From contig NZ_JASJOC010000002.1 of NCBI RefSeq assembly GCF_030068615.1, positions 372,001 to 436,000 of the forward strand: DNA of 64,000 nucleotides, written 5' to 3'. Position 1 is the first letter of the stretch, and every line of letters begins with the position of its first letter. The notes under the pieces are model-generated. The model saw nothing but the letters and a program-made list of their open reading frames with translations. It was not told where the DNA came from and ran no database searches. The position numbers were made by a program, and so were the translations under genes. Positions 1-64,000 of this stretch are shown here, in pieces. Origin of the DNA: Halostagnicola sp. A-GB9-2. GTDB lineage: Archaea > Halobacteriota > Halobacteria > Halobacteriales > Natrialbaceae.

Positions 1-566
1 GGATCGAACTCGTCCGCGAGGTATCGAAACGCCTTCCCGCGCATTTCGACGAGGTTCAGGTACTCGCTGATCTTTTCGTCCTCCGAAATCGTCTCGTCGT
101 CGCGAGTATAGCTCGGATAGACTCGATAGTCGCCGATCTCGTCCCGAACCTCGTCGAGGAGCCCGTCGGGATGACACGGCGGATCTTCCGGACCCAAAAA
201 CCCCGGAATAACAGCGCCGTCGAACTCGTCCGGCGGATGGGTTACCGGCGCGTTGACGACGACGCTCGAGCGCCCGTGCCGGTCGAGGAGATCCCAGATT
301 GAATGTTCGTGAACGTCTTCGTTGCTCGAGACGTGATAATCGTAGCCGTCGTATCCGACGAACCCGACGACGCCGTGTTGGCCCGGGTTGACACCGGTGT
401 AGATCGACGGCCAGGCGCTCGGCGTCCACGGCGGGATCTGGGACTCGAGCGGCGCACGGATTCCGTCCGAACAAAGCCGGTCGATGGTCGGGATGAGATC
501 CTTTTCCGACAGTCGTTCGAAGACCGGTATGCATCCGGCGTCGATACCGATGAGGAGCGTGTCCAT
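1..566 (-). CDS. Alkaline-phosphatase-superfamily phosphodiesterase (C-terminus cut by the window edge)
   Basis: The minus-strand frame reads MDTLLIGIDAGCIPVFERL and continues open through position 1, so only about 188 residues are present. The opening beta strand with an Asp (IGIDAG) and the following WTPSAWPSIYTG motif are the metal-binding Asp and the nucleophile (Thr or Ser) loop of type I phosphodiesterase/nucleotide pyrophosphatases of the alkaline phosphatase superfamily; NPGQHGVVGF follows as usual. Members hydrolyse phosphate or sulfate esters, but the substrate cannot be told from this part. An in-frame ATG exists at 626, but a strong TATA box on the minus strand (628-637) would start transcription near 607, so ATG 566 is the more likely start. 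It lies downstream of glmM on the same strand. Confidence 0.75.
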   Translation of the reverse strand, partial: MDTLLIGIDAGCIPVFERLSEKDLIPTIDRLCSDGIRAPLESQIPPWTPSAWPSIYTGVNPGQHGVVGFVGYDGYDYHVSSNEDVHEHSIWDLLDRHGRSSVVVNAPVTHPPDEFDGAVIPGFLGPEDPPCHPDGLLDEVRDEIGDYRVYPSYTRDDETISEDEKISEYLNLVEMRGKAFRYLADEFD

Positions 567-627
567 GCCCCTCGACGCGGGGTTCTCGCCCGATGGGTCA
601 TCGCCTTCGTGTAACTCATTAGTCATG

Positions 628-637
628 TATTTATAAT
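628..637 (-). promoter_or_regulatory. TATA box of the phosphodiesterase gene
   Basis: Read on the minus strand this is ATTATAAATA, a good haloarchaeal TATA box. Initiation about 26 bases downstream falls near 607, inside the N-terminal part of the longest reading frame, which favours ATG 566 with a leader of about 40 bases. Confidence 0.45.
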
Positions 638-790
638 GTCGTTTGTGTTGTCAATTCTCCCATTGTCGGTGCGGGACGCAGGGACTCGATTCGGAGTATC
701 GTCTCACCTTGAGGGAAACAGGCAGATTACTTCATTATCTCACTGTTAAACGGAAAATAGCCTTCTGCGGTGCCGATGAAAGCGAGCGTA

Positions 791-2149
791 TCAACGTAGA
801 GACTGTTCGATCGCGTCGGGCGAGGAGACGGATTTATCGACAAGGTCGACTGCGTCGTCGAACAACTGGTCTGTTCGGGACCCGCTTCGAGCTTCGGCTG
901 TAACCCGTATCACCGGTTCCGTCCCGCTCGCGCGGATGAGGATCCATCCGTCGTCGTTGTCAACGTATACGCCGTCGAGCGTATCTACGTCGTCGTACTG
1001 ATCGACGACTCGATCGCGCACACGCTCCATCACGGCGTTCTTTTGTTCGACATCGATCGACGTTCGACGGATCGGATAGGTGTCGATTTCGCCGACGAGA
1101 GCGGAGAGCCCTTCCCCGGAACGGTCAGCGACGAGTTCGACGAGCTTGCAAGCCGCGAGGGGACCGTCCGGACACAACGCCTCGTCCGGCCAGATCCACG
1201 CACCGCTCGGTTCGCCGCCGAAGACGACGTCCGGCCGAGTCGTCCGGTTGGCGACGAAAACGTCGCCGACTCGTGTTCTGGTTACCGACGCGCCGACCGA
1301 TTCGAGCGCGTCGTCGACGGCCAAACTCGTATCGACGGGAGCGGCGACGAGATCGCCCTTCGTTGCCGTGGCTGCGTCGCGAGCGAACAGCGCCAACAAA
1401 ACATCCTTCGGAACGAACGATCCCGTTTCGTCGACCGCAACCGTTCGGTCCGCGTCCCCGTCGTGGGCAATTCCGAGCTGTGCATCGGTTTCGGCGACGA
1501 CGGTCGAAAGGGTTGACAGTGTTTCCCGGGTAGGCTCGCTCGGCCGACCGGGAAATCGTCCGTCCTGCTGGCCGTTGAGCGTCTCGACGGCACAGCCCAG
1601 CTCTGAAAGCACTCGAGCGGTGATCGAGCCGGTTCCGTTTCCAACGTCGACGACCACGCTCGGCGGCTCGTCGATCGATACGCTCCGGATCAGCTCCGAG
1701 GCGTGGCGCTCGAGAACCCCCTGGGCACGCTCGATGGATCCGTGGCCATCCCACGCTTGTACGTCGTACTCCTCGAGTTCGATCCTCGTCGAAATCTCGT
1801 CACACTGATCCGGATCGAATGCCGTCCCGCCCGCGGACCAGAGTTTGATTCCGTTGTCCGTTTTCGGATTGTGCGAGGCGGTAACGATGACGCCCGCATC
1901 GGCATCGAACCAGTCGACCGCCCTGGCGATCGTCGGCGTCGGCGCGACCCCTGCCTCGAGAACGTCCGAGCCGCACTCTCTGAGCCCGGCCGTAAGCGCG
2001 TCGACGAGCACGTTTCCGCTCTCTCGAACGTCGCGGCCGACGACGACCCGTTCGTATCCTTCCGTCGCGACGGCACGGCCGATAGCTAGTGCGAGATCCG
2101 CAGTAACATCGTCTCCGACGGCTCCTCGTATGCCACTCGTTCCGAACAT
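791..2149 (-). CDS. glmM: Phosphoglucosamine mutase (phosphohexomutase family)
   Basis: The 452-residue protein starts MFGTSGIRGAVGDD, the classic N-terminus of archaeal and bacterial GlmM. TASHNP holds the phosphorylated serine at residue 92, DGDADR binds the Mg ion, GEPSGAW recognises the sugar and RASGTEP binds phosphate, in the order expected for the four-domain alpha-D-phosphohexomutases. It should interconvert glucosamine-6-phosphate and glucosamine-1-phosphate for UDP-GlcNAc; a phosphomannomutase role is possible because the family is broad. The frame is open upstream to 2281, but the extra 44 residues do not resemble the family, so ATG 2149 is chosen. It follows the minus-strand glmU by about 280 bases, and glmS lies 40 kb away in the same window. 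Confidence 0.9.
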   Translation of the reverse strand: MFGTSGIRGAVGDDVTADLALAIGRAVATEGYERVVVGRDVRESGNVLVDALTAGLRECGSDVLEAGVAPTPTIARAVDWFDADAGVIVTASHNPKTDNGIKLWSAGGTAFDPDQCDEISTRIELEEYDVQAWDGHGSIERAQGVLERHASELIRSVSIDEPPSVVVDVGNGTGSITARVLSELGCAVETLNGQQDGRFPGRPSEPTRETLSTLSTVVAETDAQLGIAHDGDADRTVAVDETGSFVPKDVLLALFARDAATATKGDLVAAPVDTSLAVDDALESVGASVTRTRVGDVFVANRTTRPDVVFGGEPSGAWIWPDEALCPDGPLAACKLVELVADRSGEGLSALVGEIDTYPIRRTSIDVEQKNAVMERVRDRVVDQYDDVDTLDGVYVDNDDGWILIRASGTEPVIRVTAEARSGSRTDQLFDDAVDLVDKSVSSPDAIEQSLR

Positions 2150-2428
2150 GGAAGCTTCCTTCGTCGTCCGGAGGTTTACTATGGAGTTGCTAATCAGGAG
2201 ACAAGGGCTGATAGGTCGGTTGTACCTGTGTACCGGTTTGTTACCAGAGCGGGGTGGCGAATGGCCGGAAATGACTGACAACCGAGTCTATGAGGCGTGT
2301 GTCGCGTATTTCTAAGCAATCAAACGAAACGACTCGAGGAGTAACTCGGCGGTATTGGCTCGGTTCGTCGTTATCGGTGCCGGCCCGTAGTCACCGATTC
2401 GAGGTTTGTATTCGGACTCGTCTCGTTG

Positions 2429-3610
2429 TTATCGATTTCGAGTCACGCGTTCGCCGGGTTTCGTCGTCGCTCCTGTCGAGAGCTTCACGCCGGCGTTCAG
2501 GCTCGTGTTGATCCCCGTTTTGACGTCGTCTCCGAGAACGACGCCGAACTTTCGACGGCCGGTAGAGACTCGCTCGCCGCGGATCGACAGCGTCACCGGT
2601 TCGTCGTCGTGGCGGAGGTTCGCGACGGTCGTTCCCGCGCCGAGGTTCGCGTTTCGGCCAATAACGCTATCGCCCACGTACGAGAGGTGGCTGACGCTCG
2701 CTCCGGCCATCACCACGCTGTTTTTGATCTCGACGCCGTGTCCGACCGACGCGTCTTCACCGACGAGGGTTGCGCCGCGAACATAGGCGTTAGGTCCGAT
2801 CGTCGCCCCCGATCGGATCAGCGCCGGTCCCTCGATGACGACGCCGGAACGAACGGTCGCCCCCTCCTCGACGACGACCGGACCCGAAAGCTCGGCGTCC
2901 GCATTGACGGTTCCGTTCAGTTCCGTTTCGAGGTCACCCAGCCGCCATTCGTTCGCCTCGAGCAGTTCCCACGGTCGTCCCACGTCCAGCCAGTCGTCCA
3001 GTTCGACGTGTCCCACGTCGGCGTCCTCGATAACTCGCGAAAGGATATCGGTGATTTCGAACTCGCCGCGGTCGCTTTTGGGAACGTCCAGGCACTCGAG
3101 CGCCCATTCGGGGAACACGTACGCACCGGCGTTCGCGACGTTTCCCGGCGGATCCTCGGGTTTTTCGATGATTCCCGTTACGGTGTCGTCGACCACGTCG
3201 AGGATGCCGTAGTTCGACGGATTGTCGACTCGAGTCGAACCGACACTCGGCCCCTTCTCGAACAGATCCGCGAGCGCGTCTTTCTCGTAGACGATATCCC
3301 CGTTCAGGACCGCAAACGGACCGTCGACGTGCGTACTCGCCGCCCGTAACGCGTCAGCCGTCCCCTCCTGGGTGGTCTGTGTCGCGTACTTAACGGGGAC
3401 TCCCTCGAACGTGTCACCGAACGTATCGCGGACCGCATCCCCTTCGTAACCGACGACGAGAACGAGTTCGTCGGTTCCGGCCTCCACCGCCGCAGACATG
3501 TTGTGCGATACCAGCGAACCGGCGCCGACCGGAAGCATCGGTTTCGGCAGTGATTCAGAGAGCGGTCGCATTCGGGTCCCCTGCCCCGCAGCAAGAACAA
3601 TAGTTTGCAT
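2429..3610 (-). CDS. glmU: Bifunctional sugar-1-phosphate nucleotidyltransferase/acetyltransferase, archaeal GlmU type
   Basis: A 393-residue protein. The N-terminal Rossmann-like half has LAAGQGTRMRPL (nucleotide binding) and SLPKPMLPV, and VLNGDIV carries the metal Asp. From about residue 240 the C-terminal half is a left-handed beta-helix of hexapeptide repeats (GATIGPNAYVRGATLVGED). Its last part, TGRRKFGVVLGDDVKTGINT, is the signature of the archaeal bifunctional enzymes, as in Sulfolobus and Methanocaldococcus. It probably acetylates glucosamine-1-phosphate and uridylylates the product; glucose-1-phosphate thymidylyl or uridylyl side activity is known in this family. It lies upstream of glmM on the same strand, which supports an amino-sugar role. 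A second relative sits at 41435-42607 beside glmS. Confidence 0.85.
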   Translation of the reverse strand: MQTIVLAAGQGTRMRPLSESLPKPMLPVGAGSLVSHNMSAAVEAGTDELVLVVGYEGDAVRDTFGDTFEGVPVKYATQTTQEGTADALRAASTHVDGPFAVLNGDIVYEKDALADLFEKGPSVGSTRVDNPSNYGILDVVDDTVTGIIEKPEDPPGNVANAGAYVFPEWALECLDVPKSDRGEFEITDILSRVIEDADVGHVELDDWLDVGRPWELLEANEWRLGDLETELNGTVNADAELSGPVVVEEGATVRSGVVIEGPALIRSGATIGPNAYVRGATLVGEDASVGHGVEIKNSVVMAGASVSHLSYVGDSVIGRNANLGAGTTVANLRHDDEPVTLSIRGERVSTGRRKFGVVLGDDVKTGINTSLNAGVKLSTGATTKPGERVTRNR

Positions 3611-4028
3611 GGTCGGTCGGTGGACACAGCGCCAGTTTCCTTATACGCACGATAATGAGAACGAGCCTACCAATCGGACGAGATGGACTGACGGGAGTGG
3701 TTCCGAAGAAGCCTGAGATACGTTGGCAATCTTCTCCCGAGGTCACCCGCGGGTTCGGGCAGAGTGAGCGTTTCGGGTGTGAGAATGAACCCAATTTTCG
3801 TTTGTCTCCTATTTAGTAATACAATCAGTAATATACCCAACCAATGTTTTCTTACAGATATCTTCAACAAGGTCGTAAGAACTGTTTATATCCACTATAC
3901 AAACCTCTAACAGCTCAAAACTGACACCCCTATATATTCGACTATCGTCGAACCCCTATACAAACAATAATCGTAGTAAAGATTTCAATTCCACCGGGTT
4001 TTTCAAGCGGGACGGTCACAACCATGTT
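3611..4028. other. AT-rich intergenic region upstream of ppc with repeated CTATACAAAC
   Basis: About 420 bases with no convincing gene. It must carry the divergent promoters of glmU (minus) and ppc (plus). CTATACAAAC occurs twice, at 3895-3904 and 3956-3965. The second copy is preceded by two CCCCTATA strings flanking TCGAC-N4-GTCGA (3938-3951). These look like regulator or basal-factor sites, but which TATA element drives ppc is not clear from sequence alone. Confidence 0.4.
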
Positions 4029-6719
4029 ATGGACCTGCACAACAGGGACGTACGTCAGGACGTTCGAGAACTGGGTGCGTTGCTCGGTGATGTCCTCGAG
4101 GAACAGACATCTCGGCGGGCGTTCAACACGGTCGAGTCGTGTCGTCGAACCGCGATCGACTATCGCTCCGGCGACCTCGATAGTCGCGACCCGTTGGTCA
4201 CCGAACTCGAGGGACTCTCGCCACACCAACAGCGGATCGTCGCTCGCGCATTTACGAGCTACTTCGAACTCATCAATCTCGCCGAAGAACGCGAGCGAGT
4301 GCGATCGATTCGCGAAGGATCGCAGGAAGGAACGCTCGAAGATAGCCTCGAGACGGTCGCCGAGGACCTCGCCGAGGAAGACCTCGAGACCGCACAGGAG
4401 ATCCTCGACGACGTGCTCATCGAGCCGACGTTCACCGCACACCCGACCGAAGCGCGACGGAAAACGGTCAAATCGAAGCTTCGGGAGGTCTCGAACCACC
4501 TCGAGACGCTCGACGAACGGCTATTGACTGACAAGGAACGCGGTCAGGTCTGGCGGGACATCGACGCCGAGGTGACGAGCCTCTGGCAGACGCCCCAGGT
4601 TCGAAAGCGCCAGCCCGAACCCGAAGACGAGGCCCGAAACGTACAGTGGTACCTCGAAAACACCCTCTTCGACGTCGTCGGGGAAGTGTACGACGAGTTC
4701 GGCGTCGCACTCGAGGAGGAACTCGACGGTCGGGTCGACGTTCCGAAGCTGTTCGAGTTCCGCTCGTGGGCGGGGAGCGACCGCGACGGAAACCCCTACG
4801 TCACGCCGGAGGTCACGGCGAACACGCTCGAACGTCAGCGAGAGGTCGTCCTCGAGCGCTACCGGGAACAGCTCAAACGACTGTCCGGCGTGTTGAGCCA
4901 GGACGGCAGCCGGCTCGACGTCGACGGACGATTCCAGGCGACCCTCGAGGAGGACCGCGAGCGACTGCCCGGAAGCGCGCAGACGGCCCAGACCCGGTAT
5001 CCCGGCGAACCGTACCGACAGAAGCTCAAGCTCATGCGCGAACGACTCGACCGAGTCGGAGACGTTCGTCCCGGCGGGTACGCCGACGTTGAGGAACTGT
5101 TGACCGACCTCGAGATCATCGCGTCGAGCCTCCGCGAAAACGGCGCGGGGACGGTCGTCGACGCACACGTTGATCCGATTCGCCGACAGGTCGCGACGTT
5201 CGGCTTCTCGCTCGCCAGCCTCGACCTTCGAGAACACCAGGCCAAACACACCGACGCGATCGCCGAGGCCCTCGAGCGCGAAGGGGTCGACTACCACGGA
5301 CTCTCGGAAGACGACCGCGTCGAGTTCCTGACCGACGCGATACTACAAGAGGAGACGGTCATCAACCTCGAAGGTGTCGACGATCTCTCCGAGGACTCCA
5401 CGCGCGTCCTCACCCTCTTCGACGAACTCGCCGACTGGCAGACCGAGTACGGCGTCGAGGCGATCGACACCTACTGCATTTCGATGACCGACGAACCGAG
5501 TCACGTCCTCGAAGTCCTGTTCCTTGCCGACCAGTCGGGGATCGTTTCCCTGCCCGAACACTGCGGACTGGATATTGTCCCACTGCTCGAGACCGAGTAC
5601 GCGCTCTCGGGTGCACGCCGGATTATGGGGACGCTGTTCGAAAACGAAGCCTACGCGCAGGCGCTCGAGGCCCGCGGACGCACCCAGGAGATCATGCTGG
5701 GCTACTCGGACTCGAACAAGGAGAACGGCTTTCTCGCCGCAAACTGGTCGCTGTACAAGAACCAGCGTCGACTGGGCGAGATATGTGAGGACCACGACGT
5801 GACGATGCGGCTGTTCCACGGCCGGGGCGGCTCGATCTCCCGCGGCGGCGGGCCGATGAACGAAGCCCTGCTCGCACTGCCTAACAGCACGGTGACGGGC
5901 CAGGTCAAGTTCACCGAACAGGGCGAAGCGATCGCCGAGAAGTACGGCAATCCTCGCATCGCCGAGCGAAACATCGAACAGATGCTCAACGCGCAACTGC
6001 GTGCGCGACGAAACGCGATCAACCAGCCCGAGGAGGAGATCCGCGAAGAGTGGATCGAAGCCATGGAGACGATGGCCGAGTCCGCCCGCAAGGAGTATCG
6101 AGACCTCCTCGAGAGCGACGGGTTCGTCCAGTACTTCGAACAGGCGACGCCGATCACGGTCATCGAAAATCTGGATCTCGGCTCGCGACCCGCTTCCCGA
6201 AGCGGTGAGCGCACCGTCGAGGACCTGCGCGCGATTCCGTGGGTCTTTTCGTGGACCCAATCGCGCTGTATCCTGCCGGGCTGGTACGCTCTCGCCGACG
6301 GGATCGGTGCCTATCTCGAAGACGGTGGCTCGATGGAGACGCTCCAGGAGATGTACGACGAGTGGCCGTTCTTCCGATCGACGCTCGACAACGCCGCCCT
6401 GTCGCTCTCGAGAACCGAACTCGAGATCGCCGCGGAGTACGCCGATCTGGCGGACGAAGATCTCCGGAACGAGTTCTTCCCGCGCGTCTCCGAGGAGTAC
6501 GAACAGGCCGCCGAGTACGTGACGACGATCGGTCAGCGCGACCAGTTACACACCCGCGACTGGTTGGGCGAGAACTTAGAGCGACGAAACCCCTACGTCG
6601 ATCCGTTGAACGTTCTCCAGACGTATCTACTGGATCGGTCCCACAGAACCGACGTCGAGGAGCGAACGCTCCGATTGACCGTCAAGGGAATCGCGGCCGG
6701 GATGAAAAACACCGGATAG
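4029..6719 (+). CDS. ppc: Phosphoenolpyruvate carboxylase
   Basis: This is a full-length bacterial-type PEP carboxylase of 896 residues. FTAHPTEARRKT carries the catalytic histidine, GSDRDGNPYVT and LGYSDSNKENGF are substrate-binding loops, FHGRGGSISRGGGP is the glycine-rich active-site loop, and the C-terminus ends KGIAAGMKNTG as is conserved in the family. It makes oxaloacetate from PEP and bicarbonate in the cytoplasm and refills the TCA cycle. ATG 4029 gives MDLHNRDVRQDVREL, which matches the usual N-terminus. The gene stands alone between the glmU and propeller genes; both its flanks are AT-rich. Because the fructose PTS in this window also consumes PEP, the two compete for the same metabolite. 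Confidence 0.97.
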   Translation: MDLHNRDVRQDVRELGALLGDVLEEQTSRRAFNTVESCRRTAIDYRSGDLDSRDPLVTELEGLSPHQQRIVARAFTSYFELINLAEERERVRSIREGSQEGTLEDSLETVAEDLAEEDLETAQEILDDVLIEPTFTAHPTEARRKTVKSKLREVSNHLETLDERLLTDKERGQVWRDIDAEVTSLWQTPQVRKRQPEPEDEARNVQWYLENTLFDVVGEVYDEFGVALEEELDGRVDVPKLFEFRSWAGSDRDGNPYVTPEVTANTLERQREVVLERYREQLKRLSGVLSQDGSRLDVDGRFQATLEEDRERLPGSAQTAQTRYPGEPYRQKLKLMRERLDRVGDVRPGGYADVEELLTDLEIIASSLRENGAGTVVDAHVDPIRRQVATFGFSLASLDLREHQAKHTDAIAEALEREGVDYHGLSEDDRVEFLTDAILQEETVINLEGVDDLSEDSTRVLTLFDELADWQTEYGVEAIDTYCISMTDEPSHVLEVLFLADQSGIVSLPEHCGLDIVPLLETEYALSGARRIMGTLFENEAYAQALEARGRTQEIMLGYSDSNKENGFLAANWSLYKNQRRLGEICEDHDVTMRLFHGRGGSISRGGGPMNEALLALPNSTVTGQVKFTEQGEAIAEKYGNPRIAERNIEQMLNAQLRARRNAINQPEEEIREEWIEAMETMAESARKEYRDLLESDGFVQYFEQATPITVIENLDLGSRPASRSGERTVEDLRAIPWVFSWTQSRCILPGWYALADGIGAYLEDGGSMETLQEMYDEWPFFRSTLDNAALSLSRTELEIAAEYADLADEDLRNEFFPRVSEEYEQAAEYVTTIGQRDQLHTRDWLGENLERRNPYVDPLNVLQTYLLDRSHRTDVEERTLRLTVKGIAAGMKNTG

Positions 6720-6832
6720 CGGTTCTAGCGGTTTCGGTGTCGAACGTCTCTGGCGTTGAACAGTTATCACGTCAAACGTCTATCCGCCGTCAGCCAACGT
6801 GGCACCATCGACCGGTCGAAAGACGCTGATAC

Positions 6833-8464
6833 TTATTCGTATAATTCGTCGGATTCGGTATCGAGAGCCGTCGGCTCGCCCTTCTTACTCCGTCGGCGGA
6901 GCCACTCGAGTCCGAGCGCCCCGCTGACGATCCCGGCTCCGGTGGTGAATCCAGGTGTGGCATCGCCGTCGGTCTCGTTTTCGGTTCCGTCGGTGGACTC
7001 GTTCTGACTTTCGTTGGCGGACCCACTCCCCGATTCGTTGTCGGCCCCGTTTTCCCCGTCGTCGACGGAGATGTTCTCCGAATCATCCGTGGACTCGTTG
7101 GTCGACTCCATAGAAGAGCCGGTTTCGGATTCGTTCGTCGACTCGGCGATTTCGGAGACACCATCGCCGTCGTCGGCGCTTTCATTGCTCTCGAATTCGG
7201 ACTCTACGTCTTCGGACTCTTCGCTGGGTTCTTCATCGCCTTCTTCCTCGCCCTCGGATGAGGAACGGATAGCGGCGAGCTGGCTGGGACTCGTGATGTA
7301 TATCGTGTCTCCGGTGGCGACTAACGAGTCGCTCGGCCAGGTGTTGCCCTCGAGCGTATTAATATCGATGCCGGTCAGTCGGAGCGCCCACTGTTGGCTC
7401 CCGTCCGCGATATCGAAGCCGAAAATCGCCGGCTCGTCGGCCATCGAGTGGGAGGGCACGATGACGGTTTCGCCTACGATCACTGGCCGCCCCCATTCGT
7501 CAGTCGTGCCGCCGACGGACCAGCTGTCGCCTGATTCGTACTCCGATAACCGAACACTGTGTCTATTCGTTCGTACCCGAACGTCGTCGGTCGCTGCGAG
7601 GGGGAACCGATAGGAGGAGTAGGCGATTCGTTCTCCGGTTTGTGCGTCGAGCACGGGGTACTCCTCCCCGTCGGATCTCTGCCCGGTATAGAGCCGCTCT
7701 GAGGTCGCCACGAGATACCCGTGCGGATCGTTGGAGTAGCCCCACCAGTAGGTCCACTCCGTCGTTCCATTCGCCGCATCGAGCGCGACGAACCCCGAAC
7801 TACCAATCTCGGCGTAGATGAGGTCGTTCGCGACGGCCACAGTCGTCGACCGAAACGAGACGGTTTCGTCGCCGTCAGTCGTTTCCACTTCGACCGAGGA
7901 TCGCTCCCAACTGAGCGAGCCGGTTTCCGCGTCGAACGCGTACAGCGTCTCGCCAACGACGACGTAAACCGTGCCGAACGCGACCGTCGGACTTGGAACT
8001 CCCTCGTCGTCGTCGAACGATTCCTCCCAGCGAACGTCGCCGCTTGAGGCCTCGAGCGCCGTTAGTTGGTCGCCACCGACGAAGACGGCTTCTTCGAGCG
8101 CCGCCGGCGTTCCAGCCGCGTCTATTCCCTCAGCAATCCACCGTCGCTCACCGGTTTCGTCCTCGAGTGCGTGGACTTCGCCGCCCGTTCGGAGGAAAAC
8201 TGCACCATCGAGTACCGCAATATCTCCTTCCTCGTCGTACCGCCAGGCGACCGTATCCGGCGCAGAAATCGGTTCGTCCGTCGGAACAGCGGCGGTGTTT
8301 CCGGGGTTACCGTGATACGAGGACCAGCCAGTCGAGTCGTCCAGCGATAGTTCGGAGGAGTGTTCCTCTGCACGACTCAGTCCGACCGGAGCGAGCAATC
8401 CACTGGTAGCGATTGCTCCCCCAGTGGCCAGCACCGATCGTCTCTTCCATCCAGCCATACGCAT
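6833..8464 (-). CDS. Tat-exported PQQ-type beta-propeller protein with acidic linker and PGF-like C-terminal anchor
   Basis: The 543-residue product begins with a twin-arginine signal (WKRRSVLATGG, then a hydrophobic run ending near Ala32). Residues of about 45-410 contain repeats of the type GxVYVVVGETLYAFDAETGSLSWE, the outer-strand Trp/Gly pattern of PQQ-like (YVTN/WD-type) propeller blades. A low-complexity Ser/Glu/Asp/Asn stretch of about 100 residues follows, with many NES sequons that could be N-glycosylated. The end has TPGF, a hydrophobic segment and LRRRSKK, similar to a PGF-CTERM archaeosortase signal but with about 13 further residues. I infer a cell-surface protein; no catalytic residues are recognisable and the ligand is unknown. 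Confidence 0.8.
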   Translation of the reverse strand: MRMAGWKRRSVLATGGAIATSGLLAPVGLSRAEEHSSELSLDDSTGWSSYHGNPGNTAAVPTDEPISAPDTVAWRYDEEGDIAVLDGAVFLRTGGEVHALEDETGERRWIAEGIDAAGTPAALEEAVFVGGDQLTALEASSGDVRWEESFDDDEGVPSPTVAFGTVYVVVGETLYAFDAETGSLSWERSSVEVETTDGDETVSFRSTTVAVANDLIYAEIGSSGFVALDAANGTTEWTYWWGYSNDPHGYLVATSERLYTGQRSDGEEYPVLDAQTGERIAYSSYRFPLAATDDVRVRTNRHSVRLSEYESGDSWSVGGTTDEWGRPVIVGETVIVPSHSMADEPAIFGFDIADGSQQWALRLTGIDINTLEGNTWPSDSLVATGDTIYITSPSQLAAIRSSSEGEEEGDEEPSEESEDVESEFESNESADDGDGVSEIAESTNESETGSSMESTNESTDDSENISVDDGENGADNESGSGSANESQNESTDGTENETDGDATPGFTTGAGIVSGALGLEWLRRRSKKGEPTALDTESDELYE

Positions 8465-8630
8465 ACTACGAATCTAACGCTCATTTCTATACCCGAAATA
8501 ATTCGGTTTCAGTGAGCGAAATCAGCCGATAGAAAATCGTTACAAACTGTTCACTAGCGTTTCGGTGAGAACGCATCGGCGGGTTCGTGTCCTCGACCGC
8601 AGGCACTAGTCGGAGCGATATGTCAGGCGC

Positions 8631-9581
8631 TTACTCGAGCGTGGGAACGGGAACGGACCCGAGAACGTTCTCGACGATGGCCGATTTGTTGACGCCGTTG
8701 ATGGTCGCGTCGGGAGTCAAAACAAGTCGGTGGGCCAGCACCGGCTCGGCGACACGTTTGATGTCGTCGGGGGTAACGTACTCGCGTCCGGCCAGCGTAG
8801 CGTGAGCCCGCGACGCTTCGAACAACCGCTGGGTTCCCCGCGGGGAGACGCCGACTTCGACCCGGCCGTCCGCTCGCGTTTCTCGGACGAGTTGGGTGAT
8901 GTACTCGAGGAGATCCTCGTCGACGCGAACGGATTCCGGGACGGAACGGAGTTCGGAGACGGTCTCCGGCTCCAGAACGGGATCGACGCTCGGGCTCATG
9001 TCGTCTCGACCCGCCCGCCGTCGAAGGAGTTCGGTTTCGCCCGATTCGTCCGGATACCCCATCGACGTTTTGACGAGGAACCGATCGATCTGGGCCTCCG
9101 GAAGCTGAAAGGTCCCCTCCTGTTCGACGGGGTTCTGAGTCGCGATGACGAAAAACGGCTGTGGTAACTGACGCGTTTCGCCGTCGGTGGTGACCTGGCC
9201 CTCTTCCATCGCCTCGAGAAGCGCGGCCTGGGTTTTCGGCGGCGCGCGGTTGATCTCGTCGGCCAGCACGATGTTCGCGAAGATCGGTCCTTCGTTAAAC
9301 TCGAATTCGCGCTCGCGCTCGTTGAACACGTGCGTACCGGTGACGTCCGCGGGGAGGAGGTCCGGCGTAAACTGGATGCGAGAAAACGAGAGTCCGAGCG
9401 CGGTCGCAACGCTGCGTGCGGTGAGCGTCTTTCCCGTTCCAGGGACATCCTCGAGCAAAACGTGGCCGCGGCCGACGACGCCGACGAGGATCGTCTCGAG
9501 GAATTCGCGCTCGCAGATCACCGCGCCGCTGATCTCCTCGAGAACCGACTCGCACTCAGTGCTCGCCTGTGTGAGGTCCAT
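8631..9581 (-). CDS. MoxR-family AAA+ ATPase
   Basis: A 316-residue protein with Walker A in DVPGTGKTLTARS, Walker B in IVLADEINRAPPKTQAALLEAMEE, sensor 1 in FVIATQNPVEQEGTF and a C-terminal helical lid (VLAHRLVLTPDA). These are the hallmarks of MoxR ATPases, which act as chaperones in maturing other proteins, often with a von Willebrand A or DUF58 partner. No such partner is adjacent here: the neighbours are the propeller gene and the tRNA. The frame extends upstream to a TTG at 9608, but ATG 9581 (MDLTQASTECES) is the better start. Confidence 0.9.
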   Translation of the reverse strand: MDLTQASTECESVLEEISGAVICEREFLETILVGVVGRGHVLLEDVPGTGKTLTARSVATALGLSFSRIQFTPDLLPADVTGTHVFNEREREFEFNEGPIFANIVLADEINRAPPKTQAALLEAMEEGQVTTDGETRQLPQPFFVIATQNPVEQEGTFQLPEAQIDRFLVKTSMGYPDESGETELLRRRAGRDDMSPSVDPVLEPETVSELRSVPESVRVDEDLLEYITQLVRETRADGRVEVGVSPRGTQRLFEASRAHATLAGREYVTPDDIKRVAEPVLAHRLVLTPDATINGVNKSAIVENVLGSVPVPTLE

Positions 9582-9699
9582 GGCGGTATCCAGTGATCCG
9601 TCGCTCAAAACCTTTCTGTTTGATTGTCACGTTTGTCCGGATACAGCTCGAGAGAAAAATCGAAACCCGTAAAAACGTTACCCGGGTAGTAAGTGATGA

Positions 9700-9784
9700 G
9701 CCGAGATAGCCTAGCCCGGCCAAGGCGGCAGATTCGAAATCTGCTGTCCCCACGGACACGGGAGTTCAAATCTCCCTCTCGGCG
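9700..9784 (+). tRNA. tRNA-Ser (anticodon CGA)
   Basis: The 85-base sequence folds as a class II tRNA. The acceptor GCCGAGA pairs with TCTCGGC (9777-9783), followed by the discriminator G. The anticodon stem GCAGA/TCTGC encloses TTCGAAA with anticodon CGA, reading UCG serine codons. A long variable arm (TGTCC...GGACA) and a T arm GGGAG-TTCAAAT-CTCCC (9760-9776) complete it. The CCA end is not encoded. The long variable arm is expected for serine tRNAs. Its 3' half is repeated downstream. Confidence 0.95.
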
Positions 9785-9991
9785 TTCTACGGCGACCAAC
9801 TCCGACGAGCGGCGCGTAGCGGCGCGAGTCAACCGGTCGCCGTGAACGACTACGGGAATTTGAACGAGAGAAGGCACGCGCAACGAAGTGAGCATGTCTT
9901 CGCGTGGTTCAAATCTCCCTCTCGGCGTTCTTCCGCGAACAAATTCTTGAACACGTCTCAACGTTGTACAACTCTCCCTCTCGAGCGTTCT
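9764..9991 (+). repeat. Duplicated tRNA-Ser 3' ends: probable attachment-site remnants
   Basis: The last 21 bases of the tRNA plus four more (9764-9788, beginning GTTCAAATCTCCC) recur without mismatch at 9907-9931. A degenerate third copy lies at about 9965-9991 (CTCCCTCTCGAGCGTTCT). A short inverted match, GGGAATTTGAAC, is at 9854-9865. Exact duplication of a tRNA 3' end is what tyrosine-integrase insertion leaves behind. Only about 140 and 60 bases separate the copies and no integrase is present, so any element has been lost. The remaining bases of 9785-10142 hold no gene that I can support. Confidence 0.6.
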
Positions 9992-10142
9992 CGCCTTCGA
10001 TAGCCTCCTGTGGATGATCGAGAGGCGCACCGATTCGTTCAACCAAGTCTGGGACTCGCAACCGGTGGAAACTACGTACGACAAACTCACCCATATACAC
10101 GAACGTTGAAATATCCGGGAGAGTATCACTAGATGAATTCAC

Positions 10143-10397
10143 ATGATACAAGCGCTCGTGGTGGCCGTCATTGTCGGGATTCTAATGATGGTGATAGTGG
10201 GGTACGTAGCGAACTGGTGGGGAGACGGTGTACGGGGGAGTTGCGAGGAGTGTGGGGGTGACGTTTCGTACGACGAAATCGTTCGCCTCAGCGGTCCAGG
10301 GATAGAGAACGAGAGCATGTACTGCTCGAGAGAGTGCGCGAGGAGATCAGGAAAAGGAGACAGCAAAGCGCTGAATCCACACGCCCAACGCAGCTGA
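10143..10397 (+). CDS. Small membrane-anchored zinc-ribbon-like protein
   Basis: The 84-residue protein has one N-terminal transmembrane segment (residues 2-23, LVVAVIVGILMMVIVGYVA), then a cytoplasmic or external domain with CEECGGD near residue 34 and CSREC near residue 60. These paired CxxC and CxxxC motifs look like a zinc-binding treble-clef or TRASH-like finger. I do not recognise a named family and the partner is unknown. It lies just after the tRNA-Ser repeats and before a converging GHMP gene. Its lower GC and closeness to the attachment-site repeats are compatible with gene transfer, but that is only inference. Confidence 0.6.
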   Translation: MIQALVVAVIVGILMMVIVGYVANWWGDGVRGSCEECGGDVSYDEIVRLSGPGIENESMYCSRECARRSGKGDSKALNPHAQRS

Positions 10398-10418
10398 ATC
10401 GCCTTCTTCTGACCCGCG

Positions 10419-11384
10419 TTATCTCTCGAGTGACGCTCCCGTTCGAGACGGCGAGGCGAGTATCACTTCACCCTCGAGCGTGCGCTCTTCGAGCGCTCGA
10501 CGCGCCGCGGCCGCGGCTTCCTCGCCGTGGCTCTCGTCGGTAACGCCGTACACGACCGGGCCCCACGAGGATTGGCCGACTCCGGAGACGACGGGACAGC
10601 CGTCGAGTGACTCTACGAGTTCGCCCGCCGGGGGGCGAAACACGCCGCCCTGGGCGTCGGCATACCAGGCACCGTTCTTCCGCCCGATCTCGGCGATCGC
10701 TTCCCCGAAGGCCTCGAGTCTCCCCTCGGCGGCGGCGGGGAGGAGCTTCCCGGTAACCACGCTTGCGAGTTCGTCGGCGACGGCGGGATCCGCGCGTTCG
10801 ACGACCGCACGCATGCTTTCGTCCTCACCGTTTCCGCTCCGGCCCGGCGACGCGTCGGGAACGACGACGAGAAATCGCCAGTCGCTCGGCAGTTCGTGTC
10901 TGGCCACGACCGGTGGAACCGTCCAGTCGCCCTCCGAGGGCGGTTCCGTGGTGAACCGACCGGTGGGGTGGCCCGCATCCACGACGAAGCCGCCGTCTTC
11001 GAACGTCGCAACTCCGATCCCGCTTCTGCCGCCCCGGCCCATCGCCGGCGCTCGTGGTCGGATCTTCGGCTCGAGTCCGTACGCGGTCGCCGTCGCCGCG
11101 AGCACCGAAAGCGCGAGTTGGGTTCCGCTCCCCAACCCGACGTGTCGGGGCAGGCGTCGCTCGAGCGAGATCGAAACGCCGGGGACGTTCAGGATTTCGA
11201 CCGCTCGAGTCGCGTACTCGTACAGAAGCGACTCGTTCGCCGTGACGGTCTCTCCTTGTTCGGCAGTGACCGTGACTCGTGGCTCCTCAAGGCCGATCCC
11301 GATCCCGCCGTAGAGTCGGTCGCGTGCGAGCGAGAGGTTTTGAAAGCCGACGTGGAGCCGTGCGCCAGCGCTAACGGTCGCCAT
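10419..11384 (-). CDS. Beta-ribofuranosylaminobenzene 5'-phosphate synthase-like GHMP-family protein
   Basis: A 321-residue protein starting MATVSAGARLHVGFQNLSL, with RRLPRHVGLGSGTQLALSV as the GHMP glycine/serine-rich loop, then GRGGRSGIGVATFEDGGFVVDAGH, a motif typical of the beta-RFAP synthase branch. In methanogens that enzyme joins 4-hydroxybenzoate or 4-aminobenzoate with PRPP in methanopterin synthesis. Haloarchaea do not make methanopterin as a C1 carrier in the methanogenic way, so the actual substrate here is unclear and may be a modified folate or another phosphoribosylated aromatic. The neighbours give no pathway context. Family assignment is firm; function is not. Confidence 0.8.
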   Translation of the reverse strand: MATVSAGARLHVGFQNLSLARDRLYGGIGIGLEEPRVTVTAEQGETVTANESLLYEYATRAVEILNVPGVSISLERRLPRHVGLGSGTQLALSVLAATATAYGLEPKIRPRAPAMGRGGRSGIGVATFEDGGFVVDAGHPTGRFTTEPPSEGDWTVPPVVARHELPSDWRFLVVVPDASPGRSGNGEDESMRAVVERADPAVADELASVVTGKLLPAAAEGRLEAFGEAIAEIGRKNGAWYADAQGGVFRPPAGELVESLDGCPVVSGVGQSSWGPVVYGVTDESHGEEAAAAARRALEERTLEGEVILASPSRTGASLER

Positions 11385-11923
11385 AGCGGCGGCTACGAAC
11401 CCGTCGGGGAAGGGGGTTACGACGTTGGCAAAGGGTGTCGTCGATCGGAACCTACGCCGTCGACTCGAAGCGATGTCGCCGAAATCGGTTGACTAATAAA
11501 ACGAACGGGGTATCTTTCTCGAGAAAGGGTTTGGTGTGTTTCATCGTCGGGTGCCAGTTGCTAGTTGAGATGTGTCCAATACGATCGCTGAAGTTCGTTC
11601 ATGCTGGGAATTTATCTCGTTCCGTGCCGCCACTGCGGCGTTTAACAGTGAGTTAACGCAATGGTTCCGAACTAACCGAGACATAATAAACTAGGCTCTC
11701 GCGGTAGGATGCTGTGTATCGCGCCGCTCATCGTTTCAATCTCACTCGGATCGAATACGAACGGACAATAGCATCGGGCGAATTGGCGGGCGGGATATCT
11801 ATGAAGGGAGGCTGACACAGCAAAGGATTGGATTGATTCCTCTGTCCGCGACGACAGTCTCGACCATCCGGTGCGTTGCCCGCAAATACATGATATGGAT
11901 CTAGCACATCACGTGGTGGTGCC
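11385..11923. other. Intergenic region with a 14-base palindrome and a short hairpin
   Basis: About 540 bases without a supportable gene between two divergently oriented genes. A perfect palindrome CTTTCTCGAGAAAG sits at 11514-11527, and GCCGC-CACT-GCGGC at 11626-11639 can form a short hairpin followed by GTTTAAC. The start side of the flippase gene has only a weak TATA-like TGATATGG near 11890-11897. Small reading frames here have unusual composition and no recognisable content. Confidence 0.4.
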
Positions 11924-13504
11924 GTGAATCGAACGATTACGAGTGGTATCCTCACCGTTGCCAGCGGAAAATTCATCACGCTATTCTTGGGGATTATCTC
12001 GTCGCCGTTGCTCTACCGCTGGATGGGGCCGGCCGATTACGGTGCCTACGCGACGGTGCTATCCGCTCACTCGATTATCATGATCTTCGTGAGTACCGCT
12101 GTCGCCGACGGCGTCCGAAAGTACGTCGCCGAGGAGCGTTCGATCGCTAATTGGGAACGATCTGTCATCGGATTTTACCTCCGATTGGCGACACTACTCG
12201 TCGTTATCGGGTCGACGATACTCGGTCTGGTCACCTACGCGGGCGTCTTCGAATTCGTTTGGGGGCCCGAGTTCACGCTTTACTCCTACGCGATGATCGC
12301 GATGGTAATCGCGTCCCAGTACATGATGTTCGCGCGAAAGTCGTTGATGGGGTTCGGCCTCGAGAAATATTCCGAGCCGTTGAAGGTTCTGTACAACGTT
12401 GCGTTCGTCGTCGTTGCCTTGCCGATGGTCTACTACGGGTACGGCGTCGTCGGTGCCCTCATCGGCCAAGCGCTCGCGGCTGGGCTGGCCGCCGTGATCG
12501 GACTCATCGTCTTACACTTTTATAAATCGCTCAGAAGCGTCTTCGAGTTTGACGGCGGAACGCTCCCCAAGCGGGAGATGATGTCGTTTAACACGCTTTC
12601 GATCGTTCTCGTCTTTCTGCTGATGTCGTTGTACCACGTCGACGTGATGATGCTCCAAGCCCTGGCAACCCAGGACGAGGTCGGCCACTACAAAGCGGCG
12701 CTCGTCTTCGCCGAGTTCCTCTGGTTCGCTCCGATCACGTTACAGACGGTCTTCGTCCACTCGACATCCGAACTGTGGTCGCAGGGGAAAAACGAACGAG
12801 TCTCTACGTTGGCAGCAAAAACGACCCGATACACGTTCTTGCTCACGGCGATCATGGCGATCGGGATGGCCGCACTCGCACACGATGTTGTTCCGGTATA
12901 CTGGGGGCCCGAATCCGAACCCGCAGTCGAACCGCTGTTGCTGTTGCTCCCCGGTGCGCTCGGGTTCGCGTTAGCGCGTCCGATTCTGGCTATCGGCCAG
13001 GGGAAAGGAGAACTCAAGTATCCGATCCTCGCGACGGGATCGGCCGCCGGTATCAACGTGATCCTGAACACCGCACTTATTCCACTGTACGGGATGTACG
13101 GTGCGGCGGTCGCAACCTCCATCGGCTACGGGTCGATGGCTATCTTCCACGTCTGGAGCGCGTGGCAGGTCGGCTTCGATCCGGTGTCCGACGCTCGATA
13201 CGTTCGCGTGATCGCGACCGGTGTCGTCGCGGCAGTGCCGATCTTCGGGCTGGCGTCCATGCTTGCGACGCCGATTACAGTTCCGCTCATTGGGCTCGTC
13301 CCGATCTCGACGTTCGTAGTCCCGCCCGTTGGACTAATGTTGTTTCTGGTTGTCGCCGTCCTGTTCGGGGCTCTCGACCTCAAGGAAATCTTTCAGGTCC
13401 TCGCCCAGTTCCCGGACCCCATCGGGTCGAAGGCCCAGCCGGTCTGTCGTCGGCTTCAGAATCGTGATGGGGATAGTGGCTTGACTCGATACTTTAAGTT
13501 TTGA
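11924..13504 (+). CDS. Polysaccharide flippase / MATE-MOP superfamily membrane protein
   Basis: The 526-residue protein is hydrophobic throughout, with about 12-14 predicted transmembrane helices and the opening pattern SGILTVASGKFITLFLGIISSPLLYRWMGPADYGAYATVLS, typical of Wzx/RfbX-like polysaccharide transporters. It likely flips a lipid-linked oligosaccharide or exopolysaccharide unit across the membrane, for example in S-layer N-glycosylation. Translation starts at GTG 11924 (VNRTITSG). No glycosyltransferases are adjacent, which is unusual for this family and leaves the substrate open. The C-terminus (CRRLQNRDGDSGLTRYFKF) is a short charged tail. Confidence 0.85.
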   Translation: MNRTITSGILTVASGKFITLFLGIISSPLLYRWMGPADYGAYATVLSAHSIIMIFVSTAVADGVRKYVAEERSIANWERSVIGFYLRLATLLVVIGSTILGLVTYAGVFEFVWGPEFTLYSYAMIAMVIASQYMMFARKSLMGFGLEKYSEPLKVLYNVAFVVVALPMVYYGYGVVGALIGQALAAGLAAVIGLIVLHFYKSLRSVFEFDGGTLPKREMMSFNTLSIVLVFLLMSLYHVDVMMLQALATQDEVGHYKAALVFAEFLWFAPITLQTVFVHSTSELWSQGKNERVSTLAAKTTRYTFLLTAIMAIGMAALAHDVVPVYWGPESEPAVEPLLLLLPGALGFALARPILAIGQGKGELKYPILATGSAAGINVILNTALIPLYGMYGAAVATSIGYGSMAIFHVWSAWQVGFDPVSDARYVRVIATGVVAAVPIFGLASMLATPITVPLIGLVPISTFVVPPVGLMLFLVVAVLFGALDLKEIFQVLAQFPDPIGSKAQPVCRRLQNRDGDSGLTRYFKF

Positions 13505-13644
13505 CCGGTTCGAACACCGTTGGAAGCGCGTCCCACATATCGACCCCTCTTTTGTTCATTTGAGTCGTCCGCTCTCGCTCACTCAGGTCGTTTCGAGCTT
13601 GCTCATAAGCGTAGATTCGTCGAACGAACTCGCTGAACCGAGAG

Positions 13645-13652
13645 GTTATGTA
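13645..13652 (+). promoter_or_regulatory. TATA-like element of mobA
   Basis: GTTATGTA is centred about 26 bases before GTG 13675. If it is the TATA box, the transcript would be leaderless from that GTG and the upstream in-frame ATG at 13648 could not be used. Confidence 0.35.
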
Positions 13653-13674
13653 TCTCGTTTCCCAAGCGATAGCC

Positions 13675-14295
13675 GTGTCAGTCGACAGTTCCCTCGGTGG
13701 CGTCGTCCTCGCAGGCGGCTACTCCACCCGTTTCGGTGAGACGGACAAAGCGGTCGCAGAACTCGACGGAACGCCCATGATTCGCCGCGTCGTCGATCGA
13801 CTTGCTCGGATAACCGACGACGTGGTCATCAACTGTCGATCGGAGCAAGAGGCGGCGATCCGCGAGGCGTTGTCAGGAGCCGAGGCGTCGATTCAGTTCG
13901 CGATCGATCCGGTTCCGGACCGCGGACCAGTCGGGGGAATCCACACCGGGCTCGAGCACTCCGACTTCGAGTACACCGCCGTTGTCGCCTGCGACATGCC
14001 CTTGGTTGACCCGGCGCTTTTCGAGGCGCTCTTCGAGCGGGCTCGAGGACGAGACGGGGCGGTCGTCGAGCTCGAGGCGGGTTGGCTTCAGACGACGCAG
14101 GCAGTATATCGAACGGATGCGATGGCTCGAGCCTGCGCAGAGACGATCGATTCCGAAGACAACCGCGTCGTGGCGGCACTCGAGAAGATCGACTGGGCTA
14201 CCGTTCCAGAGGCGGAACTCGAGGACATCTCATCCGAGACGTTCGAGAGCATCGATACACAGGAGGCACTCAGAGAAGCGGAAGAACGACGCTGA
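13675..14295 (+). CDS. mobA: Molybdenum cofactor guanylyltransferase
   Basis: The 206-residue protein begins VSVDSSLGGVVLAGGYSTRFGETDKAVAELDGTPM. LAGGxSxRxGxDK is the nucleotide-binding motif of MobA/GlmU-type nucleotidyltransferases, and VACDMPLVDPALFEAL carries the metal-binding Asp of MobA. It should attach GMP to molybdopterin for DMSO-reductase-type enzymes. A longer start at ATG 13648 adds nine residues, but the TATA placement favours GTG 13675. No other molybdenum cofactor gene is adjacent. A role in coenzyme F420-like guanylyl transfer is less likely, as the RxGxDK form fits MobA. Confidence 0.8.
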   Translation: MSVDSSLGGVVLAGGYSTRFGETDKAVAELDGTPMIRRVVDRLARITDDVVINCRSEQEAAIREALSGAEASIQFAIDPVPDRGPVGGIHTGLEHSDFEYTAVVACDMPLVDPALFEALFERARGRDGAVVELEAGWLQTTQAVYRTDAMARACAETIDSEDNRVVAALEKIDWATVPEAELEDISSETFESIDTQEALREAEERR

Positions 14296-14347
14296 ATTTG
14301 TAGACGGCTCCCCTCGAGTCTCGTCGGTCGCGCGAACGAGAAAGGGT

Positions 14348-14355
14348 AACTTATG
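14348..14355 (+). promoter_or_regulatory. TATA box of ilvD
   Basis: AACTTATG lies about 27 bases before ATG 14379, consistent with a leaderless or nearly leaderless transcript. Confidence 0.4.
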
Positions 14356-14378
14356 ACCCCTCGAGTGCAGATTCGAGT

Positions 14379-16103
14379 ATGAGCAGCGATAAGTTCGACC
14401 ACGGGAAAGATGAACGGTTACAGAGCCGTGAAGTCACCGAGGGTGCCGAGAAGGCACCCCACCGAGCGATGTTTCGAGCGATGGGTTTCGACGACGAAGA
14501 TCTCGGCTCGCCGATGATCGGCGTTCCGAATCCCGCCGCGGACGTGACGCCGTGTAACGTCCACCTCGACGACGTCGCGGCCTCGGCGATCGAGAGCGTC
14601 GACGAGAGTGGCGGAATGCCGATCGAGTTCGGCACGATCACCATCTCCGACGCGATCTCGATGGGGACCGAGGGAATGAAGGCGTCGCTCATCTCTCGAG
14701 AGGTCATCGCCGATAGTGTCGAACTCGTCGCCTTCGGCGAGCGCATCGACGGGCTCGTCACGGTCGCGGGCTGTGACAAGAACCTCCCCGGAATGATGAT
14801 GGCCGCGATTCGGACCGATCTTCCGACCGTCTTCCTCTACGGTGGCTCGATTATGCCCGGCGAACACGAGGGCCGAGACGTCAGCATCGTTCAGGTCTTC
14901 GAGGGCGTCGGTGCGTACGGCACCGGCGATATGGACGCGGACGAACTCGACGAACTCGAGCGTCAGGCCTGTCCCGGCGCGGGTTCCTGTGGCGGGATGT
15001 ACACCGCGAACACGATGGCGTCGATTTCGGAAGCGATCGGGCTCGCACCGCTGGGAAGCGCGTCGGCACCGGCCGAGGACGAACAGCGGTACGAAGTCGC
15101 CCGACGGGCCGGCGAACTCGGCGTCGAAGTCGTCGAAGAAGATCGCCGTCCGTCCGACATAATCTCCCGGAAGTCCTTCGAGAACGCCATCGCCGTCCAG
15201 ACGGCCATCGGGGGCTCGACTAACGGCGTGTTGCACCTGCTCGCGCTCGCACGCGAGGCCGGCGTCGACCTCGAGATCGAGGACTTCGACGAGATTTCAC
15301 GGAAGACGCCGAAGATCGCCGATCTTCAGCCCGGCGGCGACCGCATGATGAGCGACCTTCACGAAATCGGCGGCGTCCCGGTCATCATCCGACGACTGCT
15401 CGAGGCTGGCCTGATCCACGGCGACGCGAAGACGGTCACCGGTCGGACGATCGAAGAAGAACTCGAAACGCTCGATCTGCCGGCCGACGACGATATCGAC
15501 GCCGACTTCCTCTATTCCATCGAGGAACCGAAGGAAAACGAGGGTGCGATCAAGATCCTCTCGGGCAATCTCGCGCCGGAGGGAGCGGTTCTGAAAGTGA
15601 CTGGCGACGACGAGTTTTACCACGAGGGCCCGGCTCGCATCTTCGAAAACGAAGAGGACGCGATGGCTTACGTACAGGAGGGCCACATCGAGAGCGGCGA
15701 CGTGATCGTCATCCGCAACGAGGGACCGAAAGCCGGTCCGGGGATGCGCGAAATGCTCGGCGTGACGGCCGCGGTCGTCGGTGCCGGCCACGAAGACGAT
15801 GTCGCACTCATCACGGACGGGCGGTTCTCGGGTGGTACTCGCGGTCCGATGATCGGCCACGTCGCCCCCGAAGCGTACGTCGGCGGACCCATCGCACTGT
15901 TAGCGGATGGCGACACGGTGACGGTCGACATTCCCGAACGAAATCTCGAGATCGATGTCGCCGAGGAGGAACTCGAGACTCGACGCGAGCAGTGGGAACA
16001 GCCGGATCAACCCTACGATAACGGCGTCCTCGCGAAGTATACGCGTGATTTCGGCTCGGCGTCGAACGGTGCCGTGACGAATCCGAGCGTTAAAGAAGAG
16101 TAG
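14379..16103 (+). CDS. ilvD: Dihydroxy-acid dehydratase
   Basis: The 574-residue protein shows the IlvD/Edd family pattern. VTPCNVHLDD, AGCDKNLPGMM and CPGAGSCGGMYTANTM supply the three iron-sulfur cysteines, and TDGRFSGGTRGPMIGHV near the C-terminus carries the active-site serine. It dehydrates 2,3-dihydroxy-isovalerate and its homologue in valine and isoleucine synthesis. The length is normal. It is not next to other ilv or leu genes, so it appears to be a single transcription unit behind its own TATA box. Sugar-acid dehydratases of the same superfamily exist, but the start and length fit IlvD best. Confidence 0.93.
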   Translation: MSSDKFDHGKDERLQSREVTEGAEKAPHRAMFRAMGFDDEDLGSPMIGVPNPAADVTPCNVHLDDVAASAIESVDESGGMPIEFGTITISDAISMGTEGMKASLISREVIADSVELVAFGERIDGLVTVAGCDKNLPGMMMAAIRTDLPTVFLYGGSIMPGEHEGRDVSIVQVFEGVGAYGTGDMDADELDELERQACPGAGSCGGMYTANTMASISEAIGLAPLGSASAPAEDEQRYEVARRAGELGVEVVEEDRRPSDIISRKSFENAIAVQTAIGGSTNGVLHLLALAREAGVDLEIEDFDEISRKTPKIADLQPGGDRMMSDLHEIGGVPVIIRRLLEAGLIHGDAKTVTGRTIEEELETLDLPADDDIDADFLYSIEEPKENEGAIKILSGNLAPEGAVLKVTGDDEFYHEGPARIFENEEDAMAYVQEGHIESGDVIVIRNEGPKAGPGMREMLGVTAAVVGAGHEDDVALITDGRFSGGTRGPMIGHVAPEAYVGGPIALLADGDTVTVDIPERNLEIDVAEEELETRREQWEQPDQPYDNGVLAKYTRDFGSASNGAVTNPSVKEE

Positions 16104-16221
16104 CCCGATTAGGACCCTCGCGAGTCGACAAAATCGTCGTCGTTCGTCATCGCTTCAACGAGACTTTCGAATTCCTGCACTGCACTTTCGACCGCGTAGG
16201 AGAGAGACACACTTGAGTCTC

Positions 16222-16377
16222 ATGTGTAAATACTGTCTACAGTGTGATTGGCGGGTGGGAAACTCCAGCGAGCATTCCGAATCCGAGGCCTCGAAGCTCG
16301 CGATAGAGCATTTTGTCGAAACCGGTCATGCGATCGACTCGATCCAGATTCCACCACCAGTCGTCCTAAAAAATTGA
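16222..16377 (+). CDS. 51-residue zinc-finger-like haloarchaeal protein
   Basis: An open frame begins ATG TGT AAA TAC TGT and ends at TGA 16375-16377. It encodes MCKYCLQCDWRVGN, an acidic Ser/Glu stretch, then KLAIEHFVETGHAID and IPPPVVLKN. Cysteines at 2, 5 and 8 and histidines at about 30 and 36 suggest a single small zinc finger. Similar short CxxC...H-F-x5-GH proteins are, as I recall, frequent in haloarchaea. GAGTCTC just upstream is not a clear Shine-Dalgarno. It lies between ilvD and the converging propeller gene. The function is unknown. Confidence 0.65.
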   Translation: MCKYCLQCDWRVGNSSEHSESEASKLAIEHFVETGHAIDSIQIPPPVVLKN

Positions 16378-16401
16378 AAATACCGAAAGCGATCCGTCTC
16401 T

Positions 16402-17730
16402 CTAATTGAACGGCGGCGAGTTCGGAATTTCGCTGTCGAACTCGTCGATCGGTCGGACACCGAGACCGTGGAAGTCCGGAAGCGGTTCCGCGTCGTCCTC
16501 GTCTTCCTGTGCGGCCTCGATCTCGTCGTCGTCGAACTCGCCGATGGGTTCTGGTTCGACGACATCGACGATGTCCCGGTCTTCGACGTCGATCACGGAG
16601 AAGCCAGGCGTCACGCCGGTTGCGGCGTGGGGATCGCCGGACAGTGGTGCGGGACCGCGAAGGGTCACGAACATGTACTCGCCGTCCGGGGAGGACCACA
16701 TGATGTCGGGCGAGTCCCGTTCGTCGGGGTTCTCACTCTGGGCCGGACCGTACGCGTCGATTTCTTCGATGACCGAGTCATCCTCGGGATCGAGGACGAT
16801 ACCGTCGTTGGTCTCGCGGTTGAGGACCCACAGTTCCTCGCCGTCGGGCGTAAACCAGAAACCGTGCGCGTCGACGCCTTCGGTGCTTCGTTCCTCCTCG
16901 ATAATCTCGTCTTCGGCGGTGTCGTAGACGTAGAACTCGCCGACGCCGTCTTCGCCCTCGTCCGGATCGGACGGGAGTCCGGCGGTGAGGTAGAACTTGT
17001 CCTCCTCCGGATGTGGCATCGTCCCACAGTTTGTCGGCAGTTCGTCCTGCGAGTAGGCGATCTCGACTTCGAACTCGTCGTGGTCGACGATCACGAGGCC
17101 GGAATCGTGGTAACTCGGTCCGAGCGTGTGGATCGACCGCCCGTTGCTGTCGAACTGGTGGCAGATCGGGCTCGCCGACTCGATTCCAGCGTCCTGGACC
17201 GTCTCGTCCTCGAGCAGTTCGAGTTCGGCTTCGATTTCGAACTCCTCGTCCTCGAGATTCGCGTCGATTCGTGAGATCGTCTCCTCGTTGATTACGTCCA
17301 CGTGGATGTACTCGTCGTCGGGCGAGAAGACGGCCATGTGCGAGCCGGGACCGGTCTCGATGTTACCGACGAGTTCGTAGTCTTCGGTTCGGAAGACGAG
17401 CGTGCGTGCACCAGCAGTACAAGCGACTGCCGCGTACTCGTAATCCGAACTGAAGTCGATCATGTGCGGAACGACGCCTTCGTCGGGCACGTCCTCGAGA
17501 TCGTTGACGTCTATCTCTTCGACGAGTTCGAACTCGTCGTCTTCGTCAGCATCTGGCTGGTAGACGTAAATGTCGTCTCGGCCCTGATCGAGTCCCCAAA
17601 TCTCGTATGAACCGTCTCCGTTGTCGTCACCGTTCCCACCGTTTTCCTCATCCGTTTCGTCCGAACATCCTGCCAGCGCGATTGCACCTGCGGTCGCGCT
17701 TCCTGCGAGAAATGCTCGTCGACTTTTCAT
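16402..17730 (-). CDS. Tat-dependent lipoprotein with YVTN-type beta-propeller
   Basis: The 442-residue product opens MKSRRAFLAGSATAGAIALAGCSDE: a twin-arginine signal followed directly by a lipobox (LAGC), so the mature protein is a membrane-anchored lipoprotein outside the cell. A Glu/Asp/Gly/Asn linker leads into repeats such as DDEYIHVDVINEETISRIDANL and FWFTPDGEELWVLNRETNDGIVL, the pattern of a YVTN or lactonase-like seven-bladed propeller. HMIDFSSDYEYAAV and CHQFDSNGRSIHTLGPSYHDSG include histidines that could bind metal. An alternative ATG five codons upstream (17745) is possible. Ligand or activity is not recognised. Confidence 0.82.
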   Translation of the reverse strand: MKSRRAFLAGSATAGAIALAGCSDETDEENGGNGDDNGDGSYEIWGLDQGRDDIYVYQPDADEDDEFELVEEIDVNDLEDVPDEGVVPHMIDFSSDYEYAAVACTAGARTLVFRTEDYELVGNIETGPGSHMAVFSPDDEYIHVDVINEETISRIDANLEDEEFEIEAELELLEDETVQDAGIESASPICHQFDSNGRSIHTLGPSYHDSGLVIVDHDEFEVEIAYSQDELPTNCGTMPHPEEDKFYLTAGLPSDPDEGEDGVGEFYVYDTAEDEIIEEERSTEGVDAHGFWFTPDGEELWVLNRETNDGIVLDPEDDSVIEEIDAYGPAQSENPDERDSPDIMWSSPDGEYMFVTLRGPAPLSGDPHAATGVTPGFSVIDVEDRDIVDVVEPEPIGEFDDDEIEAAQEDEDDAEPLPDFHGLGVRPIDEFDSEIPNSPPFN

Positions 17731-17745
17731 TGGATCAACCGTCAT

Positions 17746-18067
17746 CACCCAAAGTCCGAACTCCACCCCCAAAAGTTTGCTTGTTTCAGCCCTTCTCCGT
17801 GGCAAATTCTGGCGTTCGGGATAGGAAGGGGCAAATATTGGTGCTACCGTATTTACCCTGTCTTCTGAGGGTGGCACTGAACCACGGTTACGATAATTCC
17901 GTCCAGACTGGTCGAAAAGGTTGGCAATTATTGCCCATATCTGTGTCGACAATCGAAACGACACCCGCTGTCGAAACAGCGCACGCTATAGTACGGACTT
18001 CTATCAGGATTCTCAACGATTACTACCGATTTCTATCGAGATTCCCAGCGATGAACCGGTATCCCGC
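17746..18067. other. Intergenic region with a CGAA hairpin and a degenerate direct repeat
   Basis: No gene is seen. CGCTGT-CGAA-ACAGCG (17966-17981) is a perfect six-base stem with a stable tetraloop. A 24-base segment at 17999-18022 (TTCTATCAGGATTC...) recurs at 18031-18054 with about five mismatches. The region holds the lipoprotein gene's promoter at its left and the 3' flank of ribL at its right. Confidence 0.4.
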
Positions 18068-18535
18068 TCACTCCCGTCGCTCGAGAATTCGATCGATGAT
18101 CAGTCGCGTCGATAACAGTTCGTCGTCGTATTTCGGCTCCCGCGGATCCGCTCGCTCGACCGTACAGTCGATTCCCCGCCGTTCGAGTTCGGCTTCGATC
18201 GCCTCGTCATCGTGGTGTTGGTCGTGGCCAAGCGCGATCACGTCGGGATCGATTTCCTCGATCGGAACGAAGATATCCTCCTCGTGACCGAGAACTGCCT
18301 CGTCGACGACCTCGAGCGAATCGATGACATCTCGGCGCTGGCGACCGCTACAGACCGGTGATTCCTTGTGGTCGACGTTGGTCTTTCTGGCGACAATAAC
18401 GACGAGTTCGTCGCCCATCGACGCCGCTTGCTCCAGGTAGTGGACGTGACCCGGGTGCAGAATGTCGAAGGTCCCCTGGGCGACGACGGTTCGTAATTCC
18501 GTCGACAATTCGTCGGTGTCATCGTCCCGATTCAC
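18068..18535 (-). CDS. ribL: Archaeal FAD synthetase (cytidylyltransferase fold)
   Basis: The 155-residue protein carries [21 protein letters not shown], where HPGH is the HxGH nucleotidyl-transfer motif, and [12 protein letters not shown] near the C-terminus where the family has ISSTxI. Its size and sequence match the archaeal RibL family, which adenylates FMN to FAD and is unrelated to bacterial RibF. The related glycerol-3-phosphate cytidylyltransferases share the fold but differ in the second half ([12 protein letters not shown] is RibL-like). It lies about 90 bases downstream of the JAMM protease gene on the same strand and could be cotranscribed. Confidence 0.87.
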
Positions 18536-18626
18536 GGCTGATTCACCTCCGAAACGGAGAAACAGAGCGGTCGTTCTGCGGGAACCTTCGGGCTCGATAC
18601 AGCCGTCGTCGACTCGTCAGTTCGAA

Positions 18627-19127
18627 TCACTCCCATTGCATATCCTCGTCGATGTCCGCCTGCGTGAAATCAAAGAACTCCTCGGATTCGGGCAGTTCAA
18701 CGTCGAGGACGTTCAACTGCGTCGGTTCTCCCTGCGAATCGAACGCTTGCCAGTCCGAGCGCCGATACGGCGCACCGATAATAACGTGGACGCTGCCGCG
18801 GCCGAACGTTTCCAGATCCGCACTACTCGGTCGAACGACGCCGTTAGGGTGAGAGTGGATGCTCCCAAGCGCCTTGACATCGTTCGGAATCATACTCGTC
18901 CGAACGGTCGCGCTGACGCTGTTGCTCTCCGTTCCCGGAACGACGAGAATATCGGTGATAACGAGACCGTCTCGTTCGAGCCCGAGCGTGTTCGCCTCGG
19001 TTCCGCGGAGAAACCCCATGTACTCGTTCGGGTGTGTCTCCTCGGAGGACTCGAGTACGAACTCGAGCGTTTCCTCGGCGATACCGAGTATCTCACTCGA
19101 GCGGAACAACGCGTCGAACAGCCCCAT
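18627..19127 (-). CDS. JAMM/MPN+ metalloprotease family protein
   Basis: The 166-residue protein has the full JAMM zinc motif: Glu35 in HPNEYMGFL, then His91 and His93 in SIHSHPNG, with Ser101 and Asp104 in PSSADLE, so the spacing H-x-H-x7-S-x2-D is exact. In haloarchaea such enzymes remove SAMP ubiquitin-like modifiers or act on related isopeptide bonds. With all ligands present it is likely active. It lies upstream of ribL, an arrangement that I recall also in Haloferax, where the neighbouring JAMM gene is the second (JAMM2) paralogue rather than the characterised desampylase. The substrate therefore remains open. Confidence 0.85.
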   Translation of the reverse strand: MGLFDALFRSSEILGIAEETLEFVLESSEETHPNEYMGFLRGTEANTLGLERDGLVITDILVVPGTESNSVSATVRTSMIPNDVKALGSIHSHPNGVVRPSSADLETFGRGSVHVIIGAPYRRSDWQAFDSQGEPTQLNVLDVELPESEEFFDFTQADIDEDMQWE

Positions 19128-19288
19128 GTACCCACATCCGAGTTTGCGGTTGCTAAACGTTCCGAATGGAATCGCCGGCTGAGTGTCGGCAAAATCTGAC
19201 GAACGCCCATCCGATACATAATTATTGAGAGTGCCGTACTGGATGCTATGTCAGATATACACATTCCACATACATTGTAGGTAGGCAC

Positions 19289-19296
19289 TTTTAATT
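19289..19296 (+). promoter_or_regulatory. TATA box of the malic enzyme gene
   Basis: TTTTAATT is centred about 26 bases before ATG 19318, placing initiation at the start codon. The transcript is therefore expected to be leaderless. Confidence 0.5.
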
Positions 19297-19317
19297 CGTG
19301 AGTTCGAACAGGTTTCT

Positions 19318-21570
19318 ATGGGACTCGAAGAGGACGCACTCGACTATCATCGCGAGGAACCGCCCGGCAAAATCGAGATTCGGACGACCAAATCGACGAA
19401 CACCCAGCGCGATCTCTCGCTTGCGTACTCGCCCGGCGTTGCGGGACCGTGTCGTGAAATCGCGTCGGACGCTGATGACGCCTACCAGTACACTGCAAAA
19501 GAGAATCTCGTCGGCGTGGTGTCGAACGGCTCCGCGGTCCTCGGATTGGGCGACATCGGCGCGCAGGCGTCCAAGCCCGTCATGGAGGGGAAAGGCGTTC
19601 TCTTCAAGCGGTTCGCGGACATCGACGTCTTCGACGTCGAACTCGACCTCGAGGAGCCAGACGCGTTCGTCGAGTCGGTCGCCGCGATGGAGCCGACCTT
19701 CGGCGGCGTCAATATCGAGGATATCGCCGCACCCGATTGCTTTCGCATCGAGGAGCGCCTCCGCGAGCGAATGGATATTCCGGTGTTTCACGACGACCAG
19801 CACGGCACCGCGATCATCAGCGGCGCCGCGCTGTTGAACGCCGTCGAACTGATCGAAAAGGACCTCGAGTCACTCAAGGTAACCTTCGCAGGTGCGGGCG
19901 CGGCGGCGGTCGCGACTGCGCGGTTCTTCGTTTCGCTCGGCATCAAAAGAGCAAACATCACGATGTGCGATATCGACGGTATCCTCACGACCGAACGCGC
20001 CGAGGCTGGCGATCTGAATGCGTATAACCGAGAGTTTGCATCCGACGTTCCGGGAACTGAACTGGCCGATGCGATGGCCGATGCGGACGTCTTCGTCGGA
20101 CTCTCCGCGGGCGGAATTGTCTCCCCGGAGATGGTCCGGTCGATGGCTGAGAACCCGATTCTCTTCGCCATGGCGAACCCCAATCCGGAGATCGGCTACG
20201 AGGAAGCCAAATCCGCACGCGACGATACGGTCATCATGGCGACCGGCCGCTCGGATTACCCAAACCAGGTCAACAACGTTCTCGGGTTTCCATTCATTTT
20301 CCGCGGCGCGCTCGACGTGCGTGCAAAGCAGGTGAACGAAGCGATGAAAGTCGCCGCCGCCGAGGCGCTCGCCGATCTGGCGAGACGAGACGTTCCCGAC
20401 GCGGTCCTCAAAGCGTACGGCGACCAGCCGCTCCAGTTCGGCCCCGAGTACATCATCCCGAAACCACTCGATCCCCGCGTTCTGTTCGAGGTCGCACCCG
20501 CGGTCGCGGGCGCGGCAATGGAAACCGGTGCCGCACGAACGAATATCGACCTCGAGGCGTACGTCGAACGGCTCGAGGCGCGTCTCGGAAAATCCCGCGA
20601 GATGATGCGGATCGTCCTCAACAAGGCCCAGAGCGAGCCGAAACGGCTCGCGCTCGCGGAGGGCGGACACGAGAAGATCATTCGGGCGGCCTACCAGATC
20701 GCCGAGCGAGAGATCGCCGAACCGGTTTTGATCGGCGATAAGGACGAGATCCGGTCGACCGCGGCGAACCTCGGGCTCGACTTCGAGCCGGAGGTTGCTG
20801 ATCCGACGGACGGCTCGTACGACCACTACGTCGAAACCCTCTACGAGGAACGGAAACGAAAGGGAGTCACCCGAAACGAGGCCGAAGAGATGATCCGCGA
20901 GAGCAACTACTTCGCCTCCGTGATGGTCGAAAGCGGCGACGCCGATGCGATGTTGACCGGATTGACCCATCACTACCCCTCGGCGCTTCGACCACCCTTG
21001 CAGGTCATCGGAACGGCGTCGGACGCCGATTACGCCGCGGGAGTCTACCTGCTCGCGTTCAAAAATCGGGTCGTCTTCCTCGCCGACGCGACCGTCAACC
21101 AGAACCCCGACGAGGAGGTGCTGGCCGAAGTGACCCGACACACGGCGTCGCTCGCCGAACGGTTTAACGTCGAACCGCGCGCCGCGTTGCTGTCGTACTC
21201 GAACTTCGGAAGCGTGGACAACGAAGGGACCCGAAAACCGCGCCGCGCCGCTCAACTGCTTCGGGACGATCCGGCCGTCGAGTTCCCTGTCGACGGTGAG
21301 ATGCAAGCAGATACCGCGGTCGTCGAAGAAATGCTGACCGATACCTACGAGTTCACCGACCTCGAGAAGCCGGCGAACGTCCTCGTCCTGCCGAACCTCG
21401 AGGCCGGAAACATCTGTTATAAGTTGCTCCAGCGACTGGGCGGCGCGGAAGCGATCGGTCCGATGCTCGTCGGGATGGACAAACCGGTCCACGTCCTGCA
21501 GCGGGATGACGAGGTGAAAGATATCGTCAATCTCGCAGCAGTCGCGACCGTCGACGCACAACGGCAGTAA
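19318..21570 (+). CDS. maeB: Malic enzyme fused to a phosphotransacetylase-like domain
   Basis: The 750-residue protein has two parts. Residues 1 to about 425 are the malic enzyme, with TNTQRDLSLAYSPGVAGPCREI, FHDDQHGTAIISGAALLNA (metal site) and VTFAGAGAAAVATARFF (NAD(P)-binding loop). Residues of about 435-750 match phosphate acetyltransferase (LALAEGGHEKIIRAAYQI, GLTHHYPSALRPPLQVIGT, LVLPNLEAGNICYKL). It decarboxylates malate to pyruvate with NADP or NAD. In the well-studied bacterial MaeB fusions the second domain binds acetyl-CoA and regulates rather than catalyses; the same is inferred here. Length and domain order are as in MaeB. Its TATA box lies 26 bases upstream. Confidence 0.93.
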   Translation: MGLEEDALDYHREEPPGKIEIRTTKSTNTQRDLSLAYSPGVAGPCREIASDADDAYQYTAKENLVGVVSNGSAVLGLGDIGAQASKPVMEGKGVLFKRFADIDVFDVELDLEEPDAFVESVAAMEPTFGGVNIEDIAAPDCFRIEERLRERMDIPVFHDDQHGTAIISGAALLNAVELIEKDLESLKVTFAGAGAAAVATARFFVSLGIKRANITMCDIDGILTTERAEAGDLNAYNREFASDVPGTELADAMADADVFVGLSAGGIVSPEMVRSMAENPILFAMANPNPEIGYEEAKSARDDTVIMATGRSDYPNQVNNVLGFPFIFRGALDVRAKQVNEAMKVAAAEALADLARRDVPDAVLKAYGDQPLQFGPEYIIPKPLDPRVLFEVAPAVAGAAMETGAARTNIDLEAYVERLEARLGKSREMMRIVLNKAQSEPKRLALAEGGHEKIIRAAYQIAEREIAEPVLIGDKDEIRSTAANLGLDFEPEVADPTDGSYDHYVETLYEERKRKGVTRNEAEEMIRESNYFASVMVESGDADAMLTGLTHHYPSALRPPLQVIGTASDADYAAGVYLLAFKNRVVFLADATVNQNPDEEVLAEVTRHTASLAERFNVEPRAALLSYSNFGSVDNEGTRKPRRAAQLLRDDPAVEFPVDGEMQADTAVVEEMLTDTYEFTDLEKPANVLVLPNLEAGNICYKLLQRLGGAEAIGPMLVGMDKPVHVLQRDDEVKDIVNLAAVATVDAQRQ

Positions 21571-21688
21571 CTGGACGATTCCCGTCCCGAGAATACGTCC
21601 TCGGAACAATTCGTCGAACGCAGATTGCCACTGAGGGTATCGTGTCTTGACAAGGGTTATACGCTCCCATCTCAAATACCGGGTCAAG

Positions 21689-23593
21689 ATGACACGCGAG
21701 TCTGCCGGGGTCCCCGGCGACGACGACGGGGATTCCGTCGTTTACGATCTTGCTGCTGATTGCACCGCTGAGGATCTCGAAGAAGGAAGCCCATATCTGG
21801 CCGAAATCAACGGTATCGTCGACTACGGCGTCTTCGTCGATGTCTCTGATTCCGTCTCCGGGCTCGTCCACGAATCCGTCCTCGAGGGTACCTACCGCGT
21901 CGGCGACGAGATCGTCGTCGAACTCGAGAGCGTTCGAGAGAACGGCGACATCGCCTTCGAGCCGGCCGACTTCGAATCCTACACGCTCGAGGAGGTCTCC
22001 CACGACTACACGCTCACCGGAAGCAACCGACTCGAGGCCAACGTCGGCGACCAGATCCACCTCGAAGGAAAGGTCGTGCAGGTCAAACAGACCGGCGGTC
22101 CGACGATTTTCCACGTCACGGACGAATTCGGCGTCGTTCCCTGCGCGGCGTTCGAGGAAGCCGGCGTCCGGGCCTACCCGCAAGTCGAAGTCGGCGACAT
22201 CGTTCGCGTCACCGGCACGCCCGAGCGTCGCGAGGACGCGGTTCAGATCGAAGTCGACGGCCTCACCAAACTCGACGGTGAGATCGAAGCCGACGCCCGA
22301 GAACGCCTCGAAGAGGCCCTCGAAGAGCGATCCCAACCGCACGAGGTCGAACCGCTTATCGACTGGCCGGCATTCGAGAAGCTCCGACCGAACCTCGAGG
22401 AGGTCGCGACGAAGCTCCGCCGAACGGTTCTCGAAGGACGGCCGATCCGCGTTCGCCACCACGCAGACGGCGACGGCATGTGTGCGGCCGTTCCGGTCCA
22501 GCTCGCACTGGAGCGGTTCATCACCGATGTCCACGAGGACGACAACGCGCCACAGCACCTGATCAAACGGCTGCCCGCGAAAGCGCCGTTCTACGAGATG
22601 GAAGACGCCACGCGGGACCTCAACTTCGCGCTCGAGGACCGCGAGAAACACGGCCAGCAACTTCCGCTCCTGTTGATGCTCGACAACGGCTCGACGGCGG
22701 AGGACGTTCCCGCCTACGAGACGCTGGCTCACTACGATATCCCGATCGTCGCGATCGATCACCACCACCCCGACCCCGAATCTGTCGAGGGATTGCTCGA
22801 TGCCCACGTCAATCCGTACCTCCACGACGAGGACTACCGGATCACGACGGGAATGCTCTGCGTGGAGCTCGCGCGGATGATCTACCCGGAGATGACCGAC
22901 GAACTCCGCCACATCCCCGCAGTTGCCGGACTCTCGGACCGGTCGAAAGCCGACGCGATGACCGACTACCTCGCGCTCGCTGACGAGGAGGGCTACGACG
23001 AAGGTCGTCTGCAGGATCTAAGTGAGGCACTCGACTACGCCGCGTTCTGGCTCCGATACAACTCCGGCGACCAGCTGATTCAGGACTTACTCCAGATCGG
23101 CAGCGACGACGAGGAGCGCCACCGAGAGCTCGTCGAATTCTTCGCCGACCGAGCACGCGACGAAGTCGACGACCAACTCGACGCTGCGATGGCTCACTTG
23201 GAACACGAGGACCTCGATAACGGCGCGCACCTCTACCGGATCGACGTCGAGAACTACGCCCACCGGTTTACCTATCCCGCGCCGGGTAAAACGACGGGCG
23301 AGATTCACGATCGCAAGATCGAAGAGACGGGCGATCCCGTCATCACGGTCGGCTACGGACCGGACTTCGCCGTCCTCCGAAGCGACGGTGTCCGCCTCGA
23401 TATTCCCGTTATGGTTTCGGAACTCGAGGAGGAGGTGCCGGGTGGCGGCGTCTCCGGCGGCGGCCACCTCGTCGTCGGCTCGATCAAGTTCGTCAAGGGA
23501 AAACGCGAGGAAGTGATCGACGCGCTCGTCGAGAAGATGGCCGAGGCCGACATCGACGAGGAGCTTTCGACCGCGGCACCGATCGACGACTAA
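21689..23593 (+). CDS. RecJ-like DHH-family nuclease with N-terminal S1 and OB-fold domains
   Basis: The 634-residue protein begins with an S1-like domain (EEGSPYLAEINGIVDYGVFVDVSDSVSGLVHESVL), followed by an OB-fold nucleic-acid-binding domain (LEGKVVQVKQTGGPTIFHVTDEFG). The catalytic DHH domain has VRHHADGDGMCAAVP (motif I) and AIDHHHPDP (motif III), and GGGVSGGGHLVVG is the DHHA1 substrate-binding motif. This is the haloarchaeal RecJ/GAN-like architecture, expected to be a single-strand exonuclease in replication or repair, possibly with GINS. ATG 21689 is preferred to the longer frame from 21647, because GGTTATAC (21655-21662) is a suitable TATA box for it. Confidence 0.88.
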   Translation: MTRESAGVPGDDDGDSVVYDLAADCTAEDLEEGSPYLAEINGIVDYGVFVDVSDSVSGLVHESVLEGTYRVGDEIVVELESVRENGDIAFEPADFESYTLEEVSHDYTLTGSNRLEANVGDQIHLEGKVVQVKQTGGPTIFHVTDEFGVVPCAAFEEAGVRAYPQVEVGDIVRVTGTPERREDAVQIEVDGLTKLDGEIEADARERLEEALEERSQPHEVEPLIDWPAFEKLRPNLEEVATKLRRTVLEGRPIRVRHHADGDGMCAAVPVQLALERFITDVHEDDNAPQHLIKRLPAKAPFYEMEDATRDLNFALEDREKHGQQLPLLLMLDNGSTAEDVPAYETLAHYDIPIVAIDHHHPDPESVEGLLDAHVNPYLHDEDYRITTGMLCVELARMIYPEMTDELRHIPAVAGLSDRSKADAMTDYLALADEEGYDEGRLQDLSEALDYAAFWLRYNSGDQLIQDLLQIGSDDEERHRELVEFFADRARDEVDDQLDAAMAHLEHEDLDNGAHLYRIDVENYAHRFTYPAPGKTTGEIHDRKIEETGDPVITVGYGPDFAVLRSDGVRLDIPVMVSELEEEVPGGGVSGGGHLVVGSIKFVKGKREEVIDALVEKMAEADIDEELSTAAPIDD

Positions 23594-23604
23594 CGACGCC
23601 GCTC

Positions 23605-23630
23605 GCGGTTGTTCTTTTTGTGTTGTTTTC
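23605..23630 (+). terminator. Oligo-T termination region after the RecJ-like gene
   Basis: The sequence after the stop codon runs GGTTGTTCTTTTTGTGTTGTTTT on the coding strand. T-rich tracts without strong hairpins are the usual intrinsic terminators in archaea. Confidence 0.4.
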
Positions 23631-23965
23631 AGACGACAGTTTTCGCACGCGTTAGTGAGACAGGGCTGGTTAGAATCGGAGGACGGCTGGGCCGGACCCG
23701 TCGAGAGCCGCTTTCGAGTCACTGTTAGCGCTCGCGGCTACCTGTTGTCATCGCTTGCGAGAAGATGGGACGACCGCCTCGAACTCGAGCGATCGAAGAT
23801 AGTCTCGATCGGATCCGCCTCAGACACTGATTGCATTGTCTCTGTACGAGCAACGGATTGAATAGGCTGTTCACGGAGGCTGGTTCGACAGGCTAGACAG
23901 TAGCAACCTCTCGAAGACCACCGAAGCGATGATGGACTGTGTTCGTCAGACTGTTTTTACAATAT

Positions 23966-23990
23966 TAAACAAGACTAAACAATCATAAAC
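23966..23990 (+). promoter_or_regulatory. Three TAAAC repeats phased at exactly 10 bases before fba
   Basis: TAAAC occurs at 23966-23970, 23976-23980 and 23986-23990, so all three face the same side of the helix. They end about 40 bases before the aldolase ATG, just upstream of a weak TATA-like TACTTAG (about 23996-24002). This is where haloarchaeal activators or repressors bind. The protein that reads them is unknown; the adjacent GlpR is an obvious candidate. Confidence 0.45.
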
Positions 23991-24029
23991 GGTACTACTT
24001 AGCCACATTGAATACTCATTTCTGATTGG

Positions 24030-24818
24030 ATGCGACAACTCACCGAGACACCGCTCGTACGGGATGGAAAGTCAATCATTCTCGCGCACGATCACGGGCT
24101 CGAACACGGACCCGCTGCGTTCGACGACGTGCCTGAGAGATTGGATCCGAGGACGGTCTTCGAGATGGCAACCCACGACGCCGTGACCGGGTTTGCAGTC
24201 CAGAAGGGATTGGCGGAGACATACTACCCTTCCTACGACGATGACGTGAATTTGTTGGCGAAGCTCAACGGAACCAGCAGTCTCTGGATGGGCGAACCGT
24301 ACTCGCCACAAACGTGTTCGGTAGAGTACGCGCTCGAGCTCGGTGCAGATGCCATCGGATACACGGTGTACCCAGGAACCAACCGTGAAACGGAGATGTT
24401 CGAGGAATTCAGGGACGTCCAAGAGCGCGCTCGCGAGCACGACGTTCCGGTAGCCATGTGGTCGTATCCGCGTGGACAAGCGCTAAAGGAACATCGTCAC
24501 CCGGAGGTCATCTCGTACGCGACTCGAATCGCCCTCGAGCTCGGCGCGGACATCGCGAAGGTGAAGTATCCGCGCAGCGGGCAGGCGATGGCCGACGCTG
24601 TCGCCGCGGCGGGTGACGTCAACGTCGTTCTGAGCGGCGGATCCAAAGCCGATGATCGTGAGTTCCTCTCGCTGGTCGAAACCGCGATGAACGCGGGTGC
24701 GAGCGGTCTAGCGGTCGGTCGTAACGTCTGGCAACGGGAGAATCCCGAACAGATCCTTGACGCGCTCGAGGCGGTCGTCTTCGAGGGAGCGACTACCGAC
24801 GAGGCACTCGCCGAGTGA
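24030..24818 (+). CDS. fba: Class I fructose-1,6-bisphosphate aldolase, archaeal DhnA type
   Basis: The 262-residue protein opens with LVRDGKSIILAHDHGLEHGP, the hallmark of archaeal type class I aldolases (FbaB/DhnA). GADIAKVKYP places the Schiff-base lysine at residue 177, the same number as in the characterised Thermoproteus enzyme, and VVLSGGSKADD and GASGLAVGRNVWQ bind phosphate. It cleaves fructose-1,6-bisphosphate to glyceraldehyde-3-phosphate and dihydroxyacetone phosphate. Haloferax uses a class II aldolase at the corresponding place in its fructose operon, as I recall, so a class I enzyme here is a local difference. A 2-amino-3,7-dideoxyheptulosonate synthase role is excluded less firmly, since the families are close, but the operon context argues for the aldolase. 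Confidence 0.87.
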   Translation: MRQLTETPLVRDGKSIILAHDHGLEHGPAAFDDVPERLDPRTVFEMATHDAVTGFAVQKGLAETYYPSYDDDVNLLAKLNGTSSLWMGEPYSPQTCSVEYALELGADAIGYTVYPGTNRETEMFEEFRDVQERAREHDVPVAMWSYPRGQALKEHRHPEVISYATRIALELGADIAKVKYPRSGQAMADAVAAAGDVNVVLSGGSKADDREFLSLVETAMNAGASGLAVGRNVWQRENPEQILDALEAVVFEGATTDEALAE

Positions 24819-24959
24819 TTCCCGGCTCGAAACCCAGAGACCAGTCGAATATCACTACCACGAGCACCGCATTGCTCGTCGCGCGGACCCGATCAAAAAC
24901 GCTCACAATCAGATAGAAATATGAACGCCGCTGCACTATCGGTGGGTACGCAAACCGCT

Positions 24960-25727
24960 ATGCTCCCAGCAGTTAGAAAACGCGAAATCGTCGAGTTAGT
25001 TTCCGAGCAGGGTGAATGCTCCGTCGCCGAACTCGCTGCAGAGATGGATTGTTCGAAGGCGACGATTCGTCGCGATCTCAGCGATCTCCAGGACAGGAAG
25101 CTTATCGAGCGCTCTCACGGTGGCGCAGTTCCGGTAACGACCGTCGGGAACGAACAGACCTACGGTCAGAAGGAGGTGCAAAATCTCGACGGAAAGATGC
25201 GAATCGGGGAACGAGCAGCCGAGGAGATCACCGAGAATCAGGTCGTGTTCTTCGACTCCGGTTCGACGACGATGCAAGTAGCCAAGAACGCACCCGAGAA
25301 CAGGTCGTTCCTTGCAGTCACTAACTCGCCGGTTTTAGCTATCGAACTGGGAGAGCAGGCCAACGACGTAAAACTCACCGGTGGATCGCTCCGCCACGAG
25401 ACTCGCGCGCTTACAGGGCCGAGTGCAGAACGGTTCATGGAGCGAACGAACTTCGACGTGTTGTTTTTAGGAACGAATGCGATCGGACCGTCCGATGGGT
25501 TAATGACACCGAACGAGGACGAAGCCCGGCTGAAGTCGCTGATGATCGAGAACGCGGGCCGAGTCGTGCTCGTCTCCGATGGTTCCAAAATCGGGAAACA
25601 GAGTTTCGTGAAATTTGCCGAGTTAGAGGACATAGACATGTTTATAACGGATACGACGCTGTCCGATGAACAGTACGAGCCGTTCGAATCTGCTACCGTG
25701 GAAGTCATCCAGGAGGTCGAGCAGTGA
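24960..25727 (+). CDS. glpR: GlpR/DeoR-family transcriptional regulator
   Basis: The 255-residue protein has the DeoR N-terminal winged helix-turn-helix (MLPAVRKREIVELV, SVAELAAEMDCSKATIRRDLSDL, LIERSHGGAVPV) and a C-terminal sugar-phosphate-sensing domain of the ribose-isomerase-like fold (VVFFDSGSTTMQVAKN, DVLFLGTNAIGPSDGLMTPN, VLVSDGSKIGK). In Haloferax the GlpR encoded at the fructose locus represses fructose and glycerol genes. The stop codon overlaps the pfkB start by four bases, so the two are cotranscribed and translationally coupled. A longer start at 24921 adds 13 residues not seen in relatives; ATG 24960 gives the canonical MLP start. Confidence 0.88.
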   Translation: MLPAVRKREIVELVSEQGECSVAELAAEMDCSKATIRRDLSDLQDRKLIERSHGGAVPVTTVGNEQTYGQKEVQNLDGKMRIGERAAEEITENQVVFFDSGSTTMQVAKNAPENRSFLAVTNSPVLAIELGEQANDVKLTGGSLRHETRALTGPSAERFMERTNFDVLFLGTNAIGPSDGLMTPNEDEARLKSLMIENAGRVVLVSDGSKIGKQSFVKFAELEDIDMFITDTTLSDEQYEPFESATVEVIQEVEQ

Positions 25728-26650
25728 TCCTGACAGTGACGCTCAACCCCGCGGTCGATCACACGCTCAAAGTAGATCGCTTCCCCGTTCCTGATCGAGT
25801 CGCGAGGGCAGACGCCGCGCGTGTTGATCCCGGCGGAAAGGGGATCAACGTCTCGAAGTATCTCGTCGAACTAGAGACGGAAACGGTCGCTACGGGCATC
25901 GTCGGTGGCTTCCTCGGGAAATTCGTCCGCGACAGCTTGGCCGCTGGCGAGATCAACGGTGACTTCGTGGAAATCGATGGACGAACACGACTCAATACCA
26001 CGATACTGGCGGACGACGCCGAGTTCAAGATCAATCACGATGGACCGACAGTGTCCCAAAGTGCGATTGACGACCTTCTCGACACGGTCGAGCACAAAAG
26101 TCCCGATACCGTTGTCGTGGGCGGCAGTCTCCCGCCAGGTCTCGGCTCTGACACTATCGATCGGATCGCTCGAGCTGGAGACTGGGAGACAGTAGTCGAT
26201 GTCGGTGGATCCCTTCTCGAAGAGCTGAACGCATCGTACGCACTATGCAAACCAAATCGTGAGGAACTCGCTGCGGCGACTGGAAGTTCGGTTAGCTCTC
26301 TCGAGGAGTGCTACGACGCAGTCGAAGCGCTTCGTCGAATGGGCTACGATCGAGTGATTGCGTCGTTGGGTTCCGATGGGGCGATCATGTCAACATCCGA
26401 TGATTGCTTCCACGCCGCGGCAGTCGATACCGAGGTCGTTGACACGGTCGGTGCTGGCGATTCGCTGTTGGCAGGCGTCCTCTCTGCACTCGATCGAGGA
26501 TCGACGGATCGGGAGGCCCTTCGGGCTGGAATGGCGGTCGCTTCACGCGTCGTCTCGGTCCCTGGAACGGACATTCCGCCGCTTGATGACGTAGCGGATA
26601 CAACCAATCGCGTCTCCATCTCGGCGCGGGGGATCAGCCCGGATGGGTAG
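25724..26650 (+). CDS. pfkB: 1-phosphofructokinase (PfkB family)
   Basis: The 308-residue protein has VDPGGKGINVSKYL (substrate loop near the N-terminus) and DTVGAGDSLLAGVLSAL (PfkB signature 2 with the catalytic Asp), and opens ILTVTLNPAVDHTL as fructose-1-phosphate kinases do. It should phosphorylate the fructose-1-phosphate made by the PTS to fructose-1,6-bisphosphate. The start is GTG within the glpR stop (GTGA overlap). Tagatose-6-phosphate kinases share these motifs, but the operon identifies the substrate. About 230 bases separate it from ptfC, where a separate promoter is likely. Confidence 0.92.
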   Translation: MILTVTLNPAVDHTLKVDRFPVPDRVARADAARVDPGGKGINVSKYLVELETETVATGIVGGFLGKFVRDSLAAGEINGDFVEIDGRTRLNTTILADDAEFKINHDGPTVSQSAIDDLLDTVEHKSPDTVVVGGSLPPGLGSDTIDRIARAGDWETVVDVGGSLLEELNASYALCKPNREELAAATGSSVSSLEECYDAVEALRRMGYDRVIASLGSDGAIMSTSDDCFHAAAVDTEVVDTVGAGDSLLAGVLSALDRGSTDREALRAGMAVASRVVSVPGTDIPPLDDVADTTNRVSISARGISPDG

Positions 26651-26880
26651 CGACTGCTTGTGATCGATTACTACATATTCCTCGGAGTGTTTTCGTCTGT
26701 GATCGGTTACTCTTTTACTTTCGATTTAGTTGTCTTCCCTTTGTAGCTTGTATATCCGTGCCTCTCGTTATACAATACAACGATTTGAATGAACACGTCC
26801 ATATTTAATCCATATTTAAAAATCAGAAAAGATCATATTCGAAGACTATATTGAATAATACAGAGGATATATAGCAGAGC
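26651..26880 (+). promoter_or_regulatory. Promoter region of the PTS genes with tandem TCCATATTTA
   Basis: T-rich sequence just after pfkB (about 26685-26745) may end transcription. TCCATATTTA then occurs twice in tandem at 26798-26807 and 26809-26818, an 11-base period. AT-rich sequence near 26843-26853 (TATATTGAATA) is placed like a TATA box for ATG 26881. The tandem repeat lies about 30 bases upstream of that TATA and is a candidate operator. Confidence 0.45.
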
Positions 26881-28080
26881 ATGCCACCAGTAGACAAAGC
26901 AGAGGACGCACTCCGTTCACACATCACCTCCGTCAAGGAACACGTGATGACCGGCGTGTCGTTCATGATCCCGTTCGTCACAATCGGGGGGATATTCCTT
27001 GCAGTGGCGTTCATGATCGCCGAACTGCCCGATACCGTCTTCGGGTTCTCGATGCCCGGTGCAGGGACGACGACGGAGTCAGTCTTCGAGGAAACCGGGA
27101 CGCTCCCCTGGTATATGGCCGAGATCGGGGATCTCGGTCTGACGATCATGGTCCCTATTCTGGGAGCGTACATCGCGTACGCGATCGCAGATAGACCGGG
27201 ACTAGCACCAGGATTTATGCTATCGTGGGTGATCCAGCAGGAACACATAATCGAGGCAGCGGGCTCGCTCGTCGGTTTTACGGCCGACGGCGCCGTCGCC
27301 GGGTTCCTCGGCGCGCTGGTTGCGGGCCTACTGGCAGGCTACGTTGCACGGTGGATGAAAGGTTGGGCGGTACCTTCGGTTATCGAGCCGATGATGCCGG
27401 TGTTGATTATCCCGGTGTTCACTACGGCGCTGTTAGCGCCGCTCGTGATCGTCGGATTGGGAGTCCCCATTGCAATCGTCGATGATGCGCTGACGAGTTT
27501 CCTCGAGGGAATGACAGGAGCAAACGCGCTCTTTCTCGGCGCGATTCTGGGGGCGATGATGGCGGCCGACATGGGCGGCCCCATCAACAAGGTCGCGTAC
27601 GTGTTCGGCGCTGCGCTCGTCGGTGACCAGATCTTCGGGCCGATGGCCGCGGTGATGATCGCCGGCATGACGCCACCGCTCGGACTGGCGCTTTCGAACT
27701 TCATCGCACCCCAGAAGTACTCAGCCGAGATGTACGAGAACGCCAAAGCGGCGGTGCCGCTTGGCCTGTCGTTCATCACCGAGGGCGCGATTCCCTACGC
27801 CGCAGCCGACCCCCTTCGCGTCATTCCGAGCTGTATGATCGGCAGCGCGACCGCCGGAGCAGCCGCGCTCTGGCTCGGGGTTACGATGCCCGCACCCCAC
27901 GGAGGTATCTTCGTATTCCTCCTGTCGAACAGCGCGCTGTTGTTCCTCGGTTGTATCGCCCTCGGGACGATCGTAACCGCGGCCGTCGCGACGGCCATCA
28001 AGCCGGACTTCGAAAAGACAGTTGCCGACGTTGAAACCGAAACTAGCACAGCCACTCAGGCGACGCAAGCGAACGACTAA
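26881..28080 (+). CDS. ptfC: PTS fructose transporter subunit EIIC
   Basis: The 399-residue protein is the membrane channel of a fructose-family PTS. After a short cytoplasmic helix (DALRSHITSVKEHVMTGVSFMIPFVTIGGIF) it has about nine to ten hydrophobic segments; the NMGGPINKVAY-type loop appears here as DMGGPINKVAYVFG, and FITEGAIPYAAADPLRVIPSCMIGSATAGA carries the GAIPF-like substrate motif. It takes up fructose while EIIB phosphorylates it to fructose-1-phosphate. EIIA, EIIB and EIIC are separate polypeptides in this locus, unlike the fused bacterial FruA. The gene is followed after 41 bases by ptfA. Confidence 0.92.
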   Translation: MPPVDKAEDALRSHITSVKEHVMTGVSFMIPFVTIGGIFLAVAFMIAELPDTVFGFSMPGAGTTTESVFEETGTLPWYMAEIGDLGLTIMVPILGAYIAYAIADRPGLAPGFMLSWVIQQEHIIEAAGSLVGFTADGAVAGFLGALVAGLLAGYVARWMKGWAVPSVIEPMMPVLIIPVFTTALLAPLVIVGLGVPIAIVDDALTSFLEGMTGANALFLGAILGAMMAADMGGPINKVAYVFGAALVGDQIFGPMAAVMIAGMTPPLGLALSNFIAPQKYSAEMYENAKAAVPLGLSFITEGAIPYAAADPLRVIPSCMIGSATAGAAALWLGVTMPAPHGGIFVFLLSNSALLFLGCIALGTIVTAAVATAIKPDFEKTVADVETETSTATQATQAND

Positions 28081-28121
28081 GCCACCGATAGTTAACTACC
28101 GTTCACCACCACACACTCACT

Positions 28122-28598
28122 ATGACGGAAACACTCACCCAGGATCGCATCGAGACGCTCGCCGCAACCGATCAGATCACGCTCGACTCGGCACCCGCCG
28201 ACAAACGGGCCTGCATCGAATATCTGCTGGATCTACTCGTCGATGCTGGCCGCGTCGAGAACCGCGAGACGGCTCTCGAGGCACTGCTCGCTCGAGAAGC
28301 GGAGACGACGACCGGCGTCGGCATGGGAATCGGGATCCCCCACGCACAAACTGACGCCGTTAGCGAGCCGTCCGTGGCGTTTACTCGCTCGGAGGAAGGC
28401 GTCGACTTCGGCTCGATGGACGGCGAGCCCGCACGGCTCATTTTCATGATTCTCGTTCCCGAATCCGGCGCTGACGATCACCTCTCCATCCTGAGTACGC
28501 TCTCGCGAGCACTCATGCACGATGAAACACGGGATGGACTTTATGACGCGGAGACGCCGGAAGACGCACAGGCCGTTCTCAAGGAGGCGGTAGCATGA
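28122..28598 (+). CDS. ptfA: PTS fructose-type EIIA
   Basis: The 158-residue protein is a single EIIA-fructose/mannitol domain. TTTGVGMGIGIPHAQTDAV holds the phosphorylated histidine at residue 74, and FMILVPESGADDHLSILSTLSRAL follows as in PtsN/FruA EIIA domains. It receives phosphate from HPr and passes it to the EIIB cysteine. Its stop overlaps the ptsH start by four bases (ATGA), so translation is coupled. A purely regulatory PtsN-like role is unlikely because the other transport subunits are adjacent. Confidence 0.92.
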   Translation: MTETLTQDRIETLAATDQITLDSAPADKRACIEYLLDLLVDAGRVENRETALEALLAREAETTTGVGMGIGIPHAQTDAVSEPSVAFTRSEEGVDFGSMDGEPARLIFMILVPESGADDHLSILSTLSRALMHDETRDGLYDAETPEDAQAVLKEAVA

Positions 28599-28885
28599 GC
28601 ACCGAACGAACCGTGACGATCGTCCCCGAGGCCGGATTGCACGCTCGACCGGCCGCAACGTTCGTCGAGGCAGTCAACGATCACGAGTCGGACGTTCAGG
28701 TCGGCCATACTGACGAGGATGACCTCATTTCGGCTGGGAGCATGATCGCGGTCACGAGCCTCGGTGCCGAAGCCGGCGAAGAGATCCGGCTTCTCGCGGA
28801 CGGTCCCGACGAAGAAGCGACGCTCGACGCCCTCGAGCGCGTCTTGACCAAACCCGAGGACGAGATTGCCAATGTCGACACCTGA
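28595..28885 (+). CDS. ptsH: Phosphocarrier protein HPr
   Basis: The 96-residue protein starts MSTERTVTIVPEAGLHARPAATFVEAV. GLHARPA places the active histidine at residue 16, one position from the usual His15. ISAGSMIAVTSLGAEAGEEI corresponds to the regulatory-serine helix of bacterial HPr, with a serine at residue 49 aligned to Ser46; no HPr kinase is seen here, so regulation through that serine is doubtful. It carries phosphate from EI to EIIA. The small acidic C-terminal extension (KPEDEIANVDT) is halophile-like. Confidence 0.92.
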   Translation: MSTERTVTIVPEAGLHARPAATFVEAVNDHESDVQVGHTDEDDLISAGSMIAVTSLGAEAGEEIRLLADGPDEEATLDALERVLTKPEDEIANVDT

Positions 28886-28889
28886 ACAG

Positions 28890-30590
28890 ATGTCGGAACG
28901 CACGCTTACCGGTACTGGAGCGACGCCTCGCTCCGACGTGGGGACGGTCGTTTGGTACAGTTCCACCGCCGAACTTCCCGACCCCGACGACGGCACTGTC
29001 GAGCCAGACGTCGAGCGCGAACGGTTCACGGACGCACGCGAAACCGCTCGAGACGAATTAGAGGACGAACGGGAACGGACTGCCGAACGCGTCGGCGAGC
29101 AGGAGGCCGAAGTCTTCGACGCGCACGTGCAGTTCCTCGAGGATCCACAGATCGAAGATGGTGTCGAAAGTGCGATCGAGGACGGTCTACCGGCCGAACA
29201 CGCCGTCCAGCGGGCGTTTGCCGATCCGATCAAACAGTTCGAGGGAATGGACGGGCGGATGGCCGAGCGGGCCGATGATCTGCGCGACGTTCGCGATCGG
29301 CTCGTTCGGCTCCTCATCGACGGCGAACACGTTGATCTTGGTGGCCTTCCCGAAGGGACGGTCGTGCTCGCCGAACGGCTCACGCCGAGTGACACCGCTC
29401 AGCTCGATCCCGAATGCGTCGCCGGGTTCGCTACCGTGACCGGTGGCAGGACGTCCCACGCGGCGATATTCGCTCGCTCACTGGCCCTTCCCGCTGTCGT
29501 TGGCATCGGCGAGGAACTCCACAATATCGCCGCCGACGCGACAGTGGTCGTCGACGGAGAGGCCGGTGAACTCGTCGTTGAGCCGAGCGAGGAGCGCCGC
29601 GAGTCCGCACGGGCCACTCGCGAGGTGGAAGTCCGCGAGGAGCCGGTAACGACCGCCGACGGAACCGAAATCGAAATCGCGGCCAACGTCGGCCAGCCCG
29701 CCGAGCTCGAGGGGACGAAGGCTCAGGGGGCCGACGGCATCGGCCTTTACCGCACTGAATTCCTGTTCCTCGATCGCGAGCAAGCACCCGACGAAAACGA
29801 GCAGTACGAAACGTATACGGAGGCCCTCGAGACGTTCCCGGACGGCCGCGTCGTCGTCCGAACGCTCGACATCGGCGGCGACAAGCCGATTCCCTACCTC
29901 GACCTGCCCGAGGAGGAGAATCCGTTCCTCGGCGAGCGAGGGATTCGCCGATCACTTGGGCCCGACGCCGACCTTTTCGAGACGCAACTTCGCGCACTGT
30001 TTCGGGCGGCTGCAAACGGGGAGGGCCAACTGTCGATTATGTTCCCGGTCGTCGCGACACCCGAGGAACTCTCCGCCGCGCTCGAGACAGTCAGTACGGT
30101 CGCGCAGGCGCTCGAGGAGGAAGGAATCGACTACGCGGTCCCGGAACTCGGCGTCATGATCGAAACGCCCGGAGCCGTGTTTGCCGCACCGGAACTCGCC
30201 GAGCAAGTGGACTTTCTCAGTATCGGGACGAACGACCTCACCCAGTACGTTATGGCCGCGGCGCGTGAAAATGAACGCGTCGCGGATCTCCGAGATCCAC
30301 GCCGACCGGCCGTGTTGCGGGCAATTTCCCGAACCATCGAAGCCGCCCACGAAAACGACGCGTGGGTTGGGATGTGTGGAGAGATGGCCGGTAATCCGGA
30401 ACTGACCGAACTCCTCGTCGGACTGGGTCTCGACGAGCTCAGCATGAGTGCGGTTACCGTCCCGGACGTCAAAGCGGCCGTCCAATCGATCGATACCGAT
30501 GCGGCGGCCGAGCACGCGTCGCGAGCGCTCGAGGCAACGACCAGAGAACACGTTATCGACCGAATTCAACGCAACAACGCCAACCAATGA
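28890..30590 (+). CDS. ptsI: PTS enzyme I (phosphoenolpyruvate-protein phosphotransferase)
   Basis: The 566-residue protein has the order expected of EI: N-terminal HPr-binding helices (residues 30-140), the phosphohistidine domain with TGGRTSHAAIFARSL, His190, and the PEP-binding barrel with GIGLYRTEFLFLDREQAPDENEQ, GGDKPIPYL, MIETPGAVFAAPELAEQVDFLSIGTNDLTQY and WVGMCGEMAGNP (catalytic Cys). It autophosphorylates from PEP. ATG 28890 lies four bases after the ptsH stop and gives MSERTLTGTGATPRSDVG; in-frame ATGs at 28866 and 28872 would overlap ptsH. Its stop overlaps ptfB by four bases. PEP synthase and pyruvate phosphate dikinase share the barrel but not this N-terminal arrangement. Confidence 0.93.
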   Translation: MSERTLTGTGATPRSDVGTVVWYSSTAELPDPDDGTVEPDVERERFTDARETARDELEDERERTAERVGEQEAEVFDAHVQFLEDPQIEDGVESAIEDGLPAEHAVQRAFADPIKQFEGMDGRMAERADDLRDVRDRLVRLLIDGEHVDLGGLPEGTVVLAERLTPSDTAQLDPECVAGFATVTGGRTSHAAIFARSLALPAVVGIGEELHNIAADATVVVDGEAGELVVEPSEERRESARATREVEVREEPVTTADGTEIEIAANVGQPAELEGTKAQGADGIGLYRTEFLFLDREQAPDENEQYETYTEALETFPDGRVVVRTLDIGGDKPIPYLDLPEEENPFLGERGIRRSLGPDADLFETQLRALFRAAANGEGQLSIMFPVVATPEELSAALETVSTVAQALEEEGIDYAVPELGVMIETPGAVFAAPELAEQVDFLSIGTNDLTQYVMAAARENERVADLRDPRRPAVLRAISRTIEAAHENDAWVGMCGEMAGNPELTELLVGLGLDELSMSAVTVPDVKAAVQSIDTDAAAEHASRALEATTREHVIDRIQRNNANQ

Positions 30591-31048
30591 AACTCGTCGC
30601 AATCACGTCGTGTCCGACCGGTATCGCACACAGCCAGATGGCAGCAGAGAACCTCGAGACGACTGCCGAGGAGCAGGGCCACGACATCAAAGTCGAGGTC
30701 CAAGGCGCGATGGGCGCCGAAAACGAATTAACGGCCGACGAAATCGACGCTGCCGAGGCGGTCGTCATCGCCGCGGATACGGCGGTCAATCAAGACCGCT
30801 TCGAAGGCAAACCGCTCGTCAAGGGAACCGTCAAGGACGCGGTTAACGACGCCGAGGGGCTGATCGAGCAGGCGCTTCAACGGGCCGAAGGTGGCGAAGC
30901 CGGTGCTACCGGGGTTTCCGAAAGCGACGCTGCCTCGGGGAACAGCGGGGAGACTACCACAACCTCGGCGAGCGATACCGAAACCGAACAGCTCGGAGGT
31001 GACCCATCGAAGGGGCTCTTCGCCCGTCTTCGGAGGCTATTCTCGTGA
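30587..31048 (+). CDS. ptfB: PTS fructose-type EIIB with acidic C-terminal tail
   Basis: The 153-residue protein starts MKLVAITSCPTGIAHSQMAAENL, the P-loop-like phosphocysteine motif with Cys9. A standard EIIB-fructose domain of about 100 residues follows (EVQGAMGAENELTADEIDAAEAVVIAADTAV). The remaining roughly 50 residues are a Ser/Thr/Glu-rich linker ending GLFARLRRLFS, a short amphipathic basic segment that could associate with the membrane or with EIIC. That tail is not part of bacterial stand-alone EIIB. The protein transfers phosphate from EIIA to incoming fructose. Confidence 0.92.
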   Translation: MKLVAITSCPTGIAHSQMAAENLETTAEEQGHDIKVEVQGAMGAENELTADEIDAAEAVVIAADTAVNQDRFEGKPLVKGTVKDAVNDAEGLIEQALQRAEGGEAGATGVSESDAASGNSGETTTTSASDTETEQLGGDPSKGLFARLRRLFS

Positions 31049-31127
31049 ATACACCGCGCCGACTTGGATCGAACACGAGTCCAGTAACGGCCTCGACGAG
31101 CAGGTTGTCCTTGAGCGGGTGGTCTCG

Positions 31128-31964
31128 ATGACCGACGTACGCCACCTCGTCGATGCGATCGCGGCAGTGATACCCGAAGTTCGCGAGCAGTTTCGGGAAG
31201 CTCGCGGGAAGACGGCGACGGAAAACCCAAGTGGAGACATCCAGTCGTCTGCGGATCGACAGATCGATCGACTATTTCGTGACAAGCTCGCGTCGCTCGA
31301 CGCAGTCGGGACGTTCGCCAGCGAAGAACGTGAAGGCGTTGAGAACGTCGGTGAAGGGTTCAGCGTTGCCATCGATCCGCTCGATGGATCGTCGAACCTT
31401 CAATCGAACAACATCGTTGGAACGGTGGTCGGTGTGTACGACGCACCACTTCCAGCGAGCGGTCGTGATCTCGTCGCCGGTCTGTTTGTCCTTTATGGAC
31501 CGTTTACAACGGTTACCGTTGCCGTCGACGAATCGGTAACTCGGTACGTCGTCGACGATGGCGAAATCGTCGACGCAAATCCGGTGATCATTCCCGACGA
31601 GAGCGATATTTGCGGGTTTGCGGGCGCGACGAACGAGTGGCCAAAACCTGTCCGAGAATGCTGGGACGACCTGCACCGGGACTACAAACTTCGATATACG
31701 GGTGCAATGGTTGCAGATATCACCCATTTGCTCGTCAACGGTGGACTGCTCGGCTATCCCGAGCGCTCCTCGAGTCCTCACGGCGACCTCCGACTCCAGT
31801 ACGAAGCCAACCCGATCGCATATATCGTCGAGACCGCTGGTGGGCGTTCTTCAACGGGTCGAGGATCGATCCTCGATCGTAGTCCTGAGGAGCTCCACCA
31901 GCATACCCCAGCCTACTTCGGCAATGCCGAGCAGATCGATTTCCTGGAGTCAACATTGTCGTGA
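31128..31964 (+). CDS. fbp: Class I-type fructose-1,6-bisphosphatase
   Basis: The 278-residue protein has FASEERE (metal ligands), then FSVAIDPLDGSSNLQSNNIVGT, the signature of class I fructose-1,6-bisphosphatases, plus ADITHLLVNGGLLGYP and LRLQYEANPIAYIVETAGG near the substrate site. It would convert fructose-1,6-bisphosphate to fructose-6-phosphate, allowing imported fructose to reach glucosamine or glucose polymers. The frame opens upstream to 30891, but that part overlaps ptfB in another frame and does not resemble the family, so ATG 31128 is chosen, 79 bases after ptfB. An inositol monophosphatase-like activity is less likely because the class I FBPase spacing is kept. Confidence 0.88.
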   Translation: MTDVRHLVDAIAAVIPEVREQFREARGKTATENPSGDIQSSADRQIDRLFRDKLASLDAVGTFASEEREGVENVGEGFSVAIDPLDGSSNLQSNNIVGTVVGVYDAPLPASGRDLVAGLFVLYGPFTTVTVAVDESVTRYVVDDGEIVDANPVIIPDESDICGFAGATNEWPKPVRECWDDLHRDYKLRYTGAMVADITHLLVNGGLLGYPERSSSPHGDLRLQYEANPIAYIVETAGGRSSTGRGSILDRSPEELHQHTPAYFGNAEQIDFLESTLS

Positions 31965-31982
31965 CAGTCTCGCCACCGTGAG

Positions 31983-31994
31983 TTGTCTTTTTGG
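31983..31994 (+). terminator. T-run after fbp
   Basis: TTGTCTTTTTGG follows the fbp stop by about 20 bases. It is a plausible archaeal oligo-T terminator for the PTS transcription unit. The remaining bases to 32242 show no gene, only the next promoter. Confidence 0.35.
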
Positions 31995-32212
31995 ACGCAT
32001 ATTCTTGCGAGTCGTGAGGACTGTGTACGAGCAGAAATACCCTCCAAGCCGTCGAATGTAGTTCCTCGTATAGTCGGCGTAAATGGGTCGTGTCTCAACT
32101 GTTCTGCTCCCGACTAGTCTTCCCCAGTTCCGAGCACTCGCCGAGACTCGAGACCCCTGAACCTCGATCGAATCAGGCCGCCGACTTCATCGTCTGCAAA
32201 ACGAGACAATCA

Positions 32213-32220
32213 GTTTATCG
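32213..32220 (+). promoter_or_regulatory. TATA box of the cohesin-like protein gene
   Basis: GTTTATCG is centred about 26 bases before ATG 32243, the usual distance for a leaderless haloarchaeal transcript. Confidence 0.4.
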
Positions 32221-32242
32221 TGACAGATCGAGTGACTGAGCA

Positions 32243-33067
32243 ATGAACGGATTCGGCGACGGTAGAGTGGCCGGCACCTGGGTTCTCGTGGCCGCAGTCG
32301 GAACGGCGATGACTCTCGGTATCGCGCTCGGAGTCGGCGCACTCGCGGGAACCGCGTCGGCCGGAGACGGTCCTGCGGTCGTGACGCCCGAACCGGAAAC
32401 GGTCGAGGCCGAACCCGGCGAGGAGTTCGACGTGACCGTCAACCTCGAGAGCCACGGCGGCTACGGACTCGAGTCGCAGGTCGAATCGGTTCGGTTGCTT
32501 GCACTCGCCCACCCGGACTATCTCGAGGTTACCGATATCGAGGCCGGGACGTGGCTTGAGGAAGAAGAGACCGAGGTCCGTACGGGGACAGAAATCGCCG
32601 ACGACGGGTCGATCGCCGAGGCGGTTCAGTATCGAGATCCGCCGGCGGGCGGGACGACGAACGACGGCGAGTACGCCACGCTCACCGTTCGAGTCGCCGA
32701 GGATGCGCCGCCGTCAGAGGCCACGCTCGAGTTCGACGAGACGGGCGTCATGCTCACGGACAGTTATCCGCAGGCGGTTACCGGAACAGATCTCACTGTC
32801 GAGATCGATGGCGGTGGAGAACACCACGTCGCGTACGACCACGGTGATCTCGAGGCATTCGGTCACGCGGAGACGTTCGCCGAAACGGGCGGCGGCGAGG
32901 AGATTCCGACCGAACTCGCGCCGCCGGAATCCCAATCCGAGGACGAGGATGCGAGCGACGACGGAGGGTCAGATGGCGGCGATTCGGTTCCGGGGTTCAC
33001 CGGTGTTGGTGTAGGACTGGCGGCGCTTTTGGGTATTATTGCAGTCGTCGTGCGGTCGCGTCTTTGA
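32243..33067 (+). CDS. Secreted cohesin-like domain protein with PGF-CTERM anchor
   Basis: The 274-residue protein has an N-terminal Sec-type signal (WVLVAAVGTAMTLGIALGVGALAGTASA, cleavage near residue 40). Residues of about 45-190 form a beta-rich domain (VVTPEPETVEAEPGEEFDVTVNLESHGGYGLESQVESVRLL) resembling archaeal cohesin domains. An acidic Ser/Asp/Gly linker follows, and the end, VPGFTGVGVGLAALLGIIAVVVRSRL in outline, is a complete PGF-CTERM signal (PGF, transmembrane helix, basic tail). Archaeosortase ArtA should cleave it and attach the protein to a membrane lipid. A cohesin partner (dockerin) is not seen in this window. Confidence 0.83.
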   Translation: MNGFGDGRVAGTWVLVAAVGTAMTLGIALGVGALAGTASAGDGPAVVTPEPETVEAEPGEEFDVTVNLESHGGYGLESQVESVRLLALAHPDYLEVTDIEAGTWLEEEETEVRTGTEIADDGSIAEAVQYRDPPAGGTTNDGEYATLTVRVAEDAPPSEATLEFDETGVMLTDSYPQAVTGTDLTVEIDGGGEHHVAYDHGDLEAFGHAETFAETGGGEEIPTELAPPESQSEDEDASDDGGSDGGDSVPGFTGVGVGLAALLGIIAVVVRSRL

Positions 33068-33091
33068 CTCGCAAACCGTTTTGGACCGACG

Positions 33092-33415
33092 TCAGAACTG
33101 GTACCGTCGTTCGTCGTCCATGGAGGGATAATTGTCCGCGCCGGTCATCTCCTCGAAGGTCATTCCGGAGAGATATTCGTCGTAGGTCACATCGTAACCC
33201 GAGCGCAGGTGGAAATCGAGGGTTCCGGTTTCAACGGTCGACTGAAAGAGCATGTGAACCGCACGGCGAACGAGTTCGTCCGTTGCTTCGGGTTCTAAGG
33301 CGGTCTCGAGCAGTGCGAGTTCGTTTCTGGTTTCGCGATCCAGCGCAATGTCGAGGTCGTCTCCCAGCTCCGAGTACGATTCCGTGATTTCGTCGTTCAG
33401 ATCGTCGAGGCTCAT
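33092..33415 (-). CDS. Conserved-looking acidic haloarchaeal protein of 107 residues
   Basis: The product begins MSLDDLNDEITESYSELGDDLDIALDRE and is helical and acidic in its first half, with a patch ALLETALEPEATDELVRRAVHMLFQSTVE in the middle and an aromatic tail (NYPSMDDERRYQF). The reading frame continues upstream to 33847, but that part mirrors mutY on the other strand; ATG 33415 gives the acidic, coding-like part only. It is divergent from mutY, with about 108 bases between the start codons. I do not recognise the family. Confidence 0.65.
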   Translation of the reverse strand: MSLDDLNDEITESYSELGDDLDIALDRETRNELALLETALEPEATDELVRRAVHMLFQSTVETGTLDFHLRSGYDVTYDEYLSGMTFEEMTGADNYPSMDDERRYQF

Positions 33416-33523
33416 ATGCAGGTGGACTCGAGAACGCCGTATATGGCTTTCGTGCTCGCCTCGCAATCGCCGAGCGGGCCGAAGATCACCACGCCTAAGC
33501 CGTCCCTTCCCTAACCACCGGCG

Positions 33524-34459
33524 ATGACAGACGCGGAAGCGGATCAGGACCGACAGTCTGCGTGGACGCTTCCCGACGACAGAGCGGCCGTTCGATCGGC
33601 CTTGATCGAGTGGTACGAGGACGACCACCGATCGTTCCCCTGGCGCGAGACCGACGACGCCTACGAGATCCTCGTCAGCGAGGTGATGAGCCAGCAAACC
33701 CAACTCGGACGCGTCGTCGAGGCCTGGGAAGAGTTTCTCGAGCGCTGGCCGACGACAGCCGATCTCGCGGCCGCGGATCGCTCGGAGGTCGTCGGCTTCT
33801 GGACGTCTCACAGTCTCGGCTACAACAACCGAGCGAAGTACCTCCACGAAGCCGCGGGCCAGGTCGAAGACGAGTACGACGGCGAGTTTCCGGAGACGCC
33901 CGACGAACTCGAGAACCTGATGGGAGTCGGTCCCTACACCGCGAACGCGGTCGCGAGCTTCGCGTTCAACAACGGCGACGCTGTGGTGGACACGAACGTC
34001 AAGCGTGTCGCGTACCGAGCGTTCGGTATTCCTGACGACGACGACGCGTTCGAGGAGGCGGCGAATCAGCTCATGTCCGAGGGCCGTTCGCGGGTCTGGA
34101 ACAACGCGATCATGGAACTCGGCGGGGTCGCCTGCGGGCAGACCCCGCGATGTGACGAAGCCGGCTGTCCGTGGCGAGAGCGATGTGGTGCGTACGCGAC
34201 AGGGGACTTTACGGCACCCGACGTACCCACACAGCCGTCGTTCGACGGCAGTCGACGGCAGTTTCGCGGGCGAGTGATCGGGACGTTACAGGAGTACGAC
34301 GAACTCGCAATCGACACGCTCGGCCACCGGATCCGCGTCGACTACACACCCGACGGAGAGCACGGACGGGAGTGGCTTGAGGGAATTCTCACTGACCTCG
34401 AAAGCGACGGACTGGTCGAACTCGAACAGGGTGAGGACGGTCTCGTCGCGCGACTGTAG
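33524..34459 (+). CDS. mutY: A/G-specific adenine DNA glycosylase
   Basis: The 311-residue protein has the HhH-GPD fold: SEVMSQQTQLGRVV near the N-terminus, MGVGPYTANAVASFAFNNGDAVVDTNVKRV as helix-hairpin-helix plus catalytic Asp, and four cysteines CGQTPRC-DEAGC-PWRERC as the 4Fe-4S cluster. The cluster spacing (x5, x4, x5) differs slightly from the bacterial x6, x2, x5. A C-terminal segment after residue 225 is shorter than the bacterial 8-oxoG-recognition domain but has RRQFRGRVIGTLQEYDELAIDTLGHR. It removes adenine mispaired with 8-oxoguanine. MIG-type thymine glycosylases are relatives. Confidence 0.87.
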   Translation: MTDAEADQDRQSAWTLPDDRAAVRSALIEWYEDDHRSFPWRETDDAYEILVSEVMSQQTQLGRVVEAWEEFLERWPTTADLAAADRSEVVGFWTSHSLGYNNRAKYLHEAAGQVEDEYDGEFPETPDELENLMGVGPYTANAVASFAFNNGDAVVDTNVKRVAYRAFGIPDDDDAFEEAANQLMSEGRSRVWNNAIMELGGVACGQTPRCDEAGCPWRERCGAYATGDFTAPDVPTQPSFDGSRRQFRGRVIGTLQEYDELAIDTLGHRIRVDYTPDGEHGREWLEGILTDLESDGLVELEQGEDGLVARL

Positions 34460-34555
34460 GTCGACCGAAGCGCGGTAGAACACGGGCGTTCCACGGACGT
34501 TCGGGCGTTGGGCGCTCGAGCGCAGACTGCGCAAGATCCGACTATCCGCACGGAC

Positions 34556-35212
34556 TCACGGCTCGAGAGTGATCGTGAATCGCTGTTGGTGGGCAAGAAA
34601 CATGACGAGTGCGAACAGTGCAAACCCGACCTGAACGGCCTCGATGTGGAGGATGATCTGTGTCGTCTCGAGTGATATCGGCGGTGAGACGACCGACCAG
34701 TCGACGAACCAGACCGACGACAGCAACGCTGTGGCACCCGTCGCGATGAGAAATGCGGGCACGACGGCACACCGAACGCGGGGGAGCCGACTGGAGGGGC
34801 GGGCTCCGTGAAACACTCGCCGTTCCAGCGAAAAGTGACCTGTCAACATCGCAACAAGGAGGATACCGGCCGCGAGAACGCCGGTGACGCCGCCAACCCA
34901 CTCGGCGACCAGCAACCAGAGGGTCCACCCGGCGGTGACGAAAACTGCGGTACCGAGCCGACGCGGTTGGATGATATCCCCGAGTTCGCTCGTCGTCGCT
35001 CCGAAAACGGACGCCCGCACAAGCGAGCCACAGAAGAGAATCCCGATGCCGGCGAGGGCCGTCGAGACGGTCCGCGTCTCGAGGACGACGAGAAGGAACC
35101 ACGATCCGACCGCGATGGCTTCGATTGCAGTCGTGAAAATTGCGGCGGTCACCCCGATAACCCGTCGTCTCGTCGTTTGACCGAGAACCTCGGGTTGCCG
35201 GATGACGCTCAT
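34556..35212 (-). CDS. Multi-pass membrane protein of unknown function
   Basis: The 218-residue protein (MSVIRQPEVLGQTTRRRVIGV) has about six hydrophobic segments: near residues 20-45, 50-70, 90-110, 115-135, 150-170 and 190-210. A basic loop (HFSLERRVFHGARPSSRLPRVR) lies before the fifth segment, giving a positive-inside orientation. No conserved family motif is recognised. A GTG three codons upstream (35221) is an alternative start. It converges with mutY and diverges from the thymidine kinase gene. Confidence 0.7.
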   Translation of the reverse strand: MSVIRQPEVLGQTTRRRVIGVTAAIFTTAIEAIAVGSWFLLVVLETRTVSTALAGIGILFCGSLVRASVFGATTSELGDIIQPRRLGTAVFVTAGWTLWLLVAEWVGGVTGVLAAGILLVAMLTGHFSLERRVFHGARPSSRLPRVRCAVVPAFLIATGATALLSSVWFVDWSVVSPPISLETTQIILHIEAVQVGFALFALVMFLAHQQRFTITLEP

Positions 35213-35316
35213 GGCAATCACTGGGTTCGGGATGTTCCGGTTTCGTTATGTGAGGCTTTATTCATCTTGGGCTAATTCGGATTACAGGACGTTCCGGGCG
35301 GACCGAATTAACAACA

Positions 35317-35324
35317 CACTTAAC
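35317..35324 (+). promoter_or_regulatory. TATA box of tdk
   Basis: CACTTAAC is centred about 27 bases before ATG 35348. This spacing supports that ATG over the in-frame codon at 35339. Confidence 0.4.
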
Positions 35325-35347
35325 GACGCGTTTCCCCGTTGAAATCG

Positions 35348-35932
35348 ATGCACGCGATCACGAACAGCGGGTGGATCGAAGTCATCACGGGGAGCATGTT
35401 TTCGGGCAAAACGGAGGAACTCCTCCGCCGATTGCGCCGCGCGGAGATCGCGGGCCAGGAGGTTGCGGTGTTCACCCCCGCTATTGACGATCGATACGGA
35501 GACGACGTTATCGGATCCCACGACGGCCGGAGCTGGGATGCGACAGCGATCGATCCGGAGACGGACCTCCAGCAAATTTTTGCGGAGTGCAACGGGGAGG
35601 CGGTCGTCGCGTTCGACGAGGCCAACTTCTTTTCGGACTCGCTGGTTGATATCTGCGAAGAACTCGCGGCTGATGACCGACGCGTGATCGTCAGCGGCAC
35701 CGATCAGACCTACCGCGGAGAACCCTTCGACCCGCTCCCGCAACTGATCGCCGTGGCCGAGTATGTAGAGAAGTTTCAGGCAATCTGTGCGGTCTGTGGC
35801 GAACCCGCAACGAGAAATCAACGGTTCGTCGACGGCGAGCCCGCACACGTCGACGACCCGACCATTCTCGTGGGTGCCGAAGAGTCCTACGAGGCACGTT
35901 GTCGTCACTGTCACACGCTTCGAGACGACTAA
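35348..35932 (+). CDS. tdk: Thymidine kinase (type II)
   Basis: The 194-residue protein has WIEVITGSMFSGKTEELLRRLRRA (Walker A), AVVAFDEANFF (Walker B), and two CxxC pairs, CAVCGEPA and CRHCHTLRDD, that form the structural zinc site of TK1-type kinases. It phosphorylates thymidine for salvage. A TATA box 27 bases before ATG 35348 supports a leaderless transcript from that codon rather than from 35339. The lid/thymidine-binding segment ATRNQRFVDGEPAHVDDPTILVGAEESYEARC is intact. Confidence 0.93.
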   Translation: MHAITNSGWIEVITGSMFSGKTEELLRRLRRAEIAGQEVAVFTPAIDDRYGDDVIGSHDGRSWDATAIDPETDLQQIFAECNGEAVVAFDEANFFSDSLVDICEELAADDRRVIVSGTDQTYRGEPFDPLPQLIAVAEYVEKFQAICAVCGEPATRNQRFVDGEPAHVDDPTILVGAEESYEARCRHCHTLRDD

Positions 35933-36097
35933 ACGCTGAAATCGATGTTCTCGAGCAAACCCCTGGAGGAACCCGAACTCGAGCCATCCCAACCTCGAAC
36001 AAATTCGAGTAAGCACGTCTTACTCGCGACTCCGGTCGAGTACGTGGGCGCTACGGTGGCCCGAAAACGGTGATGCGATCGGAACGTTGGACAGAAC

Positions 36098-36104
36098 TAT
36101 TTAG
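36098..36104 (+). promoter_or_regulatory. TATA box of the acidic membrane protein gene
   Basis: TATTTAG is centred 25 bases before ATG 36126, supporting a leaderless transcript. Confidence 0.4.
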
Positions 36105-36125
36105 GGGGATGTTGTCGGCCAAATT

Positions 36126-36707
36126 ATGCCCGACATGGAACAACAGGACGAGTCGCTATCGACTCTCCTCGTCAAGGAAGCAGTCAGTAAAGGAATGGAT
36201 TCCCCGATGCGAGAACCAATTCTCGAGGCGGTCGAGGAATCCGAGGGGTCCGGGTCGATGGGTGGCCGGGTGCTCCCGCTGGCGGGCGGGCTGATCGGAT
36301 TGGGTGTCGCGATCGGCTACCTCATCGGTAGCGGCGAGTTGGATACCGACGAGACGCCGCTCGAGGATATCGAGAAACCAGGGCCACTCAGCGAGGCGAC
36401 CGAAGAGGTGAGTGAAACGATAGAAGAGACCGGCTCCGAATCCGAAGTGGAATCCGAGTCCGAAGCCGACGAAAAAGGCGGATCGAGTCGATTGCCGCGG
36501 ATCTTTCTCCTGATCGCCGGGATCGTCGGCCTCGAGTTGTTGCGCCGCCGTCGAGGATCCGACGACGACGAAGAGTGGGAGCCGATCGAGGAGTTCGAAC
36601 CGGCGACGAGTGCGTCGTTCGACGACGAATCGGAAAGCGAGGACGAGCAAGAAGCGACGGCCGGTGACGGTGAGGACGACGACACTGACGAAGCGGTCGA
36701 AGAATAG
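36126..36707 (+). CDS. Acidic two-helix membrane protein of unknown function
   Basis: The 193-residue product has a soluble N-terminal 40 residues (SLSTLLVKEAVSKGMDSPMREPILEAVEESE), a first membrane segment VLPLAGGLIGLGVAIGYLIG, an acidic loop of about 60 residues with repeated SES(E) units, a second membrane segment LPRIFLLIAGIVGLELLRRRR, and a very acidic tail of 55 residues. The arrangement suggests both ends on the same side of the membrane. No family is recognised; similar proteins are common but uncharacterised in haloarchaea. Confidence 0.7.
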   Translation: MPDMEQQDESLSTLLVKEAVSKGMDSPMREPILEAVEESEGSGSMGGRVLPLAGGLIGLGVAIGYLIGSGELDTDETPLEDIEKPGPLSEATEEVSETIEETGSESEVESESEADEKGGSSRLPRIFLLIAGIVGLELLRRRRGSDDDEEWEPIEEFEPATSASFDDESESEDEQEATAGDGEDDDTDEAVEE

Positions 36708-36764
36708 CTGGCGTGATTTATTCGAGTGGATTATTTCGAGCGAACCGACGAGATTCGACAGTCC

Positions 36765-37085
36765 CTATTCCGTCGACGGTTCGACCTGAAACGTGACCGA
36801 CACCGAAACGGACGGCCCGGTCAAGTCCCCGCTCATCGATATCGAATAGCTGGCGGCTGACTGTGCGCTCGCGAGGTCGTCGAGTCGTTCCCGAAGCCGC
36901 TCGAGCCACTGCTCGAGGTCTCCTGCAATTTGGGGGCTGGCTTTGGCAGTCGTCTCGGGAAGTTCGATCGACGGCTGGTCTTCGAAGTGGGCGTTCGCCA
37001 GCATGACGTGTGCCTGTAGCTCCTCGAGCGAGTTCGTCGATTCCAAATCCTCGAGCAATATCGAAAGGCCATCACTATTGGACAT
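36765..37085 (-). CDS. Small helical protein of unknown function
   Basis: The 106-residue protein, starting MSNSDGLSILLEDLESTNSLEELQAHVMLANAHFEDQPSIELPE, is followed by a helical middle part (QIAGDLEQWLERLRERLDDLASAQ) and a short beta-like C-terminus (SVSVSVTFQVEPSTE). The helical part is a possible coiled coil. An ATG three codons earlier (37094) is an alternative start. It lies just upstream of the mcm gene's 3' end on the opposite side of a 75-base gap, same strand. The family is not recognised. Confidence 0.6.
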   Translation of the reverse strand: MSNSDGLSILLEDLESTNSLEELQAHVMLANAHFEDQPSIELPETTAKASPQIAGDLEQWLERLRERLDDLASAQSAASYSISMSGDLTGPSVSVSVTFQVEPSTE

Positions 37086-37160
37086 ACACCACATCGAACC
37101 TGATCGGTGAAAGCCATTACGGGGCCCTGTCCATGGTCTATAATCAGAGGGGAAACCGAT

Positions 37161-38843
37161 TTATACCGCGCCGCCGGCCTGGTACTCGCCGAACTCATCG
37201 CGCATCACGTTGCAGATTTCGCCGACGGTCGCGTAGGATTTGACCGCCTCGATGATGTAGGGCATGATGTTCTCGTCACCGTTCGCCGCCTCGCGAAGGG
37301 ATTCGAGGGTCGCCTCGACCGCTTCGTCGTCGCGTTCAGAACGGACGTTTTCGAGCCCCTCGACCTTTCGGCGTTCGTCTTCCTCGGTGACCTCCTCGAC
37401 ATCCATCGCCGGATCTTCGTCAACCTCGAACTCGTTGACGCCGACGATGATTCGCTCTTTCTCCTCGATTTCGCGCTGTCGGTCGAAGGCCGTATCCTGA
37501 ATTTGGCGCTGGACCCACTGTTGTTCGACCGCTTCGAGCATGCCGCCGCGTTCGTCGACCTCCTCGAGCAGTTCGTAGGCCTCTTGTTCGACGTCGTCCG
37601 TCAGGCTCTCGACGTAATAGCTACCCGCGAGCGGGTCGATGGTGTCGGCCGCGCCGGACTCGTGGGCGAGGATCTGCTGGGTTCGGAGTGCAGTTCGGAC
37701 GGATTCTTCAGTGGGGAGGGCAAGCGCCTCGTCCTTGCCGTTGGTGTGAAGGCTCTGGGTTCCGCCCAGAACCGCGGCGAGCGCCTGGTAGGCGACCCGA
37801 ACGACGTTGTTCTCGATCTGCTGGGCCGTGAGCATCGATCCCGCCGTCTGGGTGTGGAACTTGAGCTGTTTGGATTTCGGATCGTCGGGATCGAACCGCT
37901 CGTCCATGATATCGTGCCACATTCGCCGGGCCGCGCGGAATTTCGCGACCTCCTCGAAGATGTTGTTGTGGCCGTTGAAGAAAAAGGATAGTTGGGGAGC
38001 GAAGTCGTCGACGTCAAGTCCGGCGTCGATCGCGGCCTCGACGTACTCGATGCCGTCGCCCAGCGTGAACGCGAGTTCCTGGGCGGCGGTCGCGCCTGCC
38101 TCGCGGATGTGATAGCCCGAAATGGAGATCGTGTTGAACTTCGGCGTTTCCGCGGCACAAAAGTCGAAGATATCCGTGATAATTCGCATCGACGGCTCGG
38201 GCGGGTAGATGTACGTGTTTCGCGCGATGTACTCTTTGAGGAGGTCGTTCTGGATCGTCCCGCGGAGTTCTTCCCGGTCGACGCCCTGGTGGTCGCCGAC
38301 CGCGATGTACATCGCGAGCAACACCGATGCCGGGGCGTTGATCGTCATCGAGGTGCTCACCTCGTCGAGCGGAATCCCGTCGAAAACGGTGAGCATGTCC
38401 TCGAGAGAGTCGATCGCCACGCCGGCCTTGCCGACCTCTCCTGCGGCCATCCCGGCGTCGGAGTCATAGCCCATCTGGGTCGGCAGGTCGAAGGCCATCG
38501 AGAGTCCGGTCTGGCCCTGATCGAGCAGATAGTGGTAGCGTTCGTTCGTGTCTTCGGGAGTGGAGAATCCGGCGTACTGGCGCATCGTCCAGAGTCGCCC
38601 TCGGTGGCCCGTCGAGTAGACACCCCGCGTGTACGGCGGTTCGCCCGGATAACCGATATCTTCCTGGTAATCCAGATCTGCGACGTCCTCGGGCGTGTAC
38701 AGTCGATCGACCTCCTGTCCGCCCGTATCCGTCGTAAACGACTCTTTTCGCTCACCGAACCGTTCGATCACCGGTTCGACTTCGGTTTCCTGCCACTCTT
38801 CGCGCCCGGCGCGGATTTCCTCGAGATCGTCAGGGTCGAACAT
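37161..38843 (-). CDS. mcmA: Methylmalonyl-CoA mutase, large-subunit catalytic domain
   Basis: The 560-residue protein covers the substrate-binding TIM barrel only: [45 protein letters not shown] in outline at the N-terminal side, then [39 protein letters not shown] and [14 protein letters not shown]. No cobalamin-binding DxHxxG domain follows, so the B12 domain must be a separate subunit, as is normal in archaea. The enzyme interconverts methylmalonyl-CoA and succinyl-CoA for propionate and odd-chain metabolism or for the methylaspartate cycle of some haloarchaea. Isobutyryl-CoA mutase is a possible alternative. Neither the small subunit nor MeaB is adjacent. Confidence 0.92.
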
Positions 38844-39022
38844 TATGGATTCCTTGGCGGGGGAGGGCTTGAAGGTTAATAAACGCGCGCGACTTGCCGC
38901 TCGCGGTTCCGGTTCGCTTTGTTCGATCCCGGTCGAAGACTTCGGCTACTTGATCGAGAACCGACCCGTCAGCGCAATCTTCCTGCCTCTTTCGAGGGGA
39001 TCCTGCCTGCTTCATGTGCGTA

Positions 39023-39649
39023 TTATCGTCCCGTATCATACTTGTAGGTCGCCGAGTCGGAATCGATCCCGAAGTCTTCGGGGGACTCTTCGGTCGACTC
39101 CGCCGATTCGTCGCGTTCGGTTGCCCGCTTGAACGCCTCCCTGAGCCGTTCCGGAAGCTCGAACGATTCGATGTCAAGGACGAGTGGAATCGCCTCCGGA
39201 TCGATTCCGTTTCGCTTTTCCTCGAGTCTGTTGACGAGCGGCTCCGGAAGCGAACTCTCTTCGATCCGGCGGAAGCCGAACTGCCGCAGGTAGTCAGCTT
39301 CGCCGGTAAGGGCGTAAACGGTTTCGAAGCCGTCGTCTCCCGCATACTCGACAAGGCGCTCGATGATGTGTGCGCCGACGCCCTGTCCGCGCCAGTTCTC
39401 GAGGACGCCGATACTGGTAAGCTCGCAGCACTCGGTTGGTTCGTCCTCGGGCGACTCCGTGTCGCCGCCTTCTGAATCGGCGTCGGTTTTGTGGACGCGA
39501 ATCCGGGCAAATCCCGCTTTTGCCCCCGACTGTTCGTCGATCGCGACGACGTAGTCTCGAGAGCGAAACGACGTTTCGTCGAGACCCATTGCCTCGATGT
39601 GATCGAGAAGCCAGACCTCCTCCCTGTTTTTCGCGTCCCGAACGTACAT
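39023..39649 (-). CDS. GNAT-family N-acetyltransferase
   Basis: The 208-residue protein has the GNAT core: AGFARIRVHK (beta 4), CCELTSIGVLENWRGQGVGAHIIERLVEYA with the R/QxxGxG/A acetyl-CoA loop, and DYLRQFGFRRIEESSLP at the C-terminal beta strand. An acidic insertion (TDADSEGGDTESPEDEPTE) precedes the CoA loop. Its layout resembles ArgA-like or amino-acid N-acetyltransferases (TALTGEADYLRQFGF), but the substrate cannot be assigned. It lies between mcmA and a DUF2150 gene on the same strand. The C-terminal 60 residues are acidic and probably flexible. Confidence 0.82.
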   Translation of the reverse strand: MYVRDAKNREEVWLLDHIEAMGLDETSFRSRDYVVAIDEQSGAKAGFARIRVHKTDADSEGGDTESPEDEPTECCELTSIGVLENWRGQGVGAHIIERLVEYAGDDGFETVYALTGEADYLRQFGFRRIEESSLPEPLVNRLEEKRNGIDPEAIPLVLDIESFELPERLREAFKRATERDESAESTEESPEDFGIDSDSATYKYDTGR

Positions 39650-39753
39650 GATTCGACGTACGTGACCGGCACCCTAAAGCGTTTATGGGGGGACAATAGC
39701 GGGATTCGAACCGATATCGACCGCGGATCGGAAAACGAAACGAGATCGAGTGG

Positions 39754-40332
39754 CTATTCGTCCTCTTCGACGACTTCCGGATCGCTCATCGCGCTCTGTA
39801 AGCTATCGAGGCCGTTGATCCACTCGGTGACGAGACCATACTCGAGTTCCTCCGCCATGGTCATGTCGAGTTCTTCGCCGTCGATGATCAGCGTCCCGGC
39901 CTGTGCGGCGTAGCCAAGCGCCGCATCGAGATCCTCCTCGGCTTCGGCGTCGGCCGCCGCGCCGACGTAATCGTTGACGTTACCGTCCTCTGCGGGACCG
40001 TCTGCGACGTACTCCTCGGCGGCGAAGAAGACACAGACGAGACTCGTCTGGACGCCGTCGACGAGGATCAGTTTCTCTTCGTCGTCGATGTCGACTTCCG
40101 AAAGGACGATCTCTCTGACGTCCTGGATCTCCTCAAGTGCGGTCTCCTGATCGATCTCCCCGTCGTCGTAGGCCGAGACAATTTTCGCGATGGCGATCGC
40201 CGTGTCGTCCTGCAGGTTCAAGAGCAGGCGCGCGGACGATTCGTCTTCCGGATCGATATCCTCGTCCTGGATACGACCGATCCAGTTTTGCCACCGTTCT
40301 GCTGAATAAAACTCCGTCGGGGGATTGCTCAT
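39754..40332 (-). CDS. DUF2150-family protein
   Basis: The 192-residue acidic protein starts MSNPPTEFYSAERWQNWIGRIQDEDIDPEDESSARLLLNLQDD in outline and continues TAIAIAKIVSAYDDGEIDQETALEEI. It is almost entirely alpha-helical in appearance and matches, from memory, the haloarchaeal DUF2150 family, which has no assigned function. No transmembrane segment or catalytic motif is visible. A GTG two codons upstream (40338) is an alternative start. About 100 bases separate it from the GNAT gene start, on the same strand. Confidence 0.75.
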   Translation of the reverse strand: MSNPPTEFYSAERWQNWIGRIQDEDIDPEDESSARLLLNLQDDTAIAIAKIVSAYDDGEIDQETALEEIQDVREIVLSEVDIDDEEKLILVDGVQTSLVCVFFAAEEYVADGPAEDGNVNDYVGAAADAEAEEDLDAALGYAAQAGTLIIDGEELDMTMAEELEYGLVTEWINGLDSLQSAMSDPEVVEEDE

Positions 40333-40463
40333 ACTCACACCTACACCGGCCGCTTGAAATGCCTTTCTCTACATCAGTCGTTCCCTGGAAGTGTCAAACC
40401 GCGAGTTTGCCGGGCGCTGCCCACGTTTCGAGCAGAACTACGGTCGCGCCACGCCCGCGCCTG

Positions 40464-41315
40464 CTACGTGTTTCCGAGCGTCGCCTTCGTATCGATTCCG
40501 TAGACGTGTTCCGGCGTCTCGAGGTGGGCAATCCGGACCGCATCTTCGAGGCCCTCCTCGAGCAGCCAGCGAACCCGCCGGGGAACCGTTTTCGGTCCGA
40601 GCACGGCACCCGGCCGGTCGGGGTCGTCGACGAAGTCGGTCTCCATCAGGAACGGCTCGCCGCGCTCGGCCGCGACCTCGAGTCGATCCTTCTCGCTCAT
40701 GACGCTCGGCGTCGGCCCCTCGAGCCGACCCGCGGCGTAGTGTTTGACGACGCGATGAGCCGGGAGTCCCGCCTCTTCCGCCCACGCGGCAACCTCCGGA
40801 AGCGATTCGCTCGCTTCGGTGTGCAACTGAACCGCACACTCGAGGGCCGCGCCGTGGTCGAACGCGTGGCACATGACGTCGTTGGAGGCGTCCCAGACGG
40901 CGTCGTCGACGTCGTAGTGAGGACGCCCCGACTTCAGCGCCAGCGCGTCGCCGGATTCGACGTACTCGGCGGCGAGATCGATCCCACCTTGCATAACGTC
41001 TCGAGCGGCTTCTGGTTCGTATTCGCGCTCGTCGACCAGCCGCGAGACCAGCCCGGGGTGAACCCCGAGGACGGGCCAAGCTCGCCCGTCGAGCACCTCG
41101 GAGGCCTCCTCGACGACCTCGATCGTTCGCTCGAAGACCGGGCGAAAGTCCTCGCCGGTTTCCGCCTCGACGCCGAGGTACCACGAGGGTTTGTTGACGA
41201 CCAGTAGATGCGTTCCGCCGAGTCGAGCGAAGTCTTCGACGGCGTCGATACCGCGACCGTGGTCCGGATCCAGATGCATGTGGTTGTCCAGTACCGGCGT
41301 CTCCTCGTCGATCAT
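40464..41315 (-). CDS. TatD-related metal-dependent hydrolase
   Basis: The 283-residue protein begins MIDEETPVLDNHMHLDPDHGRG, where HMHLD gives the first HxH metal ligands of amidohydrolase-fold TatD enzymes. Further ligands are likely in VLGVHPGL, VQLHTEASES and VVKHYA, with METDFVDDP carrying the last acidic residue. TatD enzymes act as 3'-5' DNases or hydrolases on other phosphodiesters. The ending VRIAHLETPEHVYGID is typical of the archaeal branch. The longer frame from 41423 overlaps the promoter of the divergent glmU2 gene; ATG 41315 gives the conserved start. Confidence 0.83.
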   Translation of the reverse strand: MIDEETPVLDNHMHLDPDHGRGIDAVEDFARLGGTHLLVVNKPSWYLGVEAETGEDFRPVFERTIEVVEEASEVLDGRAWPVLGVHPGLVSRLVDEREYEPEAARDVMQGGIDLAAEYVESGDALALKSGRPHYDVDDAVWDASNDVMCHAFDHGAALECAVQLHTEASESLPEVAAWAEEAGLPAHRVVKHYAAGRLEGPTPSVMSEKDRLEVAAERGEPFLMETDFVDDPDRPGAVLGPKTVPRRVRWLLEEGLEDAVRIAHLETPEHVYGIDTKATLGNT

Positions 41316-41434
41316 GAGCGGATATGGGCCCGCCTCGAGTGAAAAGTCACCGACTTGCTGTCGACTCGAACGAAGGCGACAGTCCGACATTCCAACCAGT
41401 AGAAATACACACGAGGATTGCATCTACCCGACCA

Positions 41435-42607
41435 ATGAGCGTTCGATCCGCGATCGTGCTGGCCGCGGGTGAAGGAATTCGTCTTCGTCCGCTGACCAGA
41501 CATCGCCCCAAACCGATGTTGCCCGCCGCGACGAAGCCAATCCTCGAGCACGTTTTCGACGAACTCATCGACGCCGGCATCGAGCGACTGACCGTTGTCG
41601 TCGGTTACGGACGGACCGCCGTTCAGTCCCACTTCGGGTCGATCTACCGGGACGTCCCGATCGAGTACGCGATCCAGAACAAACAACTCGGCAGCGCCCA
41701 CGCGCTCGAAGCGGCGCTGCCGACCGTCGACGAAACGTCGCTCGTCGTCAACGGCGACCAGCTAATCGACGCGTCGATTATCGAGGATACGATCGATCGC
41801 CACGACTCGGATGCGGCCGGAACAATCGCGGTGATCTCCTCAAGTAACGTTACGGAATACGGCGGCGTCATCGTCGATTCGGACGACACCGTTGCCGAAC
41901 TCGTCGAAAATCCGACCGACGACAGAAACTATCGGCTCAACGCGGGCGTCTATGTACTGGAACCGGAATCGATCGACATCGTGACGACTGTCGACTCGTG
42001 TCGCGGGGAGTACTCGCTGATCGACGGATTCTCCAGCCTACTCGAGCGGGGAGAGACCGTCAACGCGGCCCGAACCAGCGGGGAATGGATAGACGCGACG
42101 TACCCCTGGGATCTCCTTGAGGTTGCCGAAACGCTGTTCGAAACGGGGACCGTCGAGAGCTGTATCGCGCCCTCGGCACAGGTTCACGAGTCGGCGACGA
42201 TCGTCGAGCCGTCGATTATCGCTCCGGACTGCGTGATCGGCCCCGGTGCGGTCGTCGGGCCGTACGTCTCGCTCGGCGACAATGTCACCGTTGGGTCGAA
42301 CGCAACGCTCGAAACCAGCGTCATCGATTCGGATACCCGGATCGGAGCGAACGCGACGGTCGCCGACTGCGTCACCGGCCGAGGCGTCAAAATCGGGACC
42401 GGATCGACGGTCGTCGGCGGGCCCGGTGACGTCCGAGTCGAAACAACGGTTCACGAGGGAGAACGGCTGGGTGCGTTACTGGCCGATCGCGCACGAGACC
42501 AGGGGGGCGTCACCTACGGGCCGGGGACCATCGTCGGTTCCGAGGTAACGATCCACGCGGGGGCGACGGTGAGCGGGTCGATCGACTCCGAGACGGAGGT
42601 CCGGTAG
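41435..42607 (+). CDS. GlmU-like sugar nucleotidyltransferase with left-handed beta-helix, next to glmS
   Basis: The 390-residue protein has SAIVLAAGEGIRLRPLTRHRPKPMLP (nucleotide binding) and SLVVNGDQLID (metal Asp), then from about residue 235 a hexapeptide-repeat beta-helix (IVEPSIIAPDCVIGPGAVVGPYV). It resembles the GlmU at 2429-3610, but the C-terminal TGRRKFGVVLGDD acetyltransferase signature of archaeal GlmU is missing, so acetyl transfer is doubtful. Only two bases separate its stop from the glmS start, so it works with amino-sugar synthesis, most simply as a UDP-GlcNAc or UDP-sugar pyrophosphorylase. ATG 41435 is chosen; the longer frame runs into the TatD promoter. Confidence 0.85.
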   Translation: MSVRSAIVLAAGEGIRLRPLTRHRPKPMLPAATKPILEHVFDELIDAGIERLTVVVGYGRTAVQSHFGSIYRDVPIEYAIQNKQLGSAHALEAALPTVDETSLVVNGDQLIDASIIEDTIDRHDSDAAGTIAVISSSNVTEYGGVIVDSDDTVAELVENPTDDRNYRLNAGVYVLEPESIDIVTTVDSCRGEYSLIDGFSSLLERGETVNAARTSGEWIDATYPWDLLEVAETLFETGTVESCIAPSAQVHESATIVEPSIIAPDCVIGPGAVVGPYVSLGDNVTVGSNATLETSVIDSDTRIGANATVADCVTGRGVKIGTGSTVVGGPGDVRVETTVHEGERLGALLADRARDQGGVTYGPGTIVGSEVTIHAGATVSGSIDSETEVR

Positions 42608-42609
42608 GA

Positions 42610-44514
42610 ATGTGTGGCATCATCGGTTACGTCGGCTCGGCGGACGCCAACACGCCTGACGCGATCGACATCCTGCTCGACGGGCTCTCGGAACTCGAGT
42701 ATCGGGGATATGATTCCGCCGGCGTCGCGCTCGCCAACGCGGAACTCGACGTGTACAAATCCGAGGGTGAACTCGAGGAACTCGTCTCGTCGCTTTCGGT
42801 ATCTGAGCTTCGCGAACCCGGGGTCGGCATCGGCCACACGCGCTGGAGCACTCACGGACCGCCGACGGACACGAACGCGCATCCCCACACCGACGACAGC
42901 GGGCGCGTCGCGGTCGTTCACAACGGAATCATCGAGAACTATCAAACGCTTCGAGACGAGCTAACGGCCGAGGGCGTGACCTTCGAGAGCGAAACTGACA
43001 CCGAGGTCGTTCCGTATCTTATCAGTCTGTACCTCGAGTCGGCCGAGAACGCAGACGGCGTTCGGAGTGACGGGGGGAGCATCGTCTACGAACGAGCGTT
43101 CCGCCGGGCAATCGACCGGATCGAGGGCAGTTACGCCATCGCGGCCGTCTTCGAGGGCGACGAGACGATCTACGCGACGCGAAAGGAGTCCCCGCTCGTG
43201 CTCGGCATCGAGGAGAACGGCGACGGACGTGCCGGGGATGCCGACGGGCAGTCGACCGGAGCCGAAGGCGGCTACTACCTCGCCAGCGACGTACCGGCGT
43301 TCATCGAGCACACCGACCGCGTCGTGTACCTCGAGGACGAGGAGTTCGTTCGCCTCAACGGTGAGGGATACGAGGTTAGCGATGAAGACGGAACGACCAT
43401 CGAGAAGACGGTCAAAACGGTTGATTTTGACGCTGAGGATACGGGAAAAAGCGGGTACGACCACCACATGCTCAAGGAGGTTCACGAACAGCCCTCGGCG
43501 CTCAGGCAGTGTCTCCGCGGTCGAGTCGACGAACTGGCGGGGACCGTCACGCTCGAGGAACTCGATACGTTCGTCGAGCAGGAGTTCGCCGCCCCGATAG
43601 AGTTCGTCGCCTGCGGAACCTCGTACCACGCCGCCCTCTACGGAGCGTCGCTGTTGCAACAGCGGGGAATACACGCGACCGCAACCATCGCGAGTGAGTA
43701 CACGACTGACCGCGTTCCGGTCGACGACGACACGCTCGTCGTCGGCATCACCCAGAGCGGGGAAACGGCGGACACGCTTCGTGCGCTCCGCGAGGCAAAC
43801 CGCGCCGGCGGGACGACCCTCGCCGTGACCAACACCGTGGGAAGCTCCGCCGCTCGAGCGTGCGACCACGCGCTGTACATTCGAGCGGGGCCGGAAATCG
43901 GCGTCGCGGCGACGAAGACGTTCGCGAGCCAACAGCTGACACTGTTGGTCCTGAGCGCCGCCGTGAGCAGTCAGATCTCGCACGACGAGATCCAATCGTT
44001 ACGCCGCGTTCCGGATCAGGTACGGACAATACTCGAAACAACGAGCGCGCGGGAGGTTGCCGAGGAACTCGTCGGCTCCGATGCGTTCTTTTTCATCGGA
44101 CGCGGCTTGCACTACCCGGTCGCACTGGAGGGCGCGCTGAAGTTCAAGGAGATTACGTACGAACACGCCGAGGGCTTTGCGGCCGGCGAACTGAAACACG
44201 GTCCGCTCGCGCTGGTCACCGAGAACACGCCCGTCTTCGCGGTCGTGACGGGAGACGGCCAGACGGCACGGAAGACGATTTCGAACATCAAAGAGGTCGA
44301 GGCTCGAGACGCTCCGGTGGTCGTCGTCACCGACGGCGCGTCCGACGTCGAACGGTACGCGGATTACGTTCTGGGAATCCCCGAAACCAACGAACGCTGC
44401 GCGGCCGTCCTTGCGAACGTACAGTTACAACTCATCGCCTACTGGGTCGCCAACACGATGGGGCGATCGATCGACAAGCCGCGAAATCTCGCAAAGAGCG
44501 TGACCGTCGAATGA
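42610..44514 (+). CDS. glmS: Glutamine-fructose-6-phosphate aminotransferase
   Basis: The 634-residue protein starts MCGIIGYVG with the nucleophilic Cys as the first residue after Met. The glutaminase half includes GHTRWSTHGPPTDTNAHPH and VVHNGIIENY; the isomerase half has two SIS domains (VACGTSYHAALYGASLLQ, VGITQSGETADTLRALREAN and GRGLHYPVALEGALKFKEI), ending PRNLAKSVTVE. It makes glucosamine-6-phosphate from fructose-6-phosphate. An acidic insertion of about 15 residues (ENGDGRAGDADGQSTGAEGG) sits in the glutaminase domain before YYLASDVPAF. It follows glmU2 directly; GlmM and GlmU at 0.8-3.6 kb complete the pathway. Confidence 0.95.
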   Translation: MCGIIGYVGSADANTPDAIDILLDGLSELEYRGYDSAGVALANAELDVYKSEGELEELVSSLSVSELREPGVGIGHTRWSTHGPPTDTNAHPHTDDSGRVAVVHNGIIENYQTLRDELTAEGVTFESETDTEVVPYLISLYLESAENADGVRSDGGSIVYERAFRRAIDRIEGSYAIAAVFEGDETIYATRKESPLVLGIEENGDGRAGDADGQSTGAEGGYYLASDVPAFIEHTDRVVYLEDEEFVRLNGEGYEVSDEDGTTIEKTVKTVDFDAEDTGKSGYDHHMLKEVHEQPSALRQCLRGRVDELAGTVTLEELDTFVEQEFAAPIEFVACGTSYHAALYGASLLQQRGIHATATIASEYTTDRVPVDDDTLVVGITQSGETADTLRALREANRAGGTTLAVTNTVGSSAARACDHALYIRAGPEIGVAATKTFASQQLTLLVLSAAVSSQISHDEIQSLRRVPDQVRTILETTSAREVAEELVGSDAFFFIGRGLHYPVALEGALKFKEITYEHAEGFAAGELKHGPLALVTENTPVFAVVTGDGQTARKTISNIKEVEARDAPVVVVTDGASDVERYADYVLGIPETNERCAAVLANVQLQLIAYWVANTMGRSIDKPRNLAKSVTVE

Positions 44515-44572
44515 CTGGCGACTTGCCGGCAGGGCGGTGGGAGCCGGACCGATATCGGGGAGAAAGGTTCCG

Positions 44573-45406
44573 ATGAACGAGTACTGGGACCTCATCGTCG
44601 CCATCTTGGCCGGGGTCGTCCAGGGCATCGTCGAGTGGCTTCCGGTCTCCTCGCAGGGGAACCTTTCGCTGTTTCTCATCCTGATGGACATCTCCCCGGA
44701 TCACGCCCTGCAACTCGCGCTGTTCTTGCAACTCGGGACGACGCTCTCTGCAACGCTGTATTACCGCGACGAAATCCTCGAGAGCCTCGAGGCCGTTCCC
44801 CAGTGGCGACCTCAGTCGGCGTTTACCGGGCCGAACGCAGTGACATCGTTTGTGGTCGTCGCGTGTTTTGCCACCGGGCTGATCGGGCTTCCGATCTACT
44901 TCCTCGCCGTCGATATCGCGAGCGAACTTAGCGGCGGCCTGTTCATCGCCGCAATCGGCGTCTTGCTCGTCCTGACCGGCGTACTGGAGTTGGCCTCGAA
45001 GTCGGTGGATCTCGCGGAACGGGAGGATCCGACGTTTCGAGACGCCGTGATCGTCGGCGGCTTTCAGGGACTCTCGATACTCCCCGGCATCTCCCGCTCG
45101 GGGGTTACCACGAGCGTCCTCCTCTTTCGGTCGTATCAAGCACCCTCGGCGTTCCGTCTCTCCTTTCTCCTCTCGATTCCGACCGGGATCGGCGCGGGCG
45201 CATTGATCTTCGTTACAGAGGGAGGTATCCCGGGGGTGAGCCTCGAGATGGCCGCACTCGCAGTCCTCACGAGTGCGGTCGTCGGCTACGCGACGATCGG
45301 GATCCTGATGCGAATCGTCGAGCGAATACCCTTCTGGATCGTCTGTTTCGGCCTCGGCGGACTGGCGATCGTCGGCGGTGGCGGCGTGACGCTACTCGTG
45401 GCTTGA
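44573..45406 (+). CDS. uppP: Undecaprenyl-diphosphatase family (UppP/BacA) membrane phosphatase
   Basis: The 277-residue protein has about eight membrane segments and the two BacA motifs: GIVEWLPVSSQGNL (E...PVSSxGH region) and PGISRSGVTTSVLLF with the catalytic serine and arginine. In haloarchaea it should dephosphorylate a polyprenyl or dolichyl diphosphate carrier used for glycan assembly. ATG 44573 has a GGAGAAAGG Shine-Dalgarno-like sequence 7 bases upstream; a GTG at 44537 is an alternative. It follows glmS after about 60 bases and is likely cotranscribed with glmU2-glmS, matching lipid-linked sugar use of UDP-GlcNAc. Confidence 0.9.
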   Translation: MNEYWDLIVAILAGVVQGIVEWLPVSSQGNLSLFLILMDISPDHALQLALFLQLGTTLSATLYYRDEILESLEAVPQWRPQSAFTGPNAVTSFVVVACFATGLIGLPIYFLAVDIASELSGGLFIAAIGVLLVLTGVLELASKSVDLAEREDPTFRDAVIVGGFQGLSILPGISRSGVTTSVLLFRSYQAPSAFRLSFLLSIPTGIGAGALIFVTEGGIPGVSLEMAALAVLTSAVVGYATIGILMRIVERIPFWIVCFGLGGLAIVGGGGVTLLVA

Positions 45407-45437
45407 AAAGCGGCGGCTACAGATCGGACAGGTCGTG

Positions 45438-46859
45438 TTAGTCCTCCGCCGGATTCTCTTCGATACTGCCGCGTTCTCGCATCATTGAGGTTCCCCGATC
45501 GATCCATCGACGGCGATAGAAGACGACGCCGAGGTAGGCAACCCGGAAGACGAAGTCGAGGACGACCGCGACGTAGGCCGCGACGACGCCGTACTCGAGG
45601 ACGACGCCGAAGACGTAGGTAAAGCCAAGCAGGAAGACGAAGGTTCCGATGACGCGTGCGATAAAGGGCGGGACCGTCTCGCTCCCCCCGCGGAGCGAGC
45701 CGGCGAGGGTGAGGTAGGCGGCGATCAGGACCGCCGCAATGGCGTACGCCTGCGCGAAGCCGCTCGCGTAGCCAACCGTCGCCGGATCGTCGGTAAACAC
45801 GAGGACGAACTGCTCGGCGAAGAAAAAGAGCAAGAGACAGAAGCCGCCGACGGTGAGCGTACTCAGTGCAGTTGCGGCCGCGCCGTTGTAGAACGCCGTT
45901 TTGGGTTCGCCTCGGCCGAGTGACTGCCCAACCATAATGTTCGCCGCAACGCCGTAGCCACGGGCGAGCGGCGAGGCGACCTGTTGGTACATTCGGCGGC
46001 CGATGTGGTAGGCGGCGTTGACCTCGGTGCCGAACGCCAGCAAAATCGCGTTGAACGGGAATTCGGCGAACATCTCGGTGAGACCCTCGGCGATTCGCGG
46101 CCAACTGATGAGGATAAGTTGCTTCGTGATCACTAACTGCCGGGGAACGACGTACTGGATCTCGTTGAGCGGCGACCAGAGAATCAAGAGGAAGGTAAGC
46201 GCGCCGAGCGTGTCCGAGACCGCTGTCGCGAGCGCGATTCCGACGACACCGAGTTCCGGAAACGGGCCGAGCCCAAGCGCAAGCCCGATAGTCGCGACGA
46301 TGTTGAGAGCGTTGACGACACCGTTTACGTACATCGGCGTTCTCGTGTCGCCGGTGCCGTGGATCGAACGCGCGGCGATGAAGTTAACGTGGATCGCGGG
46401 CGCGGAGACCATGATGATCATGAGGTACGTGCTCCCGTACTCGATCACGTCCGCCATCGCACCCTCTTCGGCGAGCGAACCCAGAATAGCGATCGCGTAC
46501 TCGTTGAGAAAAAGTCCAAACAAGATGAACGGGATACCACCGAGAAGCCCGATCAACAGCGCCTGTGTCACCGCCTGATTTCTGTTGGCGTCGGCGTCAG
46601 CGCCGGTATCCTGACTCGAGAGGGCGATCGCACCGTCGCCGATACCGATCCCGAACCGAAGCGGGAACCGAGCGTAGATATCCGCGAGTCCGACTGCGGC
46701 GACCGCGGCCGGTGAAAAGAGTCCCGCGACGATCAGATCCGTCGTCCGCATCAACGTCCGGAGCACCTGTTCGGCCATCACCGGCCACGACAGGCTAAAG
46801 ACACGTTTCCAGACTCGCCAGAATCGGTGGCTGGCCAGCGACAGGACGACGACGAACAC
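45438..46859 (-). CDS. MATE-family efflux transporter
   Basis: The 473-residue protein has 12 predicted transmembrane helices in two similar halves. The opening WPVMAEQVLRTLMRTTDLIVAGLFSPAAVAAVGLADIYARFP is typical of MATE exporters, and LAWPRIAEGLTEMFAEFPFNAILLAFGTEVNAAYHIG-like sequence begins the second half. It exports drugs or metabolites with Na+ or H+. The substrate cannot be assigned. It converges with uppP, with about 30 bases between stops. The C-terminal tail (RRRWIDRGTSMMRERGSIEENPAED) is cytoplasmic and basic/acidic. Confidence 0.88.
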   Translation of the reverse strand: MFVVVLSLASHRFWRVWKRVFSLSWPVMAEQVLRTLMRTTDLIVAGLFSPAAVAAVGLADIYARFPLRFGIGIGDGAIALSSQDTGADADANRNQAVTQALLIGLLGGIPFILFGLFLNEYAIAILGSLAEEGAMADVIEYGSTYLMIIMVSAPAIHVNFIAARSIHGTGDTRTPMYVNGVVNALNIVATIGLALGLGPFPELGVVGIALATAVSDTLGALTFLLILWSPLNEIQYVVPRQLVITKQLILISWPRIAEGLTEMFAEFPFNAILLAFGTEVNAAYHIGRRMYQQVASPLARGYGVAANIMVGQSLGRGEPKTAFYNGAAATALSTLTVGGFCLLLFFFAEQFVLVFTDDPATVGYASGFAQAYAIAAVLIAAYLTLAGSLRGGSETVPPFIARVIGTFVFLLGFTYVFGVVLEYGVVAAYVAVVLDFVFRVAYLGVVFYRRRWIDRGTSMMRERGSIEENPAED

Positions 46860-47054
46860 GGTTGGGATTCAAACGTTCGGGGATTAAGTATTGAGTTGGC
46901 GGAAAGGTGACCCGGGACTCCGTCCGCAGACGATCACCGCACGTCGAAATACATGGCAGCTACGGCTCCGGCGTACCGGGCGAACCGGCACGGGTAGTGA
47001 AAGCGGACGGACGTTCAGGACGCAACCGAGCGAACGACGGTCGAATCGTCCGTC

Positions 47055-47957
47055 TCAAGCGTCCAGTTGCGTAAGCTCCTCGACATCGGGAATGTTCTCG
47101 CTCGCAGTGGTTATCTGGTTCATTCGCTGTTCGTGTTTGTCGTAAGCGTACTCCGTGAGGTCGCTCGGACTTGGACCGGAATCCTCCTCGGTAACGCCGC
47201 GGTTCGTCAGACTGTTCTGGACGAGTGGAACCAGTTCGCTAACCGTCTCGCGGAGGACGTCGGGATCGACCTCGCCGCCGGTCACGAGTGACTTGAGTTG
47301 GGCCATTCCGAATCCGACGTGGCGTCCCTCGTCGCTCCGGATCAGTTTGAGCCCCTCGACCAGTCCCGGAAGATCGGGGAGATCAGATTCGCTCTCGCCG
47401 TAGGCGAGAGTAAGTCCGTAGTAACCCGTCTGGGCGAGAATGCCCTCGATCGTCAAGTGGTAATGACAGTGGGCTTTCGCTCGGTTTTCCGGCGAGTCGT
47501 CCTCGAGGAGGCGAGCCATGGCCCGTTCGTTGCGCTCGAACAGCTCGTTGTAGGGGTCGCTGAACCATTCCTTGTCGGTCGGCGAGGACAACTCCTGGCC
47601 GCGGCGTGTTTCCTCGGCGTGAACGACTTCGCGCCAGTACCGATCGAAAAAGTCGGTGTGTTTCGATTCCTCGTAGAGTTGTGTGGTGATGAACATCTGA
47701 TCGCCGATGTCGTCCAAGACGACCGCCAGCGGTGCGAGGTCCTCCGTCACCGACTCCTCGCCGGCCCCGAACAGGGCGAGAGATTCCTTGAACGATTCAA
47801 ACTGTGGATCGGACAGGTCGGCGATTCCGTCACGGTCAACCGCGAGGGATATTTCGTGGGGGTCCCAGTGCTTTTCGACGGCGTTTCGGTAGTAGTTGTG
47901 CGAACGAACTGCCGTGTCGAGTTGCATTTCGGGCTGTGATTCTTTATCGGTTGACAT
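47055..47957 (-). CDS. R2-like ligand-binding oxidase (R2lox), ferritin-like
   Basis: The 300-residue protein has the ferritin-like metal ligands of the R2lox family: Glu67 or 68 in GAGEESVTEDL, Glu97 and His100 in LYEESKHTDFF, Glu171 in HLTIEGIL, Glu210 and His213 in RSDEGRHVGFG. The Val70 and Tyr166 positions match the valine and tyrosine that are crosslinked in characterised R2lox proteins (ligand Glu plus 3, and ligand Glu minus 5). A Mn/Fe cofactor and a bound fatty-acid-like ligand are expected from the family; the physiological substrate is unknown. It lacks the radical-transfer C-terminus of true ribonucleotide reductase R2, and no R1 gene is nearby. It is divergent from an HTH-10 regulator. 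Confidence 0.85.
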   Translation of the reverse strand: MSTDKESQPEMQLDTAVRSHNYYRNAVEKHWDPHEISLAVDRDGIADLSDPQFESFKESLALFGAGEESVTEDLAPLAVVLDDIGDQMFITTQLYEESKHTDFFDRYWREVVHAEETRRGQELSSPTDKEWFSDPYNELFERNERAMARLLEDDSPENRAKAHCHYHLTIEGILAQTGYYGLTLAYGESESDLPDLPGLVEGLKLIRSDEGRHVGFGMAQLKSLVTGGEVDPDVLRETVSELVPLVQNSLTNRGVTEEDSGPSPSDLTEYAYDKHEQRMNQITTASENIPDVEELTQLDA

Positions 47958-48041
47958 CGTCGTCTTACCGTACCGGCGGAATTCCGATGAGTCTATATCT
48001 TGTAGAGTAGGGTCTTTAAATACTAGCGCCGAACTAGCCGT
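47958..48041. promoter_or_regulatory. Divergent promoter between R2lox and the HTH-10 regulator
   Basis: An 84-base region. TTTAAATA (48015-48022) is placed about 24 bases before ATG 48042. On the other strand AGATATAG (about 47993-48000) can serve the R2lox gene with a leader of about 10 bases. Both TATA boxes face outward only 20 bases apart, so one bound factor could control both genes. Confidence 0.5.
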
Positions 48042-48695
48042 ATGGGTCTCATTACGGAATTTCGGCTAACGTCGCTCGACCTCCCGTTGACGGACGCGGT
48101 CGCAACCGTTTCCGAGGTCACGGTATACGTCGAGCGAATTCTCACCGTCGACCCCGAACGCCCCGTGATGATCTGTCGAATCGTCGACTATCCCGACAGC
48201 GAGTTTCGCGACGCACTGGCGGACGATCCGTCGGTTGCGGAGGCCGTGACGCTGGATGAATACGACGAGAACGCGCTGTATCGAATCACGCTCCGTGATC
48301 CGCCGGTGCCGATCTACCGAACGTATATGGATCTGGGTGCGATGCCACTCGATGCCATCGTGACCGTCGACGGCTGGTGGTGTCGGTCCCGATTCCCCGA
48401 CCGGGAGGCGCTCGCGGAGTTTCGAGCGTTCTGTACGGATCGAGGCGCGACCTTCCACCTCGAGCAATTAACTCGGGAGTCGGCGGCCGACGACCCGCCG
48501 TTTGGGCTCACGCACGAGCAGTACCAAGCACTGGTTGTGGCGCGCGACGCAGGGTACTTTTCGGTTCCGCGAGAAGTATCGACGGACGAAATTGGTGCGG
48601 AGTTAGGGATTTCGGGACCCTCAGCGTCCGAACGGTTGCGACGGGGCGTCGACCAAATCCTGAAGAATGCCCTCGCAAGCAGCGAACGGGTATAA
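48042..48695 (+). CDS. Bacterioopsin-activator-like HTH-10 transcriptional regulator
   Basis: The 217-residue protein ends with the HTH-10 domain: FGLTHEQYQALVVARDAGYFSVPREVSTDEIGAELGISGPSASERLRRGVDQILKNAL in outline (residues 155-210). The N-terminal 150 residues form the Bat-type sensor-like domain (EFRLTSLDLPLTDAVATVSEVTVYVERIL, YMDLGAMPLDAIVTVDGWWCRSRFPDREAL). Such proteins regulate neighbouring genes in haloarchaea. The divergent R2lox is the natural target, by position only. No PAS or GAF domain is recognisable. The gene has a clear TATA box and a leaderless start. Confidence 0.88.
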   Translation: MGLITEFRLTSLDLPLTDAVATVSEVTVYVERILTVDPERPVMICRIVDYPDSEFRDALADDPSVAEAVTLDEYDENALYRITLRDPPVPIYRTYMDLGAMPLDAIVTVDGWWCRSRFPDREALAEFRAFCTDRGATFHLEQLTRESAADDPPFGLTHEQYQALVVARDAGYFSVPREVSTDEIGAELGISGPSASERLRRGVDQILKNALASSERV

Positions 48696-48817
48696 CACGA
48701 GCACGGGGACGAAGAGACACTCACGACATCGTTACGACCCGATGGGAAACAACGAAACCCATTACCACCTCCAGTTGGTAGGTCGAGCACGAGCGATCTC
48801 TCGAGGATGGATTTCCA

Positions 48818-49618
48818 ATGGACCCGTTCACATTCCTTGGCATCGACGTGGCGTTGTTTCTCCTCATCGGCGTCCTCGCCGGAGCCCACTGCATCGGGAT
48901 GTGCGGGCCACTGGTAACGATCTATGCGGGAAAGATGGACGACGGGCAGTCGGATACTCGAGCGAGCGGCCACCTTTCGACCTACGAAGTCCGTCAACAC
49001 GCGCTGTTCAACATCGGTCGAACGGCGAGCTATACCCTTCTCGGCGCGGCATTCGGCGCGCTCGGGAGTCTGTTGTTCGTGACGACCGACTCGCTGACGC
49101 CCGTCGTCGACCTCGCTCGCGGCGGTATCGGCGTCCTCGTCGGCGGTTTTATCGTCGCGACCGGCATCTACTATCTCCTCGGTCGGACCACCGGCGGCGT
49201 CTCGGTCCCCGGCCTTGAGCGGGTCAGCGCCTGGCTCGCAACGCACGTCGACCGGCTCGCGAACGGTCCCGGAATCGTTGGGCTCGGAGCCGTCCACGGA
49301 CTGCTCCCGTGTCCGATCCTCTATCCGGCGTTTTTGTACGCGTTCGCAACTGGCTCACCACTTGGTGGCGGCCTCGCACTCGCCGCGCTCGGCATTGGAA
49401 CGATCCCCGCGGTGTTCGCCTACGGAACCGTCATCGACGCCGTCGACGCGGTTCACCGACGCCGGGTCCACCGCTTGCTTGGCGTCGCGTTCGTCGTCCT
49501 CGGCTACGTGTTGCTCGCCCACGGGTTGATGAGTCTCGGCTACCCCGTTCCGCACCCGGAACTGCCGTTTTACGACGGTATCGACGCTCCGGGGGCGGGA
49601 GATCACGAACACCACTAA
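48818..49618 (+). CDS. TauE/SafE-UreH-type membrane protein, probable partner of the copper ATPase
   Basis: The 266-residue protein has six or more membrane helices, with the family motif GAHCIGMCGPLVTIYAG near the N-terminus and GAVHGLLPCPILYPAFLYAFATGS in the second half. The HCIGMCGP and GLLPCP motifs are typical of the UreH/DsbD-like TauE/SafE branch found near cytochrome oxidase maturation genes. Cys and Met residues in the motif suggest metal or thiol handling. The C-terminus ends DHEHH, another possible metal site. It precedes the P-type ATPase by 95 bases on the same strand. Confidence 0.82.
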   Translation: MDPFTFLGIDVALFLLIGVLAGAHCIGMCGPLVTIYAGKMDDGQSDTRASGHLSTYEVRQHALFNIGRTASYTLLGAAFGALGSLLFVTTDSLTPVVDLARGGIGVLVGGFIVATGIYYLLGRTTGGVSVPGLERVSAWLATHVDRLANGPGIVGLGAVHGLLPCPILYPAFLYAFATGSPLGGGLALAALGIGTIPAVFAYGTVIDAVDAVHRRRVHRLLGVAFVVLGYVLLAHGLMSLGYPVPHPELPFYDGIDAPGAGDHEHH

Positions 49619-49713
49619 CTAATCGGATCGTCACGAACCAACCGAATTGCCACGAAACAACGAACCGCAAACTGATCGAATCACCACGAACTAATCGAAC
49701 CGCAAACTCACCG
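49619..49713 (+). repeat. Short degenerate repeats before the copper ATPase gene
   Basis: The gap contains recurring CACGAAC-like and CCGAAT/CGAACCGCAAACT-like words: CACGAACCAACCGAATTGC, CACGAAACAACGAACCGC, CACGAACTAATCGAACCGC. AACCGCAAACT occurs twice (about 49665 and 49699). The array is A- and C-rich and imperfect, with a spacing of roughly 30 bases. No TATA box is evident, so the ATPase is probably read from upstream. Confidence 0.4.
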
Positions 49714-52383
49714 ATGACAGCAACCGACCCATCCGCGCCCGGCTGTACGCTCTGTGCCCTCCCGACCGAGGGAGTCGATGTCAGCGACGGCGACGGCAAC
49801 CAGTTCTGCTGTGTCGGCTGTCGAGACGTTTACGACGCGCTCGGCGATCTCGAGGACGTCGACGCCGCCGACGTTCGGGAACGGCGGAACGAGGCTGAAC
49901 AAGGCGGGGAGGAACTCGAGCCCGGCACAGAGATACCGGACGACCACGATGCGACGTTTCTCGAGGTCGACGGGATGCACTGTGCGACCTGCGAGGCGTT
50001 CATCGAATCGGCGGCCATGTCGACCGACGGCGTCAGCGGGGCCAGCTCGAGTTACGTGACGGACACGGTTCGGATCGACCACGACCCCGATGCCGTCTCC
50101 GAAGAAGAGCTACAGGACGCCATCAGCGGGCTCGGCTACAGCGCCTATTCCCGCGACGACGCGTTCAGCCGTCGGCAGGCGGACAACTGGGCGATGGGAC
50201 GGGTCATCGTCGGCGTGTTGATGGGGATGATGGTGATGCTCCAGTACATCGTCCTCATCTATCCGGTCTACTTCGGCGGGCTGTTCTACGACGAGCAGAC
50301 GACGGAGTTCATCGAGAGCGCGCTGGCCAGCGAGAGCGCGACGGTGTTCTACCTCGTCATCGCCGCGCTGACGACGATCATTCTAGCGATCACCGGCAAG
50401 CCGATCCTACAGGGTGCGTACGTCAGCGCGAAGACCCGTCAACCAAATATGGACCTGCTCGTGGCCATCGCGGCACTCAGCGCCTACCTTTACAGTACGC
50501 TCTCGATCATCGTCGGCGGCGACCACATCTACTACGACGTGACCGTCGCCATCATCGTCATCGTCACCGTCGGCGGCTACTACGAGTCATCGCTCAAACG
50601 CCAGGCAACCGAGCGGCTCTCGGATCTGACCTCCGTACAGGTCGACGAGGCTCGACGGGTTCGCCGCGGCGGGTCGACGGACGCCGACCAACTCGAGGAC
50701 CGCTCCGAAGACGTACCGCTCGAGGAGCTCGAGGCAGGCGATCACGTGCTGGTTCGAACTGGCGAGCGGATCCCGATCGACGGCGAGGTAGTCGACGGCG
50801 ACGCATCGGTCGACGAGGCGGTCGTCACCGGAGAGTCCCTCCCCGTTCGAAAGGCCGAGGGGGACGCAGTCGTGGGCGGTTCAATGGTCTCCGATGGCGC
50901 GGTGACGGTTCGCGTCGGTCCCGATGCGACGAGTAGCCTCGACCGGATCACCGAACTCGTCTGGGACCTCCAGAGCGGCACCCACGGCATCCAGAAACTC
51001 GCCGACAAACTGGCGACGATCTTCGTCCCGCTCGTCCTGGTCCTCGCAGTCGTCGTCACCGCCGTCTACCTCATACTCGGCGCTGGCTTCGCCGGCGCGT
51101 TGCTCGTCGGGCTGACCGTTCTGATCGTTTCCTGTCCGTGCGCGCTCGGACTGGCGACGCCGCTGGCGGTCGCCGCCGGCATCCGGGACGCGCTAGCGAA
51201 CTCCATCGTCGTCTTCGATGACAGCGTCTTCGAACGCATCCGCAACGCCGACACGGTCGTCTTCGACAAGACCGGAACGCTGACGACGGGCGAGATGAGC
51301 GTCATCGAACCGGATTCGGGCGACGGAGACGGACCAAACATCGACGATGACCTCCTCGAGAAGGCCGCGGCCCTCGAGTCCCGATCTGCCCATCCCATCG
51401 GTCAGGCTATCGCGACCGCCTGGGATCGGCCGGATCGGATTACGGACGGCGGAACACCTCGAGAGGAAGTTCCGGATGATGGACCGTCCCAGGAGCGCCT
51501 CGCGGAGGAGGAACGACCGCGAGAAATCACGGCGTACGAACGCCAGCAACGGCGAATAGAGGGCGAGCCGACAGGTTCGATCGAGGGTGACGTGGGATCG
51601 GATTCCGACCCCGAGTCAGCCCGAACGAACCCGTCCGACGATCTCGTCGACTCCTTCGAAAGCCATCGCAAGGGCGTTTCGGGTGTCGTCGCCGGCGAGG
51701 ACATCGTGGTCGGTCACCCCGACCTATTTGCTGAATTGGGCTGGACCGTTCCGACGGAAATCCGTGAACGAATCGCGAGCGGTCGCGAGACGGGGCGGGT
51801 TCCTGTTGCAGTCGGTCGCGACGGGACAGCCGAGGGCGTGATCGTCGTCGGCGACGAACTCCGCGAGGAGTGGCACGAGACGCTGACCGCGATTTCCGAG
51901 GCCGACATCGACGTCGTCGTTTTGACTGGCGACGACGCTCGAGCGGCGGGCCGATTTCGAGAGGACGACGCGGTTGATCGGGTCTTTGCGGGCGTCCCGC
52001 CGGAAGGGAAAGCCGAGACCGTCGAGCGGCTGAAACAAACGGGGCGGACGGTCATGGTCGGTGACGGGACCAACGACGCGCCGGCGCTCGCGGCCGCCGA
52101 TCTCGGCATCTCGCTGGGCGGGGGGACGGCGATGGCGGCCGACGCGGCAGACGTCGCACTCGTCGACGACGATCTCACGTCGGTTGAGACGGTCTTCGAA
52201 CTCGCTCGAGCGACCGACCGGCGGGTCAAGGGCAACATCGGCTGGGCGTTCTGTTACAACGGGATCGCGATCCCCCTCGCCGTGACGGGACTGCTCAATC
52301 CGCTGTTCGCCGCGGTCGCGATGGGTGCGAGCAGCCTGCTCGTCGTGACGAACTCCTCTCGAGCGCTGCTCGAGGAAGAATAG
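49714..52383 (+). CDS. Heavy-metal P1B-type ATPase, CopA/CcoI-like
   Basis: The 889-residue protein has an N-terminal cysteine cluster (Cys11, 14, 32, 33, 36; CTLC, FCCVGC) of the type found in CcoI/FixI ATPases, then an HMA domain with GMHCATC (Cys90, Cys93), eight membrane helices including CPCALGLATPLA, the phosphorylation site FDKTGTLTTG and GDGTNDAPALAAADLG. This architecture fits copper export for heme-copper oxidase assembly rather than plain detoxification. Between the phosphorylation site and the nucleotide-binding fold is a long acidic, probably disordered insertion (about residues 565-645). The frame extends upstream to 49309 through the preceding gene; ATG 49714 is clearly the start. 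Confidence 0.9.
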   Translation: MTATDPSAPGCTLCALPTEGVDVSDGDGNQFCCVGCRDVYDALGDLEDVDAADVRERRNEAEQGGEELEPGTEIPDDHDATFLEVDGMHCATCEAFIESAAMSTDGVSGASSSYVTDTVRIDHDPDAVSEEELQDAISGLGYSAYSRDDAFSRRQADNWAMGRVIVGVLMGMMVMLQYIVLIYPVYFGGLFYDEQTTEFIESALASESATVFYLVIAALTTIILAITGKPILQGAYVSAKTRQPNMDLLVAIAALSAYLYSTLSIIVGGDHIYYDVTVAIIVIVTVGGYYESSLKRQATERLSDLTSVQVDEARRVRRGGSTDADQLEDRSEDVPLEELEAGDHVLVRTGERIPIDGEVVDGDASVDEAVVTGESLPVRKAEGDAVVGGSMVSDGAVTVRVGPDATSSLDRITELVWDLQSGTHGIQKLADKLATIFVPLVLVLAVVVTAVYLILGAGFAGALLVGLTVLIVSCPCALGLATPLAVAAGIRDALANSIVVFDDSVFERIRNADTVVFDKTGTLTTGEMSVIEPDSGDGDGPNIDDDLLEKAAALESRSAHPIGQAIATAWDRPDRITDGGTPREEVPDDGPSQERLAEEERPREITAYERQQRRIEGEPTGSIEGDVGSDSDPESARTNPSDDLVDSFESHRKGVSGVVAGEDIVVGHPDLFAELGWTVPTEIRERIASGRETGRVPVAVGRDGTAEGVIVVGDELREEWHETLTAISEADIDVVVLTGDDARAAGRFREDDAVDRVFAGVPPEGKAETVERLKQTGRTVMVGDGTNDAPALAAADLGISLGGGTAMAADAADVALVDDDLTSVETVFELARATDRRVKGNIGWAFCYNGIAIPLAVTGLLNPLFAAVAMGASSLLVVTNSSRALLEEE

Positions 52384-52399
52384 ATCGTTCGTACTCAGT

Positions 52400-52735
52400 T
52401 TACAACCACGGAAACAACGTTCGACGAATTCGACCGAGTGTCGACTCCCCACCGTGACGGACGTAAAGCGTCGTTCCGTCGGCGTCGAAGGAGAGTTCGT
52501 TCGCCGGGAGCGCCTCGCCGTCCGGCAGCTGAATCTTGCGGTCTTCGGCCGGAACCGGGCCGCCGGTACTGGTCCCGAACAGCGTCGAGGACTGGACCTT
52601 CGGCTCAGTGACAGGGCCGCTGTATTCGATGGTGTAGACCGGCGTTCCATCGTCCTCGGATCGTTCCCAATCGACGATTTCGCGGTCCGGTGTCGTTCCG
52701 ATCATCTTCGAGTCAACTGGTTGAACAAAATCCAT
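52400..52735 (-). CDS. 111-residue protein of unknown function
   Basis: The protein opens MDFVQPVDSKMIGTTPDREIVDWERSEDD and is beta-rich in appearance (VYTIEYSGPVTEPKVQSSTLFG), with a conserved-looking middle part (KIQLPDGEALPANELSFDADGTTLYVRHGG) and ends RRTLFPWL. No signal peptide or membrane segment is seen. It lies 41 bases downstream of the ABC transporter ATPase gene on the same strand and converges with the copper ATPase. I do not recognise a family. Confidence 0.65.
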   Translation of the reverse strand: MDFVQPVDSKMIGTTPDREIVDWERSEDDGTPVYTIEYSGPVTEPKVQSSTLFGTSTGGPVPAEDRKIQLPDGEALPANELSFDADGTTLYVRHGGESTLGRIRRTLFPWL

Positions 52736-52776
52736 TCAACAACTTATATTTTGGTCATGTCTTCCGACCGCGTCGG

Positions 52777-53532
52777 TCACTCGGATCGTTCTTCGTCGGT
52801 CGTCGTCACGTCGAGGAAGACGTCCTCGAGCGTCGAATCCTCGCCGGTTTCCATGCGTTCGACGAGTTCCTTGGGCGCTCCCGCTTCGACGAGTTCGCCC
52901 TCGTAGAGGATCCCAACCTCGGTGGCGAGGTGTTCGATAACCGGGAGCAAGTGCGTCGAAAGGAAGACGGTCGTCCCGGATTCGGCCAACTCCGTGATGA
53001 CCGCACGAACGGTTCGGGCCGCCCGCGGGTCGAGCCCGGAGGTCGGTTCGTCCAGAAAGACGACGTCCGGTTCGTGCATGATCGCCTGGATGAGCCCCGT
53101 CTTCTGGCGCATTCCCTTCGAGTAGGTCACGATCCGGTTGTCGGCGTCTTCGGCGAGGTCGAGTCGCTCGAGCAGCGAGTCGATCCGCTCCTCGATTTCC
53201 CGGGGTTCCATGCCGCGCAATCCGCCGTGGTACTCGAGTTGCTCGCGGGCCGTGAGTTCCTCGTGAATCGGTGGCGATTCGGGGAGATAGCCGATGTGGT
53301 CGATCAGCGCCTCTCGGTCGGTGATCGAGGCTCCCCCGACGCGGCCGGAGCCGCTGGTCGGTCGTATCAACCCGGTCAGCATCTTGATCGTGGTCGTCTT
53401 CCCCGCGCCGTTTGGCCCGAGAAAGCCGTAGATCGCTCCCGGTTCGATCTCGAGACTGAGTTGGTCGACGGCCGTCGTCTCGAGATACTCCTTGGTCAGT
53501 TCGTTCGTGGCGATCGCGTGGGTATCACTCAT
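52777..53532 (-). CDS. ABC transporter ATP-binding protein
   Basis: The 251-residue protein has GFLGPNGAGKTTTIKMLTGLIRPTSG (Walker A), TYSKGMRQKTGLIQAI (ABC signature variant YSKGM), VVFLDEPTSGLDPRAARTV (Walker B) and FLSTHLLPVIEHL (H-loop). It resembles the DrrA/CcmA/NatA group of exporters. It pairs with the membrane protein encoded immediately upstream on the same strand. An in-frame extension to 53604 adds 24 residues without homology; ATG 53532 is used. Substrate unknown. Confidence 0.9.
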   Translation of the reverse strand: MSDTHAIATNELTKEYLETTAVDQLSLEIEPGAIYGFLGPNGAGKTTTIKMLTGLIRPTSGSGRVGGASITDREALIDHIGYLPESPPIHEELTAREQLEYHGGLRGMEPREIEERIDSLLERLDLAEDADNRIVTYSKGMRQKTGLIQAIMHEPDVVFLDEPTSGLDPRAARTVRAVITELAESGTTVFLSTHLLPVIEHLATEVGILYEGELVEAGAPKELVERMETGEDSTLEDVFLDVTTTDEERSE

Positions 53533-53638
53533 TTCGGTATCGGGCTCCTGACTGGTTGGTCCGGTTTTTGAGTCTGTTCGATCGTTCGTAAAATACGTCG
53601 CCACCTACTGTTGTGAAGTGCATTTTGTGTCATCCGAT

Positions 53639-55273
53639 TCACCGTATCTGATACGCCCGATATCGCTCGATTGCGGTCTGGTATGCGGACATTGCGATCC
53701 AAATAGTGAGACCGATTGTCAGTGGTATCGAGATGAATTGCACGAATCTCGCTGGGATTCCGACGGTTGCGGTCCATTCGTAGACCGGCTCGATATTTCC
53801 CAGTAACGCCGGTATCGCCGCAAGCGACACGACTCCGAAGATCTTCCCGAGTCGGCGGAACCCCTTCGATCCCATTTCCGCGTATATCGGCACGTCGGTG
53901 AAGAAAAACGGGACGGTGACGTACTCGTAGCGCTCGACGTCCATCCCGACCGCGAGGCTGACGCAAGCGGTACACGCGCTGAAGGCGACGGTACCGATGA
54001 CGATCAGAATCGTCTCGAAAACACCGACCGGGCTGGCGAATCCGACCAGAGCGATCAGGATCGCGAAAACAGCACCGGCGACGGTCGAGAGCAAGACGAG
54101 ACCGGTGACGAACTGCCGCGCCGGGACCGTCGTCAAGAGCATCGGCATGACGCGGTACTCGGTGCCGACCGGATCGGAACCGAACGCGATTCCGGCCGAG
54201 AGGCCGACCATGAGCGCGAAATACAACAGGGGGATGTTCGCGCTCCCGCCGAGGATCAGCGCGGGCAAAGCGAGGAAAAAGACGCAGAGAAACGTGTACC
54301 CCATCGATAGCAGTCCTCGCGGAACACGTCGCTCCATGAGCCAGCGCTCGCGGGCGACGGTGAGCGCGGGACGCGATACGTAATCGCCGAACAGTCGTTC
54401 GAGTCGTCCCGGCGTGACGAGCGAGCGCGAGCCGTGAGTCGGCGTCGAATCGTCCGGTTCGCGCTCCCAGGTGCGCCGAACGAGGACGGTCGTCGCGCCG
54501 GCGAGAGCGGGAACTGTCACGAGGACTGCGCCGATTGCACCCACCCCGCGAGCGCTATCAGCACCCAGACCAGTCGCGCCGAAGAACGCGAGGTCGACGA
54601 ACCACGCTATCGGAACGGACTCGAGGGATGCAAACAGCGGGACGAGCGACAGCGAAGTCTCCTGGAGCACGAGCCACGCGACGAGAAACGGGAGCCAGCC
54701 GAACACGACGAACAAATCCCTGTAGAATCCTCCTCGAGCCAATCGCTGTCCGACGAACCCGACGGCGAGCCTGCCGACCACGCCGACACAGACGGCGACC
54801 GCGACCAGCCCGGCAATCGCCGCCGTGATCGTAAACGCAACCAGCGGCGATCGAAGCCCAATCGCGGTGCCGACTGCAACGGCGACCGTCGGCCCGACGA
54901 GGTAACGCGCCGCTCGAGCGAACACGAAGATGAGCAACCCCAGGGCACCCGCTCTCGCCGGGACGGTCGTCAACAAGAAGTCGGCATCGAGGCGTTCGAA
55001 CCGCCGGTGCGTGATCTCCGAGCACCGCCAGACGAGCAGGACAAACGCGATGGGTGCGATGAGTTCCAGTTCGTCGACGCGGATTGATTGCGCCGAGGCG
55101 ATCGTCGTTCCGACGGCGTGTGCACTCACGCCGAGCACTCCGCTGATAGCCAGCGCCAGCACGAGGAAAGCGCGTCGACCCGTCCACAGGTTTCCGGAGT
55201 CGGATTCGCGCCGGCTGCGTCTCCACTCGGTGCGCGCGATCAGGACGCCCTCTTCGATGCGGAGCCATCTCAT
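53639..55273 (-). CDS. ABC transporter permease-like membrane protein
   Basis: The 544-residue protein starts MRWLRIEEGVLIARTEWRRSRRESDSGNLW and then has about 12 hydrophobic segments. An amphipathic N-terminal stretch before the first membrane helix is common in ABC-2-type permeases of haloarchaea. With the ATP-binding protein 106 bases downstream it forms a two-component exporter. No solute-binding protein is present, which supports export. The protein is larger than most ABC-2 permeases and may be a duplicated form (two groups of about six helices). The transported substance is unknown. Confidence 0.8.
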   Translation of the reverse strand: MRWLRIEEGVLIARTEWRRSRRESDSGNLWTGRRAFLVLALAISGVLGVSAHAVGTTIASAQSIRVDELELIAPIAFVLLVWRCSEITHRRFERLDADFLLTTVPARAGALGLLIFVFARAARYLVGPTVAVAVGTAIGLRSPLVAFTITAAIAGLVAVAVCVGVVGRLAVGFVGQRLARGGFYRDLFVVFGWLPFLVAWLVLQETSLSLVPLFASLESVPIAWFVDLAFFGATGLGADSARGVGAIGAVLVTVPALAGATTVLVRRTWEREPDDSTPTHGSRSLVTPGRLERLFGDYVSRPALTVARERWLMERRVPRGLLSMGYTFLCVFFLALPALILGGSANIPLLYFALMVGLSAGIAFGSDPVGTEYRVMPMLLTTVPARQFVTGLVLLSTVAGAVFAILIALVGFASPVGVFETILIVIGTVAFSACTACVSLAVGMDVERYEYVTVPFFFTDVPIYAEMGSKGFRRLGKIFGVVSLAAIPALLGNIEPVYEWTATVGIPARFVQFISIPLTIGLTIWIAMSAYQTAIERYRAYQIR

Positions 55274-55469
55274 AATCGTTCAGCGGCTCCCGTGACGGAT
55301 CATGTCAGGTGTAATGGAGTATTGAGAAGAATGATACATATTCTTTGCCATCGGATTTGGACCGACTTCGGAGAACATCTCGAGAGCGACACGAAAGCGT
55401 GAGTCGTCCCTCGCGTTGCCGTCTGTTTCCTGCTCAAGGCTTACCCGGGTACTCCACGTTCAACGAACA

Positions 55470-55733
55470 ATGCTCGAGTTGTATCAGGCCGAAGGCTGTC
55501 CGCACAGTTCGAACGTTCGCGAGAAACTCACTGAGCTCGGTGTCTCTTACGTCGCTCACAATCCCCGACTCCCCGGCGATCAGGGCGGCGACGTTCTCAA
55601 CGAGCAGACGTACCGGGCGCTGACCGAGTTGGGCGACGAAGACCAGATCCCGTACCTCGTCGATCACGACCGCGAGGAGAGCAGATACGACAGCGACGAA
55701 ATCATCGAATACCTCGAGACGCACTACAGCTGA
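55470..55733 (+). CDS. Glutaredoxin/GST N-terminal-domain-like protein
   Basis: The 87-residue protein starts MLELYQAEGCPHSSNVREKLTELGVSYV: a thioredoxin-fold strand, a CPHS active site with a single cysteine, and QIPYLVDHDREESRYDSDEIIEYLETHY with the cis-Pro (IPYL) and the SDEIIEYL helix of glutaredoxins and glutathione S-transferase N-termini. Glutathione is not made by most haloarchaea (gamma-glutamylcysteine is), so it likely works with that thiol or as a monothiol redox protein. The upstream frame from 55416 overlaps the promoter; ATG 55470 is chosen. Confidence 0.85.
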   Translation: MLELYQAEGCPHSSNVREKLTELGVSYVAHNPRLPGDQGGDVLNEQTYRALTELGDEDQIPYLVDHDREESRYDSDEIIEYLETHYS

Positions 55734-56280
55734 GGGGGCTATAGGTAGCTGAGCTTCACTCTTGTCGCCAGAGAAGCCGGCACTTGCCGACGGGAATCAG
55801 CAACGCGGTTTTCTGCCTCGAAAGGAATTTCCCTCCTCGAGACGGAGTTGCCAACCCTTGCGAGTTCTTGGCAAACAGTGTTACAATAGTCTCGCGTGTA
55901 CTCCGATGGCCCGCAAAGGGCCAGAACGCGATAGCGGTACGGTACCCCTACCCAATTGCCCGAACTCCAGATGTGACCGTGAGACCGTCAGGGCGAATAC
56001 CATGGGTTTTCCACCTGGACAAGGCACTACCATCACCTTGTCCAGGGATGCGACTTCCGGCGAGGCGACGGTTTCGACGTTCCGTACAGGAGACGACGAG
56101 AGAGCTGCCGAGAACCAACTGGATCCATTATGATCAATGAATATATTGATCTGGACGTGAAATACCTCTGTCAGCAATAATTAAGTAATCGCTCGTGCTA
56201 GGTTCATTGGTACTTGGTGCCAGTGAACACACTACAAGTACCGATCAGCGCTCTACGCGGAAAGAGTGGAAGTGATTTCG
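55734..56280. other. Intergenic region with two inverted repeats
   Basis: About 550 bases without a gene that I can support. CCTGGACAAGG (56014-56024) and CCTTGTCCAGG (56036-56046) form a perfect 11-base inverted repeat around an 11-base loop. GGTACTTG (56210-56217) and CAAGTACC (56236-56243) form an 8-base inverted repeat with an 18-base loop, just upstream of the DUF1059 gene. Composition is more AT-rich than nearby genes. Several overlapping small reading frames in both strands have no recognisable content; a decayed mobile element is possible but not shown. Confidence 0.4.
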
Positions 56281-56454
56281 ATGGCAAAAGCACACAAACT
56301 CGATTGCGAGTCGGTATCGGACACGTGCCGGTTCATCATCCAGTCGGAAAACGAGGAGGAAGCGGTCGAATTGGCTCAGAAACACATGGAGGAGGTCCAC
56401 GGACAGGAATTTTCGGACGAGGAACTTCACGAGGACCATCTACAAGTTGTCTAA
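56281..56454 (+). CDS. DUF1059-family small protein
   Basis: The 57-residue protein, MAKAHKLDCESVSDTCRFII, then a helical segment NEEEAVELAQKHMEEVHGQEFSDEEL, matches the DUF1059 family from memory: short, acidic, with two N-terminal cysteines at about residues 9 and 16 and a conserved HxxxxHG-like region (KHMEEVHG). The function is unknown; the cysteine and histidine pattern could bind a metal. An in-frame ATG five codons upstream (56266) is an alternative. An 8-base inverted repeat lies 38-71 bases before the ATG. Confidence 0.75.
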   Translation: MAKAHKLDCESVSDTCRFIIQSENEEEAVELAQKHMEEVHGQEFSDEELHEDHLQVV

Positions 56455-56531
56455 CGACCGGCCAAAGTCGGTTCACGAGGTCTCTCTTCTCTCTTCGCTA
56501 TAGTGGTCTTGAACAGCTACTTGAATCCCGA

Positions 56532-57626
56532 TCAAAACCCGGGCATCAGTTCAGCCGGGCCGAAAACGCCGTACTCACCGGATCGGTTTCGACGAACACC
56601 CGTCTTCAGGTAACCAATCGCCGGCCCGTTGACGTTCGCCGCCATACTCGTGGCGTCGTCGAGTTCGAACGTGTTGGTTCCCGTCTCGCCATCGAAGGTG
56701 GTTCCGGTCACCGAGACGGTCGTCGTCGTCGGTTTCTCGTCGTGTTCGACATCGAGAATACCGCCGACGGTGACGTCTTCGGCGTCGCAGATCCCGGCAC
56801 GCTCGAGCAAGACGTCGTCCGCGTGTTCCATATCCGTAAACTCGATGACGCCGTCGTGGTCGTCGATGATCGCCTCGATTTCCTCTTCCGAGAGTTCGCG
56901 TGCAGTCTCGATATCGTACTCCGGCAGATGGGCGATATCCTCGCGAACCGTTCCGCGATTGTCTTCGTACCCTGACTTCAGGCCGACGCCCCACCAGATG
57001 TCGACCGACTCGATCTCGACGAACGACTGTGCGGCGAGCGCCGCTGCCCCGGTGAGAAGCCCCGGTGTTGCACCTGCCCCGCAGACGAACGTGATTCCGG
57101 CGTCCTCGAACGCTTCTGTACGGTCGTCGAGCATTCCGATGACTCGAGAACGCTTGAGTACGTCGACCATGACGCCGGAGTACCCGCCCTCGAGGAACCG
57201 ATCGGCGACCCGTGGGATGAAGTCGTGTTCGTAGTTCGGCAGCGCGAGCAGGACGGCGTCGATGCCGTCGCCGTGGTCGATGATATCCTGGATCGAATCC
57301 TCCGAGGGGCGGGCCTGCTCGGAGGCGACGACGCCCGCGTTCTCGCCGTGTTGTTTGACGCCGGGAGTGGCGGTTGCCCCGCCGTCGGTTTCGAGGGTCT
57401 CGTCTCGCGAGTCGTCGTCTCGAGAAGTAGTACTCTGTGGCCCACTGTCGATGTTCCCCTCCGTCGCCTCGAGCAGTTCGTCGACGTCTAATCCGTCGAA
57501 GTCGATCGCGACGCCGTGACGATCACACGCCGCGACCGGCGTGAGTCCGTCTTTGTGCTGGCTCACCTCGAGCGTTCGTCGGCCGATTCCTCCCGTTCCG
57601 AGCACCGCAAACGTCGTGTCGTTCAT
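56532..57626 (-). CDS. Saccharopine-dehydrogenase-like NAD(P)-binding protein
   Basis: The 364-residue protein starts TFAVLGTGGIGRRTLEVSQHKDGLTPVAACDRHG, a GxGxxG Rossmann motif. After an acidic Ser/Thr-rich insertion (residues about 57-112) it continues DAVLLALPNYEHDFIPRVADRFLEGGYSGVMVDVLKRSR and VCGAGATPGLLTGAAALAAQSF, features of the saccharopine-reductase/homoserine-dehydrogenase-like superfamily. The C-terminal half (VGGILDVEHDEKPTTTTVSVTG) is a dimerisation-type beta sheet. The substrate is not known. It lies 30 bases downstream of bioB on the same strand and ends at GVFGPAELMPGF. A link with biotin synthesis is only positional. Confidence 0.75.
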   Translation of the reverse strand: MNDTTFAVLGTGGIGRRTLEVSQHKDGLTPVAACDRHGVAIDFDGLDVDELLEATEGNIDSGPQSTTSRDDDSRDETLETDGGATATPGVKQHGENAGVVASEQARPSEDSIQDIIDHGDGIDAVLLALPNYEHDFIPRVADRFLEGGYSGVMVDVLKRSRVIGMLDDRTEAFEDAGITFVCGAGATPGLLTGAAALAAQSFVEIESVDIWWGVGLKSGYEDNRGTVREDIAHLPEYDIETARELSEEEIEAIIDDHDGVIEFTDMEHADDVLLERAGICDAEDVTVGGILDVEHDEKPTTTTVSVTGTTFDGETGTNTFELDDATSMAANVNGPAIGYLKTGVRRNRSGEYGVFGPAELMPGF

Positions 57627-57656
57627 CGTTGAGTATGTTGTGTGGTCGGTCGTCTC

Positions 57657-58823
57657 TTAGTCGTCGCTCGATTCTGCGTTCCTCGCGTCCGCCTCGGTCG
57701 TTGCGCTCGTGGTCGTTCCCGCCGCCGCCTCGGTGGCCGTCCCTGCCGCCGTCTCAGCGACGGATTCCTCGGTCGCCCGCCGCTCTCGAGCTTTCACTTC
57801 CGCCGGATCGAACTCGTTGACGGACTGATTCGGCTCGAGTCCCGCCCGCTCGATGATTTCGATATCCTCGCCGGCCGACTGTCCCTCGGTGGTCAGATAA
57901 TCGCCGGTGAGCAGGCCGTCCGCACCGGCCTCGAGCGGGAGGTGTTGTTCCTCTGGCTCGAGGTTGACCTCGCGCCCGCCCGTGAGCCGAACCCGGGACT
58001 CGGGGTGGAGCAGTTTGTAAACCGCGACGGTTTTGATGATCTCCTCCGTGCTGATTTCGACGCCCTGTTCGGCCAGTGGGGTCCCCGCGACGGGGTTGAG
58101 CACGTTGACCGGGAGCGAGGAGATGCCGATTTCCTGGAGCGAGATCGCCGCGTCGACGCGATCTGTTGGGGTTTCGCCCATCCCAAGGATGACTCCCGCA
58201 CAGAGGTCCATCCCCGCTTCCTTGGCGACCTCGAGGGTGTGTACCCGTTCCTCGAAGCTATGTGAATCGATGATCTCGGGAAAGTATCGCGGCGAGGTCT
58301 CGATGTTGTGATTGTAGTGATTGATCCCCTCTTCGGCGAGGATCTCGGCCTCTTCGGGTGTGAGAATTCCCAGCGAGGCGTCGACCTCGAGGGCACACTC
58401 GTCGCGAACAGCGCGTATCGACTCTATGACCTCCGACCACTCCTCCGGACGGTGTTCCTTCGAAACGCCGCGTTCGGCGACGACGATCCCGAACCGCTGT
58501 GCGCCGTCGCGCTCGGCGCGTTTGGCGGCCTCGAGGATCTTCTCCGGGCCGAGGAAGTCGTAGGTGTCGATGCCGGTGTCGAAGTGGACCGACTGCGCGC
58601 AAAACCCACAGTCTTCCGCGCAGTTGCCCGCCTTCGCGTTGACGATCGAGCAGGAGTCGACGGTGCCGTCGCCGAAGCGATCTCGCACTGCGGCCCCCGC
58701 CTCCGCGAGCGGTTCGACCGGCTGTGCGATCAGTGCCAGTCCGTCGGTTCGATCGAGGCGCTCGCCGGCGAACACCCGCTCGAGTGCGTCGTCGATCGTC
58801 TGATTCTGCGTCTCGTAAACCAC
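57657..58823 (-). CDS. bioB: Biotin synthase
   Basis: The 388-residue radical SAM protein has NAKAGNCAEDCGFCAQSVHFDTGIDTY: CxxxCxxC for the 4Fe-4S cluster and the HxxN-type biotin motif region, NHNIETSPRYF for the substrate and 2Fe-2S cluster, and VRLTGGREVNL near the C-terminus. It inserts sulfur into dethiobiotin. The last 60 residues (PAEVKARERRATEESVAETAAGTATEAAAGTTTSATTEADARNAESSDD in outline) are a low-complexity Ala/Thr tail absent from bacterial BioB. Translation starts at GTG 58823, 27 bases after a TATA box. The saccharopine-dehydrogenase-like gene follows. Confidence 0.92.
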   Translation of the reverse strand: MVYETQNQTIDDALERVFAGERLDRTDGLALIAQPVEPLAEAGAAVRDRFGDGTVDSCSIVNAKAGNCAEDCGFCAQSVHFDTGIDTYDFLGPEKILEAAKRAERDGAQRFGIVVAERGVSKEHRPEEWSEVIESIRAVRDECALEVDASLGILTPEEAEILAEEGINHYNHNIETSPRYFPEIIDSHSFEERVHTLEVAKEAGMDLCAGVILGMGETPTDRVDAAISLQEIGISSLPVNVLNPVAGTPLAEQGVEISTEEIIKTVAVYKLLHPESRVRLTGGREVNLEPEEQHLPLEAGADGLLTGDYLTTEGQSAGEDIEIIERAGLEPNQSVNEFDPAEVKARERRATEESVAETAAGTATEAAAGTTTSATTEADARNAESSDD

Positions 58824-58846
58824 GATCTCTAGGACGGTTGACGAAG

Positions 58847-58854
58847 ATATAATT
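58847..58854 (-). promoter_or_regulatory. TATA box of bioB
   Basis: On the minus strand AATTATAT is centred about 27 bases before GTG 58823, the distance of a leaderless haloarchaeal promoter. It confirms the GTG start. Confidence 0.5.
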
Positions 58855-59121
58855 CTTGGGGACAGTCGTCTCTCGAGAAATGTGGGCTGCGGTCTGTGGG
58901 TTTGATTGCGGGTCCGAACGAACGAGTCGGTGAATTGTTGAACCGTACGCGTCCAAACAGAGAACCCTCCAACTATCTACCCCCTCAGTGAAATTTGTGA
59001 TTCGGACGCGTTATGCGTGGCGGGAGGCCCAAACGGAAACCGGTAACTGCTCGCTCGAGTGTACTCGGAGTCGCCGACGCCGTCGGATCGAGGCGAGTAA
59101 GCCTACTTTTTGAGGGACGAA

Positions 59122-59129
59122 TTCTATAC
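59122..59129 (+). promoter_or_regulatory. TATA box of the pyridoxamine-oxidase-fold gene
   Basis: TTCTATAC is centred about 27 bases before ATG 59153, so that ATG is probably also the transcription start. Confidence 0.45.
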
Positions 59130-59152
59130 CCTTCTTGGTCGTCGGAGTAGGT

Positions 59153-59644
59153 ATGAACGTCCGCGGCTCCCTTTCGAGAGAGACGATTGCGCGCTTCCTT
59201 TCGGTGCAGACGATCCCGATTCGAATCGGCTGTCGGACACCGTCGGGACATCCGTGGATGCTCTCGATGTGGTACCGATCTCGAGCGGCCGGCGACGACG
59301 GTAGTGACGAGTGGGTTCTCGAGTGTGCGACCGGGGCGGAGGCGAAGGTAGTTACGTACCTCACCGAAAATCCCGAGGTTTCGTTCGAAATATCCACGAA
59401 CCAGCCTCCGTACACGGGTGTCCGCGGCCGCGGGACCGCAACGATCGAGCCCGACCCCGAAAAGGACGTCCTCCGATCGCTCGTCAACCGATATCTCGGC
59501 GGGCCCAAATCGACGCTCGCCCAAACCCTGCTCAGCGGGGACCGCGAGGAAGTGACGATCACCATCGAGCCGTCGGTGGTCTATGGCTGGGATTTCTCTC
59601 AGCGAATGCGCGAGTTCGAAAACAGTGTGAAAAAGACCGAATGA
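59153..59644 (+). CDS. Pyridoxamine 5'-phosphate oxidase-fold (FMN-binding split barrel) protein
   Basis: The 163-residue protein has a split-barrel pattern: FLSVQTIPIRIGCRTPSGHPWMLSMWYRS, DEWVLECATGAEAKVVTYLTENPEVSFEIS, and TGVRGRGTATIEPDPEKDVLRSLVNRYL, as in general stress and F420- or FMN-dependent reductases of the PNPOx fold. The ending EEVTITIEPSVVYGWDFSQRM resembles archaeal members. It may bind FMN, F420 or heme. The start at ATG 59153 is supported by its TATA box. It converges with sucD with 24 bases between stops. Confidence 0.82.
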   Translation: MNVRGSLSRETIARFLSVQTIPIRIGCRTPSGHPWMLSMWYRSRAAGDDGSDEWVLECATGAEAKVVTYLTENPEVSFEISTNQPPYTGVRGRGTATIEPDPEKDVLRSLVNRYLGGPKSTLAQTLLSGDREEVTITIEPSVVYGWDFSQRMREFENSVKKTE

Positions 59645-59668
59645 AAAATCGCGAACGAGCCGTCCGGA

Positions 59669-60541
59669 TTACTCGAGGAAGCTCTCGACGTGATCTGCGA
59701 CTTCCTCGGGCGTGTCGCCGACCGGAACGCCGGCGTCGTTGAGCGCGTTGATCTTGCTCTCTGCGGTGCCGGTACCGGAGCCAGAGACGATCGCACCAGC
59801 GTGGCCCATGCGTTTTCCTGGCGGGGCCGTTCGGCCAGCGATGAAGCCAGCGACAGGCGTGTCGACGTGCTCGTCGATATAGGCCGCGGCCTCCTCCTCG
59901 TCCTCGCCGCCGATCTCGCCGCACATGGCGATTGCCTTCGTGTCCGGATCGTTCTCGAAGAGTTCGAGGGCGTCGACGAAATCGGTGCCGATGATCGGGT
60001 CGCCGCCGATGCCGATCGCGGTGGTCTGGCCGATACCGCGGTTGGTGAGGCTATCGACGACCTGGTAGGTTAGCGTCCCCGAACGGGAGACGAGTCCGAC
60101 GTCGCCCGAGGCGAAGATGTTGCCCGGCAGAATGCCGAGTTTGGCCTCGCCGGGGGTGATGAGACCGGGACAGTTCGGGCCGATGAGTCGGGTGTCGGTC
60201 TCGGTGAGTCGCTTGTTCACTCGAGCCATGTCCTGGGTCGGGATTCCCTCGGTGATCGCGACCGCAAGGTCGAGGTCCGTATCGAGGGACTCGAAGATCG
60301 CGTCGCCGGCGAACGCTGGCGGGACGAAGATGACAGACGTGTCGGCGTTCTCCACTTCGACCGCTTCATCGACGGTGTCGTAGACAGGAACGCCGGCGAC
60401 TTCCTGACCGCCTTTGCCGGGAACCGCACCGGCAACGACGTTCGTCCCGTACTCCATCATCTGTTCGGCGTGGAACTTGCCTTCCCCGCCGGTGATGCCC
60501 TGTACCACCACGCGCGTGTCGTCGTCGACTAATACGCTCAT
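59669..60541 (-). CDS. sucD: Succinyl-CoA synthetase alpha subunit
   Basis: The 290-residue protein has [18 protein letters not shown] (CoA-binding Rossmann loop), [37 protein letters not shown] and [11 protein letters not shown], which contains the phosphohistidine. It forms the alpha half of the TCA cycle enzyme that makes succinate with substrate-level ATP or GTP formation. Its ATG overlaps the sucC stop by four bases (60538-60541), so translation is coupled. Length and motifs are normal; the last residues [11 protein letters not shown] match the family. Confidence 0.95.
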
Positions 60542-61695
60542 TGTTCGTTCACCTCATCAGCGTACTCGACGGCACGCTGAACCGCGTCCTCGAGGGTCTG
60601 CTCGACCGTCACGAGGTCTTCGTTGAGAATTTCCATGCCTTCCTCCCAGTTTGTCCCGGCCAGTCGAACGACGACCGGCTTCGGGATCTCGTCGAACTGC
60701 TCTAGGGCTTCGTTGATCCCCTTGGCGACCTCGTCGCCGCGGGTGATGCCCCCGAAGATGTTGAACACGACCGAATCAACGTTCTCGTCGGAGAACACCA
60801 TGTCCAGCGCGTTCGCGATCCGGTCCGCTTTCGCGCCACCACCGACGTCGAGGAAGTTGGCGGGCTCACCGCCGTAGTGATCCACGAGGTCGAGTGTGGT
60901 CATCACGAGGCCGGCACCGTTGCCGATGATCCCCGTGTTGCCCTCAAGTCGAACGTAGTCGAAATTGTACTCGTCGGCTTTCTGCTCGAGCGCGTCGCCG
61001 CTTGCTGCCTCGTCTTCCATCTCGGCGAGTTCGGGCTGTCGGAACAGCGCGTCCTCGTCGATGTTCATCACGGCGTCGGCCGCGATGACGTCGTTGTCGC
61101 TGGTGACCATCAGCGGGTTGATCTCCGCGTCGGCACCGTCCCGGTCCGACCAGAGCTGGTAGAGGGTGGTAAGAACGCTCGAGACATCACGTGCAATCTC
61201 GCCGGGAACGCCGGCGTCGTAGACCGCCTTCCGGGCCTGGTAGGGATGCATCCCGAACGAGGGGTCGATGTGTTCGCGCGCGATTGCTTCCGGCGTTTCC
61301 TCGGCGACGGCTTCGATGTCGACGCCGCCTTTCGTCGAGACCATCGCGACGGGTTTGCCCTCGCCCCGGTCCATCGTGATGCCGACGTAGAGTTCGTTCG
61401 TGAAGTCGACTGCCTCCTCGACGAGGACGCGGTCGACGTGGTAGCCCTTGAGATCCATTCCGAGGATCGAGTCGGCAGCCTCGCGGGCTTCCTGCTCGTC
61501 GTCGACGAGCTTGATTCCCCCTGCCTTCCCGCGGCCACCGACCTGTACCTGCGCTTTGACCGCGACTGGGTATCCAATCTCCTCGGCCGCGGCGACGACG
61601 CCGTCGACGTCGGAGGCGAGCTTCGACTCCGGCGTCGGGACCCCGGCGTCGGCGAAGACTTGCTTCGCCTGATACTCGTGTAGCTTCATATCCAT
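60538..61695 (-). CDS. sucC: Succinyl-CoA synthetase beta subunit
   Basis: The 385-residue protein starts [25 protein letters not shown], the usual SucC opening with an ATP-grasp domain ([19 protein letters not shown]). The C-terminal CoA-ligase-like domain has [38 protein letters not shown]. It binds the nucleotide and transfers phosphate to the SucD histidine. The start at 61695 is supported by a TATA box 26 bases upstream; the frame continues to 61767 without homology. A TCA cycle enzyme, cotranscribed with sucD. Confidence 0.95.
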
Positions 61696-61716
61696 TCGAA
61701 CGGCTGTTCCCACGTC

Positions 61717-61724
61717 GCTTAAAT
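61717..61724 (-). promoter_or_regulatory. TATA box of sucCD
   Basis: On the minus strand ATTTAAGC is centred about 26 bases before ATG 61695, giving a leaderless sucC transcript. Confidence 0.5.
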
Positions 61725-62070
61725 CATGGCAGTTTCCACTCGCGAGAGCCGTTGCCCTGTCACGCACCCACGTAAGTTTATATTAGGCCAATACCATCGG
61801 TTCCACGCCGAGATATTCTAAAAGATACCGGTCATCTGATTGTGTGAACCACGTTTTTGGATTTATGAGGGAGGACGATCCTGCGGAAGATTCCTGTTAT
61901 CATTGGACACGAATTGTCTCGAAACCGGCCAATTTTGCGTTCGGCGCCGACTGGGAGCGCACTACAATTAGTCCCCGATCATCGGACACCACCGAACGAA
62001 AATAGGCCGCCTCGAGCCTGCCATCACCCCAGCATTAATCAGTTCTCCTCACCGGCATCTACTCGAGAAC
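61725..62070. other. Intergenic region between sucCD and the UbiA gene
   Basis: About 345 bases. TTTATATTAG near 61787-61796 is a second strong TATA-like element, oriented to suit either strand. A 46-codon frame at 61865-62005 (MREDDPAEDSCYHW...) is open, but its composition is not clearly coding. CATTAATC near 62033-62040 could serve the UbiA gene. Confidence 0.4.
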
Positions 62071-62943
62071 GTGACGCGCTCTACGGCGTTCGAGCGGTTC
62101 GGTTCGATCCTTTCCGAGCCGAAAGCACTCGCTCTCTTGCTGGTTCACAGCAACGTTCACATCTCGCTTTCTGCGACGAGCATCGCACTCGTTACGATGG
62201 TCCTGTTGGACCTGCGGATCGATCCGATCCCGTTGTTCATCGTCTTCGCCGCGACCATGTTCGTCTACAGCCTGAATCGATTCACCGATCTCGAGGAGGA
62301 CGAACGCAACGTCCCCGATCGCGCGGCGTTTACGAAACGGTACGGACGGCTCCTGCTGACGCTCGGGGTCGGACTCTACCTCGTCGCAATCGGCGTCGCG
62401 GTCGTCCTCGATCTCCCGGGTGCCGGATACATGGTCATCCCGTTGCTCGTCGCGATCGCGTACTCGCACTTTCGGCTCAAGAAAGTCTTCCTCGTAAAAA
62501 ACCTGACCGTCGGCCTCGCCTGGGGGCTCATTCCGCTCGGCGTTGGCGTCTACTACGAGGTCCTTGAGGAACCCGAACTTCTCTTTCTCGCCGGCTACGT
62601 GACCGCTATGTTAACGGTCGCGGCCATCATCTTCGACATCAAGGATATCGAGGGCGATCGAGAGGAAGGGATCAGAACGGTTCCGGTCGTGTTCAACCCG
62701 GAGCGAACTCGACTCATCTCACAGGGATTGAACATCGCTATCGCCTCGAGCGTTCTCGTCGCCGCGCTCGCCGCTTTGATCCCCTCGACGTTTCTCGTGT
62801 TGTTGGCCTTTAACGCCTACGTGGGCGGCTACATTCCGTTTGCAACCCGCGATCGAGGGCCGCTCTTTTACGGGTTCGTCGTCGACGGCGAACAGATTGT
62901 TCTCGTCTGTTGCGTGCTCGTTCTAGACATTCTGGTCTGGTGA
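62071..62943 (+). CDS. UbiA-family prenyltransferase
   Basis: The 290-residue membrane protein has about eight helices and two aspartate-rich motifs: YSLNRFTDLEEDERNVPDR (first DxxxD-type motif) and FDIKDIEGDREEGIRTVP (second motif, DxKDxxGD). These bind the prenyl diphosphate Mg ions in UbiA enzymes. In archaea this superfamily includes DGGGP synthase for lipids, chlorophyll-type and menaquinone-type transferases. The DIKDIEGDREEG motif is common to several branches, so the acceptor is not assigned. The start is GTG 62071. The neighbours give no pathway. Confidence 0.85.
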   Translation: MTRSTAFERFGSILSEPKALALLLVHSNVHISLSATSIALVTMVLLDLRIDPIPLFIVFAATMFVYSLNRFTDLEEDERNVPDRAAFTKRYGRLLLTLGVGLYLVAIGVAVVLDLPGAGYMVIPLLVAIAYSHFRLKKVFLVKNLTVGLAWGLIPLGVGVYYEVLEEPELLFLAGYVTAMLTVAAIIFDIKDIEGDREEGIRTVPVVFNPERTRLISQGLNIAIASSVLVAALAALIPSTFLVLLAFNAYVGGYIPFATRDRGPLFYGFVVDGEQIVLVCCVLVLDILVW

Positions 62944-63011
62944 GTGTTCCGTTCTACGAGTGCTACCTCGACGAGAGCGCCCGAGGTTAGTGTGTTCGAC
63001 AGTCGACTCGA

Positions 63012-63239
63012 TCAGTCCCTGTCGGTGTTGCTCCAGTCACACTCCTGGCACTTCCAGCCGGTCACGAACTCCGTGACCGAGGGCATGTAGCCGACTTTCA
63101 GGACGTTTTCCCCGCATTCCGGACAGGACCGGTCCGCCTCTTCGATGGAATCGGTTTCCATCACGGAGTCGTCCTCGATCAGTTCCGCCAGTTTTTGTGC
63201 GTTGACCATTCGTCCTTGAACGACTCGATTTGCAGCCAT
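63012..63239 (-). CDS. Small zinc-ribbon protein (DUF5795-like)
   Basis: The 75-residue protein reads MAANRVVQGRMVNAQKLAELIEDDSV and has two CxxC pairs, CPECGENVLKVGY and WKCQECDWSN, forming a zinc ribbon, with GYMPSVTEFVTGW between them. From memory it corresponds to the haloarchaeal DUF5795 family, which has no known function. A GTG two codons upstream (63245) is possible. It stands alone between the UbiA and sensor genes. Confidence 0.75.
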   Translation of the reverse strand: MAANRVVQGRMVNAQKLAELIEDDSVMETDSIEEADRSCPECGENVLKVGYMPSVTEFVTGWKCQECDWSNTDRD

Positions 63240-63361
63240 GCTCACTCGTCTGTGTGCGAGGCCCGTAAGCTTTTCAACGCCCCGACCGATTCGTCAGAGA
63301 CACTAACTATACACTAATATCATCATTATAATTCTATGTATTATGTCCCCATATCGGAGTT

Positions 63362-63369
63362 CTTAAGCC
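63362..63369 (+). promoter_or_regulatory. TATA-like element before the PAS sensor gene
   Basis: TCTTAAGC is centred about 27 bases before ATG 63393, giving a leaderless start. Confidence 0.35.
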
Positions 63370-63392
63370 AGCTACTGCTCGAGATTAGATAA

Positions 63393-64000
63393 TGGGCCCG
63401 GGTTCTTTCAATTCATATAACAGTTCTACAACCGGTCGTCCGAGCGACGTTATCGAAGGGCTTCTCTCGGATATCGATGTCGCCAGCTTCCAGTTGACAG
63501 AGCGCGGAACGATCGCAACGGTCAACCGTCAGTTCTGTTCGATGGTCGGGGAGACAGCGAGCGAACTGGTCGGGAATCCGTTCACCTCCCTCGTTAAAAA
63601 CGGCGATTTTACCGACCGGCGGACGATTGACGAACTCGTCTCCGAATTTCGGGAGTCGGTAACGACGACGGTTAGACTCGAGACGGTCGACGGTGTCTTT
63701 CCGTGTACCCTCTCTCTCCGTCGGGTAGATAGCACGTCCGAAGGCGGTCGCCCAGCGGTCCTCGGTGCAATCACGGAACGCCAGGGAAAGGCCGGTTCGC
63801 CGTCCCAGATCGAACTCGCGTCCGGCGAGACGTTCGCGGCGCTGGCGGAAGCCTTGCCCGACGGAATCATCGTCCTCGATTCGGACAGCGTGTTGCAGTA
63901 CGCGAACCCGGCTGTCGAACGGATTCTGGGGTACACACCCGAAGAGCTCGTCGGTGCCAGCAAGGTCGAGATCATTCCGGAACGTCTCCGCGAGAATCAC
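63393..64000 (+). CDS. PAS-domain sensor protein, probably histidine kinase (C-terminus beyond the window)
   Basis: The open frame begins MGPGSFNSYNSSTTGRPSDVIEGLL and has no stop before the right edge (202 residues visible). Residues of about 20-130 form a degenerate PAS domain (FQLTERGTIATVNRQFCSMVGETASELVGNPFTSL in outline). A second PAS domain begins near residue 148 with ALAEALPDGIIVLDSDSVLQYANPAVERILGYTPEELVG, a canonical PAS core. Haloarchaeal proteins of this layout usually continue to GAF or HisKA/HATPase domains or to an HTH-10 regulator domain. The output domain cannot be seen here. Confidence 0.82.

Follow-up and report, generated by a model that had tools for sequence, protein, structure and literature searches.

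A fructose phosphotransferase (PTS) locus of Halostagnicola sp. A-GB9-2 ends in a gene of the fructose-1,6-bisphosphatase (FBPase) family, which raises the question of what such an enzyme would do in a fructose locus. The locus lies within a 64,000-nucleotide stretch of DNA (the window) and was confirmed to encode a class I aldolase, GlpR, PfkB, EIIC, EIIA, HPr, EI, EIIB and an FBPase-like protein, all on the + strand. An initial annotation had described it as a complete fructose PTS locus with a class I aldolase leading it and an FBPase-type gene closing it, and this description was borne out, including the order of the five PTS genes. The features are listed below.

24030..24818, + strand: fbaI, archaeal class I fructose-1,6-bisphosphate aldolase (FBA), fructose-locus paralogue (Thermoproteus tenax FBA match, Lys177/Tyr146 aligned, tree)
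24921..25727, + strand: glpR, DeoR-family regulator (NF041397, 411.6 bits vs cut-off 300)
25724..26650, + strand: pfkB, 1-phosphofructokinase (NF041320, equivalog, 485.5 bits vs cut-off 400)
26651..26880, + strand: pfkB-ptfC intergenic region, candidate promoter/operator (block conserved in 9 loci)
26881..28080, + strand: ptfC, fructose EIIC (TIGR01427, 318.8 vs 157.55)
28122..28598, + strand: ptfA, EIIA with His74 (TIGR00848, 119.7 vs 103.5)
28595..28885, + strand: ptsH, HPr with His16 (TIGR01003, 73.7 vs 47.9)
28890..30590, + strand: ptsI, EI with His190 from ATG 28890 (TIGR01417, 516.1 vs 341.7)
30587..31048, + strand: ptfB, EIIB with Cys9, acidic linker and basic amphipathic tail, the tail pattern having been drawn up after inspection of the sequences (TIGR00829, 103.5 vs 76.85)
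31049..31127, + strand: ptfB-fbp gap without a conserved promoter-like block (comparison of 9 loci)
31128..31964, + strand: fbp, FBPase-like paralogue of 278 aa with Asp220 replacing Lys274 (profiles, alignment, trees, fold)

The TIGR cut-off was reached by each of the five PTS proteins (EIIC, EIIA, HPr, EI and EIIB), and the ptsH product narrowly missed the halo-HPr model NF041319 (131.6 vs 140). The phosphorylation residues were intact as annotated, exactly so for EIIA, HPr and EIIB; counted from TTG 28866 the EI histidine falls at residue 198, and from ATG 28890 at residue 190, so the earlier numbering implies the second start. The NF041397 match began at residue 14 of the listed GlpR reading frame, and ATG 24960 is a possible alternative start. 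The FBPase reading frame from GTG 30891 begins within ptfB, and its first 79 codons run through ptfB in another frame and on across the intergenic gap. Since FBPase models match it best only from residue 80-83 onward, ATG 31128 is the likely start of fbp. The block conserved in 9 loci lies just upstream of ptfC and takes the form of an imperfect repeat, TATTC-N12-GAATA, in the window. Scans for sigma-70 promoters and terminators were uninformative, the host being an archaeon.

Its closest structural matches place the fbaI product in class I, with T. tenax class I FBA at 8e-69 as against 2e-34 for MJ0400. Both the Schiff-base Lys177 and closeness to characterised archaeal class I FBAs were found, and Tyr146 aligned at a position which we take to have a role in class I FBA. 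No NCBIfam cut-off was reached by this protein; the ADTH-synthase subfamily NF005556 scored best (209.8 vs 241), with archaeal class I FBA NF040816 at 200.1 vs 430. The protein was not classed as an AroA'-type (ADTH synthase) paralogue, because that second group of aldolases is 31-34% identical and was set clearly apart on a separate branch of the FBA tree. The closest FBA in genome G084, taken as H. hispanica FbaB1, was 72% identical and fell inside the same clade, which was drawn mostly from fructose loci; the tree, built by a quick method and without bootstrap, needed 3 changes of the fructose-locus label, so the clade is less clean than that of the FBPases described below. FbaB1 serves both ketohexokinase-based fructose use and gluconeogenesis (PMC11519228), whereas the genome of the window has a separate copy of the gluconeogenic-type aldolase.

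As annotated, the arrangement differs from that of Haloferax. The Haloferax fructose operon (PMC11519228) has GlpR, PfkB and the five PTS components as separate proteins in the order of the window locus, but in the one locus tested a class II aldolase (PF01116, 247 bits) follows ptfB, and the Haloferax stretches examined contained neither a class I FBA of the window type nor an fbp.

In the alignment the window FBPase kept E97, E98, D118, D121, S123, S124, R243, Y244, Y264, R276 and E280, thus retaining the metal/catalytic residues (E97, E98, D118, D121, E280) and the phosphate residue R276. The substrate lysine, Lys274, was missing and Asp220 occupied its column. The class 1 FBPase model NF006786 (cut-off 428 bits) was not reached (308.4), while both housekeeping FBPases of the same organism passed it (463.9 and 455.6). 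The sequence match began at human FBPase residue 38-39 and the structural match at chain residue 20, so the two suggest different extents for the loss of the N-terminal AMP segment. One of five predicted models was confident (pLDDT 83.6; the other four 42.6-56.3), and when it was compared with known structures all 50 matches listed were FBPases (best Z 33.1, rmsd 2.5, 272 aligned), consistent with a class I FBPase fold for the predicted product; residues 217-221 of this model, including Asp220, had pLDDT under 50. With dN/dS of 0.15-0.18 against three relatives, the gene is by this measure under purifying selection.

Lys274 was absent from 26 of the 62 haloarchaeal FBPases compared, with D, N, V or I in its place, and these 26 proteins, a group defined by that absence (hereafter K-less), formed one clade (100/98). 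Fructose-PTS genes adjoin 25 of the 26, in several layouts, and none of the 36 Lys-bearing FBPases was found beside such genes. Among EIIC-positive genomes, 18 of 75 yielded a K-less gene, whereas the 217 EIIC-negative genomes yielded none (Fisher test 4e-12, with related species treated as independent). This count is a minimum for the 292 haloarchaeal genomes sampled, since the search pattern needs a fixed LRL-Q-[YF]-E type context. Two codon patterns matched 11 and 8 genomes; G032 and G143 were discarded as coincidental, the surrounding 20 and 19 kb having yielded no FBPase hit, and G283, which the pattern failed to pick up although the alignment shows its protein to be K-less, was added, giving 9 + 8 + 1 = 18. 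The K-less gene and EIIC of G128 lie on different contigs. When four outgroup rows were included, one of which has Arg at the Lys274 column, the K-less rows remained one clade and the Lys-bearing rows needed two changes, as expected if the lysine is ancestral; this rooting came with a program warning about long branches in the outgroup and differing composition. By sequence and placement, the window FBPase is a separate PTS-associated paralogue and not the housekeeping enzyme. A literature search, including Lys274, turned up no description of an FBPase clade linked to the PTS; the comparison exposes a cleanly separated group of FBPase paralogues lacking the conserved substrate lysine.

The housekeeping haloarchaeal class I FBPase, represented by H. 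hispanica fbp, a TrmB target (PMC10817205), has the family, the metal-site residues, R243 and R276 in common with the window protein. It differs in Lys274 and other pocket columns, in clade and in setting, with housekeeping genes sitting in fba-fbp operons and window-type genes adjoining fructose-PTS genes.

We favor, with a probability of roughly 0.6, a reading in which fbp encodes an FBPase paralogue dedicated to fructose, making fructose 6-phosphate (F6P) for biosynthesis in a self-contained fructose module. Judged from the gene families, PTS uptake would yield fructose 1-phosphate (F1P) and PfkB would convert it to fructose 1,6-bisphosphate (FBP). The dedicated class I aldolase would then pass FBP to catabolism, and the dedicated FBPase would hydrolyze a share of it, with the resulting F6P going to G6P, glycans and the oxidative pentose phosphate pathway; the genome also has genes for a PGI and a 6PGDH-family protein. 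F6P would in this way be supplied at high FBP levels, at times when expression of the gluconeogenic fba-fbp operon may be turned down, the latter being inferred from H. hispanica, where TrmB binds the fbp promoter and induces fbp without glucose (PMC10817205). The changed pocket may mean a lowered affinity for FBP, such that the enzyme would work chiefly when the FBP pool is large. With the gene order of the window, fbp most likely shares a transcript with ptfC-ptfA-ptsH-ptsI-ptfB; in one other layout fbp and pfkB converge, and co-transcription therefore does not hold throughout.

A parallel is found in C. glutamicum, where fructose enters as F1P through PtsF and is converted to FBP by FruK, FBPase supplies F6P, and growth of an fbp deletion strain on fructose is poor except where the sugar enters as F6P (PMC8193941). 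This organism is a bacterium with a 6-phosphofructokinase, however, and the same paper describes its FBPase as the gluconeogenic enzyme and not as a fructose-locus copy.

The dedicated-FBPase reading draws on the tie between the clade and fructose-PTS genes through several rearrangements, the retained residues, the predicted fold and purifying selection; the missed NF006786 cut-off and the changes at pocket columns 245, 279 and 212 count against it. Genome G020, of the same genus, has a decayed PTS locus with the K-less fbp still open (it lacks the literal string DPLDG, the D118 and D121 columns still being D). This is its only class I FBPase and GlpX is absent, in a search which covered these two of the FBPase families. 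Such retention would fit K-less enzymes doing FBPase work, and is suggestive only, because 6 of 292 genomes had no class I FBPase match whatsoever.

The pocket changes could instead reflect a changed substrate, F1P or another sugar phosphate of fructose use, with the enzyme easing F1P build-up, for example, and no longer acting as a physiological FBPase. Beyond Lys274, missing in 26 of 26 as the defining trait and first by construction among 278 columns ranked for discrimination between the K-less and Lys-bearing groups, columns 245, 279 and 212 ranked 5th, 7th and 13th; column 262 was second and 196 third, and the high-ranking columns 196, 240 and 77 are not known pocket sites. At the Tyr215 column most housekeeping FBPases have Arg, where proteins of the window-type clade have Ala, Ser or Thr, and the four K-less proteins scored fell about 110 bits or more below the class 1 FBPase cut-off. 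Against this, R243, Y244, Y264 and R276 are retained in the window protein, an F1P phosphatase would waste PEP, and G020 kept only the K-less type after its PTS locus decayed; we regard a change of substrate as unlikely, if still a serious alternative. The broader proposal that the PTS-associated clade constitutes a novel family of sugar-phosphate phosphatases derived from class I FBPase, acting mainly on F1P or another fructose-derived ester, is doubtful on the same sequence comparisons; if true, such a family would govern the division of incoming fructose between trapping, breakdown and release.

Plain redundancy, in which a second gluconeogenic fba-fbp pair interchangeable with the housekeeping pair rides on a mobile sugar locus, would suit the presence of the locus on large plasmids as well, and the 58 of 75 EIIC genomes (59 of 77 stretches, some ending at contig ends) with no linked FBPase. 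These genomes also count against the dedicated-FBPase reading, as does Halocatena salina, whose PTS genes are apparently intact while only a remnant remains of the linked fbp. The single clade, its group-wide pocket changes, purifying selection and fructose-PTS association argue against interchangeability, as does an aldolase likewise placed in a mostly fructose-locus clade, and this explanation seems improbable.

The phosphate that PfkB adds to F1P goes on C6, and the one that class I FBPase takes from FBP is on C1. The initial annotation had the two enzymes adding and removing the same phosphate in an ATP-wasting cycle, checked by allostery or a separate fbp promoter; FBP is indeed the product of one and the substrate of the other, but with C6 and C1 phosphates the steps are consecutive, reaction chemistry rules out a cycle between these two enzymes, and the proposal as a whole is highly improbable. 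A cycle through FBP needs a 6-phosphofructokinase instead, and the classical family (PF00365) was found in 0 of 121 Natrialbaceae genomes. An ADP-dependent phosphofructokinase/glucokinase homologue (PF04587) elsewhere in the genome could close the loop if it accepted F6P, although the same-layout relatives G057 and G087 lack this family. The proposed controls found little support: at the AMP-site residues K112, Y113 and R140 the window FBPase has a gap, F and a gap, no Lys occurred at column 112 in any of the 62 aligned haloarchaeal FBPases, and the ptfB-fbp gap showed no conserved AT-rich block across the 9 loci. A puzzling futile cycle thus gives way to a testable branch point, the making of F6P from fructose entering as F1P in an archaeon without a classical phosphofructokinase.

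Records name members of the K-less clade class 1 FBPase, for example a Natrinema plasmid copy, despite the missing substrate lysine.

The locus at 24030–31964 was found as first annotated, with the nine genes all on the plus strand in the order class I aldolase (fbaI), GlpR (glpR), 1-phosphofructokinase (pfkB), EIIC (ptfC), EIIA (ptfA), HPr (ptsH), EI (ptsI), EIIB (ptfB) and an FBPase-type gene (fbp), and with every named phosphorylation residue of the PTS proteins present.

24030–31964, plus strand: fructose PTS locus, fbaI to fbp
31128–31964, plus strand: fbp, with Asp220 at the position of human Lys274

The PTS part is ordinary; what is new about the locus is the identity of its phosphatase, a variant FBPase and most probably one dedicated to fructose. 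ATG 31128 is its likely start, since the open reading frame from GTG 30891, considered and rejected, crosses ptfB in a different frame and homology begins only at about residue 80. Neither flank is related to the locus: upstream is a DHH/OB-fold protein, downstream a weak cohesin-domain match followed by an HhH-GPD repair protein. The match directly past the locus (32243–33067) scored 25.9 bits against a cut-off of 24.1.

FBPases were taken from the available loci (90 hits, 62 distinct), a non-random sample made up of the best matches, neighbours of PTS genes and selected housekeeping copies. Of the 62, 36 have the lysine of the GKLR motif (Lys274 in the human enzyme), while the other 26, here called K-less, carried V (15), D (9), N (1) or I (1). 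A single branch with support 100/98 split the two groups in a maximum-likelihood tree; when four outgroup rows were added and the column of Lys274 was left out, the 26 K-less proteins formed one clade (100/98), under a program warning about long outgroup branches. A second FBPase-like paralogue from some other families (loci L241, L242 and L243; GKLRV/I context) formed a long branch of its own on the side with the lysine. No description of a K-less variant was found in the literature searched, the key Haloferax papers lying outside that search.

Judged from the alignment, the pocket changes extend past the defining lysine: human columns 262, 245, 279 and 212 ranked 2nd, 5th, 7th and 13th of 278 comparable columns separating the groups, and columns 212 and 245 belong to substrate-site stretches. 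The metal site, R243, Y244, Y264 and R276 are retained in the window protein, and the best of five predicted models had the FBPase fold (pLDDT 83.6, Z 33.1), the other four being poor (42.6–56.3) and the Asp220 loop uncertain. The gene is under purifying selection, with dN/dS of 0.15 against G087, 0.15 against N. jeotgali and 0.18 against G057. On the NCBIfam class 1 FBPase model NF006786 (cut-off 428 bits), scored for 4 of the 26 K-less and 3 of the 36 Lys-bearing proteins, the two housekeeping FBPases of the same genome reached 456 and 464 bits and the four K-less proteins 230–318. The window protein thus looks like an FBPase by anatomy, and two tests placed it outside the housekeeping group.

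Twenty-five of the 26 K-less FBPases adjoin fructose-PTS genes (one such locus is decayed), the exception being genome G128, where fbp and EIIC lie on different contigs; none of the 36 Lys-bearing proteins fell within an EIIC stretch. In a sample of 292 genomes of the class, EIIC was matched in 75 and class I FBPase in 286. Searches with codon patterns of the K-less motif matched 11 + 8 genomes, which became 18 after removal of 2 chance matches (no FBPase nearby) and addition of 1 K-less genome that the patterns had missed; all 18 were EIIC-positive, with fbp within about 9 kb in 17.

The gene was present in 18 of 77 EIIC stretches (the window and 76 others, some shortened by contig ends) and in 11 of the genome collection's 59 named loci, an overlapping set. 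The window order, with fbaI leading, fbp closing and all genes in one direction, does recur, but it is not the sole fbp-bearing layout. It was seen in 8 loci (the window, six others in its family, and G031, which is of a different family); 4 have a convergent fbaI-fbp pair past ptfB, 5 have fbp upstream and tail-to-tail to an inverted pfkB (glpR alongside pfkB in 4 of these) and 1 is decayed. A Natrinema plasmid also has the window layout, with ptsI not annotated in the listed table. In the one Haloferax locus tested, by contrast, ptfB is followed by a class II aldolase. As proximity to the PTS is kept across several rearrangements, gene order argues for a functional tie of fbp to fructose.

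The initial annotation had proposed that PfkB and FBPase would cycle unless controlled. 1-Phosphofructokinase puts the C6 phosphate onto F1P and FBPase takes the C1 phosphate off; the pair therefore cannot cycle alone and forms consecutive steps from F1P to F6P. A cycle would need renewed phosphorylation of F6P. The classical 6-phosphofructokinase family PF00365 matched none of the 121 Natrialbaceae searched, although the same search matched 9 of 14 control genomes; this agrees with PMC3102087, where ten haloarchaeal genomes were compared. An ADP-dependent PFK/glucokinase homologue was found in 46 of the 121, including the window's own genome (G000:C9:21134-22429), and this rather than PfkB would be the FBPase antagonist. 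The homologue lies about 10 kb from that genome's second FBPase, and on a Natrialba magadii plasmid (L275) it immediately adjoins a Lys-bearing fbp. The same-layout relatives G057 and G087 have none, so the window arrangement is independent of that gene.

Neither proposed means of control gained much support. For AMP-type allostery, the columns of the AMP-site residues K112, Y113 and R140 hold a gap, F and a gap. The sequence match to human FBPase starts at residue 38–39; the structural alignment starts earlier, at chain residue 20, and the N-terminal segment may thus be partly present. As to a separate fbp promoter, the ptfB-fbp gaps (57–101 bases) share no conserved block across nine same-layout loci, three of them close Natrialba relatives, whereas blocks are conserved upstream of fbaI, glpR and ptfC. 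The simplest reading is that fbp in this layout would be co-transcribed with the PTS genes. In the window, the block just 5' of ptfC (within 26651–26880) includes the imperfect inverted repeat TATTC-N12-GAATA as a candidate site for a regulator.

Three FBPases are encoded in the window's genome: the window copy, one on contig C9 and one on C1 immediately 3' of a second class I aldolase. The window aldolase falls in a clade made up mostly of fructose-locus proteins (29 of 31 rows). A G084 protein, assumed to be H. hispanica FbaB1, belongs to the same clade; by the genetic evidence of PMC11519228, FbaB1 is needed for growth on fructose as well as on casamino acids. The PTS is thus accompanied by a dedicated fba and fbp, besides a separate gluconeogenic-type pair. 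One fructose-locus aldolase (L286, G118:C3:193598-194374) has an in-frame TGA.

Fructose would enter as FBP, and F6P would be needed for G6P, oxidative-pathway pentoses and glycans; the genome encodes PGI and a 6-phosphogluconate dehydrogenase relative. In C. glutamicum, which has the same entry route, fbp deletion gave poor growth on fructose unless it entered as F6P (PMC8193941). TrmB binds and induces H. hispanica fbp in the absence of glucose (PMC10817205), and a fructose-locus copy would release F6P supply from such control.

The K-less enzyme may alternatively have an altered specificity. In G020, a congener with a small genome, the PTS locus (L155) is decaying, with glpR fragments only, ptfC frame-broken without its N-terminal half and no pfkB in the stretch; an open K-less fbp is kept as the sole class I FBPase, and GlpX is absent. 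This natural experiment supports an FBPase function. Against that function counts a Halocatena salina plasmid (L094 11197–11438), where only an fbp remnant (query residues 1–82) lies past ptfB with the PTS genes present; this window-like locus in another family suggests horizontal transfer. That most EIIC genomes show no linked fbp is a point against a fructose-dedicated FBPase.

At 30890–31045 the window EIIB has a low-complexity acidic linker and a conserved C-terminal tail, basic and amphipathic (GGDPSKGLFARLRRLFS), features that may tether the protein to the membrane or EIIC. Of 109 distinct haloarchaeal EIIBs from 137 loci, 106 match a terminal pattern composed after the sequences were known; the median length here is 154 aa, against 106 and 114 positions in two standalone fructose-like EIIB models.
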